A stretch of 64,000 nucleotides of DNA from Rubripirellula tenax (lineage in GTDB: Bacteria; Planctomycetota; Planctomycetia; Pirellulales; Pirellulaceae). The translations under genes and the position numbers were made by a program. Every line of letters starts with the position of its first letter. Position 1 is the stretch's first letter. Below are positions 1 to 64,000 of this stretch, piece by piece. Under the pieces are notes generated by a model, which saw nothing but the letters and a program-made list of their open reading frames with translations, was not told the origin of the DNA and ran no database searches. Where the stretch lies: contig NZ_SJPW01000002.1 of assembly GCF_007860125.1 (NCBI RefSeq), positions 1,279,768 to 1,343,767 of the forward strand, written 5' to 3'.

Positions 1-1983
1 GCGGGCCATCAAATTGGAATCTTCGCATTCGTATAAAATCACCAGCGCGCCAACGCGATCACCTTCGCCGTAACGGGCGCCCGTGATTCGCACGGTTGGC
101 ACTTGCGTATCGACGACCACGACAATGTCAGGCGTCTCACCGGACAACGGCCGAGGGCTGGCCAGTCCGTTTTTACCAACGACCACGATCCGGTAGCCAA
201 ACACACCTTCTTCACGCGTCTCGATGTCAAACGGGCTGGATCGGTCCGGGTCGCTACCCCACAGTTTCCACGATCGCCCCTCGTCGACGCTGCCGTACAG
301 TTCGATCGCGTCAACGCCTTGGCTGCCGACGGCTTCCAATTCGTAGGCCAAACTGAATCGCAGTCCCTCACTGTAGCGAACGGGAACGCGAGCCGACAAC
401 GACGAAGGCTCCGGTGCATTGGGACGTGCGCTGCGATAGTCGACGGGCGGCTTCGGTGACAAACGAGGCGACGGTGCCGGGGTGTCTTCTCGCTTGGGTG
501 GCACGGCACTTTGTTCGGACAATGGCCGCATCGCCTCGGAAAGCGTTCGCGAAGGCCCCAGTGTTGGTGCCTCGTCGGCTGTCGGCGCAGGGATCGACTC
601 CGGAATCTTCCGCGCGTTCGGATCCGCTTGGCCGTCGGGTGCGGGAATGGATTCGGGCGCGGCCGGGTTGGACGGCGCCGCCAATCCGAAACCACTGGTG
701 ATCTGATCCAACGAAGCCGGTGGCGGCAAAATGCTTTCGGCCGGACCGGGGGCAACCTGTTCCGGAGACGTCGGAAAGGGAGCCGGCGTCGCGTAGATCG
801 ACGGCGCATCGATTGGCGGCGTGTTGGCGGGCGGCGTTTGCGTTGGACGGCTGGGCGGTGCGAACAACTGGTCCGTCATGCTTGCCGGTTCCGGCGGCGG
901 AATCAGTTCCGGAATCGATGGCGATGGCAAGGCACCGCCGTTTCCTTGTGGTCCCGGGAAAGCGGCACCGCGAAAGTTGTTCAGGCCGCGCTGCGGTGCT
1001 GCGGTTGCCGGCGAGTATCCTTGGGCATATCCATGTGCGGTCGCGTGTTGCTGCTTTTGTGGCGCACGGCGACGATCCAGCGCGATCACGGGACCAGACA
1101 CTGCCATCGCATCGACGGCTTCGGATTCACGAAGCCGGTACGGGGTTGCCCGCGCGTCGACGCCACCGGGCAGCATCGCGTAACGATGTTCGGGCGGTGC
1201 TTCGGCAATGCGAGGCAATTGTACCAATTTGTTGGCAAAGTTCTGGTTGCCCGCAGTGTCCGTGACGACCAACTGCAACGAGAGCTGTTGCCAGGCTTTA
1301 CTCGGCGTGAATCCGATGCGTCCGTCCGCCGGCAATTGGGTCAAGTCGACTTCCTGCCACGTTCGATCCGTATCGGTGAAGTACCGAAGCTGCATCGTTT
1401 TCAGCGGGGTCGCGTCTTCGATCAGCATTTGGACGTCGACGTGACCATCCGCATCCGCTTCGGCGACGACTTCGGCACGCGGTTTTGCAGTATCGACGAA
1501 CACCTTCAACTGCGGCGACACGGTGCTGGAAAGCGTCGCCAATCCAGTGGGTTTGGCGGTCCGGGTGGCGAACCAGTACTCGCCGTCCTCGCCAGCCGTG
1601 AACTCGAACTGCTTGGCCTGGTCGCTGCCATCAGCCTGACGGTCGGGCCGTTTCGATTCGATCAGTTTCCAAGCATCGGAGGGGCCGCGGCTGACGAACA
1701 ACTGGACTTCGATGGCATCGTTGCCGGTCACGTCGATGGTGTAGGGAATCGTGAAGGTTCGCGATCCCAGCACGAAGCTGTCGGGGCTGGGGGCTGCCAA
1801 CACGGGCTCGATCGAGGCCGAAGCCACCGAGCCGCTCACCTCGACAGCCGACGCAGTGTTGATCAGCATACTGGTGTTGATAGACATACCTGTGCCGATC
1901 AGCCCGAACGTCGAACCGATCTCACCGACACCCCAGATGGCGGCTAGGACAGCAAGCAGCTTCGCTTTCTTTGCGATTTGCAT
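1..1983 (-). CDS. Secreted proline-rich hypothetical protein, C-terminus off the window
   Basis: I do not recognise a family. The frame is open for 661 codons from an ATG at 1983 to the window edge, so the C-terminus is missing. Residues 1-25 look like a signal peptide (MQIAKKAKLLAVLAAIWGVG), so export is inferred. Residues 50-290 have the alternating hydrophobic pattern of beta-sandwich (Ig/FN3-like) repeats. A proline/alanine-rich linker follows at about 300-500, with repeated 'ESIPAP'-type stretches, and then more beta-type sequence with phrases such as 'YGSVDEGRSWKLWG'. It is divergent from mnmG, with about 180 bases between the two starts. The antisense frames are also open, which is a GC-bias artefact. 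A role at the cell envelope is only a guess. Confidence 0.75.
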   Translation of the reverse strand, partial: MQIAKKAKLLAVLAAIWGVGEIGSTFGLIGTGMSINTSMLINTASAVEVSGSVASASIEPVLAAPSPDSFVLGSRTFTIPYTIDVTGNDAIEVQLFVSRGPSDAWKLIESKRPDRQADGSDQAKQFEFTAGEDGEYWFATRTAKPTGLATLSSTVSPQLKVFVDTAKPRAEVVAEADADGHVDVQMLIEDATPLKTMQLRYFTDTDRTWQEVDLTQLPADGRIGFTPSKAWQQLSLQLVVTDTAGNQNFANKLVQLPRIAEAPPEHRYAMLPGGVDARATPYRLRESEAVDAMAVSGPVIALDRRRAPQKQQHATAHGYAQGYSPATAAPQRGLNNFRGAAFPGPQGNGGALPSPSIPELIPPPEPASMTDQLFAPPSRPTQTPPANTPPIDAPSIYATPAPFPTSPEQVAPGPAESILPPPASLDQITSGFGLAAPSNPAAPESIPAPDGQADPNARKIPESIPAPTADEAPTLGPSRTLSEAMRPLSEQSAVPPKREDTPAPSPRLSPKPPVDYRSARPNAPEPSSLSARVPVRYSEGLRFSLAYELEAVGSQGVDAIELYGSVDEGRSWKLWGSDPDRSSPFDIETREEGVFGYRIVVVGKNGLASPRPLSGETPDIVVVVDTQVPTVRITGARYGEGDRVGALVILYECEDSNLMAR

Positions 1984-2159
1984 CTTGTCGGCCAAGCCTC
2001 AATCGGGAAACACTGTGTAAGAACGATTGATCGACGTGCGAAATCGATCCGGGGGCTGGCGTGTCGACGCAGTCCCTCTGTTTCGAATTCGACCATTTCA
2101 CGACAGTTTCTTTAAGAAAACCGCACTTAACTCGATTCCGCGAAATCACTGCGAAATTC

Positions 2160-3977
2160 ATGACCGCTATCGTTTATCACTACGACGTCGTCGTCATCGG
2201 AGCCGGACATGCCGGGACCGAAGCGGCTGCTGCGGCGGCCCGTTTGGGCGCCAAGACGGCGCTGCTGACGACGAACTTAGACACTGTCGGTCAAATGTCG
2301 TGCAATCCGGCCATCGGTGGAGTCGCCAAGGGTCAGATCGTTCGCGAAGTCGACGCGATGGGCGGTTTGATGGGTGAAGCCATCGATGCAACGGGCATCC
2401 AATTTCGGATGCTCAACCGCCGCAAAGGCCCGGCCATGCACAGCCCCCGCGCCCAAGCCGACAAGCGGGCGTACCAGTCGTACATCAAGGCCAAGATCGA
2501 AACCCAGCACAATCTTGACCTTCGGCAAGAAACGGTCGAAGACATAGTGACCGAAACGGTCGGCGACCGTGAACGCATTGTAGGCGTCAAGGTTCGCGGC
2601 GATGCGATCTACCGAGCCTCGGCCGTCGTCCTAACCACCGGCACGTTCCTGCAAGCCATCATGCACGTCGGCACGGCGCAAACAGCCGGGGGCAGGGGAG
2701 GGGAGGGCACAACGTCGGGCATCAGCGGCGCGCTGGACCGACTCGGCTTCGAAGTCGAAAGGTTCAAGACCGGCACGCCCGCGCGCTTGAACGCGCGAAC
2801 GATCGATTACTCGAACCTGGAAGAACAACCCGGCGATGACGACCCGCAAGCGTTCTCGTTCCTGACGGACAAGTTGAACGTTCAACAAGTTCCCTGTCAC
2901 ATCACCTACACCAATGAAGCGGTTCACGATTTGGTCCGAGCGAACCTGGATCGCGCGCCGATCTACAGCGGCCAAATCAGCTCAACCGGGCCTCGGTATT
3001 GCCCATCGATCGAAGACAAAGTCGTGCGTTTTGCTGACAAGTCGCAACACCAACTTTTCTTGGAACCCGAAGGCCATCACACGCAAGAAGTTTACGTCAA
3101 CGGCATCTCGACCAGCCTGCCGCGCGACGTTCAAGATCAGATGTTCAAAAAAATTGTGGGCCTCGAGAACGCATCCATCATGCGATATGGGTATGCCGTC
3201 GAATACGACTTCTGTCCACCGACCCAGTTGTGGCCTCACTTGGAAGCCAAGTCGACCGGCGGTTTGTTCTTTGCCGGTCAAATCAACGGCACGACGGGAT
3301 ACGAGGAAGCCGCCGGGCAAGGGCTGATCGCCGGTGCGAATGCGGCATTAACGGTTGCCGGGAAACCGACTTGGATCCCGACTCGCGATCAAGCCTATAT
3401 CGGCGTGTTGGTCGACGATTTGGTAACGGCCGGAACCGACGAGCCCTACCGAATGTTTACCAGCCGAGCCGAATACCGATTGTTGCTACGGCAAGATAAC
3501 GCTGATCGTCGATTGACCGGCGATGCGGATGCCCTCGGGCTGATCACGGCCGATCGACGCGAAAGGTTCGCGACGAAACTGGAACACATCGATCGTGCGA
3601 TCGCCATTTTGAAAGCGGCCCGCATCGATCGCGCGCCTGGCGACGTTTACTTGCGCCGACCCGAAATTGATTGGTCGGCGATGTGCGCGTTGGTGCCGGA
3701 ATTGTCCGTGATTGATAAATCGGCCGCTGAACAAGTTGTGCACGACGTGAAGTACGAGGGGTACATCAGTCGGCAAAAATTGGAAGTCGAGAAGCAACAC
3801 CGATTGGCCGATAAGCGAATCCCCACATCGTTCGATTACCAGAAAATTTCAGCGCTGCGAAACGAGGCACGCGAAAAGCTATCGAAGGTCCGACCGTTGT
3901 CCTTGGACCAAGCCAAACGCATCAGCGGAATCACACCGGCCGATATCGCATTGGTGATGGCGCACCTGGATCATTAG
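2160..3977 (+). CDS. mnmG: tRNA uridine-5-carboxymethylaminomethyl modification enzyme MnmG (GidA)
   Basis: FAD-dependent partner of MnmE (GTPase). Together they install the carboxymethylaminomethyl group on wobble U34 of certain tRNAs in the cytoplasm. The N-terminus carries the Rossmann FAD motif G14-A-G16-H-A-G19, followed by NPAIGGVAKG, the family signature GGRGGEGTTSG and the C-terminal ISGITPADIALVMAHL segment. At 605 residues it is slightly shorter than typical MnmG (about 620-630). The frame is open upstream to 2061, but the extra 33 residues are not family-like, so I chose the ATG at 2160. mnmE and rsmG are not next to it. Identification is secure. Confidence 0.97.
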   Translation: MTAIVYHYDVVVIGAGHAGTEAAAAAARLGAKTALLTTNLDTVGQMSCNPAIGGVAKGQIVREVDAMGGLMGEAIDATGIQFRMLNRRKGPAMHSPRAQADKRAYQSYIKAKIETQHNLDLRQETVEDIVTETVGDRERIVGVKVRGDAIYRASAVVLTTGTFLQAIMHVGTAQTAGGRGGEGTTSGISGALDRLGFEVERFKTGTPARLNARTIDYSNLEEQPGDDDPQAFSFLTDKLNVQQVPCHITYTNEAVHDLVRANLDRAPIYSGQISSTGPRYCPSIEDKVVRFADKSQHQLFLEPEGHHTQEVYVNGISTSLPRDVQDQMFKKIVGLENASIMRYGYAVEYDFCPPTQLWPHLEAKSTGGLFFAGQINGTTGYEEAAGQGLIAGANAALTVAGKPTWIPTRDQAYIGVLVDDLVTAGTDEPYRMFTSRAEYRLLLRQDNADRRLTGDADALGLITADRRERFATKLEHIDRAIAILKAARIDRAPGDVYLRRPEIDWSAMCALVPELSVIDKSAAEQVVHDVKYEGYISRQKLEVEKQHRLADKRIPTSFDYQKISALRNEAREKLSKVRPLSLDQAKRISGITPADIALVMAHLDH

Positions 3978-4136
3978 CAGCGATCGGTTTGCGGGGCGAG
4001 ACAACAACGAGTCGTGGCTATCAGACGCCCGCACAGTTTGAATCCACTCAACCCGGCCAATGTTAAGACTTGGGCGCGCTGGGGATCTGGTCACCACCTC
4101 AGACTGCTCGAAAAATAGCCTCTGCCCGTCCCGTCC

Positions 4137-4168
4137 CTTGGCTTGGCTTGGCTTGGCTTGGCTTGGCT
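4137..4168. repeat. Six tandem CTTGG pentamers
   Basis: Six exact copies of CTTGG plus a partial CT run from 4137 to 4168. They lie in the gene-free stretch between mnmG and the response regulator (3978-4833). Pentamer arrays slip easily during replication, so copy number may vary between strains. No gene covers the array convincingly: the short minus-strand frames through it encode the repeat as SQAKPSQAKP-type sequence and lack any family resemblance. Confidence 0.85.
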
Positions 4169-4494
4169 GTAGCAATGGAAGCTTGGCAAAGATGTTCCGG
4201 AAGACTTCGTTGACAGCGAGTCACCCGAGTTTAAGCTAAAGTTTTCCCCGCTTTTCGATAGTGAATTCGACACCCATGGCAAGCCTGCGTCGGCTTTCCT
4301 GGGTACGCCTTGGGAAACGCCAAAAAAACTGATCGAAGCAAACGCTAGCAAATAACACTATCAGGGCCGGCAATCAAAAAACTTTTGCCCTGGTTCACGG
4401 GTTTTGCGGTAAGTCGAATGTTTCTATTGACTTACGGCTTTCAAATCGATCTTGACCGGATCTGACGAATCGATAGAATTCGGCGATGAGGCAA

Positions 4495-4770
4495 GCTTGG
4501 CAAGGCAGAGAGGCTCGGAGCTTCTTGTCGCCTGCGTTCTTCACGCAGTCTGCCACCTCCCGACGATGTAAGCGGGAAAGTGGTAGTGCGGTAGGAACGG
4601 CAAGTTTGCTAGATGAGGGCTTACGGTGAATGGCCGGTCTGGCTTGTACGCAGAGGATGCGTAGGTGTGATCGGTCGGGCGGATTGCCAACAGGGGCATT
4701 CCTACCTTCACCCAATGTCCGCTTCGGTACGACGATCCACGCGGTGCTGCTACAGCTCAGTGCGGGAAAG
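4495..4770. other. Intergenic element with nested inverted repeats, possible structured RNA or dispersed repeat
   Basis: This is part of the 856-base gene-free gap 3978-4833. Seen directly: ggcaga (4504-4509) pairs with tctgcc (4549-4554) around an inner hairpin ctgcgt/acgcag (4532-4537/4543-4548, loop tcttc). A second hairpin is tacgca/tgcgta (4647-4652/4658-4663, loop gagga). A long-range pair is ggtaggaa (4590-4597) with ttcctacc (4699-4706). ggtgaa (4625-4630) can alternatively pair with ttcacc (4707-4712). A 106-codon minus-strand frame (4395-4715) crosses the element but looks like a by-product. Similar stretches seem familiar from Rhodopirellula intergenic regions, but that is memory and not a search. 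The rest of the gap shows no gene. Confidence 0.45.
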
Positions 4771-4833
4771 ACATGTCGAAGCCAAGTTTCACTCTGAAAA
4801 ACGGCTAGTCATGCAGGGAGGATGGTTTCTGCC

Positions 4834-5421
4834 ATGACCACTAAAACGGTCTTCACGACAGGCGAAGCGGCCAAGATTTGTAAAGTCAGCCAGCAAACGA
4901 TCATTCGTTGTTTCGACAACGGGTCGCTTAAAGGCTTTCGAGTTCCCGGAAGTAAGTTCCGCCGGATCCCTCGTGAACAGCTTTATCTGTTCATGCGCGA
5001 CAACGGAATTCCCACCGATGCACTTGAAAGCGGAAAGAAAAAACTGCTGATCGTCGACGACGACCAAGATTTGGTCGACTTGATGAAAGACGGCTTCGAA
5101 CGCGATGCGCGATTCGAAATCCGAACGGCCAACAACGGCTTCGACGCCGGAATGGGCGTCAAAGAGTTTCGACCCGACTTGGTCGTGTTGGACGTCATGC
5201 TTCCCGATATCAACGGAAAAGAAGTCTGCCAACGCGTTCGCAACGATCCGACGATGGACATGGTGAAAATCCTGTGCATCTCGGGGATGGTCGAACACAG
5301 CAAGGTTGACGCACTGAAGGCGGCGGGCGCGAACGATTTCATGCAGAAACCGTTTTCGATCGACGACTTGGTCAGCCGCGCATGCGACTTGCTCGAAATT
5401 GATCGCGGTGTGATCAACTGA
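4834..5421 (+). CDS. Response regulator with N-terminal excisionase-type HTH
   Basis: A two-domain cytoplasmic regulator of 195 residues. Residues 6-52 form a MerR/excisionase-like winged HTH (TTGEAAKICKVSQQTIIRCF, then GFRVPGSKFRRIP). Residues 68-190 are a receiver domain with acidic D75/D76, phospho-acceptor D120 in LVVLDVML, S150 and K172 in MQKPF. The order, DNA-binding domain first, is the reverse of the usual OmpR/NarL layout. GGGAGG at 4816-4821 sits 12 bases before the ATG at 4834. The alternative ATG at 4822 directly abuts it and is unlikely. The following histidine kinase begins 22 bases downstream and is the likely partner. Target genes are unknown. Confidence 0.9.
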   Translation: MTTKTVFTTGEAAKICKVSQQTIIRCFDNGSLKGFRVPGSKFRRIPREQLYLFMRDNGIPTDALESGKKKLLIVDDDQDLVDLMKDGFERDARFEIRTANNGFDAGMGVKEFRPDLVVLDVMLPDINGKEVCQRVRNDPTMDMVKILCISGMVEHSKVDALKAAGANDFMQKPFSIDDLVSRACDLLEIDRGVIN

Positions 5422-5443
5422 TCGATTCGAACCGATAGCGAAA

Positions 5444-6727
5444 TTGGCAAACCGCAACGAAACTGACGCCGCGAACCGTAGTCAAGATAGGACGAGCCCA
5501 ACAGGGTTTTTGCCCTGTTTGCGGCGCGGTTCGGACCGTTGGTGGTTGCCGCGAAGTCCCGAAGCCACCGAGGCCATCGGGTCGCTATTGGTTCATCTCG
5601 GTCGAGGTTCGGCGATCAACGATTCGCTGCGGTCTCGCGTCGCTCGGGCAATCCAATCCGACCCGCCGTTGCTGATTTTTGCTGCGCTGGGTTGGACCGA
5701 TGAACAAGCCGACCCAGCCGATTTGGCCGATTGGTTGATCGATCACGCGATGTCCCGATTTGCCAACGGTGACGCGTTCCTTGGCCCGCCCACGATCAGC
5801 GATGCCACCCGATCGACCTGGCAAAAACTCTACGCACACTTCCGTGTGTTGCCACTCGATCGATGGATGGACGATGCCGCGCTCTGGCTAGAAGCTGGCG
5901 GCCCCAAAGTGTCACAAACCTGGCAACACCAATGGCCACGGATCGTCGCGACCACCAACGGAAAGATGCCCACCGAGGCCACCGTTTCCGACGACATGTT
6001 GGGACAGTTGGCGAGAGCGATGGAGCACGCCCGAACTTTGGACGGTTCCTTCGATCGTGTGCTGTTGCGAAGCAAACTTGGCGCGATGAAACAGCTTGCC
6101 TACGGTTTGAGCCACGAGATCAACAATCCGTTGGCCAACATATCCACACGGGCCCAACAACTACAGCGGGGCGAGACCAATCCGTCTCGCGTCGCCACGC
6201 TTCAGCGAATTGTGGACCAGGTCTATCGCGCTCATGAGATGATTTCCGACCTGATGTTTTTCGCCAACCCGCCGGCGGCGATCCGGTCCCGGTGTGATTT
6301 GAATCCGATCCTTCATCAAGTCGCCGAATCGTTTCGCGATGAAGCGAATCGGCAATCGATCCGATTAGAAGTTGCGACACCCGACGATGCGACCGAAGTG
6401 GTTGTCGACGAAAAGATGATGACCGAAGCAATCACTGCACTCGTGCGAAACGCGGTCGATGCAGTGGGTTGCCAAGGCACCATCGTCCTGTCGCTGGTCC
6501 GCGAGTCAGGCCGAATCATGATCCATGTGGCCGATAGCGGTCCCGGCTTGTCGGAATCGGCGCGTCTGCATGCTTTTGATCCGTTCTTCAGTGGACGAGA
6601 AGCGGGACGGGGCCTTGGGATGGGACTGTGTCGCGCGTACCGTATCGCCCGCTTGCACTTGGGCGACGTCATATTGGCGGGCGGTCCGATCGGATGCGTG
6701 ACAACGATCACGCTGAACGACCACTAG
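5444..6727 (+). CDS. Soluble sensor histidine kinase
   Basis: Autophosphorylating kinase of 427 residues, presumably paired with the regulator immediately upstream. H224 lies in the dimerisation H-box (AYGLSHEINNPLANI). The ATPase part has N336 in the N-box, the G1 motif DSGPGL (364-369), FDPFFSG (379-384) and G2 GRGLGMGL (388-395). Residues 1-200 are helical, with no membrane segment and no PAS or GAF domain that I recognise, so the signal is probably cytoplasmic. Short phrases such as SRVARAIQSDPPLLIFAA hint at a degenerate HDOD-like fold (weak). The frame opens at a TTG (5444). No ATG occurs before the conserved part, so the exact start is uncertain. Confidence 0.88.
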   Translation: MANRNETDAANRSQDRTSPTGFLPCLRRGSDRWWLPRSPEATEAIGSLLVHLGRGSAINDSLRSRVARAIQSDPPLLIFAALGWTDEQADPADLADWLIDHAMSRFANGDAFLGPPTISDATRSTWQKLYAHFRVLPLDRWMDDAALWLEAGGPKVSQTWQHQWPRIVATTNGKMPTEATVSDDMLGQLARAMEHARTLDGSFDRVLLRSKLGAMKQLAYGLSHEINNPLANISTRAQQLQRGETNPSRVATLQRIVDQVYRAHEMISDLMFFANPPAAIRSRCDLNPILHQVAESFRDEANRQSIRLEVATPDDATEVVVDEKMMTEAITALVRNAVDAVGCQGTIVLSLVRESGRIMIHVADSGPGLSESARLHAFDPFFSGREAGRGLGMGLCRAYRIARLHLGDVILAGGPIGCVTTITLNDH

Positions 6728-6827
6728 GATCGCGGCAGTAACCTTAAACGTGCGACGATCGCGGACTTGAAGGTCGCCGGCTGGACGTGTCAACTCAATG
6801 CGTCACCCGGTCTTTGGAGATTCAATC

Positions 6828-7040
6828 ATGCAAGCTGAACTCAGGAAAGGGCTGAGTGTGCGTCCGTTTGTTCCCTTCACGGTAGTCATGAGCGACGGGA
6901 CACACATCACGATCAAGCATCCCGAAACTGCCTAGCTGACCAAGCACTGGTTGTACGTAACAACCGATGGTGGTGAAACGACCGAACACCTGTACTTGTT
7001 ACACGTCGCTCGAATCCAGCGGCACGAGCAGCCGGCTTGA
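6828..7040 (+). pseudogene. Small planctomycete-type protein gene broken by an in-frame TAG
   Basis: An ATG at 6828 lies 8 bases after a good ribosome site (GGAGA, 6816-6820). Codon 36 is TAG (6933-6935), but the same frame continues to a TGA at 7038-7040. Both halves together make one sensible protein of about 70 residues: LRKGLSVRPFVPFTVVMSDG before the stop and LTKHWLYVTTDGGETTEHLY after it. This resembles the short planctomycete proteins (about 70-75 residues, 'RPFxPFTVxMxDG...V.HPE') often seen as single genes of unknown function. Either the gene is dead, the base is a sequencing error, or TAG is read through. The rest of 6728-7277 shows no gene. Confidence 0.6.
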
Positions 7041-7277
7041 GCGATTCAGTCAGATGTTTCCGCGTAAAGGTTCTGCGGCGTACTGGAGCCGTGAGCTAAC
7101 AGTTTATTGAAAAAGGGGGCTGCTAACGCTCGGCGGCTGACTCGTCTAGATCGAAAAGGCGAACGACCATTCTTTGATCACCGGTACGTGGTCCACCCGA
7201 AGCGTCAAAGCTACACTGTTGTTCGATTCGATGCGGGCCGTCAGAGGTTCCACGTTACACCAACCATTGAGCCTTTC

Positions 7278-7967
7278 GTGAACGATCCGTTTTTTTTGCT
7301 GCTGCTGTTTGGTATTCCGGCGATCAGCGGGTTGGTTTCTCGGCAAATGAGAAAACGGTTTGTCCAGTTTTCGAGCGATCCGATGCCGTTGACCGGTCGG
7401 CAAGCGGCCGAACGAATGCTGTTCGAAAACGGCATCACCGATGTACAAGTTATCTCGACGCCGGGCCAATTGACCGACCACTATGATCCACGCAACAAAA
7501 CGGTGAACCTGAGCCAAGTCGTGTACTCGCAATCCAACGTCGCCGCCGTCGCGGTTGCGACTCATGAATGCGGTCACGCCGTACAGGACGCGACCGGCTA
7601 CGCGATGTTGTCGCTGCGGTCCAAGATGGTGCCAATGTTGAAGGTCAGCAACATTGCATTGCCCGTTTTGGCATTCGGCGGCGCGGCCATTTCTCAAATG
7701 GCAGGCAATCACGGCACGGCGCTGCTGTGTTTTTTCGCACTCGGATTGCCGGCGTTGTTTAGCGTGATCACCTTGCCGGTCGAATTCAACGCTAGCCGAC
7801 GAGCCCTGAATTGGCTCGAGGAAGTTGGCATCGCCAAAGACGAACAATACAGCCGCGCCCGCAAAGCACTTTTCTGGGCGGCGATGACCTATGTGGTCGC
7901 CGCCTTGGGCGCAATCATCCAGGCACTGTACTTCGCCAAAATTTTCCTAGGCCGCGGTCGACGATAA
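7278..7967 (+). CDS. YugP-type membrane zinc metallopeptidase
   Basis: Putative membrane zinc protease of the Zn_peptidase_2 (YugP) family, 229 residues. The zinc motif is H96-E-C-G-H100 within VAVATHECGHAVQDATGYAML. An N-terminal membrane segment (FFLLLLFGIPAISGLV) and hydrophobic stretches around 118-170 and 200-220 place it in the cytoplasmic membrane. The segment LTGRQAAERMLFENGI and the phrase TLPVEFNASRRAL are typical of the family. The frame is open further upstream to a TTG at 7107, but those 57 residues do not resemble YugP, so I chose the GTG at 7278. The substrate is unknown. It stands alone, convergent with the next gene. Confidence 0.88.
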   Translation: MNDPFFLLLLFGIPAISGLVSRQMRKRFVQFSSDPMPLTGRQAAERMLFENGITDVQVISTPGQLTDHYDPRNKTVNLSQVVYSQSNVAAVAVATHECGHAVQDATGYAMLSLRSKMVPMLKVSNIALPVLAFGGAAISQMAGNHGTALLCFFALGLPALFSVITLPVEFNASRRALNWLEEVGIAKDEQYSRARKALFWAAMTYVVAALGAIIQALYFAKIFLGRGRR

Positions 7968-7968
7968 T

Positions 7969-8532
7969 TCAAGTCACCGCATCCGCCAAGTGATCGCGCA
8001 GTCGCCCCATCGTTGGCATGCGCAGGACCATCAAGGCAATCGCGATACCCACAAACACCACGTGTAAGTGTGAGCCGCCGACGAACCAAAGCACGACGTT
8101 GGTGACAGCGCCGCCTTCCAAAGGAGCCGCCACCAGCAGTTGCCGCGTCATGAAGTTAGCGATGACGGGCTGCATTTCAGCGGGCAACCGATCTCCCGGT
8201 TTCGCCGACTCGACAACCTCGGCCAGCGCCGCCGAACGTTCGATTGGGGGTTTGGGAATCAATACGGGCAACAGCATCGACATCACGATCGTTAGCAATC
8301 CCATCCCGCCACCGACCACAAGAAAGATGGTTGGGTCGTTGGCTGCATCCGGTGGCCGGCGCATGATCGCGAACGTCACCACAATGACCGACAACCCGAC
8401 AACCAACGCACCGCAAATCAGTTGGCTGGTTCGCAAAATCGCGAGCAGCGAAGTCGGCGTATTCGGATTGGTGGAATGCGTCGGTGGTTGCGGAGCTTCA
8501 CCGGGCGTTTGAAAGGGATTGACGGAGTTCAT
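7969..8532 (-). CDS. Small four-helix membrane protein, unknown function
   Basis: I do not recognise a family. The protein has 187 residues. Residues 1-28 are polar and proline/asparagine-rich (MNSVNPFQTPGEAPQPP), a leader seen in many planctomycete membrane proteins. About four hydrophobic segments follow (30-52, 66-87, 130-150, 153-173). The frame continues upstream to 8817, but that part is antisense-like to the neighbouring hydrolase, so I chose the ATG at 8532, preceded by AAAGG. It lies 25 bases after the dienelactone hydrolase gene on the same strand and probably shares its transcript. Its stop is one base from the stop of the convergent zinc protease gene. Confidence 0.75.
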   Translation of the reverse strand: MNSVNPFQTPGEAPQPPTHSTNPNTPTSLLAILRTSQLICGALVVGLSVIVVTFAIMRRPPDAANDPTIFLVVGGGMGLLTIVMSMLLPVLIPKPPIERSAALAEVVESAKPGDRLPAEMQPVIANFMTRQLLVAAPLEGGAVTNVVLWFVGGSHLHVVFVGIAIALMVLRMPTMGRLRDHLADAVT

Positions 8533-8557
8533 GGGAAGCGACCTTTCGCCATGGCGA

Positions 8558-9382
8558 CTACGGTTGAACCAACGGCATCTTCGTGCCGAACAACTCTTGA
8601 AAGAATAACTGCATCGCCAACCACGAACGGTGATCGGCTTGTTGGTTGTAGGCAGCGCCTTTGGAATTGTCGTTGCCGGCCATCGGTTGAGTGAACGAGT
8701 GGACGGCGTCGGAGTAAACATCCATTTGCCAGTTGATGTTCGCGTCGTTGAGTTCTTTGACGAAGGCTTCAATGTCGTCCTTTGGCACAAACGGATCGTC
8801 GGCTCCGTGGCAGACAAGAATTTTGGCGATTATGTTTTTACCGTCGCTGGGGCTGGGCGAATCCAGACCGCCGTGGAAGCTGACCACGCCCGCAACATCG
8901 GCACCGCTGCGCGCAAGCTCCAACACGCCCGTCCCGCCAAAGCAATAACCGATGGCCGCGATTCGCTTGCCATCGACGTCGCTGCGACCTTGCAACTGAT
9001 TCAGCCCCAAGTTCAATCGGCGGCGATAGAGATCGCGGTCGCCTTTGTACTTACCGGCCGTCTTTCCCGCCTCGGCCGTGTCGGCAGGACGCACACCTTG
9101 TCCGTAGATGTCGAGCGCAAACGCGACACAACCGAGTTCGGCCAGTTGCTGGCAGCGTCCTTTTTCGTAGTCGGTCAGTCCCATCCATTGATGAACAACC
9201 AACACGCCCGGTGCCGTGCCGGTCACCTTTGCCGGATCCCAGGCCACAAACCCCTCCAGCGCCACATCACCATCGTGGTAGACAATGGTTTCGGTTTGGA
9301 CTTCGGCCCTCGCCGCAACCGTTCCAAGAACGAGCCAACCGAACGCGAAAAAGAAGAGAGTGGGAATCGACCGCATCATCAT
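8558..9382 (-). CDS. Dienelactone hydrolase family protein, exported
   Basis: Alpha/beta hydrolase of 274 residues in the DLH (carboxymethylenebutenolidase) family. The predicted triad is C147 in GYCFGG, D195 or D196 in GADDPFVP, and H228 in DAVHSFT. The first 26 residues (FFFAFGWLVLGTVAARA) are a signal peptide, so the enzyme is probably periplasmic, unlike classical DLH. Such proteins are widespread in planctomycetes, where the substrate is seldom known, so the dienelactone activity itself is not claimed. Three ATG codons stand together at the start. I use the first, at 9382. It is likely co-transcribed with the membrane protein at 7969-8532. Confidence 0.88.
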   Translation of the reverse strand: MMMRSIPTLFFFAFGWLVLGTVAARAEVQTETIVYHDGDVALEGFVAWDPAKVTGTAPGVLVVHQWMGLTDYEKGRCQQLAELGCVAFALDIYGQGVRPADTAEAGKTAGKYKGDRDLYRRRLNLGLNQLQGRSDVDGKRIAAIGYCFGGTGVLELARSGADVAGVVSFHGGLDSPSPSDGKNIIAKILVCHGADDPFVPKDDIEAFVKELNDANINWQMDVYSDAVHSFTQPMAGNDNSKGAAYNQQADHRSWLAMQLFFQELFGTKMPLVQP

Positions 9383-9549
9383 AAGCCTCGGAAAGTGGGG
9401 ACAAAACTTCGGACCGGGTCATTGGACCGCGCCGCTTTTGTGATCGGCAAGGTGCTGTCGGGCGACCGCCTGTTCGATCCTCGGGAAAACGTCGCTATTA
9501 GGAGTGAACGGGCGATCGACAGCACTTTTTCTCAAGCCGTAGCATACCG

Positions 9550-11352
9550 ATGATCCGAACGCTAATACTTTCTCTGCTTGTGGCCACCTCGTCATCAGTG
9601 GTCCCGGCGCCAGCGGTCGCTGACGAGGCGATCGAGCAACTGATCAACGAACTGGTGACGGTCTCGGATCCTGGTTTCGGGTACTCGGGATATTTTTCGG
9701 GCGACGAATTTTTGCCCTATGAAGGAACTGGCCAAATCAGGACCGCGCTGCTGGGTGCAACGTATCGTCGTCCTTCGATACCGATGCGAAAGATCGTCGA
9801 ACGTGGCATCGACGCGGTGCCCGTTCTCTTAAAGCACATCAACGATTCGAGAACGATCGACACCGAGCCGATGTCGGGAATGATGTGGATGGAGTTTTCA
9901 GACGAATACGACATCAATCACAGAACGCGTCGCGAACCGCCCAAAGGCGTCAACCGCGAATCATCACCTAGAAATGACGACCACCCCGACGAACACGCCT
10001 TGACCGTTGGCGACCTTTGTTTCGTGGCACTCGGCCAGATCGTCAATCGAAACTACGTGGCGACTCGCTATCAGCCGACCGGCGGATTGATTGTCAATTC
10101 ACCGACTTATTCAAAGCGACTTCGCGATATCGTTTTGGCCGATTGGTCGGACTTGACGGAAGAATCGCATCGCGACGGATTGATTCTCGACTTCAAGCAA
10201 CCGGACTGGCACAGTCGCCGCGTTAACGCGTATTACCGATTGTCGCTGTACTATCCGGAAACGGTCGAGAATGTCGTGATGCCCTTGCTGTCGTTGCCGA
10301 CGTACGACTCAAGTCTGGTCTATGACTTTTGCAAGAAGGTCCTGTACGCGACGGAAGACAGAGCCGAATGCAAGCGGGTGCTCGACGAGTTCACCAACAA
10401 GCATGGCGATGTATACCGGGAAGCCACTAGGGAACAGTTGTTCGGTGATTTGGCGGGCCTTGAATCGGACGAGTTTCATGGTTTCACGCCGGACCCGAAA
10501 AGCAAAGATCATCGTTGCCGCGAACTGTTGGTTACCTTATTTGATCAACCCGAAAACGTTCTCAGCAACCACCGGCCCGAGTCGACAGTGATTGATAAAT
10601 TTGGTTTGGCGAGATTGATCGAGAGCCTGACTCACGATCGAGTGCCCGCGATCGGGAGCGCCGTCCGTCGCATCTATCAACGGAATCGCGAAGACGACGA
10701 TTCGTATTTGACGACCGCATGCTTGAAAAGTCTGGCTCATCGCGGTGACGCCGCGACGATGATCGATCGGTTGAATCAGGTTCGATTTGATCGTTTGAAT
10801 TCTGATGGGCAAGACTTCGATGCCGTCGATGCTATCTGTACGACCAGCGACCCGACGGTGCTGACCGCGATCGAAGGTTTCGCGGAGACAACCATCAACG
10901 ATCAGTATTTCACGAAGATGTTGGCGGCGCTGGAAAGGTCGGGCAAACGAGACCCTGAATGGCTTTGGAAGCGAGCAATCCACATTCTCAATGGTCTGCC
11001 TGATGCGACGAAACAGGGCCAAGATTTGCTGGAATTGATCGGAGACCGTTTCCCCGATCGCGCCGAAAACGTGTATCGCGAATTCTTGGCCAAGGGGACG
11101 ACCGAGCGTGCCGAGACGATGTGCGTGTTGCTTTGGTCCGACCATCCGCTTGCTCTGAAGATTTTGGCACCGCTGCTGGATGACGAACGCTTGATGAGCG
11201 GGTTTTCGGTGCCGATGCGGGTCTGTGACCGAGCCGCTACGGCGATCAGCCACCGATTGAAGAAACCCAGATTCGATTCAGAATGGTCGCTGCGCGTCAA
11301 AGACGATCTGATCACGCGGTACAAAGCCGAGTGCATTCGACGATCGAAGTGA
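9550..11352 (+). CDS. Secreted hypothetical protein, 600 residues, HEAT-like helical
   Basis: No family recognised. The first 24 residues are a clear signal peptide (MIRTLILSLLVATSSSVVPA, cleavage near AVADE), so export is likely. The N-terminal part has a tyrosine/glycine-rich stretch (DPGFGYSGYFSGDEFLPYEG, about 40-60). The remainder is helical with spaced leucines and phrases such as SLAHRGDAATMIDRLNQ, suggestive of degenerate HEAT/armadillo repeats. It lies 167 bases from the divergent DLH gene and directly before gatA. Whether it is co-transcribed with gatA is unclear. The function is unknown. Confidence 0.8.
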   Translation: MIRTLILSLLVATSSSVVPAPAVADEAIEQLINELVTVSDPGFGYSGYFSGDEFLPYEGTGQIRTALLGATYRRPSIPMRKIVERGIDAVPVLLKHINDSRTIDTEPMSGMMWMEFSDEYDINHRTRREPPKGVNRESSPRNDDHPDEHALTVGDLCFVALGQIVNRNYVATRYQPTGGLIVNSPTYSKRLRDIVLADWSDLTEESHRDGLILDFKQPDWHSRRVNAYYRLSLYYPETVENVVMPLLSLPTYDSSLVYDFCKKVLYATEDRAECKRVLDEFTNKHGDVYREATREQLFGDLAGLESDEFHGFTPDPKSKDHRCRELLVTLFDQPENVLSNHRPESTVIDKFGLARLIESLTHDRVPAIGSAVRRIYQRNREDDDSYLTTACLKSLAHRGDAATMIDRLNQVRFDRLNSDGQDFDAVDAICTTSDPTVLTAIEGFAETTINDQYFTKMLAALERSGKRDPEWLWKRAIHILNGLPDATKQGQDLLELIGDRFPDRAENVYREFLAKGTTERAETMCVLLWSDHPLALKILAPLLDDERLMSGFSVPMRVCDRAATAISHRLKKPRFDSEWSLRVKDDLITRYKAECIRRSK

Positions 11353-11397
11353 GTGTTTCGCAAGGGTGACATTGGCCCGCTGGTCGATTCGGCTTCA

Positions 11398-12927
11398 ATG
11401 ACCGATAATTTCGGACAACGTCCCCTCGAACCAACTCCATTGGCATCCACCCCTATGCTCGATTCGGCCCTGGAAATCCTTCGACTCCAATCCGCTGGCG
11501 AAGCGACGGCCGTTGAGATCGCTGGCGCCGCCCTGGACGCCATCGAAGCCTCGCAACCGACCATCAACGCCTTCACTCACGTCGATCGCGAAGCCGCGTT
11601 GTCGGCCGCGGCGGCGGTCGATGCCAAACGGGCGGCCGGCGGCAGACTGGGGCCTTTGGCGGGTGTGCCCGTTGCGGTCAAGGATGTCCTGTGTACTCGC
11701 GACATGCCGACGACATGTTCGTCGCGGATGCTGAAAAACTTTCGGCCACCCTACGACGCCGGCGTGGTCGAGCGATTGCGGGCCGCCGATGCCGTGATCG
11801 TCGGCAAGACGAACATGGACGAATTCGCGATGGGCGCCAGCACCGAAAACAGCGCCTTCGGTGTGACGCGAAACCCCTGGGACACAACTCGCATTCCCGG
11901 CGGCAGCAGTGGTGGTGCCGCGGCGTGTGTGGCAGCCGGCACCGTTCCGCTTTCGATCGGCACCGACACCGGCGGGTCGATTCGCCAACCTGCGGCGATG
12001 TGCGGCGTGACGGGACTGAAGCCGACGTATGGTCGAGTCAGTCGTTATGGATTGATCGCATTCGCAAGCAGCCTCGATCAGGTTGGTCCGATCGGTTGGT
12101 CGGTGCCCGATGTCGCGCTGATGATGCAGACAATCGCCGGCTATGATGCTCGCGATTCGACGTCACTGAATCTGGACATCTCGCATTACACCGAAGTACT
12201 CAGTTCCCACGATTTGCGCGGACTGAAGATTGGCATTCTGCGAGAATCCATGGATCGCGACGGCGTCGACGATTCGGTGCGTCAAGCAACCCTGGACGCT
12301 GCCGATGTGTTCCAATCGATCGGCGCCGAAATGGTCGAAATCGATTTGCCACACAACGATTATTGGGTACCGACGTACTACGTGATCGCGCCGTGTGAAG
12401 CGAGCAGCAATCTTTCGCGATACGACGGTGCCCATTACGGTCATCGAACCAGTGATTTGTCGGACAGCGACAAACTTGGACCACTGGTGACGACCTATTG
12501 CCGCAGCCGCGCCGAAGGTTTCGGTGACGAAGTGAAACGTCGAATCATGGTTGGCACCTACGCCCTGAGCGAAGGTTACGCAGACCAGTACTACAGCCAA
12601 GCCTTGAAGGTACGCCGATTGATCAAGGGCGACTACGACGCGGCATTTAGCCAAGTCGATTTGTTGCTCGGCCCGGTCACTCCGACGCCTGCATTCCCGC
12701 TTGGACAAAAGGTCGACGATCCGATCCAGATGTACCTTTGCGACTTGTTCACAGTCGGCGCCAACTTGGCCGGCGTACCGGCCATCTCGCTACCCGCGGG
12801 ATTGGATGCCTCGGGTTTGCCAGTCGCCGTCCAACTGCAAGCACCGGTTTTGGAAGAATCGCGGTTGCTGTTTGCCGGCGCCGCTTTCCAATCGGTGACC
12901 GATCACCACAAACGTCGCCCTTCGTGA
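11398..12927 (+). CDS. gatA: Aspartyl/glutamyl-tRNA amidotransferase subunit A
   Basis: Amidase subunit of GatCAB. It releases ammonia from glutamine so that mischarged Glu-tRNA(Gln) or Asp-tRNA(Asn) is amidated in the cytoplasm. The Ser-cis-Ser-Lys signature is visible: lysine in GVPVAVKDVL, the glycine/serine loop GGSSGGAAACVAAG, and the nucleophile region GTDTGGSIRQPA. The frame is open from a GTG at 11353. ATG codons at 11398 and 11455 (MLDSALEIL) are more family-like and none has a clear ribosome site, so I give 11398 (509 residues). gatB follows after 45 bases, consistent with an operon. gatC is not in the window. Confidence 0.95.
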   Translation: MTDNFGQRPLEPTPLASTPMLDSALEILRLQSAGEATAVEIAGAALDAIEASQPTINAFTHVDREAALSAAAAVDAKRAAGGRLGPLAGVPVAVKDVLCTRDMPTTCSSRMLKNFRPPYDAGVVERLRAADAVIVGKTNMDEFAMGASTENSAFGVTRNPWDTTRIPGGSSGGAAACVAAGTVPLSIGTDTGGSIRQPAAMCGVTGLKPTYGRVSRYGLIAFASSLDQVGPIGWSVPDVALMMQTIAGYDARDSTSLNLDISHYTEVLSSHDLRGLKIGILRESMDRDGVDDSVRQATLDAADVFQSIGAEMVEIDLPHNDYWVPTYYVIAPCEASSNLSRYDGAHYGHRTSDLSDSDKLGPLVTTYCRSRAEGFGDEVKRRIMVGTYALSEGYADQYYSQALKVRRLIKGDYDAAFSQVDLLLGPVTPTPAFPLGQKVDDPIQMYLCDLFTVGANLAGVPAISLPAGLDASGLPVAVQLQAPVLEESRLLFAGAAFQSVTDHHKRRPS

Positions 12928-12972
12928 TTTCGCCGCGTTTGAATACGCCATACCAGCACTAGATTTCATAAC

Positions 12973-14451
12973 ATGACACTCAGCAACGGCTATCCCGCCC
13001 AAACCGTTATCGGGTTGGAAGTTCACGTCCAACTGAAGACCGAGACAAAACTGTTTTGTGGTTGCAGCACCACCTTCGGCGCGCCTCCCAACACTCAAGT
13101 TTGTCCCGTGTGCCTAGGTTTGCCCGGCGCGTTGCCCGTCATGAACGACGCGGCAATCGAATTGTCGATTCGCGCGGGGCTTGCGATTGATTGCTCGATC
13201 CCGCCGATGACAAAGTGGGACCGCAAGCAATACTTCTATCCGGATTTGCCCAAGGGCTATCAGATCAGCCAGTTCGATCTACCGATCTGTGCCGACGGAT
13301 TCATCGAAATCCCTGACCCCGCCGATCCGGATTCGACGCGCCACATCGGGATCCTGCGTGCTCACTTGGAAGAAGACGCCGGCAAGAGCATGCACGACGA
13401 AGCAGCCGGTCGCAGCGATACGCGAATCGACCTGAATCGCTGCGGCACACCGCTGCTAGAAATCGTCAGCCAACCCGACATGCGTTCCAGCGCCGAAGCC
13501 AAGGCGTATTTGCAAGAATTGAAATTGCGAATGACACACTTGGGCATCTCCGATTGCGAGATGCAGGAAGGTTCTCTGCGAGTCGACGCGAACGTGAACT
13601 TGCACATCGAAGTTGACGGCAAGAAGATCGCCACGCCGATCGTTGAAGTCAAAAACATGAACTCGTTTCGCGCCGTCGAGCGTGCGATCGAGCATGAAGT
13701 TGATCGCCAATATGATTTGTGGGAAGAAACCGGCAAGACGATCGACGACGAATCCAAGACGACTCGTGGCTGGGACGACAACGCGGGCATCACGTTCTTG
13801 CAGCGAGAGAAGGAAGAGTCCGCCGACTATCGGTACTTTCCCGATCCCGACTTATTGCCGATCCGATTGCCGATCGAGCGAGTGGAAGCCGCTCGAGCGA
13901 ACTTGGGTGAATTGCCCGGCGCGATCCGGATTCGACTCGCCCAACAATATGGAATCAAACCCTACGATGCCGATGTGATCGTCAACCAAGGCCCCGATTT
14001 GATCGCCTATTTCGAATCGGCGGCAACGGGTTCGGGCGACGGAAAGCGGACGAGTTCGTGGATCCAGCAAGACGTGATGCGCACCTTGAAGGATCGCGAC
14101 ATTGGCATCGGCGAATTCCCGGTCGACGCCGACTCTCTTGGGAAGTTGCTGGAGAAGGTCGCTTCGGGTGAACTGGACAACGCACGAGCGCGTGACGTTT
14201 TCGCACACATGATCGAAACCGGCCAATCGGTCGAAGCGGCTATCACGGCTTTGGGGATCGAATCGGTTGACAACAGCGAACTTGAAACGCTTTGCCAAGA
14301 ATTACTCGATGCCAATCCGCAGGTCGCCGAAGACTTCAAAGCGGGTAAACAGCAAGCCGTCGGATCGTTGATCGGACAGGCGAAGAAGAAGAACCCCAAC
14401 GCCAATCCACAGCAAGTCCGCGAAACGTTGATCAAGTTGCTGCAAGGTTGA
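12973..14451 (+). CDS. gatB: Aspartyl/glutamyl-tRNA amidotransferase subunit B
   Basis: Kinase and tRNA-binding subunit of GatCAB, which activates the mischarged glutamate or aspartate on tRNA for amidation. The 492 residues match the usual length. The N-terminus reads VIGLEVHVQL with the zinc-type cysteines CGCSTTFG and CPVCLGLPG, then DRKQYFYPDLPKGYQISQ and QEGSLRVDANVNLH. The C-terminal YqeY-like tail domain runs from about 350 to the end. It is directly downstream of gatA and probably in the same operon. The next gene begins one base after the stop. Confidence 0.97.
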   Translation: MTLSNGYPAQTVIGLEVHVQLKTETKLFCGCSTTFGAPPNTQVCPVCLGLPGALPVMNDAAIELSIRAGLAIDCSIPPMTKWDRKQYFYPDLPKGYQISQFDLPICADGFIEIPDPADPDSTRHIGILRAHLEEDAGKSMHDEAAGRSDTRIDLNRCGTPLLEIVSQPDMRSSAEAKAYLQELKLRMTHLGISDCEMQEGSLRVDANVNLHIEVDGKKIATPIVEVKNMNSFRAVERAIEHEVDRQYDLWEETGKTIDDESKTTRGWDDNAGITFLQREKEESADYRYFPDPDLLPIRLPIERVEAARANLGELPGAIRIRLAQQYGIKPYDADVIVNQGPDLIAYFESAATGSGDGKRTSSWIQQDVMRTLKDRDIGIGEFPVDADSLGKLLEKVASGELDNARARDVFAHMIETGQSVEAAITALGIESVDNSELETLCQELLDANPQVAEDFKAGKQQAVGSLIGQAKKKNPNANPQQVRETLIKLLQG

Positions 14452-14452
14452 C

Positions 14453-14956
14453 ATGAATGAGACAACCACCCTTCGCCGCGACTATGGATTCCTCGCCATC
14501 GCGGCGTTGGTGATCGTCAATGCGATCTGGTTGTTGTTGATGCCATGGGTGCCGGCGATCGCCGAGTCAACGCTTCGACGGTTTCACTTGGCGTCATCGT
14601 CTTTCGGCGTTTGGGCGGTGCAGTTCCCCATCCCCTCGATGTACAACTTCGCCAATCGAACCCGCGTCGATGCGCTTCCGCCTGGGTTGATCGACCCCAT
14701 TTTGGCAAACCCGCTTTCGACCAACACAGATCAACGCGATGCACCGGAGCGTCGTTACATCAACCACTTTCCGATTCGTGTATTGACGTTTGCCGATACT
14801 CGGTGGCGCAACCTGCATGACGGCAAAGACCGCTGGTACGAACTCGAATCGACGTACCGTGGCCAACGAATCGAGACACGTCTTCATGCCAAACCCGACG
14901 CGGACGTCGCCGGCGGCTTTGTTTTGGTGCGTCAGTCGGTGAAGGTGACGCGATGA
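14453..14956 (+). CDS. Single-span membrane-anchored hypothetical protein
   Basis: No family recognised. The protein has 167 residues, with one transmembrane segment at about 14-36 (FLAIAALVIVNAIWLLLMPW) and a polar, probably extracytoplasmic remainder rich in arginine and tyrosine. The start lies one base after the gatB stop and the end overlaps the next gene by 4 bases (ATGA), so translation is likely coupled to the next gene. The pairing suggests the two gene products work together in the membrane. No catalytic motif is visible. Confidence 0.75.
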   Translation: MNETTTLRRDYGFLAIAALVIVNAIWLLLMPWVPAIAESTLRRFHLASSSFGVWAVQFPIPSMYNFANRTRVDALPPGLIDPILANPLSTNTDQRDAPERRYINHFPIRVLTFADTRWRNLHDGKDRWYELESTYRGQRIETRLHAKPDADVAGGFVLVRQSVKVTR

Positions 14957-15768
14957 CCGAGGATTCGCAGAACACTGATTCGATCCGAATCGATCGAGTC
15001 GTTGTGGCACATCGCATCGTCCAGCTCGGCATGCTGTTGGGAATGATTTGGAAGTGGACGTACTTCGTCGCTGCGGCGGACGTGTACGCGGACATCCCGA
15101 TCAACGACGATTTTTTTCCCGGTCTCTTGCGGGCTGCTTCCGTGGTGGTGGTGGCATACTTGGCAGCGGCCGCCACGATCGGCCTGAACCTGATCACGGC
15201 CAGCCGTCCGTTGCAAATTTTCTGTTCCGTGGTGACCCTAGCCGGCAGCACGGTCCTGTGTCTTCACCAAGCCAGTTACAACGACATGACGTTTGTGACG
15301 ACGTGGTGGACGGCGTTGTGGTCGGTCTGGTTCGTGTGGCACATGAACGATCCCGATGTTGATGGATTGCTTCGCCGCGGCGCGTTTTTGGGTCGGCTGA
15401 TCATCTCGATGATCTTGCTCGGTGGCGGCGTCGGCAAATGGACCAGCGAGTATTGGTCGGGCGAAGTTTTCTACGACATCTACTTCCGCGACCGCGACTT
15501 TTGGCTGTTCAATTTGCTACGTGACAACTTCGATGCCGACACACTGCGTGAGATGTCGAAGTGGTACAGCCGAAAGGTCGTCATACTCGAATCGGTCGCC
15601 GGATTAACGTTGTGGATGTTGCCGGCCCGCTGGGCGGCGGGAATCGGTGCGGTGATCCTGGCGTCGATCGCGTTGCTTTCGAACTTTTTGTTATTCTCGG
15701 TGCTGATGAGCCTGATCGGTTTGGCATCGGTGGGATTATTGGTCCGGCGCCATACGTCTATTCCGTGA
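14953..15768 (+). CDS. Polytopic membrane protein, unknown function
   Basis: 271 residues with about seven hydrophobic segments (for example VVVVAYLAAAATIGLNLIT, LIISMILLGGGVGKW and FLLFSVLMSLIGLASVGLLV). Conserved-looking polar residues sit between helices (LGGGVGKWTSEYWSGEVFYD, then FRDRDFWLFNLL). That spacing recalls HTTM or DoxX-like quinone-linked membrane proteins, but I cannot assign it. The start overlaps the preceding gene by 4 bases, suggesting co-translation. The stop is followed by a short repeat region and the convergent his genes. Confidence 0.75.
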   Translation: MTEDSQNTDSIRIDRVVVAHRIVQLGMLLGMIWKWTYFVAAADVYADIPINDDFFPGLLRAASVVVVAYLAAAATIGLNLITASRPLQIFCSVVTLAGSTVLCLHQASYNDMTFVTTWWTALWSVWFVWHMNDPDVDGLLRRGAFLGRLIISMILLGGGVGKWTSEYWSGEVFYDIYFRDRDFWLFNLLRDNFDADTLREMSKWYSRKVVILESVAGLTLWMLPARWAAGIGAVILASIALLSNFLLFSVLMSLIGLASVGLLVRRHTSIP

Positions 15769-15810
15769 GCCGCGACACGTAAGCGGCCGGGTAAATTCGC
15801 ACTGTACGTT

Positions 15811-15876
15811 GCTTTAGCGCCGTCGGCTCATCGCTTTAGCGCCGTCGGCTCATCGCTTTAGCGCCCTCGGCTTATC
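15811..15876. repeat. Three tandem 22-base repeats in a convergent intergenic region
   Basis: Three head-to-tail 22-base units at 15811-15832, 15833-15854 and 15855-15876. Each begins GCTTTAGCGCC and ends TCGGCT(C/T)ATC. The first two are identical and the third differs at two positions. Each unit carries the small imperfect palindrome gccgtcggc. The array lies between the 3' ends of the membrane protein and hisB, where neither gene needs a promoter, so a role in transcription ending or simple repeat spread is more likely than in initiation. Confidence 0.85.
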
Positions 15877-15954
15877 CTTGTCGTGGCCCCGAAATCTGCC
15901 GATACCGGCTACATTGGCATCGCTGGAATCACTAGGTTTCAGGTTCGAACCGCG

Positions 15955-16545
15955 TTACAACACACCCTTGGTGCTGGGGACGGCGCCTCCGCTTCGCGGA
16001 TCGTCTTCGGCCGCCATGCGGATTGCCCGTGCAACCGATTTGAAGACGCATTCGGCGATGTGGTGTCCGTTGCGTCCGTGGTGCAATACGACGTGCAGGT
16101 TGCAGTTTGCGTTGGCGGCGAACGATTGCCAAAAATGCTCGACCAATTCGCTGTCGAACGTGCCAATTTTTGACGCCGCGATCGGTGCATGATACTCAAA
16201 CGCATAACGTCCGCCCATATCGACGGCGGCCGTCACCAAACATTCGTCCATCGGCAACGTGAAGTGACCGTAACGCTTGATGCCAGCTCGATTGCCAAGT
16301 GCTTGATCGACGGCTTGCCCCAGCGCGATACCGATGTCTTCGGCGGTGTGGTGATCGTCAACGTGTAGGTCACCCTTCGCGTCGACGTCCAAATCGATCA
16401 TCGCGTGCTTGGCCAACAAGTCCAGCATGTGATCCAGGAACCCAATGCCCGATCTTCGCGAACCACCGCCGTTACCATCCAGATTGACGGTTAGCTTGAT
16501 ATCGGTTTCGCCGGTCTTGCGGCTGATCGTTGCGGTGCGCGTCAT
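15955..16545 (-). CDS. hisB: Imidazoleglycerol-phosphate dehydratase
   Basis: Dehydrates imidazoleglycerol phosphate to imidazoleacetol phosphate, the sixth step of histidine synthesis. The 196 residues are a monofunctional enzyme without the HAD phosphatase domain of E. coli HisB. Metal-binding histidine clusters are visible: GIGFLDHMLDLLAKH, DDHHTAEDIG and HHGRNGHHIAE. The ATG at 16545 overlaps the end of hisC by 4 bases, so the two are translationally coupled. As HisB lacks a phosphatase, histidinol-phosphate must be dephosphorylated elsewhere. The IMPase-family gene at 31081 is a candidate. Confidence 0.96.
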   Translation of the reverse strand: MTRTATISRKTGETDIKLTVNLDGNGGGSRRSGIGFLDHMLDLLAKHAMIDLDVDAKGDLHVDDHHTAEDIGIALGQAVDQALGNRAGIKRYGHFTLPMDECLVTAAVDMGGRYAFEYHAPIAASKIGTFDSELVEHFWQSFAANANCNLHVVLHHGRNGHHIAECVFKSVARAIRMAAEDDPRSGGAVPSTKGVL

Positions 16546-17639
16546 GACTGTAAAGCTCTTTCGATGGTCGAGAGACAGGATTCCATTTGCTCGTCGGTCC
16601 CGACGGAAATACGCAAACCGTCACCCCAATCGGCAAACTGCATGTATCGAATCAGGATGTTATTCTGCTTGAGAAATTCGTAGATCGCCTTGTGGTTACC
16701 GTCGGGGTGTCGGCACCAAACAAAATTGGCGTGCGAGGGCGTGACCTCAAATCCCATCGCCGACAATCGAGACTGCATCACCGCGCGGGTCGTGTTCATC
16801 TTGGTCTTGATGTCGGCCAACCATTCTTGGCATCCCATCGCGGCGGTCGCGGCGGCAATGGAAATCGCGTCGCAGTTGTAACTGTCTTTGATCTTGGTTA
16901 GCTCGGCGACGATGTGTGGCTGGGCGACCAGAAATCCGAACCTCAATCCCGCCAAACCGTAGGACTTGCTGAGCGTTCGAGTGACGAAAACATTCTCGTT
17001 ACGCTTGACCAAGTCCAAACAGTTCGTCTCAGCGAAATCGACGTAGGCTTCGTCAACAACCAATGGACACGTCAATGAAGCGGAGACCTTTTCCACTTCG
17101 TTGGGCGAAACGATGGTGCCGGAGGGGCTGTTCGGATTCGGCAATAACACCAACCGCAGTCCGTCATCACTTTTCGCAAACTCGGCGGGAAGCTTCCAAC
17201 CGTCTTCGAACGGCGTTTGTTCCCACGATGCACCTTGGATATCGGCCAGCGTTCGATAGAGGATGTAGCTGGGGTAGGGCAGTCGCAAGCGCTGTCCTTC
17301 GCCGACGAAGCCTCGGACCAAAATCGTCAGAATCTCGTCGCTGCCGTTGCCCGCCAAAATCCATTCCGGACCTGGCATCCCCAACGCTTCGGCAGCGGCG
17401 CGGCGAAACGAGGTTGCCATCGGATCGGGGTAACGATTGATCGGGCCTCCGGCGGCCGTGCGGATGGCTTCCACGACGGCAGGCGGCGGCGGATAGGGAT
17501 TCTCGTTCGTGTTCAGTTTGACGCACGAACCCGGCGGTGGCTGTTCGCCCGGCGCGTACGGCAGCATCTTTGCGAGGGCAGGTCGAAACGGGTTGGCTTG
17601 GGTCACGGTCGGAAATACTCGTTCAAATTCGTTGAACAC
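16542..17639 (-). CDS. hisC: Histidinol-phosphate aminotransferase
   Basis: PLP-dependent class I/II aminotransferase converting imidazoleacetol phosphate and glutamate into histidinol phosphate. The 365 residues fit the family. The substrate region LNTNENPYPPPP is near the N-terminus, the PLP aspartate is in VVDEAYVDFAE, and the Schiff-base lysine is in RTLSKSYGLAGLRFGF. It lies between hisD (38 bases upstream) and hisB (overlapping stop/start) on the same strand, so the three form an operon hisDCB. Paralogous aromatic or branched-chain specificity is possible in principle, but the neighbours support HisC. Confidence 0.95.
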   Translation of the reverse strand: MFNEFERVFPTVTQANPFRPALAKMLPYAPGEQPPPGSCVKLNTNENPYPPPPAVVEAIRTAAGGPINRYPDPMATSFRRAAAEALGMPGPEWILAGNGSDEILTILVRGFVGEGQRLRLPYPSYILYRTLADIQGASWEQTPFEDGWKLPAEFAKSDDGLRLVLLPNPNSPSGTIVSPNEVEKVSASLTCPLVVDEAYVDFAETNCLDLVKRNENVFVTRTLSKSYGLAGLRFGFLVAQPHIVAELTKIKDSYNCDAISIAAATAAMGCQEWLADIKTKMNTTRAVMQSRLSAMGFEVTPSHANFVWCRHPDGNHKAIYEFLKQNNILIRYMQFADWGDGLRISVGTDEQMESCLSTIERALQS

Positions 17640-17677
17640 TCGTGGACGGGAAACGCAAACAGATCGAGACGATAATC

Positions 17678-19024
17678 TTACTCGCGAATCGTCACGCTGC
17701 GGGCGTGGGCGGTAAGACCTTCTTTTTCAGCAAGTCGGACAACGTCGGGAGCGATTTGGTTCAGGGCGTCCGGCGTGAACTCGGTGATACTGCCGCTTCG
17801 CAGGAAGCTGTTACTCGATAATCCGGCGGCCCAGGTGCAGGTGCCGCCGGTGGGCAGCACGTGGCTAGGCCCGGCCGCATAGTCGCCCAAGGCCACCGGG
17901 GTGTAGTGGCCCAAGAACGCGGCGCCGGAATTTCGAATCTTGGCCATCAACCGACTCGGATCGGCCGTTTCAATGTTCAAGTGCTCGGGCGCGAACTGAT
18001 CCGTCAACTCACACGCGTGATCTTCGTCGCGGACAAGGATCAAGGCACCGAAGGCTTCAAGCGAATCCACCGTCAACTCGCATCGCTCAAGTACAGCGAC
18101 CTGCTTTGCCAATTCCGCGGCGACGGCTTCGATGAGCGGTTTGTGCCAAGTGATCAGGATCGCCGAACCGGGCGAGTGCTCGGCTTGAGCCAGCAGGTCG
18201 GCAGCAACGTAGTCGGCGCGGGCAGTTTCATCGGCGATCACGATCACTTCGCTGGGTCCGGCGAACGAATCGATATCGACCGTTCCGAAAACGTGCTTCT
18301 TGGCCAGGGCGACGAACAGGTTGCCGGGGCCGACGATCTTGTCGACTGCTGGGATCACGTCACATCCGTAAGCCATCGCCGCGACGGCTTGGGCGCCACC
18401 GCATCGATAGACTTCGGTGATACCCAGTTCATGACACGTCGCCAGCATGTCGGTGTTGTAGGAACCAAACGGTGTCGGCGGCGCGACCACAGCGATTTCC
18501 TTGACGCCCGCAACTTGCGCCGGCACGGCCGTCATCAGCACGGTCGACGGATAGGCCGCCGCGCCACCGGGCACGCAAACGCCAACGCGGCGAAGTGGCA
18601 CATAGCGCTGGGTCAGCGTGACGCCCGGTCGAGGTGTGATCGTGACATCGTTATGCAAAATCGCCGACTGAAACGCAACGATGTTGTCGCGGATGCGGCC
18701 GATGGTTTCGATCAGCTTCGGATCGGCCGCAGCGTGTGCGGCAACCAAGTCGGCCGCGGGAACTCGCAATTCGTCCGCCGTCAGATCGGCCTTGTCCAGC
18801 GCCGCGCTGTAGCGGAGCAGGGCAGGGGTACCTTCGCGGCGGACGTCATCGCAGATCGTTTCGACGACTTGAGCAGGCGTCAGCGGCTTGCCGAAGACTT
18901 CTTCGGTCAACGCACGGCCTCGGGGGCTGACCACGTTGCCTTGGGGGCTGAGCTTGTCGCGAAGCTGCTGCAAAATCTCGGCAGATCCGGTGCGAGCGTC
19001 AACGCGCTGGATACTGAAAGTCAT
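17678..19024 (-). CDS. hisD: Histidinol dehydrogenase
   Basis: Zinc- and NAD-dependent enzyme oxidising histidinol to histidine in two steps, the end of the pathway. The 448 residues match. Recognisable stretches are [64 protein letters not shown] (zinc-site histidine) and FAPEHLNIE. It is the first gene of hisDCB. The divergent threonine aldolase starts 127 bases away, and that interval must hold both promoters. I saw no histidine-rich leader peptide in it. Confidence 0.97.
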
Positions 19025-19150
19025 TGGGCTAGGCTGATGAGGGGAAAGTAGAGAGCGGACGTGTCAGGGGCGAAGTGTTACGGGGCTTCCTGGGATAGAA
19101 TAGTAGAAGCCATGACAATTGGTTACCGCAGGAACATTTGGACCCCAACC

Positions 19151-20188
19151 ATGATCGATCTTCGCAGCGACACCGTGACCAAGCCGACGCCGGCGATGCG
19201 TCAGGCGATTGCCCAGGCGATTGTCGGTGACGCCGTGATTGACGTCGATCCGACGGTCGATCGCCTGGAAAAATTGACGGCGGAAATCCTGGGCAAGGAA
19301 GCCGCCGTCTTCATGCCCAGCGGTTCGATGACGAACCAAGTCGCGATTCGCGTGCATTGCGAACGGGGCAGCGAGTTTCTGTGCGAAGCGGATTGCCACG
19401 TTTATCACTATGAACAGGCTGCGTTTGCCCAGCTATCGGGACTGGTCGCCCAAACCGTTGCCGGCCCGGGAGGCGTGCTGCACGTCAACCAGCTTCGATC
19501 GATGATCCGGCCGATCAACGACCACTTCGTTCGCACGCAATTGGTTTGTTTGGAAAACACCCACAACCGGTGGGGCGGACGCATCCAGCCTCAGCAAAAC
19601 GTCGTCGAAATTTGCCAGTGGGCGTCCGAAAACGGCTTGCGAACCCATTTGGACGGAGCCCGACTGTGGAACGCGGCAGTCGCATCGGGCATCAGCGAAA
19701 AAGAACTGGCGAGGCCTTTCGATAGCGTCAGCGTCTGTTTCAGCAAGGGACTCGGCGCGCCGGTCGGATCGGTGCTTGCCGGGTCCACCGAGTTCGCGGC
19801 GAAGGCACGTCGGGCTCGTAAGTTGTTTGGCGGCGCGATGCGACAAGTCGGTATGATCGCGGCCGGTGCGGTGTACGCTCTGGAAAATCACCGCGACCGA
19901 CTGGCCGACGATCACGAGGCGGCAAAGAAACTGGGCGACGCCTGCCGACAATACTCGTCACTTTCGATTCGCGGCGATCGCGTCGACACGAACATTGTCG
20001 TCGTCGAGATCGATCCCGATTGGGGCAGTGCCGAGGCGATGCTTTCAAGACTGAATCAGCAGGGCGTGGATTGCTTTGCAATCAGCCCTCAGGCGATTCG
20101 CTTCGTCACGCATTTGGACGTCACCGAATCACAGATCGACGACGCCTGTCGAATCATCCAGTCGATTGCCGCAACGTCGGCCGCGTGA
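19151..20188 (+). CDS. Low-specificity L-threonine aldolase
   Basis: PLP enzyme cleaving L-threonine or L-allo-threonine to glycine and acetaldehyde. The N-terminus MIDLRSDTVTKPTPAMRQAI is diagnostic. VFMPSGSMTNQVA, HLDGARLWNAAVA (PLP aspartate) and the Schiff-base lysine in SVCFSKGLGAPVGS follow. The frame is open from 19061, but the family begins at MIDLRSD, so I chose the ATG at 19151 (345 residues). The last stop overlaps the start of the next gene (TGATG), implying coupling although the functions seem unrelated. Substrate stereochemistry cannot be read from sequence. Confidence 0.94.
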   Translation: MIDLRSDTVTKPTPAMRQAIAQAIVGDAVIDVDPTVDRLEKLTAEILGKEAAVFMPSGSMTNQVAIRVHCERGSEFLCEADCHVYHYEQAAFAQLSGLVAQTVAGPGGVLHVNQLRSMIRPINDHFVRTQLVCLENTHNRWGGRIQPQQNVVEICQWASENGLRTHLDGARLWNAAVASGISEKELARPFDSVSVCFSKGLGAPVGSVLAGSTEFAAKARRARKLFGGAMRQVGMIAAGAVYALENHRDRLADDHEAAKKLGDACRQYSSLSIRGDRVDTNIVVVEIDPDWGSAEAMLSRLNQQGVDCFAISPQAIRFVTHLDVTESQIDDACRIIQSIAATSAA

Positions 20189-21684
20189 TGTCATCGTCTC
20201 GCCTTGAATCGATCGGATTGTTTGCCGCCGCATCGGTCGTCGTGGCGATTGCTGTCGCGATCCGCATCCCGTCGCTTTCGGAAAGTTTCTGGGTCGACGA
20301 ACTGCATTCGGCGTGGTGCGTATGGGGATCGTTTGCCGATGTGCTGCCTCGCGCCCAGGCGGGCAACCAATCACCCGTTTACTTCGCCGGACTTTGGGCT
20401 TGGAAACAAGTGGTTGGCGATTCCGAGCTTGCGCTGCGGCTTTCCAGCGTGATCGCCGTAGCGATCGCCAGCAGCGTGATTTGCGTCGGCATTGGCGATT
20501 GGACGAAAAGCGTGGCGGCTGGCACGGCCGCAGGACTAACACTTGCACTGGAGTCGAACTCGCTGTTTTTCGGCACAGAACTGCGGCCCTTTGCGTGGGT
20601 CATCCTGCTTGCCTCGGTTGCGACGGTCTGTTTCGTTCGATTGGCGTCGACGGGTTCACGCGAAGAAAGCTGGGCAACGTGGTTCACGCTGGTGGCGTCC
20701 GTGTTGATCGCGATGGTGATTCAACCGACCAGCCTGGGCGTGCTGGCGTGGTTGCCGATCACGCTGTGCTTGGCCTGGACTTGGCGAGACCGATCGTCGA
20801 TGGTTGATTTTGATGGGCGCTCGGTCGTGCTGGCGATCGTTACCGTGGCTTCGATGTGGGCGATGTGGCAAATCACGCTGGGACAATCATGGCAGCGCCG
20901 CGGCGTTTGGGCCACGTTTGCATCGGCCACCGATCCCTGGCAAATCTGGGGAGCGTGGAGTTGGTTTTGGCTGGCGATCTTGCCTTTGCTAGTCGTCGTC
21001 ATAGTAACCTGGATTCCTTCGCGATCGAATGATCGCGTTGGGCGCGTCACCGTGTCACGCAACCGTGTCACCGTTGTGGTGGTCGGGCTCGCCATCATCG
21101 CTACGTCGGTTTACTGGCTCGTATCGTGGTCCGGTTTTTTACCCGTTTGGCATCGTCGCTATTTCATCGCGGTATTGCCGATGTTGGCTGTGGGTGTGGG
21201 CGGGGCCGTTGGGTCCGTCCGTGCTTCGTTTCGCGGATCAAAGTGGATCACTGCGGCAGCTTTGCTGGTTGGACTGCTTTGGCAACAAGGGACACTGGAT
21301 CGGGTTACCCAAAGCCCTGGCGGCGCCCTGGTCGTTCGAGGCGAAGATTGGCGATCAGCGACCGCCTGGATCAGGGAAAACGCATCACCGGACGATCGCA
21401 TTTATTTGGATGCTGGCCTGATCGAAGCTCGCGAGCGTTCGATCGCGAATGCGAACTACTCGGAAAGACGCTATCTCAACTATCCCATCTTGGGTCCCTA
21501 TTCGGTTGGCCTCCCCGTTCAACCGGCAGGCCCCGCATGGGACGAGGTGCCCTGGGATGGGGATAAAACGGTGGTTTTGTTGACCAGGCGACCGGCCCGG
21601 CAAATCAGCTTGTCGAGTTTTCCGAACGCGACAATCCACCGGTTCGGTGGTGTGTCGGTGATTCGGTTGTCGGTGACGTATTGA
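20188..21684 (+). CDS. GT39-like polytopic membrane glycosyltransferase
   Basis: 498 residues with roughly ten or more hydrophobic segments and the first-loop acidic pair of the PMT/ArnT (GT39/GT83) class, here SLSESFWVDELHSAW at about residues 26-40. This is followed by the pattern QSPVYFAGLWAWKQVVGDSELALRLSSVI. Enzymes of this class transfer sugars from polyprenyl-phosphate donors on the outer face of the cytoplasmic membrane. The C-terminal 120 residues are soluble and carry GEDWRSATAWIRENASPDDRI, common in bacterial GT39 relatives. The start (ATG 20188) overlaps the aldolase stop. The acceptor is unknown and no partner glycosyl gene is adjacent. Confidence 0.78.
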   Translation: MSSSRLESIGLFAAASVVVAIAVAIRIPSLSESFWVDELHSAWCVWGSFADVLPRAQAGNQSPVYFAGLWAWKQVVGDSELALRLSSVIAVAIASSVICVGIGDWTKSVAAGTAAGLTLALESNSLFFGTELRPFAWVILLASVATVCFVRLASTGSREESWATWFTLVASVLIAMVIQPTSLGVLAWLPITLCLAWTWRDRSSMVDFDGRSVVLAIVTVASMWAMWQITLGQSWQRRGVWATFASATDPWQIWGAWSWFWLAILPLLVVVIVTWIPSRSNDRVGRVTVSRNRVTVVVVGLAIIATSVYWLVSWSGFLPVWHRRYFIAVLPMLAVGVGGAVGSVRASFRGSKWITAAALLVGLLWQQGTLDRVTQSPGGALVVRGEDWRSATAWIRENASPDDRIYLDAGLIEARERSIANANYSERRYLNYPILGPYSVGLPVQPAGPAWDEVPWDGDKTVVLLTRRPARQISLSSFPNATIHRFGGVSVIRLSVTY

Positions 21685-21739
21685 TACCGGTCTATCATAA
21701 GGATAGGTAACGCCTTCGGCCCTTGACGCATCCGTTCTC

Positions 21740-23110
21740 ATGAAAACTTCCCGTCTTAAACGATTGATCACCGCAAGCGTGATGGCGGTTTGCGTATTCT
21801 CGCAAGTGGCTCAGGGTGAAGATGCCGCGGCGAGAGGCTACGGAGTGCTGACGGAAATGCCGCTGCTTTCGAGCGACTTTGATCAAGAAGTTTTCGACAA
21901 TACATGGCAGTCCTGGCCCGAACCGCTGCGTCGCAAGGCCGAGAATGCATCACCGGAAGAACGCCGGCAGATGGCGTTCGATCGATACGGTCTGACGAAT
22001 CGCCAAGACCACGCATCAGGAAAACCACTGCAATACGTCGTCGATGAAACCAGCGGCGACTGGACGATGAATTGTTTTTCGTGTCACGGCGGCAGCGTCT
22101 ACGGGACTTCCACACCGGGGGCGCCGAACAATCGCTTTGCGTTGCAAACGATGACGGAAGAAATTCGGGCGACAAAGTTCAAGCTTGGGAAACCACTGTC
22201 GCGAATGGACCTGGGATCGTTGGTGATCCCCCTTGGCACGACCCACGGCACAACCAACGCGGTCGTCTTCGGCATGGGGTTGATGAGCAGCCGAGATGCG
22301 GATTTGAACTTGATCGCGTCACCCATGGAATCATTCACGCACCATGACATGGATGCGCCGCCGTGGTGGCACTTTCATAAGCGTCCGTACATCTACATCG
22401 ACGGGTTCGCGCCGAAAGGCCACCGCGGATTGATGCAGTTCACGCTGATCCCCGAGAACGGTCCTTCGTTCTTCCATGAACACGAAGAACACTTTCGCGA
22501 TGTCTATGCATACCTTTCGTCGCTACGCCCGCCCAAGTACGACGGGCCCATCAATTCACCATTGGCAGAGCAGGGCAGGGCACTCTTTCAACAAACGTGT
22601 GCGGAGTGTCATGGCACCTATGGTGAAAACGGCCAATATCCGAACCGAAACATTCCGCTGGACGAAATCGGAACCGACCCGGTGCGATTGACAGCGTTAA
22701 CCGCCGAAGGCCGGACGAAGTATGCCAAAAGCTGGTTTGCCCGAAGCGGTGATCCCGACGCCGGTAAAACGATCGTCGACCCGAAAGGCTACGTCGCTCC
22801 GCCGCTGGATGGTGTATGGGCGAGTCCGCCTTATTTCCACAACGGCAGCGTGCCAACATTGTGGCACGTCCTGCACCCGTCCGAGCGACCCACGGTTTGG
22901 CGCCGCAATTCCGATGCGATGGATTCCGAACGAGTCGGGTTCCAGATCGACGTTGTCGAAAAGGTCCCGCTAACCGAACCCGATGTCGCGATCCGGCGCA
23001 GTTTTTTCGACACTCGACGTTTCGGGAAGAGCAACGCCGGCCATGACTATCCGGACGTATTGTCCGAGAGCGATAAGCGAGCAGTTCTTGAGTACCTGAA
23101 AACGCTTTAA
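21740..23110 (+). CDS. Exported di-haem c-type cytochrome
   Basis: 456 residues with a signal peptide (residues 1-26) and two CxxCH haem sites: CFSCH at about 113-117 and CAECH at about 292-296. The first is in a region ending GSVYGTSTPGAPN and the second in a more typical cytochrome c domain (AEQGRALFQQTCAECHGTYG). The C-terminal PPLDGVWASPPYFHNGSVPTLWHVL is like the DHOR/MauG-related di-haem oxidoreductases often fused to planctomycete cytochromes. Presumably periplasmic electron transfer or peroxide-type chemistry. No partner enzyme is adjacent. Confidence 0.85.
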   Translation: MKTSRLKRLITASVMAVCVFSQVAQGEDAAARGYGVLTEMPLLSSDFDQEVFDNTWQSWPEPLRRKAENASPEERRQMAFDRYGLTNRQDHASGKPLQYVVDETSGDWTMNCFSCHGGSVYGTSTPGAPNNRFALQTMTEEIRATKFKLGKPLSRMDLGSLVIPLGTTHGTTNAVVFGMGLMSSRDADLNLIASPMESFTHHDMDAPPWWHFHKRPYIYIDGFAPKGHRGLMQFTLIPENGPSFFHEHEEHFRDVYAYLSSLRPPKYDGPINSPLAEQGRALFQQTCAECHGTYGENGQYPNRNIPLDEIGTDPVRLTALTAEGRTKYAKSWFARSGDPDAGKTIVDPKGYVAPPLDGVWASPPYFHNGSVPTLWHVLHPSERPTVWRRNSDAMDSERVGFQIDVVEKVPLTEPDVAIRRSFFDTRRFGKSNAGHDYPDVLSESDKRAVLEYLKTL

Positions 23111-23180
23111 CAGGACAGCACCCATTTCATCCTTCACCGAAGCGTGAAACGCTGTCCAGTCGGGTCGATTCAACGAGCGC

Positions 23181-24623
23181 CTACTTCGCGAACGCACCCA
23201 ATGTCAGCGCACCGGTGGTTGCGTCGGAGCCGCGATTTGCAAATCGAAGCGGGCGGCCGCCCTTCATCGGATTCGGAATCACCAATTGCAATTCGAACTC
23301 GCCTTGGTCGACCGATGCGGCGTCGATCGTCGCCTGAAACGTTTTTGATTCACCTGGCAAGATCTCGCGTGGCGACCAATCGGTTGCGATGCGCTTGAAG
23401 ACTTTGCCGTCGTGGATCAGCAGTAGCTCGGCCGCCCAACCGTGATGATAGAATGGCGCAATGCCTCGATTGGTAAGCGTGACGTCGACTCGTGCGCTGC
23501 CGTCCGCCTGTGCTTCGCCGCCAGCCCTGGTGACTTCGAAATCGTAGCCCATCTTCTGGACCGCCTTAACGGCTCTCGCGTAGCGATCGGGACTGGGTTG
23601 TTCTTGGTTCATGCCAGTGTCCATCAACCATGTGGCGTGCGTGACGTCGCGGCACTCGTCAAAACTTTGCGATGCTTCGGTACAGGGTTTTTCGTCGAAG
23701 CAGCAGCCCCATACCTCCGGGCGAATCTCGCCGCCGATCGGTGCGGTTTGCCAGCGGTCGGAAAGTCTGGCCGTCTTCATCTTGGGCCAGAAATACCATT
23801 CGTCCTCGGGGCGTCCCGTGTCCAACGTCGAATGAGCGAACGAATCGTCGTGATAGCCGAATCGGTACGGTGTGCTGTCGGTGTACAGATAATCGTCTTT
23901 GCCAGCCGGGTACCGAAGCAATACTGGCGTCTTTCGAAAGGAACGATCGAAGGCGTCTAAAACTTCTTTCTGAACTTCTTTGCTGGCCCACAATTCCGTT
24001 TTGGGATACGTATGCCACTCACCCCATGTGCCCAGCATCCCGGCCGTGATGTAGGCCAGTCGCGGATCACCATCGTATCGCTTGCCCCAGGCTGTGATGA
24101 AATCGGTCATCACCTTCCTCAAGTTGGGATCTCCATAATCAGGAGTCTCAATGGCGGCCGGCGGAAACGGTGCCGTGTTGGTGTTCAGGTAGCGGTGAAC
24201 CTTCAATCCGCCCTCGACCAAGAACGTGGGGATGACACCTTCTTTGCCCGGATACTCAAGAAAAATTCGCGTCACCGTCTGGTGCCCCCGCGACGCGACG
24301 TCGTTCAAAATCTGCTCAAACGCCCTCCATTCGTATTGGCCAGGTCCTTTCACGATCGCCGAAAGCGGCAAATAGTTGAATTCCATGCTGTAGGGGAATC
24401 GATCCGGATGGGGGCCCTGGTAGGGCACCAGCCCCTTCAGCGGATTGTCGGCAGGCCCAGCTTCATACACGAACTCCGCAGGCGTGAAGCGAGCCGATGT
24501 GGACGGTTGCGCCTCCACCGTCGTGCCGGTTCTAACCAGCATCAAGAGGCACCCCAGTGTGGCTAGCAGGCTGACCCATCTTCTTCTATTCAAAGCTAAA
24601 TTCCGGTGAAGAACGCATTGCAA
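23181..24623 (-). CDS. Exported DUF4874/DUF4832 protein, putative glycoside-related
   Basis: 480 residues with a signal peptide (RRRWVSLLATLGCLLMLV). NPLKGLVPYQGPHPDRFPYS and the acidic phrases FLEYPGKEG and GMLGTWGEWHTYP fit the DUF4874 N-terminal and DUF4832 C-terminal pair. This pair has a TIM-barrel-like fold and is thought to act on carbohydrate, although I know of no proven reaction. The last 120 residues (VTLTNRGIAPFYHHGWAAEL) are an Ig-like beta domain. It is divergent from thiC with 133 bases between the two assigned starts. Polysaccharide use by planctomycetes would fit but is inferred. Confidence 0.8.
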   Translation of the reverse strand: MQCVLHRNLALNRRRWVSLLATLGCLLMLVRTGTTVEAQPSTSARFTPAEFVYEAGPADNPLKGLVPYQGPHPDRFPYSMEFNYLPLSAIVKGPGQYEWRAFEQILNDVASRGHQTVTRIFLEYPGKEGVIPTFLVEGGLKVHRYLNTNTAPFPPAAIETPDYGDPNLRKVMTDFITAWGKRYDGDPRLAYITAGMLGTWGEWHTYPKTELWASKEVQKEVLDAFDRSFRKTPVLLRYPAGKDDYLYTDSTPYRFGYHDDSFAHSTLDTGRPEDEWYFWPKMKTARLSDRWQTAPIGGEIRPEVWGCCFDEKPCTEASQSFDECRDVTHATWLMDTGMNQEQPSPDRYARAVKAVQKMGYDFEVTRAGGEAQADGSARVDVTLTNRGIAPFYHHGWAAELLLIHDGKVFKRIATDWSPREILPGESKTFQATIDAASVDQGEFELQLVIPNPMKGGRPLRFANRGSDATTGALTLGAFAK

Positions 24624-24678
24624 GGATCCAGCCTCTCGTCATGCGACAATGCGGCCGGCGTTTCTGCACCTACTCTAG

Positions 24679-26097
<1,419 letters not shown>

Positions 26098-26136
26098 CTT
26101 CGTCGATTTCGATTGATCGGCACGCCGCGGGTTTGC

Positions 26137-27501
26137 CTATTCGACTCGTGGCGACTGATACGGATTGCCCGTTTCCTCAGTCGTCCCGTGAGTTGCCTCT
26201 TCGATCGCACTTGGATCAAGGCCGTCACCTCCGATGACCAACCCGGTGCCGCGCAGCTTCCACAAAAAGTAGGCTGCCCCGACGGCCATCAATGCGGCAC
26301 AAATCAAAAAGATGTGTTGCGGCCGATTGCCGAAGCCAGGGCGGATGGCCCAGTACATCAGCGCCGCCACGGTCATGAACGTGAATGAAACCGCATTGGC
26401 CGTTCCCAAGAAGCGACCGCGCTCATCACTTGGCGACAAGTATTGCAAGAGCGCTTGCAACGGCACGATGTAGAAACCGGCAAAAAACCCGGCTCCGAAA
26501 ATCAGAAACGAAGTCAAGCTTGTGGCGACCTGAATCATGCTCGCACCGGGCATCTTGCCTGTCGGAATGATGCCTAGAAGCGTAAAGAAAACGATCAAAC
26601 CGCCCGCGCCGATGGGAATCAAACGCGGCTGGATCTTGTGACCGGAAATCAAACCGGCTACCGCGCACCCGACGCCGATCGCGATGCCCAAAACGCCCAT
26701 CAACGCGCTGGCTTCCGCCCGATTGATACCCAACACCACCGTGTACTCGGGCACAATGAATAACGCTAAACCCGCAAGCAAGTAAAAGTATCCCCACGCC
26801 ATCATCACCATTAACAAACGCGACCGCGACATTTCGCGAATCGTCATCGTGTAGGTTGAAATCGGATTCCAGTTCCACGACATTTTCCGATCGCCGACCG
26901 GCAACCGAGGCATGAACACGGCCGCGATCCATCCGCCGATCGCGATCGCTGTCAACGCGGCGCCGGGCAACCAAGCGATGCCCGGGGCACCGGCTTGGGG
27001 CGAGTATCGATCGCTAACGGCACCAGCGGCCAACGTGCCGACAATGACGGCAACATTGGTCATCATGTTGATCGTGCCGTTGGCACGGCTAAGGTCGCCG
27101 TCATTCACCAATTCTGGAATCATGCCGTACTTGGCGGGCCCAAAAAAAGAACTCTGGCATGTCAGAGCGATCAACGACAACAAAGTGATCCACAAGTTGC
27201 CCGTGAAGAAACCCACGGCCGCGATGATCGCGATCGGGATCTCGGCGATCTTCACCCACAACGTGACGTCGCGCTTAGAGTAACGATCGGCAAGCTGGCC
27301 GCCGTATCCAGAAAGCAGGATGAACGGGACCGTGAAACAAACCCCAACGATGCCCTGACCACCGGCACCAAGCTGGCCTGCCCAAGCCCCGTCGATGACC
27401 ATGAACGTCAAGATGCCCTTGAGCACATTATCATTCATCGCGCCGAAAAACTGGGCCGTCAGCAGGCTGAGAAAACCGCGTTGAAAAAGTTTGCTGGTCA
27501 C
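26137..27501 (-). CDS. MFS transporter of the LplT/Aas type
   Basis: 454 residues with about twelve membrane helices. The N-terminal signature LLTAQFFGAMNDNVLKGIL, the cytoplasmic loop GGQLADRYSKRDVTLWVK and QSSFFGPAKYGMIPELV are those of lysophospholipid transporter LplT and the MFS half of Aas proteins. This suggests flipping of lysophospholipids or related lipids at the cytoplasmic membrane. No acyltransferase domain is fused. It is the last gene of a possible minus-strand operon thrC-dapB-CxxC protein-this gene (61-base gap to the latter). Substrate is inferred from family only. Confidence 0.82.
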   Translation of the reverse strand: MTSKLFQRGFLSLLTAQFFGAMNDNVLKGILTFMVIDGAWAGQLGAGGQGIVGVCFTVPFILLSGYGGQLADRYSKRDVTLWVKIAEIPIAIIAAVGFFTGNLWITLLSLIALTCQSSFFGPAKYGMIPELVNDGDLSRANGTINMMTNVAVIVGTLAAGAVSDRYSPQAGAPGIAWLPGAALTAIAIGGWIAAVFMPRLPVGDRKMSWNWNPISTYTMTIREMSRSRLLMVMMAWGYFYLLAGLALFIVPEYTVVLGINRAEASALMGVLGIAIGVGCAVAGLISGHKIQPRLIPIGAGGLIVFFTLLGIIPTGKMPGASMIQVATSLTSFLIFGAGFFAGFYIVPLQALLQYLSPSDERGRFLGTANAVSFTFMTVAALMYWAIRPGFGNRPQHIFLICAALMAVGAAYFLWKLRGTGLVIGGDGLDPSAIEEATHGTTEETGNPYQSPRVE

Positions 27502-27562
27502 GTCAACGGGTTCTCTACGTCAAGGGAAATCGGCCGGGCTCAATTGGCGTGAGTCTATCAGA

Positions 27563-27931
27563 TCAGCCGGATCGATATTTTGCGATCGCCTCGGGCAGCG
27601 GGTACATCGTCACGTCGCGATCACCCTCGGTGGCGGCGATCTCCAACAACCGTTCATAGCCGCGTGTGACCAGCTTCGTTCTTGCGGCACAATAGCCATC
27701 GTCCAAACCGGCCTTAGCGAAATCACCTTCCACCGCCACAGCATCAAAACCTGGATGCTCGATGAACTGGGCCATGACGGGGTTACAGCGGATGTGGCGT
27801 TCGGGCCGCGTGTGCAGCACTTCGGGATCGAGTTCGCCAATGACGTAACGAAGGTACAAATCGCTATCGACAATCGAGGCAACGTCGTTGCCACAGACTT
27901 CGCACAAATAACCTTCGTCACACTTGGCCAT
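27563..27931 (-). CDS. Small CxxC protein, planctomycete-conserved type
   Basis: 122 residues, unknown function. The N-terminus MAKCDEGYLCEVCGNDV has C-x2-C and a further cysteine that could bind a metal. It continues DSDLYLRYVIGELDPE and RHIRCNPVMAQFIEH, phrases I associate with short proteins of planctomycetes (memory, not a search). The frame continues upstream to 28018, but the ATG at 27931 is the first that gives a family-like start. It lies between dapB (129-base gap containing a hairpin) and the LplT-like transporter. Confidence 0.72.
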   Translation of the reverse strand: MAKCDEGYLCEVCGNDVASIVDSDLYLRYVIGELDPEVLHTRPERHIRCNPVMAQFIEHPGFDAVAVEGDFAKAGLDDGYCAARTKLVTRGYERLLEIAATEGDRDVTMYPLPEAIAKYRSG

Positions 27932-28006
27932 CGCGTCACCTGTGAGCCGCCGCAAGAAAAAAGGAACATCCCCGCCAGCGGAAAACGTTCCCCTCGCTGA
28001 CGCTCG

Positions 28007-28030
28007 ACTCTCCCGCAATCGCGGGAGAGT
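28007..28030. other. Perfect 10-bp hairpin between dapB and the CxxC gene
   Basis: actctcccgc (28007-28016) and gcgggagagt (28021-28030) are perfectly complementary around an aatc loop. It lies in the 129-base gap between dapB and the next minus-strand gene. There is no T-run on either side, so it is not a canonical terminator. It could stabilise or process a transcript, or be a dispersed palindromic repeat. The neighbouring gctgacgctcgac seems to extend a repeat-like unit. Confidence 0.6.
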
Positions 28031-28060
28031 GATTGGAAGAATCGGTTTCCGATCGCTACT

Positions 28061-28867
28061 TTACGACAATCCCAGTACGTCAAACATGCTGTACAGCCCG
28101 GCCGGTTTGCCTTGCAAAAATTTGGCTGCGGCGATCGCGCCTGATGCGTAGCAATCACGGTTGCTGGCCGCGACATTGATTTCGATTCGCTCGCCCATCA
28201 TGCCGAAGACGATCGTATGTTCGCCCGGGTTGTCACCGACACGCACCGCGTGGTAGCCGATCTCGTTTCGCGTTCGCTGACCGGTTTCGCCTTCGCGACC
28301 GTGGACGTGCTTGACGTCGCCGTCCATCTTTTCAGCGATCAGTTCGCCGAATCGCAGCGCCGTGCCACTGGGCGCGTCGGCTTTGAAGCGGTGATGCCGT
28401 TCGATGATTTCGATGTCGACGCCGCCGGCGACATGCTTCAACGTTTCGGTGATCTGCTGAGCCACCTTCATCGTCAAATTGACCGCCGTCGACATGCTGG
28501 GCGCCCACACGATCGGGATCAGTTTCGCGGCGGCGGCGATCGCCTCTTTTTGCACATCGTTGAGCCCCGTTGTCGCGATCACCAACGGCATCTTGGCCGC
28601 GACGCACTTGGCGACACAGCCATCGACGGCGACGGGCAACGAGAAATCGATCATCACGCTGGCGTAATTCGGCCAGTCGGGCGACAGCAAGACGTCCAAC
28701 GCGGCGATACCCGCAACCAGCCCGGCGTCTTGCCCGATCAAGCCGTTGTCGGCATGGTCGATAGCAGCGGTGATTTGAATGTCTTTATCTTCGGCGGCAA
28801 GCGCCACCACGCGACGACCCATTCGACCCGCGGCGCCGTGAACGGCAAGTTGTATTTGATTGCTCAT
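28061..28867 (-). CDS. dapB: 4-hydroxy-tetrahydrodipicolinate reductase
   Basis: NAD(P)H-dependent second step of the lysine/diaminopimelate branch, feeding peptidoglycan and lysine synthesis. 268 residues. The nucleotide motif HGAAGRMGRRVV is at residues 9-20. The catalytic segment IEIIERHHRFKADAPSGTAL contains the histidines and lysine of the family, and ASNRDCYASGAIAAAKFL closes the enzyme. The thrC gene ends 55 bases upstream on the same strand, so aspartate-family genes are grouped here. asd, which provides the substrate of both branches, is at 44792. Confidence 0.97.
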   Translation of the reverse strand: MSNQIQLAVHGAAGRMGRRVVALAAEDKDIQITAAIDHADNGLIGQDAGLVAGIAALDVLLSPDWPNYASVMIDFSLPVAVDGCVAKCVAAKMPLVIATTGLNDVQKEAIAAAAKLIPIVWAPSMSTAVNLTMKVAQQITETLKHVAGGVDIEIIERHHRFKADAPSGTALRFGELIAEKMDGDVKHVHGREGETGQRTRNEIGYHAVRVGDNPGEHTIVFGMMGERIEINVAASNRDCYASGAIAAAKFLQGKPAGLYSMFDVLGLS

Positions 28868-28922
28868 ACCGACAAATTTACAAAGGTTTCGTCGGTTTGA
28901 GCAGGGCAGGGCGACCGGCCGC

Positions 28923-30284
28923 TTACAGCTTTAGCCGCTTGGCGATCTCGTCTTTCACCGCCGATGCGTCGGCGGGCAGGTGGCTGGCCGGGTTGGCGAA
29001 CTGGCTGGTGACGCCTTCCAGCGTGGACTCGTGGTAGCCGACCTTGAAGTCCGTGAACTTCAACCCATGCGCGGTACTGATCACGACGGTCTTGTCCGAC
29101 GACTTGATCACGCCGCGTTTGATCAGCTTCGATAATACCGCCAGCGCCACGCCCGTGTGTGGACACGTGAACATGCCAGTCAAGTCGGCGTGTGCCGATG
29201 CGGCCGCCAATTCGTCTTCACTGGCCTGTTCCACAATGCCATCGGTTTCTTGAACAGCGCGAACTGCTTTGACATAACTGACCGGGTCGCCGATTCGGAT
29301 CGCGTTGGCAAGCGTATCGCTGGCCGTGACGCTGACCTTTTCCTTGAAGCCGTTCTTGAATGATTGATAGAACGGATTGGCCCGCTCGGCTTGCGCGGCA
29401 ACCAAACGCGGCATGCGATTGATCATCCCCAAATCCATCATCAACTGAAAACCCTTGTGCAGCGCGCTGATGTTGCCCAAGTTGCCGACGGGGATGACGA
29501 TCCAGTCCGGGACTTCCCATTCGAATTGACGAACGATCTCGATACCGACCGTCTTCTGGCCTTCGATACGAAGGCTGTTCATCGAGTTGGCAAGGTAGAT
29601 CGAATTGTCCTGGGTGACTTCTTGAACAATTTTCATGCAGCCGTCGAAGTCGGTGTCGAGCGCCAGGACATGTGCGCCGTTGGCGACGGGCTGGATCAAT
29701 TGGGCGGTGCTGACCTTGCCGGCCGGCAAGAAAATGATCGCCGGGATTCCCGCGTATGCGGCATAGGCGGCCAGGGCCGCGCTGGTGTCACCGGTGCTGG
29801 CGCATGCGACTGCCTTGACCGTGCTGCCGGCCGCCATCATTTGCTTGACGACACTAACGAGTACCGTCATGCCGAGATCTTTGAAGCTGCCGGTGTGGCT
29901 GTTGCCGCACAACTTGATCCACAAATCGGGCACGCCCAATTGCTTGCCGAGCCGTTCCGCCCAGAACAGATTCGTGTTGCCCTCAAACATGCTGACCACG
30001 TTTTCGTCAGCCAGCGAAGGGATGACCCACTCTCGCATTCCCCAAACGCCGCTGCCGTAGGGCCAACTGTTGACACTGGCGCGCGAATCGAAAAGTTGCT
30101 GCCATTGATACGCGTTTCGCTTCATCAGCGGTTCGCGTTCGTGGTGGACCTCCAACAGCCCGCCGCACGACGGGCAGGTGTAGATGACGTCATAAATCGA
30201 ATGCCTGCCGGTACAGCCTGCAACGCATCGGAAATAGACCGTTTGGTTTGCGATATCCGACTGGGGCTCTGCGACTGACGACAT
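28923..30284 (-). CDS. thrC: Threonine synthase
   Basis: PLP enzyme making threonine from O-phosphohomoserine. 453 residues, the long plant-like form with an N-terminal zinc-type cluster (RCVAGC, then [10 protein letters not shown]). The PLP lysine lies in [17 protein letters not shown], the phosphate-binding region is [18 protein letters not shown], and [16 protein letters not shown] follows. It is the first gene of the likely thrC-dapB operon. Homoserine dehydrogenase and kinase are not in the window. I saw no threonine-rich leader peptide before the start (ATG 30284). Confidence 0.96.
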
Positions 30285-30410
30285 TGATTGAAATCCTGGT
30301 AATTTTCGGGGAACCTACATTATGTTCATCGTTGCCGATCAGGCAAAGGGCGAAGTCGACGAAGAAAACCGGTCTGGGCAACCCCGCGACCTGATTCTAA
30401 CGTGACACTT

Positions 30411-31097
30411 ATGAACCCACCGCCCATGAACCCGTCGATTGGGCAGGCATGGATCTGCCCAGCACCGACCTCCAAGCGAGAAATCACGTTGTCGCCCGCC
30501 ATTCCCACCTCCCGCGTCGTTTGCTTCATTGCCTTGGCGACGTCTGGAGCGATCGCTGACTTATGGACAAAATCGGCGATTTTCAAGTGGCGTGGATTGC
30601 CCGGTGAAAGCGATCCGTTTTGGGTGATCGACGGGGTGCTGGGGATCGAGACCGCTGTCAATATCGGCGCCGTGTTCGGACTTGGTGCGGGTAAAGGCCT
30701 GTTTTTCGCGGCTTTTTCTGTCATCGCCGCCATCGCCATCCTGGTTTGGCTGTTTTATTTCCGAGCCGCCCAGTCGCTGTGGTTGACCGTTGCGCTTGGA
30801 ATGATCACCGGCGGCATCATCGGAAACCTCTACGATCGGCTGGGAATGTGGTGGATCGACGGCTATCCCGCCCAATGGCAGAGCGGCGTCCGCGACTGGA
30901 TTCTGTTCCAAATCGACGGGGTCCCTGGGCTGAGCCCCTGGCCAAACTTCAACATTGCCGATTCGTTATTGGTAGTCGGCGCGGGCATGTTGATGTATCA
31001 ATCGTTCTTCCCCGGTAGTGACCCCAGTGAAGAAACCGGCACAGAATCCGATTCAACATCGCAGAACAACGACCGACTCCATGACGCACCAACCTGA
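30411..31097 (+). CDS. lspA: Lipoprotein signal peptidase (signal peptidase II)
   Basis: Aspartyl membrane protease that removes lipoprotein signal peptides. Four membrane segments plus the family motifs DLWTKSAIF, ETAVNIGAVFGLG, GGIIGNLYDRLG, VRDWILFQI and the catalytic aspartate in WPNFNIADSLLVVG. At 228 residues it is longer than typical (about 160-190), with a 27-residue N-terminal extension and a polar, serine-rich tail. Its frame opens at a GTG (30402). I chose the ATG at 30411. The end overlaps the next gene by 17 bases. Divergent from thrC. Confidence 0.92.
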   Translation: MNPPPMNPSIGQAWICPAPTSKREITLSPAIPTSRVVCFIALATSGAIADLWTKSAIFKWRGLPGESDPFWVIDGVLGIETAVNIGAVFGLGAGKGLFFAAFSVIAAIAILVWLFYFRAAQSLWLTVALGMITGGIIGNLYDRLGMWWIDGYPAQWQSGVRDWILFQIDGVPGLSPWPNFNIADSLLVVGAGMLMYQSFFPGSDPSEETGTESDSTSQNNDRLHDAPT

Positions 31098-31908
31098 TTC
31101 GCCGGACACTCCTGATGCTTGGGCCGACCAACACGAAGGACGGCTGGCCGCGATGACCGAGGTCGCGGTGGCGGCCGGGAAACACACGTTGAAGTACTTC
31201 CGCAGCGACAGCCTGGTCGTTGACGCGAAATCGGACGAGTCGCCCGTCACGATCGCGGACCGCGAAGCCGAACAATTGGTCCGCAAACTGATCACCGCCA
31301 AGTTCCCCACCGATACCGTCCAAGGCGAAGAATTCGCCGAACAAACCGGTACCAGCCGGTATCGTTGGGTCGTCGATCCGATCGACGGAACCAAGTCGTT
31401 CGTTTGCGGCGTGCCATTGTATTCGACGCTGTTAGCGCTCGAATGCGACGGCCATCCGCTGGGCGGCGTGATCTATATCCCGGCCAGCGACGAAATCATC
31501 GTCGCCGCAACGCGTCGTGGAAGCTGGTACCGCGGCAGCGAAACCGACGATTGGAAACGGGCTCGCGTCTCTGAGAAAACGGACATCGCCGAAGCCGTTT
31601 TCGTGGTCAGCCAAGTCGACTCGTTCGCCAAACGTGGAAATGCCGACGCTTACCAGAAACTCGAAAAGGCATCGTGGCTGACGCGGTCGTGGGGTGACGG
31701 TTACGGGTACATGATGGTGGCAACCGGCCGGGCCGACATCATGGTCGATCCGATCTGCAATGCGTGGGACGTTGCCGCCATCTTACCGATCGTCGTCGAA
31801 GCGGGCGGGCGATTCACCGACTGGAAGGGCGTGGAAACGTGCCGCGGTGGCGACGGCGTCGGGACGAACGGACGCCTTCACGACACTGTGATGAACTTGC
31901 TGGGATAA
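31081..31908 (+). CDS. hisN: Inositol-monophosphatase family enzyme, probable histidinol-phosphatase
   Basis: Mg-dependent phosphatase of the IMPase fold, 275 residues. Metal motifs: the glutamate in VQGEEF, DPIDGTKSFVCG and WDVAAILPIVVEAGG. The phrase SWGDGYGYMMVATGRADIMVDP is typical of HisN-type histidinol phosphatases, which fills the step missing from the monofunctional HisB here. An inositol or 3'-phosphoadenosine phosphatase is the alternative. The frame continues 21 codons upstream of the ATG at 31081, which overlaps the lspA end by 17 bases, so the two share a transcript. Confidence 0.82.
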   Translation: MTHQPDSPDTPDAWADQHEGRLAAMTEVAVAAGKHTLKYFRSDSLVVDAKSDESPVTIADREAEQLVRKLITAKFPTDTVQGEEFAEQTGTSRYRWVVDPIDGTKSFVCGVPLYSTLLALECDGHPLGGVIYIPASDEIIVAATRRGSWYRGSETDDWKRARVSEKTDIAEAVFVVSQVDSFAKRGNADAYQKLEKASWLTRSWGDGYGYMMVATGRADIMVDPICNAWDVAAILPIVVEAGGRFTDWKGVETCRGGDGVGTNGRLHDTVMNLLG

Positions 31909-31930
31909 AAATGCTTGCATAGCGGGCGGA

Positions 31931-31948
31931 ACAATTTTGCGAAATTGT
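31931..31948. promoter_or_regulatory. Inverted repeat ahead of fliP
   Basis: acaattt (31931-31937) and aaattgt (31942-31948) are perfect complements around tgcg, in the 110-base gap between hisN and fliP. An AT-rich palindrome just ahead of an operon is the usual look of an operator, but it could also be a weak terminator of the lspA-hisN transcript. There is no T-run after it. I could not find a convincing -35/-10 pair or a sigma-54 element here. Confidence 0.4.
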
Positions 31949-32018
31949 GATCTTTCGTTCAAGTCGCCGGTTCTCCTAAGCTCGTCGATGAAGACACATT
32001 CTTTGTCGATGGAGCGAC

Positions 32019-32861
32019 GTGGTTTTGAGTCGGTTGTGCAGCCTAGCGATGTTCTTGATATTTCTGCTTAGCAGCAGTCAATCGCTGCGCGCTCAGGACA
32101 CGGAATCTGCATCCGACGCGCCCTCGATCGTGACGCGGTCGCCCGTCACGCTCCCGGCGAACTCGCTGGACATGCTGGCCGGCGGACCGGAACAATGGAC
32201 CAGCCCCGAGGGTATGGCCAGCAGCCTGCAAGTGCTGCTGCTGTTGACGGTCCTTAGCATGGCGCCAGCAATCTTACTGATGACGACCTGCTATGTCCGC
32301 ATCATCATCGTCCTGGGTTTGCTGCGTCAAGCAATCGGATTGCAATCGTTGCCGCCCAGCCAAGTGATGACCAGCATTGCGTTGTTCATGACCATGTTTG
32401 TGATGACGCCCGTTTGGACGCGAGTCTACGAAGACGCCGTCAAACCGTATACCGATCCGGCGTCACCGATGACGTTGGAAGATGCGTACACGGCCGGCGC
32501 GATCCCGATCCGCGAATTCATGTCACGACAAATCGACATGGCCGGAAACGAAGACGACGTGCTGCTGTTCTACGGATACATGGACAAGGACGCGCCGCTG
32601 CCGACGGGCTATGAAGAAGTGCCACTGCGAGTGCTGTTGCCGGCCTACATTCTTAGCGAATTGAAGACCGCGTTCTTGATGGGCTTCCAAATCTATTTGC
32701 CGTTCCTGATCGTCGACTTGGTCGTTGCCAGCGTCACGATCTCGATGGGCATGATGATGCTGCCACCTCAAGTCATCTCGCTACCGTTCAAGCTGTTGCT
32801 GTTCGTGCTAGTCGATGGCTGGCACCTAGTCGTAAAGATGCTGATGGACAGCTTTGGATAG
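32019..32861 (+). CDS. fliP: Flagellar export gate protein FliP
   Basis: Core of the FliPQR export gate of the flagellar type III secretion system, in the cytoplasmic membrane. 280 residues with a signal peptide ([15 protein letters not shown]), as in other FliP, and about four membrane helices. Family motifs: [20 protein letters not shown], the FLALTMFVMTP-like [13 protein letters not shown] and [20 protein letters not shown]. The start is a GTG at 32019 preceded by GGAG at 32011-32014 (short spacing), with an ATG at 32049 as alternative. It is the first of fliP-fliQ-fliR-flhB. The gap to fliQ (155 bases) holds a heptamer array. Confidence 0.95.
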
Positions 32862-32900
32862 GAGTAAGTAATAGGTGACCGGCAGCAGGAAAAATGCGAC

Positions 32901-33000
32901 ACCTACCTATCACCTATCACCTATCACCTATCACCTACCTGTTACCTGTTACCTGTTACCTGTTACCTGTTACCTGTTACCTGTTACCTGTTACCTGTTA
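32901..33000. repeat. Heptamer tandem array ahead of fliQ
   Basis: About fourteen 7-base units fill 32901-33000: an ACCTACC, four tatcacc units (32908-32935), then eight gttacct units from 32941 with a partial gtta. Read in one phase the units are ACCTATC and ACCTGTT, that is ACCT-NNN. The array separates fliP from fliQ by 155 bases in an otherwise packed operon. The 7-mer ataggtg at 32871-32877 is complementary to the cacctat copies and could pair with them. It ends 16 bases before the fliQ ATG and is likely prone to copy-number change. Confidence 0.9.
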
Positions 33001-33016
33001 GCTAAGACCTACCCTC

Positions 33017-33280
33017 ATGGATGCACCTGCCGCGATTGATCTTTGCCGTGCGACCTTGATGGTCGCCGTTGTGATTGCCGCGCCCATTTTGTTGGTTGGG
33101 ATGGCGGCGGGTTTGGCGATCGGGTTGCTGCAAGCACTGACCCAGATCCAGGACCAAACGGTTTCGTTCGTGCCCAAATTGTTGGCGATGGCGGCCGCCA
33201 TGGTCGCCTGTTTGCCTTGGTTGCTGACGCGATTGGTCGAGTTCACGCGGCACGCTTTTGAACATGCGGGCATGCCCTGA
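33017..33280 (+). CDS. fliQ: Flagellar export gate protein FliQ
   Basis: Small two-helix gate subunit of the flagellar type III export apparatus. 87 residues, normal length, with hydrophobic segments at about 15-42 and 53-75. The family phrases APILLVGMAAGLAIGLLQA and TQIQDQTVSFVPKLLAM are clear. The ATG at 33017 follows the heptamer array. The stop overlaps the fliR start by one base (TGATG), so those two are coupled. Confidence 0.96.
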   Translation: MDAPAAIDLCRATLMVAVVIAAPILLVGMAAGLAIGLLQALTQIQDQTVSFVPKLLAMAAAMVACLPWLLTRLVEFTRHAFEHAGMP

Positions 33281-34086
33281 TGGAAGTCGCCGCTGATCCC
33301 GGTGTCGCCACCGACTTGGCGAAATGGATGATCGACCATCTGATGCTCGGCGTTTTGGTGCTGACCCGTTTGAGCACGCTGTTGATGTCGATGCCCGCGA
33401 TCGGTGTGGGAGTTCCGAACCGAGTTCGTGCGTTCCTAGCATTGACGATGACGCTATTGATGCTGCCGACTGTCGCCGAAGTGACACCCTCGGACGCGTT
33501 GCCGACGATGGACAACCTGATCGATTTGGTGATCGCCATGGCGCGCGAAGCCATGATCGGGATGCTGATCGGAGCGACGGTTCAGTTGATTGTCACGGGG
33601 ATTCAGCTGGGCGGCGAAGCGGTGACCAGCACCGGCGGGATGCAATTGGGCGACGCGATCGACCCAACAACACGAAGCAGCATGCCAGCCGTTGCACGCG
33701 TCGTCGGGATGCTCGTCACGGCTGTGATGCTTTGCGTCGGCGGCCACCGATTGCTGCTGAATATTTTGCTGGACAGCTTTAAAGCGATGCCAGCCGGCGA
33801 TGTCACATTCGACGATTCGATGATGGCGTTGATCGTCAATCAATTGACGGCCGGGATGGTCGCCGGACTGCGATTTGCGGCGCCTGCGGTTGCAGCACTA
33901 TTGTTGGCAAACTTGGTAACCGGCTTGGTCAGCCGAACGCTGCCCCAGATCAATGTGCTGGCGATCGGCTTGTCGATCAACGCGTTGGCGATGCTGATCG
34001 TTTTGGCGCTGACGATCGGTTCGGCCGGATTGATCTTCCAAGACGAACTGGCAGCAGTCGCCGGCCGGATCGGGGACTTGTGGTGA
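33280..34086 (+). CDS. fliR: Flagellar export gate protein FliR
   Basis: Third subunit of the FliPQR gate in the cytoplasmic membrane. 268 residues with about six helices. Typical phrases: SMPAIGVGVPNRVRAFLALTM, GATVQLIVTGIQLGGEAV and LVSRTLPQINVLAIGLSINA. It lies directly between fliQ (overlapping stop/start) and flhB (8-base gap). Methionine is abundant in the N-terminal part, common in FliR. Confidence 0.96.
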   Translation: MEVAADPGVATDLAKWMIDHLMLGVLVLTRLSTLLMSMPAIGVGVPNRVRAFLALTMTLLMLPTVAEVTPSDALPTMDNLIDLVIAMAREAMIGMLIGATVQLIVTGIQLGGEAVTSTGGMQLGDAIDPTTRSSMPAVARVVGMLVTAVMLCVGGHRLLLNILLDSFKAMPAGDVTFDDSMMALIVNQLTAGMVAGLRFAAPAVAALLLANLVTGLVSRTLPQINVLAIGLSINALAMLIVLALTIGSAGLIFQDELAAVAGRIGDLW

Positions 34087-34094
34087 GCTAACCG

Positions 34095-35177
34095 ATGTCA
34101 GAAAGCAGTGGCGATAAGAAGCACTCAGCGTCAGAGAAAAAGCGACGCCAGTCACGCGAGCAGGGCCAGGTTGCCAAGAGCCAGGACTTGACCTCGGCCG
34201 GCATGCTGCTGTCCGCGCTGGCAGCACTTTGGATGCTAGGTGAACCGGCTTGCGAAGCTTTGGCCGGTGCGATCGCCGATGCCCTTTCGACGCCGCGGAC
34301 GGCGCCGCTTCGAACAGGCGATGCGGCCAACTGGCTGCTCTCGGGCGCGGCACGCTACGCGATTGCCGCGGTGCCGATGCTGATTGCGATGTTCATCGCG
34401 GGCGTGTTGGTGAACGTCGTGCAAACCGGACTGATCTTTTCGAGCTCCAAGCTGGAACCGAAACTCAGCAACATCAGTCCGCTATCCGGCGCGAAACGAA
34501 TCCTTTCCCTGCAAGGCGTGATGCGTCTGGGGTTCGGCATTTTCAAGCTGATGATCATCACAGCCGTCGCATACTTCGCGGTGCGGCACTATCGCGATCC
34601 GATCCTTAGCCTTGCTCAGATGAGTATTCCGCAAATTGCAAGCGTGCTGTTCCGATCGTTGATCGGGACCTGCGTTTGGATCGGCGTGGCGCTGTTCGTG
34701 CTTGCGATTCTTGAGTACGCGTTCCAATGGTGGAAGCAAGAACAAGACATGATGATGACCGACCAAGAAATGCGCGACGAAATGAAAGAAACGGAGGGCG
34801 ATCCGCAAGTCGCCGCTCGCCGTCGTCAAGTCCAACGTCAAATGATGATGCAGCGGGCCGAGTCGGAAGTGCCCAAGGCCGACGTGGTCGTTAGCAATCC
34901 GACGGAACTGGCAATCGCGATCAAGTACGACCCCAAAACCATGCCGGCGCCAATCGTGTTGGCGAAGGGCGCGGGCTTACTTGCTCAAAAAATTCGTCGC
35001 ATCGCGCTCGAAAACGGAGTTCCCGTCGTCGAGCGAAAACCGCTCGCTCAATTCCTGTACAAGAACGTTGACGTCGGACAAGTCGTTCCTACCGAGCAAT
35101 ATCAAGCGGTCGCGGAAGTGCTGCGGTATGTTTACCAACTGCAGGGCAAAGAGATCCCCAAAGCGACAGCCGCCTAG
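34095..35177 (+). CDS. flhB: Flagellar export switch protein FlhB with NPTE cleavage site
   Basis: Controls the switch of substrate specificity in flagellar export. 360 residues: a charged N-terminus (KKHSASEKKRRQSREQGQVAKS), four membrane helices at about 30-210, and a cytoplasmic C-domain. The auto-cleavage motif, normally NPTH, reads N268-P269-T270-E271 (gaa at 34905-34907), within VVVSNPTELAIAIKYD. The asparagine and proline needed for peptide-bond scission are kept, but the histidine is replaced by glutamate. All other hallmarks match FlhB. Last gene of fliPQR-flhB. Its stop overlaps the convergent gene's stop. Confidence 0.95.
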   Translation: MSESSGDKKHSASEKKRRQSREQGQVAKSQDLTSAGMLLSALAALWMLGEPACEALAGAIADALSTPRTAPLRTGDAANWLLSGAARYAIAAVPMLIAMFIAGVLVNVVQTGLIFSSSKLEPKLSNISPLSGAKRILSLQGVMRLGFGIFKLMIITAVAYFAVRHYRDPILSLAQMSIPQIASVLFRSLIGTCVWIGVALFVLAILEYAFQWWKQEQDMMMTDQEMRDEMKETEGDPQVAARRRQVQRQMMMQRAESEVPKADVVVSNPTELAIAIKYDPKTMPAPIVLAKGAGLLAQKIRRIALENGVPVVERKPLAQFLYKNVDVGQVVPTEQYQAVAEVLRYVYQLQGKEIPKATAA

Positions 35178-35668
35178 ACGACCATCTCGCGGACGAATTT
35201 GCGAATGCGCGGCGGCATGATGTAACGCGGGTTCCCCGCCGCATCATCGCCCGCGTCTTCGGCCAGCTTCAAGAATCGAATGTCGAATCGATTTTCAAGC
35301 TTTGCGAAGATCGCTTTGGTCGATCGCATTTTGTTCGGCTGAAGCGACAGCGCTTCGTCCAGTTCGGCCAGCGATCGCGGCGTTTCGTCCAGCTTGGCGA
35401 TTCCGGCGACGAACCGCCAAACGCCTCGTTTGCTGATCCGGTTCAGCTTCTGTTTGAGCGGCAATCCTGCCGGACCTTCTTTGACGGCGTCTTGCTGATC
35501 GCCGCCTCGATTCTGCTTTCCTCGTTTCCCGGGCCCGCATGGGCCACCGCGACCTTCGCGACCTTCCGGCAGCGGATCGACACCGGCGCGGTGCAGGCGA
35601 CCGCCGAGTTGTCGGTGGCCTCGTTGGCAGTCACTCAGGTCATCCAGGTTGATCATCAGATAGGGCAT
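35174..35668 (-). CDS. Hypothetical basic protein, 164 residues
   Basis: No family recognised. Starts MPYLMINLDDLSDCQRGHRQ, has a glycine/arginine/lysine-rich stretch at about 35-65 (GREGRGGPCGPGKRGKQNRG) and a helical C-terminal part ending NPRYIMPPRIRKFVREMVV. The stop overlaps the flhB stop in a shared CTAG palindrome, so the genes converge exactly. The frame is open up to 35725, but I chose the ATG at 35668. The composition is low-complexity in the middle, so it could be poorly conserved. Confidence 0.6.
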   Translation of the reverse strand: MPYLMINLDDLSDCQRGHRQLGGRLHRAGVDPLPEGREGRGGPCGPGKRGKQNRGGDQQDAVKEGPAGLPLKQKLNRISKRGVWRFVAGIAKLDETPRSLAELDEALSLQPNKMRSTKAIFAKLENRFDIRFLKLAEDAGDDAAGNPRYIMPPRIRKFVREMVV

Positions 35669-35790
35669 GTTTGTTTTCCGTGCGGAGTAATTGAATGGAA
35701 CAGGGCCATCATACACCGCACGCACTGCTCACGCAAGGCGTACGCAAAGGATCGTGGAGATTTCCCGCTGTTCTGGATTCCCTTCTTGGC

Positions 35791-35819
35791 TTGCCTGAAA
35801 AGTCGCCCGTGGCTACCAT
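35791..35819 (+). promoter_or_regulatory. Possible promoter of the leuA leader
   Basis: TTGCCT (35791-35796), a 17-base spacer and TACCAT (35814-35819). Transcription from it would start about 7 bases later, at or next to the leader peptide ATG (35826), making the leader nearly leaderless. The hexamers deviate from the consensus at several positions, so this is tentative. A start further upstream is equally possible. Confidence 0.3.
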
Positions 35820-35825
35820 ACGCTC

Positions 35826-35885
35826 ATGAACAACGCATCCCTTCTCCGATCGCTATTACTTTTGCGACGCCGAATCGGCGGGTGA
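35826..35885 (+). CDS. leuL: Leucine-rich leader peptide of leuA (LeuL-like)
   Basis: A 19-codon frame reads MNNASLLRSLLLLRRRIGG and then TGA (35883-35885). Six of 19 residues are leucine, including four in a row (L10-L13, codons CTA TTA CTT TTG at 35853-35864), two of them normally rare. It lies 51 bases before a perfect terminator hairpin and 141 bases before leuA. This is the layout of ribosome-mediated attenuation in enterobacterial leu and ilv operons: charged tRNA(Leu) scarcity stalls the ribosome at the leucine run and prevents termination. No ribosome site is visible, consistent with a nearly leaderless start. Confidence 0.8.
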   Translation: MNNASLLRSLLLLRRRIGG

Positions 35886-35935
35886 TGAGGGTTTGTCCGG
35901 ACCAAACATTGGGTCCACCAAAGAAAGACACCGAA

Positions 35936-35967
35936 CCCGAGTCGCCTCCAGCGACTCGGGTTTTTTT
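35936..35967 (+). terminator. Intrinsic terminator/attenuator of leuA
   Basis: cccgagtcgc (35936-35945) and gcgactcggg (35951-35960) form a perfect 10-bp stem around ctcca, followed directly by seven T (35961-35967). It lies 59 bases before the leuA ATG. An upstream hairpin, ggacc...ggtcc (35899-35916), and a possible competitor of the first stem arm (gcgac at 35864-35868 with cgggt at 35879-35883, against 35935-35945) could act as antiterminator. It could also end the flhB transcript, but the leader peptide argues for attenuation. Confidence 0.82.
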
Positions 35968-36025
35968 ATGCTCCGGTTTTCCCCACCCCCCCTCACCATT
36001 CGTCTCACGAAGGTTTCTCAAAGCG

Positions 36026-37609
<1,584 letters not shown>

Positions 37610-37621
37610 AGATTTCGTTCC

Positions 37622-40027
37622 CTAATCATCTGAATCGTCATCGGACGCAGTGAACCCTTCGAATTCCTCATCATCGGCGGGGATTTCGAGGGTGATCTCG
37701 AGGTCTTCGTTCGCAGGTGATGGAGCATTCGGCTGGACGCGCACCGGTGACTCGGGTTCAAGCGAAAGCTCATCATCGTCGTCATCGCCGACTTGGAACG
37801 TCAGCTCGCCCGTCGTCGGGTCCGGGGTCAATTGCAGCGAGTCTTCGTCGGGTTCGAAGGAGTCTTCGCTGCGGAGCATCTGGATTTTTGGTGCCGGATC
37901 GTCGCCGTTGTTTTCGTCGCCGCTATCATCGTCGTCGCCAAACATGTTGCCCAAGTCGAGTGGTTCCGTGTCCAGTTCGTCTTTGATCGCATCGCTATCG
38001 ATGGCGGCGCGCGACGGCCCGGCGCCGGACAACTCAACATCCGCTACCTCAACGAGCTGAATTTCATCTTCACTGGGTGACGGGTCGAGGGTCGCTTCTT
38101 CATCGTCCGAGTCCGAGACAATGACGACGGTTGCATTCTGATCAGCTTCATCTTCGCTCACATCATCTTCATCGATGAACGCGACCACAGAACCGAGCCC
38201 GTCATCGTCGTCGTCGTCGGTAATCCGGATAGTGTCATTGACGTCGGTGATAGCGACCGAGTCGTCGCCCGAATCGCTCTCGACCAGCGTTGGGCGATCG
38301 GGCAGGTCGTCACTTGCCGGGTCTTCGCCAATGGATTCCGGCACCTCAAACAAATCGTCATCCGTCTGGTCCGCGTCGCCAATCGCGACGGTATCAAAAC
38401 TATCTTTTTCTTCGAACAACGTTTCGACAGGATTCGAATCGAACGGCTCACCGTCGTCGACCTCTTCCGATTCGTCGACTTCTTCTAAGTCATCCAATTC
38501 ATCCGAATCGGGTTTGGCCATTCCCAACCCCATGCCGACTGCTGCTGCTGCTGCTGCTGCTGCGGCGGCGGCTGCTTTGGAACCCCAGTCCATTGCGACC
38601 GTTTCCGAGCCCGGCTCGTCGTCCAGACCCGCCGCCGAATCATCCGCCCAAGTGTCAGCCAAGGGATCGACGCGAACGGCCGAGGCCGTTGGTTCATCCG
38701 GATCGGTCGTCGATGCAGTCGTTCGCCGCGGGAAGATCTCGTCGACATTGTCGCGCAGGACACGCCGCCCCAATTCGATCGCACGTTCTTCGGACCAGCC
38801 GCACTTGTGAACGAAGTGGTCGGCCAAAATGTCCGACAAGACGTTTCGGTACATGTCAAACTTGGGCCACACAAATTCCAACTTGTATGCGTCGCTGTAG
38901 TAGCCGATTTGTTTCGTTTGCGGCACGGCTTCCAAACGCGCCGCAGTATCGCGGGCGATGAACGACGGCGTGTTGCTGTACCACCAGTGCCCGTTCGTGA
39001 TGACGTTGGGAAAGATCCACGCGTAGCTGACCAATTCTTGATTGGTGACGCTGGCCAAGACCGAGATCGGAAACTTGACACCGGGAAACGCGTTGAAGAG
39101 TTCACGATATTGAATCAACGACACGCGGCTGTCGTACAAGTCTTGTCCCTGATAGACACCGCCGGCGTAGACGCCACGATTGACGCCGATCATCAAATCG
39201 AAAGGCAACCCGAATTCGTCGCACAGCTCGGCCAACGTCCAAAAGATTCGCCGTGACAATGATTGCTTGTGAGCATCGTCTGCTAGCAGGCCTCGTTTAA
39301 GCACTTGGTCCAGCGCGGTCGACGCACGCCCGTCGCTGACCCTAGTCGGCTCGAACGATGGTGGCAGCGAAATGGCGCAAGCGCGAGCTCCACGACCGAC
39401 AAAGTGTTCGAAACGTTGCCGCAGCGACGCTCTTAACGACGACAGCGACCCGTCCAATTCGATGCCCGAGCAGCCAGCCAATCGCTGGCGGACTTCCGGT
39501 TTAGCCAAATGGAACACCAAGTCGTCGGTGCGAAGGCAAGGGATGTAAGTGTCCGTATCGAAGCCGGCTAAATCGTCGTCAAAATCATTGGTCAAAAAGA
39601 CGGCTTCGACGTTGCTTTGATCCAAGACGATTTGGGCCCACTCGGCCGACGCCATTTGCGACTCGGCCGTTTCGTAAAGGGACTCCCAATTCGACGCGTC
39701 AATGCGATCACCGTCGAACCCGAAAAACATGCGACAGATCTCAACTAACCATCGATACTGCGCCGTATTCTCCAGCGGCGACAAATTCTCGACCAAGCGG
39801 CGAACCAGTTCCCGTGGCTGGATGCCGGGTTCTTCGATTTGATCCTTCGGCATCCCGGCCGAATGGGCCAATTCGGTGTAATAGTGGTAGCCCAGCAGGT
39901 CCGCCAACGTTGTGGACCCGGCCGCGTGGGGGTTGATGTGCGTATGGGGATCGATCAAGCGGATCGAGGCAATGGCTTCGTAGATGGATTCGCGTGCAGA
40001 GTCAGACATGGGCAAACGGGCCGTCAT
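37622..40027 (-). CDS. Glucuronate-isomerase-like protein with acidic tail of about 370 residues
   Basis: 801 residues in two parts. Residues 1 to about 430 resemble uronate isomerase UxaC: IRLIDPHTHINPHAAG near the N-terminus, DLLGYHYYTELAHSAGM, GVNRGVYAGGVYQGQD and NGHWWYSNTPSFIARD. They are amidohydrolase-fold, but some UxaC features may be altered. Residues 430-801 are a low-complexity, extremely acidic tail (runs of D and E, few aromatic residues) with a poly-alanine block at residues 485-496 (12 codons, 38540-38575, mostly GCA). Normal UxaC has about 470 residues and no tail. It is convergent with leuA. The enzymatic reaction and the location of the protein are not established. Confidence 0.78.
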   Translation of the reverse strand: MTARLPMSDSARESIYEAIASIRLIDPHTHINPHAAGSTTLADLLGYHYYTELAHSAGMPKDQIEEPGIQPRELVRRLVENLSPLENTAQYRWLVEICRMFFGFDGDRIDASNWESLYETAESQMASAEWAQIVLDQSNVEAVFLTNDFDDDLAGFDTDTYIPCLRTDDLVFHLAKPEVRQRLAGCSGIELDGSLSSLRASLRQRFEHFVGRGARACAISLPPSFEPTRVSDGRASTALDQVLKRGLLADDAHKQSLSRRIFWTLAELCDEFGLPFDLMIGVNRGVYAGGVYQGQDLYDSRVSLIQYRELFNAFPGVKFPISVLASVTNQELVSYAWIFPNVITNGHWWYSNTPSFIARDTAARLEAVPQTKQIGYYSDAYKLEFVWPKFDMYRNVLSDILADHFVHKCGWSEERAIELGRRVLRDNVDEIFPRRTTASTTDPDEPTASAVRVDPLADTWADDSAAGLDDEPGSETVAMDWGSKAAAAAAAAAAAAVGMGLGMAKPDSDELDDLEEVDESEEVDDGEPFDSNPVETLFEEKDSFDTVAIGDADQTDDDLFEVPESIGEDPASDDLPDRPTLVESDSGDDSVAITDVNDTIRITDDDDDDGLGSVVAFIDEDDVSEDEADQNATVVIVSDSDDEEATLDPSPSEDEIQLVEVADVELSGAGPSRAAIDSDAIKDELDTEPLDLGNMFGDDDDSGDENNGDDPAPKIQMLRSEDSFEPDEDSLQLTPDPTTGELTFQVGDDDDDELSLEPESPVRVQPNAPSPANEDLEITLEIPADDEEFEGFTASDDDSDD

Positions 40028-40257
40028 CGACGAGAGAAATGAAAGAGGCGGATGTGTGCGAACCGACGCTCATCTGCCCACCGGGACACGGGTCGAACGG
40101 GAGACAGGCACGATTGTTACGATACGACCGTTAAGATAGTCGGTCTGGCGCCGCGATTCACCTTCAGCCCGACCTGGAACAGCCGAAATTTAGTCCCCCG
40201 CGAAGGGGTTGTGACGCCCAGCAACGGCAATCCTTACTTCATTTACATGGAATTTGC

Positions 40258-40288
40258 TTGCCCCTTTCCTAGTCGCCTGCGCTACAAT
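40258..40288 (+). promoter_or_regulatory. Possible promoter of htrA-like gene
   Basis: TTGCCC (40258-40263) and a strong TACAAT (40283-40288) separated by 19 bases, longer than usual. The gene starts 47 bases after the -10. The rest of the 307-base gap 40028-40334 holds no gene that I can support. The minus-strand frames across it are shadows. Confidence 0.35.
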
Positions 40289-40334
40289 GGGCCAATCGTC
40301 TAGTCCGTGCCCATTCAGGGAGTCGCCGAAGATC

Positions 40335-41780
40335 ATGATGAATGATCCCACGTCAACCAATCGCAAGCGTACGGCGGAAGGTTCGCTTCGGCCCGTTGGC
40401 GACGATCGGCTAGAAATGCCGTCGATACCAATGGAAGAACCGACGGCCGAACCGTACGAGATCACGTTGCGGCGGATCGATGTTGGCACGCATCGAATCG
40501 AGCATGCCGTCGTCAAGCCACCGATCGACGGGGCAATGGACGCACCGGTGATGCCGCAACAGCCGATCGTCGAAACCGAACTGCAAGCGTCAACAACGGT
40601 CACCCCGTCGAAACCAGCTCGATCGACCAAACGCAGATCACGACGTCCCGACCCACTGATGCAAAGCTTGATGCTGTTGGCGACGATGTCGGCGATGCTG
40701 TTGGCGGCTCGATTCGTCGTTCCGCAAATTGTGGAAGAGGTTCGCTACGCATGGCAACGCGGCAACCTGAGGGCCGAGCACGAAATGGCTACCGTGGGGC
40801 TGAAAAACGTATCGCTCGACACCCTTAGCGACGCCTATCAAATGGTCAACGCTGCGGTCGGTCCGAGCGTCGTTCATATCGATGTCCAGCGGCGGACTCC
40901 GATCAACGATGCCGGCATCTCGGCTTTACTTTCCAACCGTTCAATGCCTGCGTCGGACCAGGGAAGCGGCGTGGTCGTGGATGCCGACGGATACCTGTTG
41001 ACCAATCGGCATGTGATCGCCGACGGGGAAGACATCACCGTCACGTTGAGCGATGGCCGGCGAGTGACGGCCGTCGTTTTGGGCACTGACCCGTTGACCG
41101 ACTTGGCGTTGTTGAAGGTCGCGACGAATCGTTTGATCCCGATTGCTTGGGGCGATAGCGATCGCTGCAAAGTCGGTTCACCCGTCTGGGCCGTCGGCAG
41201 CCCTTTCGGCCTGGATCGAACGGTGACATTTGGCATCCTCAGCGGCAAACACCGAATGGTGCGTGCTAGCACTCAGTATCAAGACTTCATGCAAAGCGAT
41301 GTGGCCGTCAATCCCGGCAACAGCGGTGGACCGCTGGTCGACGCCCGCGGCGCATTGGTCGGCATCAACACGGCCATCGTGGGTGATACCTACCAAGGCG
41401 TCAGTTTCTCGATCCCCAGCAATGTTGTTCGCCAAGTCTATGATCGCTTGAAGGCGTTCGGAAAAGTCGAACGAGGATTCTTAGGCGTCATGCTGGACGA
41501 AGTTCCGGATGACCGTTTGATGGGCAATGATGCCCGGATGCGAGGCGCCTTGGTGACACAACCGCCGGTGCCGGCCTCGCCGGCTTCCGCGGCCGGGCTG
41601 ATCGAAGGCGACGTCATCCTGAGTGTTGACGGTCAAAAGGCCCGCGACAAGACGCACTTGATGCAACTGATCGGCCAGTCCAGTTCGGGCCAGCAAGTCG
41701 ATTTGCAGATTCATCGGGACGGCGAATCGAAGGATTTGTCGGTCGTACTGGGAATCCGCCCCGAAGCGATCGTCCACTAG
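40335..41780 (+). CDS. HtrA/DegP-type serine protease with PDZ domain
   Basis: Membrane-anchored quality-control protease of 481 residues. Residues 1-105 are a long polar cytoplasmic region rich in proline and glutamate. A membrane helix lies at about 109-129. The trypsin-like domain has H226 in TNRHVIAD, D256 in TDLALL and S330 in NPGNSGGPL. One PDZ domain covers about 390-475. The protease and PDZ parts face the periplasm. Relatives usually have a signal peptide and not this long cytoplasmic N-terminus. The frame starts at 40254, but MMNDPTSTNRKR at 40335 is preferred. Several paralogues would be expected in planctomycetes. Confidence 0.9.
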   Translation: MMNDPTSTNRKRTAEGSLRPVGDDRLEMPSIPMEEPTAEPYEITLRRIDVGTHRIEHAVVKPPIDGAMDAPVMPQQPIVETELQASTTVTPSKPARSTKRRSRRPDPLMQSLMLLATMSAMLLAARFVVPQIVEEVRYAWQRGNLRAEHEMATVGLKNVSLDTLSDAYQMVNAAVGPSVVHIDVQRRTPINDAGISALLSNRSMPASDQGSGVVVDADGYLLTNRHVIADGEDITVTLSDGRRVTAVVLGTDPLTDLALLKVATNRLIPIAWGDSDRCKVGSPVWAVGSPFGLDRTVTFGILSGKHRMVRASTQYQDFMQSDVAVNPGNSGGPLVDARGALVGINTAIVGDTYQGVSFSIPSNVVRQVYDRLKAFGKVERGFLGVMLDEVPDDRLMGNDARMRGALVTQPPVPASPASAAGLIEGDVILSVDGQKARDKTHLMQLIGQSSSGQQVDLQIHRDGESKDLSVVLGIRPEAIVH

Positions 41781-42059
41781 ATCGTATGGTGCGATTCTGG
41801 TTTGTCGGTTGCGTCCGAAAGTGTGGACGAGCGCGCCGCGATCGTTTTACCTGTCAATCTTCGCTGGGTCGGTCGCATCGAATGACCACCAGAAAGCATT
41901 GGGTCCGAAGGTCGTATTTTGACGGCATGAAACAGGTTTCGCGTGCGATCTAGCGGACTTTGATAGGAATTGTGGCCCATCGAACTAAGCTGGGGGCTTC
42001 GCGGATTTGCCGTGAACGATTGAATCAAAGAACCCCTCTTCACGTCCCAACCATCGCTC

Positions 42060-43382
42060 ATGGACGCCTCAGTCACTTCTTTCCCGCACCGAACATTGAC
42101 TGCGCGGCGGGCCACCGATGCCGAGTCGCTCGTGAGTATGCCGACGCTTTGTTTTGCGGTGATCGGCTTGGCGACGCTCTTCAATACGATCGACATCAAC
42201 GCGAGCTTCGAAAGCACGGAAGACCACGTCGGCGTCGATTGGCCGGTCATGGTGAAGCTGGCAATCGCCGCGATCGCCGGTTTCGTGGGCGCCAGTGGTC
42301 TAGCTTTCAGCGCCCGCGTTCGGCGCAGCTTGCTAACGCTTCCCGGTTTCGTCTTGATCGCTCTGTCATCCGTCTTTGTTGTGACGTCGGCGTTTGCCTA
42401 TGACGAAGTCGCAACGGTGTCCCGGATCGCTGCGTTGATCAACGTCGCCTACCTGCTGTTCGTACCGACCGCGTTGGCCGCATTGGGCCTACGTCGTCTG
42501 TTGATCGCCTGTTTGATCGGGATGGTGGCGAACCTGTTGATCAATTGGGGACTGTACCTAGGGGTACCCCAGGTAGGCGTATTCGAAGAAGAACTTGGCA
42601 ACCAAACGTTTATCAATCGGATGGGCGGCCTGGGACACCCCAACGCGATCGCTCGGATCGGGGTCCTGACGGTGCTGATCAGCATGGCAATGCTGCGCGA
42701 CGATTCGCGAAAAAACAAACGCGCCGTTCTTATCGCCTTGATCGTGCTGGGGATCATGACCGCGATCTCCACGTTCAGCCGCAGCGCCTTCGTGGCCGGA
42801 TGTGCCGGTGCCATGTTCTTGATGGTCGACCGCTTGCTGACGCGAGGTGGCGTTCTTCTTGGGCTTGCGATGGCGGCGGTGATTGCGGTCGGCGTGATTG
42901 GCGTCGAACTGACCAGCGGTGGAGCATTCGAGGGCGACTCGATCGCCCTGGTCGTGACCAAGACCGGCGAGGTCGAAGAGCTGACGTCAGCCACCGGGAG
43001 GACCGAGATTTGGGCCGAAGCGATCCGATTGATTGCCGAACGGCCATTGATCGGATGGGGGCTCAACAGTGCTCCCAAATTGATGCAGAATTTTTCGATG
43101 CACACGCACAACCTGCTACTCCACGCGACGTTTTCGGGTGGAGTGATGGCCGGGCTGTTGACCGTTTTGCTATTGGGCTGGAACCTGTTTTCGGGGCTTT
43201 CCAGCACGCTGGCGATCACCCGCGCGATTTCCGCCTACGTTTTGGTTTCCTGTATCTTCGAGGACACGGTGCTTGACACATTTGCCTCCCCGTCGACACT
43301 GCTGTGGTTCGTCGTTTTGCTGTATCCGGCGATCATACTGTCGTCGAAGGGGCCTGGGGACGACGCCCAGGCCGTCGAATAA
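42060..43382 (+). CDS. O-antigen ligase/polymerase-like membrane protein (Wzy/WaaL family)
   Basis: 440 residues with about ten hydrophobic segments. The Wzy_C signature lies in the central periplasmic loop: STFSRSAFVAG, then SATGRTEIWAEAIRLIAERPLIGWG and HTHNLLLHATFSGG, the histidine-bearing motif of O-antigen ligases and polymerases. This places it in assembly of a surface glycan from lipid-linked units. The flippase and two GT4 genes lie about 6 kb downstream. Ligase versus polymerase cannot be told from sequence. The 279-base gap before it shows no feature I can support. Confidence 0.85.
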   Translation: MDASVTSFPHRTLTARRATDAESLVSMPTLCFAVIGLATLFNTIDINASFESTEDHVGVDWPVMVKLAIAAIAGFVGASGLAFSARVRRSLLTLPGFVLIALSSVFVVTSAFAYDEVATVSRIAALINVAYLLFVPTALAALGLRRLLIACLIGMVANLLINWGLYLGVPQVGVFEEELGNQTFINRMGGLGHPNAIARIGVLTVLISMAMLRDDSRKNKRAVLIALIVLGIMTAISTFSRSAFVAGCAGAMFLMVDRLLTRGGVLLGLAMAAVIAVGVIGVELTSGGAFEGDSIALVVTKTGEVEELTSATGRTEIWAEAIRLIAERPLIGWGLNSAPKLMQNFSMHTHNLLLHATFSGGVMAGLLTVLLLGWNLFSGLSSTLAITRAISAYVLVSCIFEDTVLDTFASPSTLLWFVVLLYPAIILSSKGPGDDAQAVE

Positions 43383-43484
43383 ATCGATTCGGCGACGTAT
43401 ACTGCTGTGACATAGCCGCGGACCCGGGCGTCCAGACGCCGGGGCCTGCGTTCTTGAAGTTTGAACTCTCTAGAGATTTATTTG

Positions 43485-44735
43485 ATGCGATTGAGCAACC
43501 CTTCCACATCGACTCGTCGACGTGTCTTGTCGTCCGCGATCACGTCTTCCGTGATCGCCGCTATCGCAATCGCTATTTCGGCGACGCCCGTCTTAGCTGA
43601 AGCCCCCGCAACCACCGCAGTGGCGGCTCAAGACACCCTCGGAATTTCGGCGACTCAGCCCGAATCGGGGCCATCGGTCAAAGTCGACGGCGGATATATG
43701 GTGCCTTACACGTCCACCATTCCCGGAACCGACGTGACCATCGAAATGGTGCCCGTTCCCGGCGGCAAATTCTTGATGGGAAGCCCCGACGACGAAGCCG
43801 ACCGTGGTGACGACGAAGGCCCTCAAGTCGACGTCATTGTTGACCCGATGTGGGTCGCAAAGACCGAAACGACTTGGGCTCAATTCAAGGAGTTCATGCG
43901 TTTGTATGCGATCTTCAAAAGCTTTGAAGCTTCCGGCCAGCGCCCCGTCAACGACGACAATCGAGTCGACGCGATCACGGCGCCGACTGAACTGTATGAA
44001 CCGAGCTACACATTCGAGTACGGCGAAGATCCGGCACAACCCGCCGTCACGATGACCCTCTATTCAGCCCAACAATTCACCAAGTGGCTCAGCCGCGTGA
44101 CGGGAATCCAATACCGTTTGCCGACCGAAGCCGAATGGGAGTACGCAGCTCGCGCCGGTTCAACCACCCCGTATAGCTGGGGTGACGACGAGGGCGCAAT
44201 CGATGACTACGCGTGGTACTTCGACAACGCCGATTCAGGCCAAATGCCCGTCGGCACCAAGAAGCCCAACGCTTTCGGTTTGCACGACATGCACGGCAAC
44301 GTTGCCGAGTTGACGGTCAACATGCACACTGAAACTTATGACGAATACAAATCGCAAGAACCCATCAACGCGACCGATGTTTTGAAATGGGGCACCGAGT
44401 CAGCATCGGGCGTTGTCGCCCGCGGTGGAAGCTGGGAAAGCGACGCCGAACAGGTCCGCAGTGCTGCAAGAATCTTCAGCGACGATGAAGCTTGGAAGGA
44501 AGAAGACCCGAACTTCCCCCGAAGCCCTTGGTGGTTCACCAGCGATCCCGCACGCGGTGTAGGCTTTCGATTGTTCCGAGGTTATACGCCGATCCCGGCT
44601 GATAAAGTGACGAACTTCTATGAAGCCGTTGCCGAAGAAGTGATCAGCGATGTCGAATCGCGAGTCCAAGGCGGACGCGGCGGATACGGCTTGGTCGATC
44701 CAACGCTGCCCGACGCAATCAGAGATATGAAGTAG
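43485..44735 (+). CDS. Exported SUMF1/FGE-fold protein without cysteines
   Basis: 416 residues. The first 40 residues are an export signal with arginines followed by a hydrophobic run (RRRVLSSAITSSVIAAIAIA). The formylglycine-generating-enzyme sulfatase domain covers about 75-360: VPVPGGKFLMGSP, ETTWAQFKEFM, YRLPTEAEWEYAARAG, AFGLHDMHGNVAEL and ARGGSWESDAEQVRSAAR. I find no cysteine in the chain, so the two catalytic cysteines of real FGE are missing and it cannot oxidise sulfatase cysteines in the known way. The frame begins at TTG 43461, but the ATG at 43485 is better. The role is unknown, possibly ligand binding. Confidence 0.85.
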   Translation: MRLSNPSTSTRRRVLSSAITSSVIAAIAIAISATPVLAEAPATTAVAAQDTLGISATQPESGPSVKVDGGYMVPYTSTIPGTDVTIEMVPVPGGKFLMGSPDDEADRGDDEGPQVDVIVDPMWVAKTETTWAQFKEFMRLYAIFKSFEASGQRPVNDDNRVDAITAPTELYEPSYTFEYGEDPAQPAVTMTLYSAQQFTKWLSRVTGIQYRLPTEAEWEYAARAGSTTPYSWGDDEGAIDDYAWYFDNADSGQMPVGTKKPNAFGLHDMHGNVAELTVNMHTETYDEYKSQEPINATDVLKWGTESASGVVARGGSWESDAEQVRSAARIFSDDEAWKEEDPNFPRSPWWFTSDPARGVGFRLFRGYTPIPADKVTNFYEAVAEEVISDVESRVQGGRGGYGLVDPTLPDAIRDMK

Positions 44736-44751
44736 TCCGATCCGTAGAATT

Positions 44752-44786
44752 CCCTGTTACCTAAAACCTGTAACCTAAAACCTATT
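44752..44786. repeat. Short ACCT-NNN heptamer array ahead of asd
   Basis: Five 7-base units end 5 bases before the GTG start of asd: (c)cctgtt, acctaaa, acctgta, acctaaa and acctatt. The ACCT-NNN period and phase are the same as in the array ahead of fliQ, which is 11.7 kb away. The copies differ in their last three bases. Confidence 0.7.
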
Positions 44787-44791
44787 CCACC

Positions 44792-45805
<1,014 letters not shown>

Positions 45806-45826
45806 CGGAAGCAAACGAACTTACTC

Positions 45827-46618
45827 GTGCCCGGCACCTTCAAGCTGACCGTCGCCTACGACGGTACCGATTTCGCCGGCTGGCAAGTTCAATCCAATAC
45901 CCGCAAGCGAACCATCCAGGGTGCGCTGCAGCGGGCGGTTAAGAAAGTGACCGGCGACGATGCAATTGTCACCGGCAGCGGCCGAACCGACGCCGGCGTT
46001 CACGCGATCGCGCAAGTCGCCAGCGTTCGCATTCCCCAGTGGCGGCATCCCGCCAAGACCCTGATACGCGCGATCAATGTGCGATTGCCCGACACGATCT
46101 CCGTGATTGATGCGGAAGACGCCGCCGATGATTTTCATCCGATCCGCGATGCAGTCGGCAAACGCTATCGATATCAGCTGCAAATTGGGGGCATGCGTGA
46201 CGCGTTCGACCATCGATATCGATGGCACCATCACATGCAACTGGATCTGGATGCGATGCGCGACGCAGCCACGCGGATCGTCGGCAAAAAGGACTTCGCC
46301 AGCTTCCAAGGCGCCGGCTCGGTTCGCAAGACGACCACGCGAGACGTTCGCGCGTGCGATATTTTCATTCAAGATACGACGAACGAAGATCGACAACATA
46401 TCGCCATTGAAGTCGAAGCAGATGGGTTTCTTTACAACATGGTCCGTAACATCGTCGGGTCACTGGTCAGCGTGGGAATCGGCCGACGCGAACCGCAGTG
46501 GATCGACGAAGTGATTGCGGCCAAGGATCGAACCAAGGCCGCGCAAACCGCACCGGCGCACGGACTGTTTTTGATTCGAGTCGACTACCCGCAGCCCGAC
46601 GAGGTCGGCACGGCCTGA
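45827..46618 (+). CDS. truA: tRNA pseudouridine(38-40) synthase
   Basis: Makes pseudouridine at positions 38, 39 and 40 of the tRNA anticodon arm. 263 residues with the catalytic aspartate D55 in GSGRTDAGVHA, an N-terminal YDGTDFAGWQVQ and the C-terminal GFLYNMVRNIVGSLVSVG. It starts with GTG at 45827 and lies 21 bases after asd, probably in the same operon. Confidence 0.95.
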   Translation: MPGTFKLTVAYDGTDFAGWQVQSNTRKRTIQGALQRAVKKVTGDDAIVTGSGRTDAGVHAIAQVASVRIPQWRHPAKTLIRAINVRLPDTISVIDAEDAADDFHPIRDAVGKRYRYQLQIGGMRDAFDHRYRWHHHMQLDLDAMRDAATRIVGKKDFASFQGAGSVRKTTTRDVRACDIFIQDTTNEDRQHIAIEVEADGFLYNMVRNIVGSLVSVGIGRREPQWIDEVIAAKDRTKAAQTAPAHGLFLIRVDYPQPDEVGTA

Positions 46619-46884
46619 AAACGGGAACGTTCCAGACCACAAGACTGTTGTCCAATCGCACCGTTTAAGTGAACGGTACCGCCGTTGGACGCCGATCTAC
46701 GGGTGATTTGGCTAATGTGAAGCGTTGCTCGCAAAATGCTCACGGAATCTTCATCGAATCAACTGGCCCTCGACGCGTATGCTATGCGAAAGAGTGGAGG
46801 CGGTCTAATTCGGTTCCACTTGTTTCGGTCGCTCGAGAACGACCGGAACTCGTCGGCGGTTACGACGATCGATAGAAAATTCCA

Positions 46885-48405
46885 ATGCATACAACGCCCG
46901 TGCCCAGTTCCGAAGCTTCGCCGCCGCCTCAGCCAATTTTGGACGAGGCGACTCGTTCATTCGTCAAGCGATCCATGGCCGCTGGCTTGGTTGATGTGAA
47001 TGACTTGAAGAAGGTCGTCGTTTCGTTGATGGCAGACGATTCTGTTTTCACGCCCGCGAGACTGGCCGAAGGTTTGATCGGTGCGGGAATCCTGACGAAA
47101 TGGCAAGCGACGAAATTGCTGGCCGGCAAAAGCAAAGGGTTCTACCTTGGCAGCTACCGTCTGCTTCGGCCGTTGGGTCGCGGCGGCATGGGAATGGTGT
47201 ATCTGGGCGAGCACCATGTTATGAAGCGTTTGATGGCGCTGAAAATTCTGCCGCTGGACGCCAATGCCGACCCGCGACGGATCAAGCGATTCGAAGAGGA
47301 AGCGAAAGCATCGGCACAATTGGATCACCCCAACATTATGCGTGCCTACGACTTTGCCCAAGCCGGAGGCAAGCGGTATATCGTGATGGAGTATGTCGAC
47401 GGCATCGATCTGCACCAAGCCATCGTGCGAGACGGAACCATGTCAGTCGCCCAAGCGATGAACGCTTTGGCTCAAGCGGCGGCGGGACTGGCGCACGCTC
47501 ACGAACGTGGTATCATCCATCGCGACATCAAACCGTCGAATTTGATGCTGCGGACCGATGGGGTGATCAAAGTCAGCGACTTGGGTCTGGCGCGAATCGG
47601 GTGGGCCGGTGGAGACGCCGAGAGTCGTCGCTTGATGGGAACCGCCGACTTCGTTGCTCCCGAGCAAGCCATCAACAGCCAATCAGTCGACGCCCGCGCG
47701 GACATCTATTCGCTGGGGTGCTCGTTATATTACTTGCTGACCGGTCGCACCCCGTTCGATGGCACAACCGTATCGCAGCGATTGGCAAAGCACCAAACAG
47801 CGCCGGTTCCCAATGTTTGTCAAATGCGAAGTGATTGCCCGCCTGCGGTTGCCGACCTGCTTCAACGGATGATGGCCAAACGCCCCGAAGACCGCCCGCA
47901 TTCGGCGGTCGATTTGATCGCCCAACTAAAACGACTCGGCGCGATCGCTGGCGAAGGCGTCGCGAACACGTTGCGTCACGTCGCTCCCGTCGGCGACACC
48001 GCCGTTGACGACGTTACGTATCAAGCCACCATCGACGACAGTTCGCTTTCGGCTGACGGTGAAGTGGAGATTGCGGTGGAAGCGACAGAGTTCGATTTCA
48101 GTTCCTTGCCGCCCGTCGATCTGGGGACGGCGATGCCAGGTCGCCCAGTTCAGCTTGGCAACACGGCCCGTCCGGCAAACGCGTTGAAACCGAGGGCTCA
48201 AGCCCCATCGAATCCGACGGTCGCCGCCACCGGCAACCAACAACTGCTGTTGGGTATCGGATTGACCGTTGCCGTTTTGGCACTGATCACCGTCGTGGGA
48301 ATGGGTGTGGCATCCATGTCGAAGCCGCTTCCGAAAACTCAACCCAAAATCAAAGCTACCGAAGACGGTAAAGGTGGCTCGATCGTGTTTGTCGAAAAAG
48401 GCTAA
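46885..48405 (+). CDS. Membrane-anchored Ser/Thr protein kinase
   Basis: 506 residues. A 90-residue N-terminal extension precedes the Hanks-type kinase domain (about 91-355): glycine loop GRGGMGMVY (98-106), lysine K120, E139, HRD loop with D214 in IIHRDIKPSNL, SDLG with D232 (DLG in place of DFG) and APE at 258-260. A membrane helix lies at about 430-455. The C-terminal 30 residues would be outside. There is no PASTA or other sensor domain. The FHA protein 145 bases downstream is a plausible phospho-threonine-reading partner. I see nothing in the 266 bases upstream except a possible AT-rich -10 (tatgct). Confidence 0.92.
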   Translation: MHTTPVPSSEASPPPQPILDEATRSFVKRSMAAGLVDVNDLKKVVVSLMADDSVFTPARLAEGLIGAGILTKWQATKLLAGKSKGFYLGSYRLLRPLGRGGMGMVYLGEHHVMKRLMALKILPLDANADPRRIKRFEEEAKASAQLDHPNIMRAYDFAQAGGKRYIVMEYVDGIDLHQAIVRDGTMSVAQAMNALAQAAAGLAHAHERGIIHRDIKPSNLMLRTDGVIKVSDLGLARIGWAGGDAESRRLMGTADFVAPEQAINSQSVDARADIYSLGCSLYYLLTGRTPFDGTTVSQRLAKHQTAPVPNVCQMRSDCPPAVADLLQRMMAKRPEDRPHSAVDLIAQLKRLGAIAGEGVANTLRHVAPVGDTAVDDVTYQATIDDSSLSADGEVEIAVEATEFDFSSLPPVDLGTAMPGRPVQLGNTARPANALKPRAQAPSNPTVAATGNQQLLLGIGLTVAVLALITVVGMGVASMSKPLPKTQPKIKATEDGKGGSIVFVEKG

Positions 48406-48549
48406 GTACACTTTTACTCGGATATCAACCAACACCAAGGGGTTTCAACATCGCTCGACGCGATGGCTTGGTTGAAGCCCAATACTGTTTTTTTCTAAGG
48501 AGATGCGTTCACGCATCGCGATCCATTGATTCGGCCAGCAGCCCCCGAC

Positions 48550-49488
48550 ATGACATCCGCTCGATTGATCCTGTTAACGGGAAGCCTCGCCGGAATTGAG
48601 GCGCCGTTGATGCACGGTTACTACATGATCGGCCGTCACGCCGAGTGCCAGATTCGCCCCAAGAGTCGCTCGGTCAGCCGACGGCATTCGTTGATTCATT
48701 GCCATGACAACGGCGTGCGACTGATGGATCTTGGCAGCACCAGTGGCACTCACGTCAACGAAGAACCGATCGAACATAAGACCTGGTTCGACCTGAAAGA
48801 GAACGATGTCGTCCGTTTCGGGAAGGTCACCTTTCGCGTCCGCCTGGCCTCGGAAGCCGCGACAGGCGACAAGTTGATGGCCATCGACCGACGCGCGAGC
48901 GGGCGATCACTGGTCACGTCGCGGGTGTCACCACCACCGGCACCCAATCATCGGCCGACGACCCACGATTCAAAGCGGTCACCCGAGGGCCAACCTTTGG
49001 CATCGCCGCAACTGCGACAAACCATGGTAAGCGGCGCCGCATGGGAGACCTTCGACATCGCCGGGTTCTTGGAATCGCAAGACGACCAAGACCGCGAGGA
49101 ACGCTACAGCCAAATCCGATCCAAGAACGCGGCTCTGGTCGAAAGGGAAAACCGACACGACCAAGGGCTCGACGACAGCAAAATCGATCACAACGACATC
49201 GACGACGAACCAGCAGCCGGTGCGGTCGCGTTGATCGAATCAGGATCCACGACGATTCGGAGCGACCGACCGACCAAGATGCGGCTCGGAAAAACGGTCG
49301 CGCCGAAATCGGCCTCGCCCCTCCGTGTACTGGGCTGGCCTAGCGGATTGCTCACTTCGGCTGATTCGGGAACATTGAAGCTCGCTGCGGCCATGCTGGC
49401 CACCGTTACGATCCTGGGGCTAGCTAGCTGGAAGCTCTATCAGTTCTCATCTGGGCCTGAAGTTCGCGTGATCGACCAAATCGACTGA
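48550..49488 (+). CDS. FHA-domain protein with C-terminal membrane anchor
   Basis: 312 residues. The FHA domain (about 4-100) has the conserved GRHAECQI, SVSRRHSLI and DLGSTSGTHVNE residues that bind phosphothreonine. A long polar region rich in D, R and P follows, and a membrane helix lies at about 280-300 (LAAAMLATVTILGLASWKLY). The frame is open from a TTG at 48526, but the ATG at 48550 fits better. Directly downstream of a Ser/Thr kinase, it probably docks phosphorylated partners or the kinase itself. The topology places the FHA domain inside the cell. Confidence 0.88.
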   Translation: MTSARLILLTGSLAGIEAPLMHGYYMIGRHAECQIRPKSRSVSRRHSLIHCHDNGVRLMDLGSTSGTHVNEEPIEHKTWFDLKENDVVRFGKVTFRVRLASEAATGDKLMAIDRRASGRSLVTSRVSPPPAPNHRPTTHDSKRSPEGQPLASPQLRQTMVSGAAWETFDIAGFLESQDDQDREERYSQIRSKNAALVERENRHDQGLDDSKIDHNDIDDEPAAGAVALIESGSTTIRSDRPTKMRLGKTVAPKSASPLRVLGWPSGLLTSADSGTLKLAAAMLATVTILGLASWKLYQFSSGPEVRVIDQID

Positions 49489-49562
49489 GTTCCCAAGCGG
49501 GTCGAGATTCGATTCGATCGTCGAATTTTCAATCGATTTCGACGGTTTCCAGGCCACCGGGT

Positions 49563-49591
49563 TTAGCGGGGTATTGAACCCCAACTATACT
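49563..49591 (+). promoter_or_regulatory. Possible promoter of the polysaccharide genes, with a palindrome in the spacer
   Basis: TTAGCG (49563-49568), a 17-base spacer and TATACT (49586-49591), ending 11 bases before the flippase ATG, so the message would be nearly leaderless. The spacer holds the inverted repeat ggggt-attga-acccc (49568-49582), which could be an operator. Tentative. Confidence 0.4.
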
Positions 49592-49602
49592 CAGCCCCTA
49601 CG

Positions 49603-50949
49603 ATGAAGCTTGAATCCACCCTCACCGAACCCGACACGCCGACGGCCCCGCCGCCGCCGGCGTGCGAGGACGTCGCTGCTGATTTAGAATCCGGTTCGGG
49701 TCGGGCCAGCGGAACGATCAAGCGGAAAGCACTCCAATTTGCGTCGACCGTTGGATTCGCGTTCGCCATCGTCGGGCTGCAACTGGGCCAGGGCATCTTG
49801 TTGGCGCGGTTGCTCGGTCCGGTCGGCCGGGGCGAATATGCTGCGGCCGTTTTGTATGCACAGATGTTTTTGTACGTCGGACTGTTCGGCGGCTTGGAAG
49901 TCATTTGCCGCCGCGCCGCCGACGATGAACACGCCGGCGATCGATTTCAATTGCGACGCGCGGCGCTGTGGCTGGGGATCACGACCGGCACCGTCACATC
50001 ACTGATCACGATCGTTTTGAATCTGGTCGCGTTGCCCGGCGACAAACGCTATTTGATTCCGATCGCTATCCTGTGCTCGCTCAGCATCGTTGGCCAACAT
50101 GCGATGTTGATCATGACAGCCGTCGATCGCGGCAGCGGCGAGTTTGGAAAATACAACCTGCGCCGATTGATTGCCGCGGCTGCGTTTCCGTTGATGCTGG
50201 TCATCGCCGCGATGACGATGCCGATCGATGTCATGACAACGGCAACACTTTTTGTTCTGGCGTCCGTGATTTCGATGGCGGCATGTCTGATCGGTGTTCC
50301 CAAACCGTTCCGTGGCGAGTCGGCGCCCAGCGTCAAGACGCTGGTGCGCGAGAGCCGACCGTACGGCTATTCGATGCTGGTGACCGATCTGTTTGAACGC
50401 CTCGATTTGTTCATGGTGCTGTGGTTGGCACCATTGATCGAACAAGGCTTTTACGCAGCGATGGTTCCGGCGGTGTATCCGTTGACCGTCATTCCGAACA
50501 CTTTAGGACTGTTCCTGTTCAATGCAGCTGCCAATCGAGACAGTCGCCTTGTCACACGAGACATCCACCGCATCCTGGGTTCGTCACTTGCCGTGCAAGG
50601 TGCGAGCACGATCGCGTTCATGGTGTTGATCGGACCGTTGGTGAAGCTCTTTTACGGCAATGACTTTGAACCAGCGATCCAGTTCGCGATGTGGTTAGCG
50701 CCGGCATCGGCGATCAAGGGTGTGCTGCAAGGACTCGACAGCTATTTGAAAGGTCGCGGCAGACCGCTCGCACCCATTCGAGCTCGTTTTTTGGCGATCG
50801 CCGTCATGGTCGGATCGACATGGGCGCTGTTCGATACGTATGGAACCCTGTCCATTGCCATGGCAGCACTTGCAGGCCAGGTGGTCTGCCTGATTTGGCT
50901 GACCAGCATTGTCTATTCAGATGTCCAGCATCAAGACATTGAGCTATGA
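49603..50949 (+). CDS. Polysaccharide flippase (Wzx-like, MATE/MurJ superfamily)
   Basis: 448 residues with about twelve to fourteen membrane helices and a 35-residue polar, proline-rich N-terminus. The segment QLGQGILLARLLGPVGRGEYA is typical of lipid-linked oligosaccharide flippases of the polysaccharide biosynthesis family, and SYLKGRGRPLAPIRARFLAI follows near the C-terminus. It would move the undecaprenyl-linked repeat unit across the membrane. The start of the next GT4 gene overlaps its stop by 4 bases (ATGA), indicating an operon of flippase and two glycosyltransferases. Confidence 0.85.
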   Translation: MKLESTLTEPDTPTAPPPPACEDVAADLESGSGRASGTIKRKALQFASTVGFAFAIVGLQLGQGILLARLLGPVGRGEYAAAVLYAQMFLYVGLFGGLEVICRRAADDEHAGDRFQLRRAALWLGITTGTVTSLITIVLNLVALPGDKRYLIPIAILCSLSIVGQHAMLIMTAVDRGSGEFGKYNLRRLIAAAAFPLMLVIAAMTMPIDVMTTATLFVLASVISMAACLIGVPKPFRGESAPSVKTLVRESRPYGYSMLVTDLFERLDLFMVLWLAPLIEQGFYAAMVPAVYPLTVIPNTLGLFLFNAAANRDSRLVTRDIHRILGSSLAVQGASTIAFMVLIGPLVKLFYGNDFEPAIQFAMWLAPASAIKGVLQGLDSYLKGRGRPLAPIRARFLAIAVMVGSTWALFDTYGTLSIAMAALAGQVVCLIWLTSIVYSDVQHQDIEL

Positions 50950-52166
50950 AATCAGCCGACCCAATCCCTTCGCCCAAAGACGCACACGTCGTTTTCTTAG
51001 TCAACTTCGTTGCACCCAATTTGATTGCGGTATGCCAACAAATTGCGTCGCGTGTTGGGAAGTTCACGGTCCTTTCATCGGTCGCGATGGAATCCAATCG
51101 CGATTGGAAAACCGAGTGGGGTGATCTCGACGTACGCGTCCAGAAAACGTGGACCATCACGCGCCACCCCAAGCATCCCGGTGGTTACCAAGAAGTCAAT
51201 TACATCCACATTCCGCTCGATACGCTCAGCCAGCTTCGTCGATTGAATCCCGATGTGGTCGTGTCACTTGAATTGGGGGCCCGCACGGCTTGGTCAACCT
51301 TGTACCGAACCCTGCATCGCCAATGCGTTCACGTGACCACCGTTTATGCGTCGGAGCGCAGCGAAAGTGGTCGCGGGCGCCTCCGTGGCTGGCTTCGGCG
51401 CCGACTGCTGCGCCGGGCTCCATGGGTCACGTACAATGGCCCCAGTTGCAAACGTTTGTTGGAATCGTTTGGCGCCGATCCAGACCGGATGTCACCGTGG
51501 AACTACGCCGCGGATCCGAACAAGGCGTATCGTGGGCCCTTGACGCCGCGCGGCGATCGATCATCGATTCAATTGTTGACGGTTGGACAACTGAGCGAGC
51601 GCAAAGGGATCTTGCCGGCGCTGGAACAACTTTCGAAATGGGCGATCGATCATCCGGAAAATCGATTGCATTGGAATGTGGTGGGCAACGGTCCTCAGTT
51701 GGAAACCATCAAGGCCGCAACCTTACCCGAAAACCTGACGATGACCCTGCACGGTCACTGCTGTCCCGACCAAATTGCCGCTCAGTACCGCGACAACGAT
51801 ATGATGCTGTTCCCAACGCTCGCCGATGAATGGGGACTGGTCGTTGACGAGTCGCTGCAATCGGGGTTGCCGGTCATCGGCAGCCTTCACAGTCAGTCGG
51901 TCACAACGCTGTTGACCGATGGAATCGAAGGAATGGTCTATGATCCCGAAGTGCCGACATCGTTGGCGGACGCACTGGACCGATTGATGGCGATGTCGGA
52001 TGAAGCCTATGCTCGAATGCCGTCACAAGCACGCCAGGTCGGCGAGACTCGCACTCCCGAGGCATCTGCCCAACAGTTCGTCGATGCGGTCGCATTTGCG
52101 CTCGCCGCCAAACACGTCAACTCAAAGAATGAATCACGTCAACAGCCCGATCCGGTGCAACGATGA
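50946..52166 (+). CDS. GT4 glycosyltransferase
   Basis: 406 residues with the GT-B fold. The C-terminal half carries the E-x7-E donor site in LFPTLADEWGLVVDESLQSGLPVIGS and QLLTVGQLSERKGILPALEQL. Transfers a nucleotide-sugar unit in surface-glycan assembly. The N-terminal half (about 1-190) is divergent. It overlaps the flippase end by 4 bases and the next glycosyltransferase by 4 bases, so the three are surely co-translated. The sugar is unknown. Confidence 0.88.
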   Translation: MKSADPIPSPKDAHVVFLVNFVAPNLIAVCQQIASRVGKFTVLSSVAMESNRDWKTEWGDLDVRVQKTWTITRHPKHPGGYQEVNYIHIPLDTLSQLRRLNPDVVVSLELGARTAWSTLYRTLHRQCVHVTTVYASERSESGRGRLRGWLRRRLLRRAPWVTYNGPSCKRLLESFGADPDRMSPWNYAADPNKAYRGPLTPRGDRSSIQLLTVGQLSERKGILPALEQLSKWAIDHPENRLHWNVVGNGPQLETIKAATLPENLTMTLHGHCCPDQIAAQYRDNDMMLFPTLADEWGLVVDESLQSGLPVIGSLHSQSVTTLLTDGIEGMVYDPEVPTSLADALDRLMAMSDEAYARMPSQARQVGETRTPEASAQQFVDAVAFALAAKHVNSKNESRQQPDPVQR

Positions 52167-53317
52167 GCGTGGCGCCCCGCACAACGACGGACAATCCTTT
52201 GCCGCCCGCCGCGACGCCGATGCACGTCGCCGTGTACATGGCCGACCAAAACCCCCATCGCGATCGCAGCCAAGGCATCACGTCGATGACCCGGACGTTG
52301 ATGGACGAATTTGCCGTTCGCGATGATCTACGTCTGACTCAGATCGTCAGCAGCAGTTCGCATCGGCAAACGCAACCCAACATCCAAACCAGCTCGATTC
52401 CGTTTCGTACCGATGGTCGAGCGGGTCGTTTGATCGCCGACGCCATCCATCCTTGGATAGCTCGTCCAGATGTGGATCTGTGGTACTACCCCAAGGGCTA
52501 CGCGCCGCGATCGGTAAAACCGTATCATCCATCGGTGGGCACGATGCACGACACCATTGTCCAATACTACGCCGACCACTATCCCGATTCGCGAAGCCCG
52601 CGTGCGTTTCGATATTGGATCGAGCTGACCAAACGCAGCCTGCAAGAATTTTCGTACGTGCTGACGATCTCGCAACATGCCGCCGGGCAACTGAGAGAGT
52701 TTTGCGATCGCTATCAGATCACGCCGCCGCCGATCGAGGTCACCTACGAAGGCAGTTCATGGGAATCGGTCCGCGACGTTCGTTACGAAAAAAATGAATG
52801 CGTGACTCACCTGGCGTCGCAAGCGCCCCATAAAGGCACCAATCGATTACTGAAGTTCTGGGAAACGCTCCAATCGCGTGGCCGCGACTTACCACGTTTG
52901 GAATTGATCGGTCGCCTGGACAAAGAAGGCGAGCAGATCGCCACCAGACTGCGCAACTTCGTGCAACATCCGCCGCAGCCACTCGAGGATTTACAAACAA
53001 CGATCGGGCGAGCGCGAGCCTTGTTGTTGCCCAGCGAAATCGAGGGCTTCGGCTTGCCCGCGTTGGAAGCGTATTACGTGGGGACGCCAACGTGTTATGT
53101 TCGCGGCACATCCGTCGGCGAAGTCGTCGACGAACGGGGCAGGGCAGGGGAGTTTGATTTGACCGATGTCGACGACTTCGAGCGGTCGTTCGACTGGGCG
53201 CTTTCAATCGACGAGCCAACGATCCGATCGATTGGCGACGCGATGTACGATCGTTTTTCAAACAAAGTAATCGCAGAACGCATCGTCGCGGCTTTTCGCC
53301 GCGCCGTTTCCGTGTGA
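52163..53317 (+). CDS. GT4 glycosyltransferase
   Basis: 384 residues, second glycosyltransferase of the cluster. The E-x7-E motif lies in LLLPSEIEGFGLPALEAYYVG, with the KGTNRLLKFWETLQ-type GT4 segment before it. Mannosyltransferases of this form are typical in cell-surface clusters, but donor and acceptor are not readable. The start overlaps the previous gene by 4 bases and the stop lies 15 bases before the NYN gene. Confidence 0.88.
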   Translation: MSVAPRTTTDNPLPPAATPMHVAVYMADQNPHRDRSQGITSMTRTLMDEFAVRDDLRLTQIVSSSSHRQTQPNIQTSSIPFRTDGRAGRLIADAIHPWIARPDVDLWYYPKGYAPRSVKPYHPSVGTMHDTIVQYYADHYPDSRSPRAFRYWIELTKRSLQEFSYVLTISQHAAGQLREFCDRYQITPPPIEVTYEGSSWESVRDVRYEKNECVTHLASQAPHKGTNRLLKFWETLQSRGRDLPRLELIGRLDKEGEQIATRLRNFVQHPPQPLEDLQTTIGRARALLLPSEIEGFGLPALEAYYVGTPTCYVRGTSVGEVVDERGRAGEFDLTDVDDFERSFDWALSIDEPTIRSIGDAMYDRFSNKVIAERIVAAFRRAVSV

Positions 53318-53332
53318 CCGGGCCACGACATC

Positions 53333-53890
53333 ATGAACACCGAACCACTCGATCGCCACGGGTCGGCATCGCTGTGGTTGTTGGTTGACGGGTACAACGT
53401 CCTTGCGCCGACTGCACCGCCACGCAACCCAGGTGCAAACTGGCTGCACCAAGAACGGTTGCTTTTGATCCATCGATTGGCCGAACACCTTGATGCCGAA
53501 ACTTGCCGGCGGACGTGTGTCGTCTTTGACGCGGCGAACCCGCCCCGCGACCGACCCCATCGTTTTTCGATCAGCGAGATCGAAGTGATCTTTGCCGTAG
53601 ACTACCCCGAAGCCGATGACTTGATCGAAGAATTGATCGCCGCTCACACATCACCCAAGTCATTGGCCGTCGTGTCCTCCGACGCGAGAGTCCAAACCGC
53701 AGCAAAACGCAAAGGATCACTCGCCTTTGAGTCGCAACCATGGCTGGACGACCTGCTTGACGGCCACGTTCACTTGGCCGTGGATCGCTCGCGCCCAGAC
53801 ACATTGCCACATCCAAAAACCAAACCCGACGCGCCGACCGATTCCGACGTCACCGATTGGATGCGCGAGTTCGGATTTGATGCCGACTGA
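53333..53890 (+). CDS. NYN-domain (YacP-like) RNA-processing nuclease
   Basis: 185 residues. The PIN/NYN-type motif LLVDGYNVLAP with an active-site aspartate lies at about residues 17-27, and acidic residues appear in DYPEADDLIEELI and SSDARVQ. Close to the YacP/Rae1 group, whose B. subtilis member cleaves mRNA at the ribosome. The tail (about 150-185) is polar. Lying only 15 bases after the glycosyltransferase gene, it would be on the same transcript although the functions differ. Reaction and target are inferred from family. Confidence 0.8.
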   Translation: MNTEPLDRHGSASLWLLVDGYNVLAPTAPPRNPGANWLHQERLLLIHRLAEHLDAETCRRTCVVFDAANPPRDRPHRFSISEIEVIFAVDYPEADDLIEELIAAHTSPKSLAVVSSDARVQTAAKRKGSLAFESQPWLDDLLDGHVHLAVDRSRPDTLPHPKTKPDAPTDSDVTDWMREFGFDAD

Positions 53891-53957
53891 ATCGCTCAGT
53901 GGGCGAGCGTGGAAATTGTAACGCCAATCAACTCCAAACCTCATCGCGAGTTTCTTC

Positions 53958-56249
53958 ATGTGTAGCCATCGAGCAGCTCAAGCCATGATTCTGATGGCGT
54001 TGCTTTGCGGGTTTTCCTTTGCTTCCGCCGCGATGGCGGACGGCCCCCCACCAACACCACGCACGATCAATGATCGATTGACGGTTCGTTGGACGGATGA
54101 TGATCATTGTTGGTTTTCGCGAGAAACGTCGGACGGTGACAAGGAAATCGTTCGCGTCGACGCTGCATCGGGAACGATGACCATCGAGTCGGCTGCTGAT
54201 CTGGAAGCATCCCCGAAGGTTCCTCTTGGCTTCCAGGGCGGCCCCGCACCCCATTCGGGGCCATCGGACGACGAAACTGAAATCGAGTTCGTCAATCGAA
54301 CCGAGCAACCCGTTCAAATGTTTTGGATCAGCACCAGCGGCGAGCGGATTGCTTACGCGAAAATTGCAGCGGGGAAGACGCATCGCCAACACACCTACGC
54401 TGGGCACGTTTGGGAATCGATCGGCGACGACCGCAAGTACTACGGAAATATCGTTGCCGACGTACCGCGAACGGTGGTAGTGATCCAGCAAGAGTTTGCC
54501 ATTCCTGAAACGAAATCAACGAAGAAAAAACGTCGACGAAAAAACGATAAGGATCCCGACCAACCCGGATGGAAAGAACTCAAAGCAGCCGTCAATACAT
54601 CGGACGATCCGTCCGTCACCATCGCTGATCCACAGCGGTCGCCCGATGGACGGGTCTTGGCAGCGTGGAAAAAAACAACCGCTGATCCAATGCCGGTATA
54701 TACGATTGAATCATCCCCCAAGGGCGGAGGCCGCGTGAGATTGTCCGAGCGAGGTTATCGATTGCCCGGCGACGCCATGGATCAGTACGAGTTGGTGATG
54801 TGGGACGTCCATGACCACGAATTGATTCCTGCCGGGATTCCAGTCATCGATTTCGGGCGCCCGCGAATACGATGGCGAGGTGAACATGATCTGATGATTG
54901 AAAAAGTCGATCGAGGACATCAACGCTTTCGTCTGTTCGTGATCGATCCCATCGAACACAAAGTCACCACGCCGATCGATGAAACAACTGACACGTTCAT
55001 CTGGTCTCGGCATGGCCCTTCGGTGGCGACGGTGACTTATATGGACGATACCGACGAAGTGATCTTTGCCACCGAACAACGCGGGTATAGGCATCTGTAT
55101 CTTGTTGACCTCAGTGAACAAACACCGATGCGTGCGATCACGGCGGGCGACTTTTTGGTTCGTGATTTGATTCACATTGACGAACAGCGGCGACAGCTTG
55201 ATTTGGTCGTCGGCGAGTATCACGACGACCAAGATCCCTATCATCGGCACCTGATTCGTGTCGGAATCGACGACGGCAAGGTCACCAACCTCACCGACGG
55301 TGACGGCGACCACGAATTTCAGTTCTCCCCCGACCGTCGCTACGTCATCGTCAATCACAGCCGCGTGGACTCACCACCGGTTCACCAATTGCGGCGGACC
55401 GACGACGGTGCCTTACTTGCGACGCTTGCGGAAGCGAAACGCGTCGTGCCGACGGACTCGACAATGTCGCTCCCGACGCGATTCGTCGCCAAAGGACGCG
55501 ATGGCACCACCGACATTTGGGGCCTGATCTGTTTTCCCAACGGCTATGATCCGAATTCGAAAAAACGTTACCCGGTGATCGAATCAATCTACGCGGGACC
55601 GCACGATTCGCATGTGCCGAAACGATATCGGAACGCGCCGTGGTATAGCGAGATGACTTCACTGGGTTTCATCGTCGTGCGCATCGACGGAATGGGGACG
55701 GCAAACCGATCGAAGGCGTTTCATGATGTCTGTTGGCACAATCTGAAAGATGCCGGCTTTCCGGATCGGATTGCATGGATGCGTCAGGCCGCCAAGCAGC
55801 ATCCCGCGATGGACCTTTCACGAGTCGGAATCTACGGTACTTCGGCAGGCGGACAAAACGCGTGCGGCGCGCTGCTGTTCCATGGTGACTTTTACAAAGC
55901 GGCCGTCGCTTCGTGCGGATGCCACGACAACCGGATGGACAAAGCATCGTGGAACGAACAATGGATGGGCGTGCCGGTCGGCCCGCACTATGGTCGATCC
56001 AGCAACATCGACAACGCTGCAAACCTTAGCGGCGATCTGCTTTTGTTGGTTGGCGAACTCGATGAAAATGTTCCGCCCGAATCCACGCTGCGATTGGTCG
56101 ACGCGCTGATCAAGGCGGATAAGCGATTCGATTTCCTGATGATCCCGGGAATGGGCCACAGCGACGGAGGCACCTACGGCCGGAAACGGACGCGAGACTT
56201 TTTTGTCGAAAAGCTGATCGAAAAATCTGCTGCGGCGATCACGCGATAG
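53958..56249 (+). CDS. Exported S9 (DPP IV-type) peptidase with a VHL-like beta domain
   Basis: 763 residues, signal peptide at 1-27. Residues about 103-172 (IEFVNRTEQPVQMFWIST, then AGKTHRQHTYAGHVWESIGD) match the beta domain of the von Hippel-Lindau protein, inserted before the DPP IV beta-propeller (about 215-510). The C-terminal alpha/beta hydrolase (about 520-763) has S629 in GTSAGGQ, D702 in GELDENVPP and H734 in GMGHSDGG. Cleaves peptides in the periplasm or outside. VHL-beta domains occur in several planctomycete proteins. The stop overlaps the end of convergent putA by 11 bases. Confidence 0.9.
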   Translation: MCSHRAAQAMILMALLCGFSFASAAMADGPPPTPRTINDRLTVRWTDDDHCWFSRETSDGDKEIVRVDAASGTMTIESAADLEASPKVPLGFQGGPAPHSGPSDDETEIEFVNRTEQPVQMFWISTSGERIAYAKIAAGKTHRQHTYAGHVWESIGDDRKYYGNIVADVPRTVVVIQQEFAIPETKSTKKKRRRKNDKDPDQPGWKELKAAVNTSDDPSVTIADPQRSPDGRVLAAWKKTTADPMPVYTIESSPKGGGRVRLSERGYRLPGDAMDQYELVMWDVHDHELIPAGIPVIDFGRPRIRWRGEHDLMIEKVDRGHQRFRLFVIDPIEHKVTTPIDETTDTFIWSRHGPSVATVTYMDDTDEVIFATEQRGYRHLYLVDLSEQTPMRAITAGDFLVRDLIHIDEQRRQLDLVVGEYHDDQDPYHRHLIRVGIDDGKVTNLTDGDGDHEFQFSPDRRYVIVNHSRVDSPPVHQLRRTDDGALLATLAEAKRVVPTDSTMSLPTRFVAKGRDGTTDIWGLICFPNGYDPNSKKRYPVIESIYAGPHDSHVPKRYRNAPWYSEMTSLGFIVVRIDGMGTANRSKAFHDVCWHNLKDAGFPDRIAWMRQAAKQHPAMDLSRVGIYGTSAGGQNACGALLFHGDFYKAAVASCGCHDNRMDKASWNEQWMGVPVGPHYGRSSNIDNAANLSGDLLLLVGELDENVPPESTLRLVDALIKADKRFDFLMIPGMGHSDGGTYGRKRTRDFFVEKLIEKSAAAITR

Positions 56250-59200
56250 GCCGCCTTGATTCTTCGCTGCGACGACCGAGGTTGCCGTATCGATGGTAGT
56301 CGTGTGAAATCGACTGCTCGTCCAAGTAACGCAGGCATTCGATTTTCGCTTCCGCCAGGACGGGTTCGCTGATGACGGTGACGAACTCTGTCGCGCAAGC
56401 GACCGCTGATCTTCGCTGGCATCTGTTTGCGTTCAATCGCCTCATTCGCTTGACGTCACCCGATTCGATTCGATCGGCCAATGCTTCATCCGATTCGTCG
56501 ATCGGTTCCACCAACCCGGGGACCGCGTCGGCGATCGCATCGAACCACTCGCTCCATGAATCGGGTGTGTCGGGATCGCTGGATAACGTGACGGGTGTCC
56601 CAACCGAGACCGCCGCGATCAACGCGACCAGCGCGTCACGAAGCGAATCGTCCACCTCGACTCGAATGGTCATTGCCGGCACGCAGCGGTATCGACGCAA
56701 ATTGTCTTGACCGAGCAATCGTACCGTATCGTGGCTGCGAGAAAATTCGGACTCCATCGCCGCGCAACTGTCCGTGATCATTCGCGAAAGTATCGGCCGA
56801 AGATCGGCATCAAGACGCTCGCCCGACAAACCCGACAACCAATCCCGCAGCGCCGACGACGGGTAGGGTTCATCGTGGACGGGTAGGTCATTGGCATCTG
56901 ATACGTTTGCCTCGTCGCTGATTCGCATCAGTGCCAGGACATAGTGCGGACCGCCCGCTTTGACGCCGGGGCCATACGCGCTCAAGCCGACGCCGCCGAA
57001 CGGTTGACGCAGCACGATCGCGCCCGTGGTGGAACGATTGATGTAGAGATTGCCGGCGTGAACGGACTGCTTCCACAATTCGATTTCACGCTCGTCGAGA
57101 CTTTCGAGTCCACTGGTCAGCCCGTAGCCTGTCGAACGAACGATCTCGATCGCTTCTTCCAACCGAGAAAACGGCATCACACCAAGTACCGGCCCGAACA
57201 ATTCGTTCATGTGCGTGTAGCCGCCCGACTGGACGTTCCACTTGACGCCGGGCCGATACAGATTCGGTTGGCCGACAATGTGCTCGGGGACGACCAACCA
57301 AGTTTCATCATCTTCGAGCGTCTTCATCCCGCGTGCCAACGTCTCCCCGGGTGGACCGATCAGTGGCCCCATTTTCGTAGACAGTTCCCAAGCGGAACCG
57401 ACGGGGATGCTGTCGACCGCGTCGGCCAACATGGCCCGAAATTTGGGATCGTTGAAGACTTCTTTTTCTAGCAGTAACAACGACGTGGCACTGCACTTTT
57501 GACCGCCATGGCCGAACGCCGAGTGAATGACATGTTTGACCGCCAAATCGCGGTCGGCCATCGCCGTAACGATCGTTGCATTCTTGCCACCGGTTTCGGC
57601 CAGCAGGTGCAGATCGGGACGCACCACCAACATGCGTTTGGCAGTGGAAGTTCCGCCGGTCAGCATCACGGTATCGATTTGCGGGTTGGCGACCAAACCG
57701 GATTCGGCGTCCGCATCCTCACAGGGAATCATTTGCAACACATCGCGGGGCACGCCTGCGTCCCAGAACGCTTGGCAAAGCAGGGCGGCAACCAAAACCG
57801 TTTCCGAAGCGGGTTTCAAGATCACCGTATTGCCACACGCGATGGCTGCCGCGATCCCGCCACACGGAATGGCCAGCGGAAAGTTCCACGGCGTGATCAC
57901 GGCAACCACACCACGAGCTTCGCATCGGACGGTGGTGCAGTGAAGCCAATCGGCGACGGTCAGCGGATAGAACTCACAAAAATCGATCGCCTCGCTGACT
58001 TCGGGGTCGGCTTCCAAGATCGTTTTGCCGCCATCGGCTACCATCGCGCCGATCAAGTCGTCGCGCCGCTGGCGGATCAATTGAGCGACCCGTCGCAGGA
58101 TTTCGTGTCGATCCGTGATCGACGTTGCACTCCAAGAATCCAACCCGTCGTGGGCAAGCGATACGGCGGCTTGCACCTGATCCAGCGTGGCTGATTGATA
58201 TCGACTGACCACGCGCTGGGGTCGCGACGGATCGTAGGACAACCGCACTTGGCCAGGATCCCGATCCGCCTTGGTGTTACCGATCCACAGTTCGACATTG
58301 GTCGCTTGGTCGTCACAACGAACGATCCAATTATCGAGAATCATTTGCGCCCATTGCGAGTTCGCAGGCACAGCCCAATCGGTATCGGGTTCATTGACGA
58401 ACGCCGACCAATCATCGGCCGGTGCAGGGCAGGGCGGTTGCGCATGCCGGTCGATGTTTCGCCGTGGCGATGACGAAACCGTTGAAGCCGAATCCAGCGC
58501 GTCGCGAAAATCGTCGGCCAAGGATCGAAACTCGGGACTGTTCGATTCCAGTCGATACGCATGACGAAGAAAGTTCTGTGGCCCCGTATTCTCATCCAAT
58601 CGTCGAATCAGATAGCCGATCGCATTGAGAAACTCTTCGCGAAGACACGCAGGCGCATACAGCAGCATAGCGCCAACGTGCTCTTCAATCGCCCGACGTT
58701 GATGGTTGGCCATCCCTTCGAGCATTTCGATTTGAATCGCTTCGGTGTCCTTGATCGCATCGGACCAAATCAATCCGAGCGCGACGTCAAACAGATTGTG
58801 GGAAGCCAGTCCGACACGAACAAAACCCTGTTGGGCCGCATCGATCAGGCTTCGCAACATTCGCTTGTAGTTAGCATCCGTTTCCAACTTGGTGCGATAC
58901 GGAGCCTGGGCGTGCCCGGCGATCGATGCTTCGACTCGCTCCATTTCCAGATTGGCACCCTTGACCAAACGGATGGTCAATCCGGTGCAACCGTTTGCAA
59001 CCCGCCGCGCCGACCATTCGATCAAACGGTTCATCACATGAAACGAATCGGGAATGTAGGCTTGCAACGCGATGCCGGCCCGGACATTTTCCAGGCCCGG
59101 TCTATCGAGCGTTTGGCAAAGGATGTCCGCTGTCAGATAGAGGTCGCGATACTCTTCCATGTCCAAATAAATGAACTTTCCTTGGCCGGTCGCCCGATCC

Positions 59201-59883
59201 ACTTCGCGAGCCGCCGTTCGATACAACGATTCCAATCGATCGGAGACTCGGTCAATGGTGTGCCGCCGGGCGATGGATGACACTTGGCTGTCGAGGGTCG
59301 AGATCTTCACCGACATGCAACGGACATCTGGCAAACGCAGGGCTTCGGTATAGCGATGCATCCGAGTGCGAACTTCGCCTTCGCCCAAAACGGCTTCACC
59401 CAGCAGATTGACGTTCATACCGACGCCGTGACTTTGGCGATTGCGAAGGTGTTCGGATAGCAGCTCCGGTTCCGCGGGCAGAATCACGTTGGCGGTTTCC
59501 CGCCGCATCTTCTCTTTGACCAACGGAACGGCCACACCGGGCAAGTATTCGCCGAACGATTGAAAGCCCCTCAACATCGCCTGTTCAATGGGATTGAAAA
59601 ATCGCGGAACGCCCTGGACGTCAAGCAAGTGCGTCAATTGGTCCGCGACGCGGGCGGGAGAGTGCGTTCGAAAAGCTTGGTCCGTCATTTCGACCAAGGT
59701 TGCTTTATCGGCCGGATGCCCGATCATCCGATCCAATTCGGCCTGCTGGCGACGCTCCTGGGGCGTTTGCAGCGCAGCAGCCTGATCCAACAGCGTCGCG
59801 GCCAACTCGATCGCCCGTTGCGACGTGGTTGCATCGGCTCGAAATTCGGCATTGGCCGATGTCGACGCGGGATCAGGGACCAT
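56239..59883 (-). CDS. putA: Bifunctional proline dehydrogenase/pyrroline-5-carboxylate dehydrogenase
   Basis: Oxidises proline to glutamate in two steps, FAD then NAD. 1214 residues from the ATG at 59883 (a GTG at 59928 is an alternative). The proline dehydrogenase domain covers about 95-470, with YIPDSF, IRLVKGANLEMERVEASI and LDENTGPQNFLRHAY. The aldehyde dehydrogenase domain covers about 510-1045, with the PWNFPLAIPCGG segment and catalytic C797 in GGQKCSATSLL. About 170 residues remain at the C-terminus, close to the extra domain in long PutA proteins. There is no N-terminal ribbon-helix-helix DNA-binding domain, so it is not a self-repressor. Convergent with the S9 gene. Confidence 0.96.
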   Translation of the reverse strand: MVPDPASTSANAEFRADATTSQRAIELAATLLDQAAALQTPQERRQQAELDRMIGHPADKATLVEMTDQAFRTHSPARVADQLTHLLDVQGVPRFFNPIEQAMLRGFQSFGEYLPGVAVPLVKEKMRRETANVILPAEPELLSEHLRNRQSHGVGMNVNLLGEAVLGEGEVRTRMHRYTEALRLPDVRCMSVKISTLDSQVSSIARRHTIDRVSDRLESLYRTAAREVDRATGQGKFIYLDMEEYRDLYLTADILCQTLDRPGLENVRAGIALQAYIPDSFHVMNRLIEWSARRVANGCTGLTIRLVKGANLEMERVEASIAGHAQAPYRTKLETDANYKRMLRSLIDAAQQGFVRVGLASHNLFDVALGLIWSDAIKDTEAIQIEMLEGMANHQRRAIEEHVGAMLLYAPACLREEFLNAIGYLIRRLDENTGPQNFLRHAYRLESNSPEFRSLADDFRDALDSASTVSSSPRRNIDRHAQPPCPAPADDWSAFVNEPDTDWAVPANSQWAQMILDNWIVRCDDQATNVELWIGNTKADRDPGQVRLSYDPSRPQRVVSRYQSATLDQVQAAVSLAHDGLDSWSATSITDRHEILRRVAQLIRQRRDDLIGAMVADGGKTILEADPEVSEAIDFCEFYPLTVADWLHCTTVRCEARGVVAVITPWNFPLAIPCGGIAAAIACGNTVILKPASETVLVAALLCQAFWDAGVPRDVLQMIPCEDADAESGLVANPQIDTVMLTGGTSTAKRMLVVRPDLHLLAETGGKNATIVTAMADRDLAVKHVIHSAFGHGGQKCSATSLLLLEKEVFNDPKFRAMLADAVDSIPVGSAWELSTKMGPLIGPPGETLARGMKTLEDDETWLVVPEHIVGQPNLYRPGVKWNVQSGGYTHMNELFGPVLGVMPFSRLEEAIEIVRSTGYGLTSGLESLDEREIELWKQSVHAGNLYINRSTTGAIVLRQPFGGVGLSAYGPGVKAGGPHYVLALMRISDEANVSDANDLPVHDEPYPSSALRDWLSGLSGERLDADLRPILSRMITDSCAAMESEFSRSHDTVRLLGQDNLRRYRCVPAMTIRVEVDDSLRDALVALIAAVSVGTPVTLSSDPDTPDSWSEWFDAIADAVPGLVEPIDESDEALADRIESGDVKRMRRLNANRCQRRSAVACATEFVTVISEPVLAEAKIECLRYLDEQSISHDYHRYGNLGRRSEESRRPIA

Positions 59884-60046
59884 TTTGCTGTCTCGTGGCG
59901 GGTTGGGGGAAGTCGCAACCTTCCGCACCTTTGGCGGGAAGCATAGAATCTCGGATCAAACGCGGCCCCGCGATCGGGATTGAAAAACCGTTGGGCTGGG
60001 ACGCGTATCCCCAATGATACCCTTTCCTCTAGGAAACTCAGAAACC

Positions 60047-61159
60047 ATGAGTGCCACCGCGACCACTGAGCGGGTCTTCAATTTTTCGGCCGGCCCGGCC
60101 GTGCTACCGGTTTCGGTGCTACAGGAAGTCCAGGACGAACTGCTATGTTTGCCTGGTGCCGGTGCATCCGTCATGGAACTGAGCCACCGAGGCAAGGTTT
60201 TCATCGAAATCATGGAACAGGCCGAAGCATCGATTCGGTCGCTGTTGGGCATTTCAGATCAATACGCGGTCTTGTTCCTGCAGGGTGGCGCTGCACTTCA
60301 GTTCTCGATGATCCCCGCAAACTTGCTTCGCGATAGCGGCAAGTCGGCTCAATACCTGCTGACGGGCGCATGGGGCAAGAAAGCAATCGGCGAAGCCAAA
60401 AAAGAAGGCACCGTTGACACGATCTACTCCGCCGCCGAATCGAACTTCGACCGCGTGCCGACCAGCAGCGATTATCAAGTCAAGGACGATGCCGCCTACT
60501 TGTATTACTGCAGCAACGAAACAATCCAGGGCGTTCAGTTTCAATCCGAACCCGCGTGTCCTGACAACGTTCCGTTGATCAGCGACGCGTCGAGCGATTT
60601 TCTGTCACGTCCTTTGGACATCGACAAGTACGGACTGATTTACGCGTGTGCCCAGAAAAACGCAGGTCCCGCGGGCGTTACCGTCGTGATCATTCGACGC
60701 GATTTGCTCGCCAAAGGCTGTGACAAGTTGCCGGGCTACTTGCTCTATCGCAACCACGCCGAAAATGAATCGATGTGGAATACACCGCCGACATTCCCGA
60801 TTTACGTTCTAGGCAAAGTCGCGAAGTGGCTGACCAACGACATCGGTGGCCTGGCCGCGATGGAATCGCAGAATCGCGAGAAAGCGAAACTGTTGTACGA
60901 CGTGATTGACAAGCACGCGGGATTCTATCTCGGACACGCACAGGTCGATTGCAGATCGACGATGAACGCGACATTCAACCTGCCGAGCGAAGATCTGCTG
61001 GCGTCGTTCGTCGCTGAAGCGAGCAAAAACGGCTTGCAGAACCTGAAGGGTCATCGCAGCGTTGGCGGAATCCGCGCCAGCGTCTACAACGCGATGCCTC
61101 GCGAAGGTGCACAGGCACTCGCTAGCTTTATGGACGACTTCGCCAAGAAGAATGGCTAG
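60047..61159 (+). CDS. serC: Phosphoserine aminotransferase
   Basis: PLP enzyme converting 3-phosphohydroxypyruvate and glutamate to phosphoserine, second step of serine synthesis. 370 residues with FNFSAGPAVLPVSVL at the N-terminus, MELSHRGKVF, DASSDFLSRPLD, the Schiff-base lysine in IYACAQKNAGPAGVTVV and HRSVGGIRASVYNAMP at the end. The frame opens at 60014, but the ATG at 60047 is family-like and gives the normal length. It is followed by serA after 115 bases. The gap holds a G.U-containing hairpin around 61180-61200 with no T-run. Confidence 0.96.
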   Translation: MSATATTERVFNFSAGPAVLPVSVLQEVQDELLCLPGAGASVMELSHRGKVFIEIMEQAEASIRSLLGISDQYAVLFLQGGAALQFSMIPANLLRDSGKSAQYLLTGAWGKKAIGEAKKEGTVDTIYSAAESNFDRVPTSSDYQVKDDAAYLYYCSNETIQGVQFQSEPACPDNVPLISDASSDFLSRPLDIDKYGLIYACAQKNAGPAGVTVVIIRRDLLAKGCDKLPGYLLYRNHAENESMWNTPPTFPIYVLGKVAKWLTNDIGGLAAMESQNREKAKLLYDVIDKHAGFYLGHAQVDCRSTMNATFNLPSEDLLASFVAEASKNGLQNLKGHRSVGGIRASVYNAMPREGAQALASFMDDFAKKNG

Positions 61160-61274
61160 TGTCCCGTCGCATCTTGCCCACGCCGGGAATCGTCCTGGCG
61201 TTGCTGGCCTTTCGGGGAAGTGCTTTTGCCCCCATTGCTTCATTCACATTCACTCCTAACGCCCTTTGTTGTCC

Positions 61275-62450
61275 ATGTACAAGATTCTGACGCTGAACAA
61301 TATTTCTTCGCTTGGTTTGCAACGTCTTCCCCGTGAAGACTACGAGATCGGATCCGAGATCAGCCAACCCGACGGCATCCTGTTGCGATCGTTCAAGATG
61401 CACGACATGGTGATTCCCGATTCGGTCAAAGCGATCGGGCGGGCCGGTGCGGGCGTCAACAACATTCCGGTGGATCAGATGTCCAGTCGGGGCGTTCCCG
61501 TGTTCAACGCGCCGGGCGCAAACGCGAACGCGGTCAAAGAATTGGTGCTGGCCGGTTTGCTGATGGCATCGCGAAACATCAATTCCGCGATGAAGTTCGC
61601 ATCGGGGATCGAAGGTGACGACGCAGCGATCTCCGTTGCAGTCGAAGCGGGCAAGAAGAATTTCGTCGGATCGGAACTTCCGTCGAAAACATTGGGCGTG
61701 ATCGGACTGGGCGCGATCGGAGTTCGTGTTGCCAACGCAGCATTGTCGCTGGGCATGAAAGTTGTCGGTTATGACCCTCTGATTTCGGTGCAAAGCGCGT
61801 GGCAACTTTCCAGCGGTGTCGAAAAAGCAATCAGCCTGGACCATTTGTTCACCCAGTGCGATGCCGTCACCGTCCACGTGCCGCTGATCGACGCGACGCG
61901 AGGCATCGTTAGTGCCGAGCGACTGAAACTGATGCCCAAGGGAGGCATTATCGTGAACCTTGCACGCGGTGGCATCTGTGACGACACCGCGGTTCTAGCC
62001 TCACTCAACAAGGGACACACCAGCACCTACGTGATTGACTTTCCGACGGCCGAACTGATGAAGCACCCAAAGGTGCTAGCGTTTCCGCACTTGGGTGCGT
62101 CGACGAACGAAGCCGAAGAAAACTGTGCTGTCATGGTGGCAGACAGCGTTCGCGACTTTCTGGATGACGGCACCGTCGTCAACGCGGTGAACTTCCCCGA
62201 AGCCTTCATGCCTCGAAACGGTGGCACACGGATCACCATTGCGAATGCGAATGTGCCTAACATGGTCGGCCAGATTTCGACATTGCTAGCCAACGCGGGA
62301 TTAAATATCGCAGACCTTCTGAACAAGTCGCGGGGCGACATCGCCTACACCATCATTGACTTGGACGGCGACATTTCGGAGGAAACCGTCGCGGCAATTC
62401 GAGGCATCAATGGCGTTCTTTCGATGCGAACGCTGCCGTCGAAGGCTTAG
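61275..62450 (+). CDS. serA: D-3-phosphoglycerate dehydrogenase
   Basis: First step of serine synthesis, NAD-dependent. 391 residues, the short form with a single C-terminal ACT-like domain (about 320-391, ITIANANVPNMVGQISTLLANAGLNIADL). The NAD motif is GVIGLGAIGVRVA, with the catalytic arginine in NLARGGICDD and the histidine in PHLGASTNEAE. The ACT domain suggests serine feedback. The frame opens at TTG 61266, but the ATG at 61275 (MYKILTLN) is chosen. It is co-oriented with serC and probably in one operon. Confidence 0.95.
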   Translation: MYKILTLNNISSLGLQRLPREDYEIGSEISQPDGILLRSFKMHDMVIPDSVKAIGRAGAGVNNIPVDQMSSRGVPVFNAPGANANAVKELVLAGLLMASRNINSAMKFASGIEGDDAAISVAVEAGKKNFVGSELPSKTLGVIGLGAIGVRVANAALSLGMKVVGYDPLISVQSAWQLSSGVEKAISLDHLFTQCDAVTVHVPLIDATRGIVSAERLKLMPKGGIIVNLARGGICDDTAVLASLNKGHTSTYVIDFPTAELMKHPKVLAFPHLGASTNEAEENCAVMVADSVRDFLDDGTVVNAVNFPEAFMPRNGGTRITIANANVPNMVGQISTLLANAGLNIADLLNKSRGDIAYTIIDLDGDISEETVAAIRGINGVLSMRTLPSKA

Positions 62451-62504
62451 ACAATTTCCCCGCGAGTAGATCGAACTGGTACGATAGTACCCCGCTAGGA
62501 ACGC

Positions 62505-62572
62505 CAAGTCGCCGCCGAAGCGACTTGCCGTCAAACGCACGGCGCTGGGCGCCCCCCCTTTGCGGGCCCAGC
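62505..62572. other. Two tandem hairpins after serA
   Basis: caagtcgc (62505-62512) pairs with gcgacttg (62520-62527) around a 7-base loop. gctgggc (62544-62550) pairs with gcccagc (62566-62572). They lie 55 bases after the serA stop in the 343-base gap 62451-62793. Neither has a T-run, so a classical intrinsic terminator is not supported, but processing or rho-linked ending is possible. The remainder of the gap shows no gene. Confidence 0.5.
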
Positions 62573-62793
62573 AAGTGCGGCCCGTCACGCCACCATCCAG
62601 GTCAACGGTCGAACCGCCAAGGGGGCGATGCGCGCAGTATCTCCATCTACAGCGGGGATACGCTTCATTATGAACAGCGTTGCGGGTAGGCTTTATGGAT
62701 CAACCGCGACAACGTGCCGCGAGAAACGTTGCGACTCTCCCAGGAGACTTCGTTGTTGATGTCGAATTTCTTTGTGGGACGGAGAAACGGGAC

Positions 62794-63378
62794 ATGCCAA
62801 ACCAAACCCAGACGAATTGGGTGGATGCGGTATTTAAATTCATCAAGCGTGATCGAACGGACTTCTCGAAGGCTTCGGTGAAGACGCTTCCGATTGAACG
62901 ACGCTCAGTGTTTTTGAGTGCGGAAGAAATCAAGTGTTATCAACATCTAGTCGACGCCGTGAATGGTCGAGCGATCATTTGCCCAAAGACACGCGTCAGC
63001 GATGTTGTACAAATCACAAACGCATCCGCGAATATTGCGGACGCGGTTCGATTGAACCTCAAGCGAATCAGTTTTTTGGTTGTTGAACTACGAACGGGGC
63101 GGTCAGTTTGTGCAGTCCAAGTTGGAATGCTCTCGGGACGGCGCCAATGCGCGCAAGCTGATTTTCTGAGGTCCGCTTTAGAAACGGTCGGCGTCCCCAC
63201 GATGCGAATCGAACTCTCCGACCTGCCTTCGATCGAAGCGATTCGGGCAAAACTTTTGCCGCTGCTCGATGCTCCTGATACCACCGTACAAGCATCCGAA
63301 CATTTGCTCGATTCCGCTCATAATTCGCCGTCACCGCCGAAGTCAAAGGCCGTGAAACAAACACACCGTCCAGCGTGA
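62794..63378 (+). CDS. DUF2726-like protein, catalytic aspartate apparently missing
   Basis: 194 residues. The pattern FLSAEEIKCYQHLVDAVNGRAIICPKTRVSDVV, then LNLKRISFLVVELRTGRSVCAVQV and SALETVGVPTMRIELSD resembles DUF2726, a nuclease-like family (PD-(D/E)xK fold). In the usual family the strand after 'FLL' carries VELD, whereas here it is AVQVGMLS, so the active-site residue may be absent. The frame opens at TTG 62680 and continues through an ATG at 62695. I chose the ATG at 62794, preceded by GGACGGAG. It precedes flhA, with 121 bases between. The function is unknown. Confidence 0.68.
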   Translation: MPNQTQTNWVDAVFKFIKRDRTDFSKASVKTLPIERRSVFLSAEEIKCYQHLVDAVNGRAIICPKTRVSDVVQITNASANIADAVRLNLKRISFLVVELRTGRSVCAVQVGMLSGRRQCAQADFLRSALETVGVPTMRIELSDLPSIEAIRAKLLPLLDAPDTTVQASEHLLDSAHNSPSPPKSKAVKQTHRPA

Positions 63379-63499
63379 AACTGCAACGAGCCGATCGCGA
63401 GACTAACTTCTCTGGACCGGTTTCCACCTTTCCTTTACTTTCCGAACTTGGCTGGCAATAGAAATTGCCAACAAAGTTGGTAAGCGGAAAGGATTCCCG

Positions 63500-64000
63500 A
63501 TGCAGTTCTTGATGAAGTACCGCGACCTGGTGTTGCCCCTGGGCATCATCGGTTGCTTGGTCGTCATCCTCGTTCCGCTGCCACCGGCGCTGATGGACTT
63601 GTTGCTGGCTGCCAACATCACGATTGGTGTGATCGTCTTGGTGACGACGATTTACATCTCCACTCCGTTGGAGTTCAGCGTTTTTCCTTCCCTGCTGCTC
63701 GCCACAACATTGGCGCGGTTGGTGTTGAACGTTGCGACGACGCGATTGATTTTGACGGGTGCCGATGGCAAAGGGCTGGGCGCGGCCGGGGGAGTGATCG
63801 AGAGCTTTGGCGAATTCGTCGCTGGAGACCGAATTGAGGTCGGCGTGATCATTTTCGTGATCATCGTCTTGATTCAATTCATCGTGATCACCAAAGGTGC
63901 TACCCGGATCAGTGAAGTCGCCGCCCGATTTGCATTGGATGGGATGCCGGGTCGCCAAATGGCGATCGACGCCGATTTGAATGCTGGTTTGATCGACGAA
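63500..64000 (+). CDS. flhA: Flagellar export protein FlhA, N-terminal part only
   Basis: Export-gate motor of the flagellar type III apparatus. The first 167 residues are in the window: LVLPLGIIGCLVVILVPLPP, NITIGVIVLVTTIYISTPLEFSVFPSLLL, LNVATTRLILT and the conserved FHIPEP-type segment ALDGMPGRQMAIDADLNAGLI. The start (ATG 63500) follows GGAAAGGA. The gene runs off the end of the window. flhA usually sits next to flhB, but here it is 28 kb from it. Confidence 0.97.
   Translation, partial: MQFLMKYRDLVLPLGIIGCLVVILVPLPPALMDLLLAANITIGVIVLVTTIYISTPLEFSVFPSLLLATTLARLVLNVATTRLILTGADGKGLGAAGGVIESFGEFVAGDRIEVGVIIFVIIVLIQFIVITKGATRISEVAARFALDGMPGRQMAIDADLNAGLIDE

Follow-up and report, generated by a model that had tools for sequence, protein, structure and literature searches.

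The leuL leader of E. coli, which precedes leuABCD (Rfam RF00512, Leu_leader), combines rare CUA control codons with a terminator and a competing antiterminator, leuA lying downstream. Xanthomonadales such as Dyella and Rhodanobacter likewise carry a leader ('LVLVLLITNGGAG') and a terminator before leuA, but their control codons are a mixture of Leu, Val and Ile, and the peptide has a distinct conserved end. The LEU element of Actinobacteria also places a leader peptide with a Leu run before leuA, yet relies on a pseudoknot and Shine-Dalgarno sequestration, with no intrinsic terminator (PMC1262725). A further point of comparison is rnTrpL of the alphaproteobacterium Sinorhizobium meliloti, an attenuator RNA that begins with the AUG of its leader ORF (PMC7298713). 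For Planctomycetota, no leucine attenuator was found in the open literature searched, the coverage of which was incomplete and does not prove priority; the probable leuA attenuator reported here is absent from Rfam and was not found described for the phylum. An earlier note on this DNA knew of no planctomycete case of leader-peptide attenuation of any kind, and none came up in the same incomplete search.

Here, we analysed the region upstream of leuA, the first leucine-biosynthesis gene, in a 64,000-nt stretch of Rubripirellula tenax DNA (the window) together with leuA loci from across the phylum. The structural gene is preceded by an ORF rich in the residue that the pathway produces, an intrinsic terminator and a mutually exclusive antiterminator, whose 5' strand, judging from its position, would be masked by a ribosome at the stop codon and left accessible by one stalled at the control codons. 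Compared to leuL, the Rubripirellula leader mRNA is predicted to be leaderless, a separate hairpin (hairpin A) is present, and leuA stands alone downstream. The RF00512 model reached only 12.0 bits against the window (cut-off 50, E = 9.8), with no usable similarity in sequence or structure. The earlier note had drawn the analogy with leuL, and it holds for the regulatory logic and the rare CUA codons, whereas trp-type 1:2 protector pairing could not be demonstrated in the genus. The predicted start at the AUG is similar to that of rnTrpL/trpL, which responds to Trp instead and controls trpE(G).

Anatomy of the leuA leader region

We confirmed the elements that the earlier note had read from the letters, namely a 19-codon frame with six Leu codons, four of them in a row, a perfect 10-bp stem followed by seven T, and a promoter of the form TTGCCT-17-TACCAT in near-leaderless position (Table 1). 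CUA accounted for 38% of the Leu codons in leaders of the genus compared to 4.6% in leuA (Fisher's test, p value = 1.6e-21), which is the expectation for a sensor of charged tRNA.

Table 1 Features of the leuA leader region (window coordinates).
Feature	Position	Strand	Description	Basis
Predicted sigma-70 type promoter	35791-35819	+	-35 TTGCCT (35791-35796), 17-nt spacer, -10 TACCAT (35814-35819)	
Leader peptide ORF	35826-35885	+	MNNASLLRSLLLLRRRIGG; ATG, 18 further codons, stop TGA/UGA at 35883-35885	
Control codons	35853-35864	+	Four consecutive Leu codons, CTA TTA CTT TTG	
Hairpin A	35868-35880	+	CGCCG-AAT-CGGCG, within the final leader codons	
Strand 2	35889-35897	+	GGGUUUGUC, 5' half of the antiterminator	Nascent-RNA fold; own-versus-swapped pairing test
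Hairpin B	35899-35916	+	GGACC-AAACAUUG-GGUCC, inside the antiterminator	Fold
Strand 3	35927-35938	+	GACA...AACCC, 3' half of the antiterminator; AACCC doubles as base of the terminator 5' arm	
Intrinsic terminator	35933-35967	+	13-bp stem, 5-nt loop, seven U	
leuA	36026-37609	+	2-isopropylmalate synthase, 527 aa	TIGR00973; Pfam HMGL-like and LeuA_dimer

The promoter of the window's leuA leader is a weak match to consensus (8/12), which a strict consensus scan of the window left unflagged, and its -10 element lies 6 nt from the leader ATG. The genus form at the same distance is TTGAC[GC]-18-TA[AC]CAT, most relatives within the genus having the better TTGAC[GC]-18-TAACAT. The distance between the -10 element and the leader ATG is 6-7 nt in Rubripirellula as well as in several related genera, with a TTGAC-type -35 element at 17-18 nt, so that the near-leaderless geometry noted earlier appears conserved across a group of genera. 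Among family promoters scoring at least 9/12, 40 showed the 6-7 nt spacing; the others were located 27-81 nt upstream and mostly read TTGACC-17-TAGAGT. Because of the 6-7 nt spacing, the leader mRNA is predicted to be leaderless, with a transcription start at or beside 35826, the leader AUG.

The G+C-rich core of the terminator comprises 10 bp (CCCGAGTCGC/GCGACTCGGG) within a full 13-bp stem (35933-35963) closed by the loop CUCCA, and its T tract spans 35961-35967. The hairpin has a folding energy of -23.7 kcal/mol (z = -7 compared to shuffles). Each genus genome that fits the strict pattern (12 in all) contains the terminator sequence once, upstream of leuA, which sets it apart from a generic terminator. 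The leuA start codon follows 58 nt beyond the last T. The product scored 714 bits against TIGR00973 (cut-off 599), and the gene that follows leuA is on the opposite strand. On the other side of the locus, flhB ends at 35177, more than 750 nt from the hairpin. A 164-aa ORF on the minus strand (35177-35668) lies between flhB and leuA; it had no Pfam or NCBIfam match, and its conservation was limited to the two nearest relatives, at loci L083 (79% identity) and L084 (60%).

Hairpin A was retained in the genus and its near relatives, its stem changing between at least five sequences (CGCC/GGCG, CCGC/GCGG, ACGCU/AGCGU, GCUGCU/AGCAGC and CCACG/CGUGG), and its energy was on average 2.3 kcal/mol lower than that of shuffled sequences (p value = 7e-6). 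The C-termini of the peptides vary with these stems, suggesting that selection in this segment acts on the RNA and not on the peptide. A possible role for hairpin A is that of a pause or spacing hairpin.

Downstream of the leader, the nascent-RNA fold of the window pairs GGGUUUGUC with GACA..AACCC, enclosing hairpin B, whose position is taken by different stems in relatives. Strand 2 begins 3 nt past the leader stop in the window and, across genera, either at the stop codon itself (UAGGGG in many genera) or 3 nt beyond it; from this position, we infer that a ribosome at the stop codon would cover it. The elements differ widely in length and sequence from genus to genus.

Conservation of the probable attenuator across Planctomycetota

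We sampled the leuA loci of all 20 genus genomes with a close match, 99 further Pirellulaceae and 37 representatives of the rest of the phylum. Loci were detected by a short ORF with at least four of eight codons for the same residue within its last 30, followed after 10-80 nt by a hairpin of -9 kcal/mol or lower with a T run; codon bias, promoter geometry and the pairing of strands 2 and 3 played no part in the detection. A Leu-rich leader followed by a terminator after about 40-50 nt, mostly with the arm AACCCGAGTCGC, was present at 19 of the 20 loci of the genus. Overall, Leu leader and terminator preceded leuA at 94 of 119 Pirellulaceae loci (44 of 55 sampled genera, the detector giving no match in the other 11) and at 19 of 37 loci from other planctomycete families, including all 15 loci of a family of the same class (f3) and single loci in each of f2, f25, f39 and f47.

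Controls on the same 119 loci with other residues gave far fewer matches (Ser 4, Thr 3, Ala 2, Arg 1, Gly 1, Val 1, Ile 0, Pro 0), and dinucleotide shuffles gave 1 match in 476 for Pirellulaceae upstream regions and 0 in 148 for other families. The Leu-rich ORF and the terminator occurred together and were missing together (94 loci with both, 15 with neither and 10 with only one; Fisher's test, p value = 4e-11). As a positive control, the detector was applied to an independent set, where it recovered Xanthomonadales leaders of the leu/ilv type. The Leu leader and terminator before leuA are thus real and conserved. A gene-by-gene check of hisG, trpE and ilvB in the genus revealed no comparable leader or terminator.

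The competing structures were assessed over genera with a pairing test between the strand that spans the leader stop and the next 20 nt or so and the strand immediately before and at the terminator base. The duplex was stronger with its own partner than with those of other genera (47 of 60 genera in the expected direction, p value = 9e-7) and stronger than with shuffled partners (p value = 2e-6, 60 genera). Clear antiterminator pairings with differing sequences include GGGGUUUGUGU:ACACAAACCCC (L182), GGGGAUGUGU:ACACAUUCCC (L181) and GGGGUUGUUUGG:CCAGAACAACCCC (L183), and at least 4 bp of the antiterminator helix appeared in the minimum-energy nascent-RNA fold at 94 of 113 loci, compared to 57 expected. 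The fold for two mutually exclusive structures proposed in the earlier note therefore yielded both, the antiterminator strands favouring their own partners over those of other genera. Formal covariation on the genus alignment gave counts not above those of shuffles, which is explained by strand 3 serving two partners and hardly varying; the arms of both structures show almost no variation, and the sequence alignment of the genus misaligns hairpin A, so the own-versus-swapped test was used instead. Conservation of the Leu run and of the hairpin, which had been suggested as a check, was confirmed, whereas the compensatory changes sought along with it could not be demonstrated formally within the genus, the terminator arm being too invariant. 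Pairing of the trp-type 1:2 protector kind was weak over genera (p value = 4e-4) and did not reach significance in the genus group, and the switch might read through when the leader is not translated.

The sole exception in the genus (1 of 20; locus L086 in genome G003) carries an attenuator disrupted by an insertion. A 98-nt REP-like palindrome (GTAGGCCGGAACAAGCG ... CGCTTGTTCCGGCCTAC; contig C2, about 38361-38458) occupies the leader start region. The promoter is kept but no leader remains, and the terminator shows decay, with loss of stem pairs and of part of the U tract. This decay is what would be expected if an unrelieved terminator silenced leuA. The end motif of the insert has 131 near copies (64+67) in this 6.6-Mb genome, 13 in G002 and a few in G013 and G016, the other 18 genomes having none; the genome from which the window is taken has no near copies.

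Several lineages depart from the common arrangement. In genus g11, leader and terminator are both absent before leuA at all seven loci (L142, L146-L149, L156 and L157), representing either a clean loss or a different mode of leucine control. In genus g35, which includes Stieleria (L139, L140, L141 and L143), the reading frame of the Leu-run leader extends across strand 2, encoding MRVCT... there, and ends some 25 nt short of the terminator; a ribosome would there cover strand 2 during translation and not on reaching the stop codon. At two loci outside the class, L275 (family f47) and L278 (family f39), leuA is preceded by terminators and by leaders that end in LLLLGAHAG and LLLLSAHCG, respectively, which suggests that the attenuator extends to other classes of Planctomycetota.

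Proposed mechanism and rival explanations

We propose, with a probability of roughly 0.9, that a ribosome-mediated transcription attenuator with a leaderless leader ties leuA expression to charged leucyl-tRNA. From the anatomy described above and the established trp/leu paradigm, we infer the start site, leader translation, stalling, termination and the response to leucine as follows. The first nucleotide transcribed would be the A of the leader's start codon, so that the leader would be read from a leaderless mRNA by a ribosome following immediately on RNA polymerase. A shortage of Leu-tRNA would stall this ribosome on CUA-UUA-CUU-UUG, where it would cover hairpin A at most and leave strand 2 free to pair with strand 3 around hairpin B. 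The resulting antiterminator would consume the base of the terminator 5' arm, and transcription would thus continue into leuA. With ample leucine, the ribosome would reach the UGA with its footprint over strand 2; the terminator would then form and transcription would stop at about 35967, releasing an RNA of about 142 nt. The leucine-dependent transcription control suggested in the earlier note is supported by the conserved anatomy, the codon bias and the pairing of strands 2 and 3, all of them read from sequence.

An alternative explanation is that the hairpin is merely the terminator of the flhB operon and that leuA is transcribed from a separate promoter beyond it, a case that the earlier note had named as one that would overturn its reading. 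Indeed, flhB was found upstream of leuA at 23 of the 39 loci for which 1.5 kb of upstream sequence was available. However, 15 of the 16 loci without flhB in this interval keep leader and terminator, the sixteenth being the insertion-broken L086, and we rejected the flhB terminator on account of these 15 intact loci. The distance from flhB in the window, with an opposite-strand ORF shared with near relatives in between, the presence of leader and terminator in other families and a scan that found no promoter-like site 3' of the terminator also speak against it, and a generic terminator leaves the Leu run, the CUA bias and the strand 2/3 pairing unexplained. Altogether, this origin of the hairpin appears extremely improbable.

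Control of leuA by the Leu-rich leader without intrinsic termination, through translation coupling, Rho or a pseudoknot similar to the LEU element, has a precedent in actinobacterial leuA, where Leu leaders are accompanied by a pseudoknot involving the Shine-Dalgarno box and no terminator, and where leader mutations in Streptomyces were inconsistent with classical attenuation (PMC1262725). We regard it as unlikely here, as a strong intrinsic terminator is conserved jointly with the leader, along with a competing antiterminator. Switches between terminator and antiterminator are also used by T-boxes and riboswitches, so that a T-box or another metabolite-binding RNA could govern the terminator, with the Leu ORF being incidental. 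Yet the Rfam scan of the window gave no family at gathering level and only chance-level matches below threshold, and T-box models matched at neither gathering nor relaxed thresholds. Moreover, leader and terminator lie only about 47 nt apart, and the Leu run is conserved while the surrounding RNA varies; with these findings, a metabolite-binding RNA has next to no likelihood. A previous survey had also found no T-box in the one planctomycete genome that it included (PMC2494555). Finally, the leader RNA or peptide might act in trans in addition to attenuation, like peTrpL/rnTrpL of Sinorhizobium, with which the predicted leaderless leader shares its architecture (PMC7298713); the peptide C-termini, which vary with hairpin A, point to selection on RNA instead, and we give this additional role only a small chance.

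Significance for Planctomycetota

Beyond the attenuator itself, the locus might represent a type specific to planctomycetes, with a leaderless leader, no need for a protector, read-through by default of an untranslated leader, a hairpin A that paces polymerase and ribosome, and a leaderless state derived within the family. We put this forward tentatively and consider the full combination rather doubtful. The leaderless form would be derived because other genera keep a 5' UTR of 20-80 nt before a similar leader. Read-through of the untranslated leader, if true, would invert the trp paradigm. Sister genera with predicted leaderless and with 5'-UTR leaders offer a natural comparison of how the mode of initiation affects attenuation, and for these bacteria, in which genetic tools are scarce, the attenuator would provide a simple switch that responds to leucine. 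Leader-peptide attenuation requires tight coupling of transcription and translation, and in Planctomycetota, whose cells have an unusual internal membrane layout, such coupling has been debated. The conservation of the attenuator in most Pirellulaceae and in another family of the class implies that transcription and translation are coupled in Planctomycetota.
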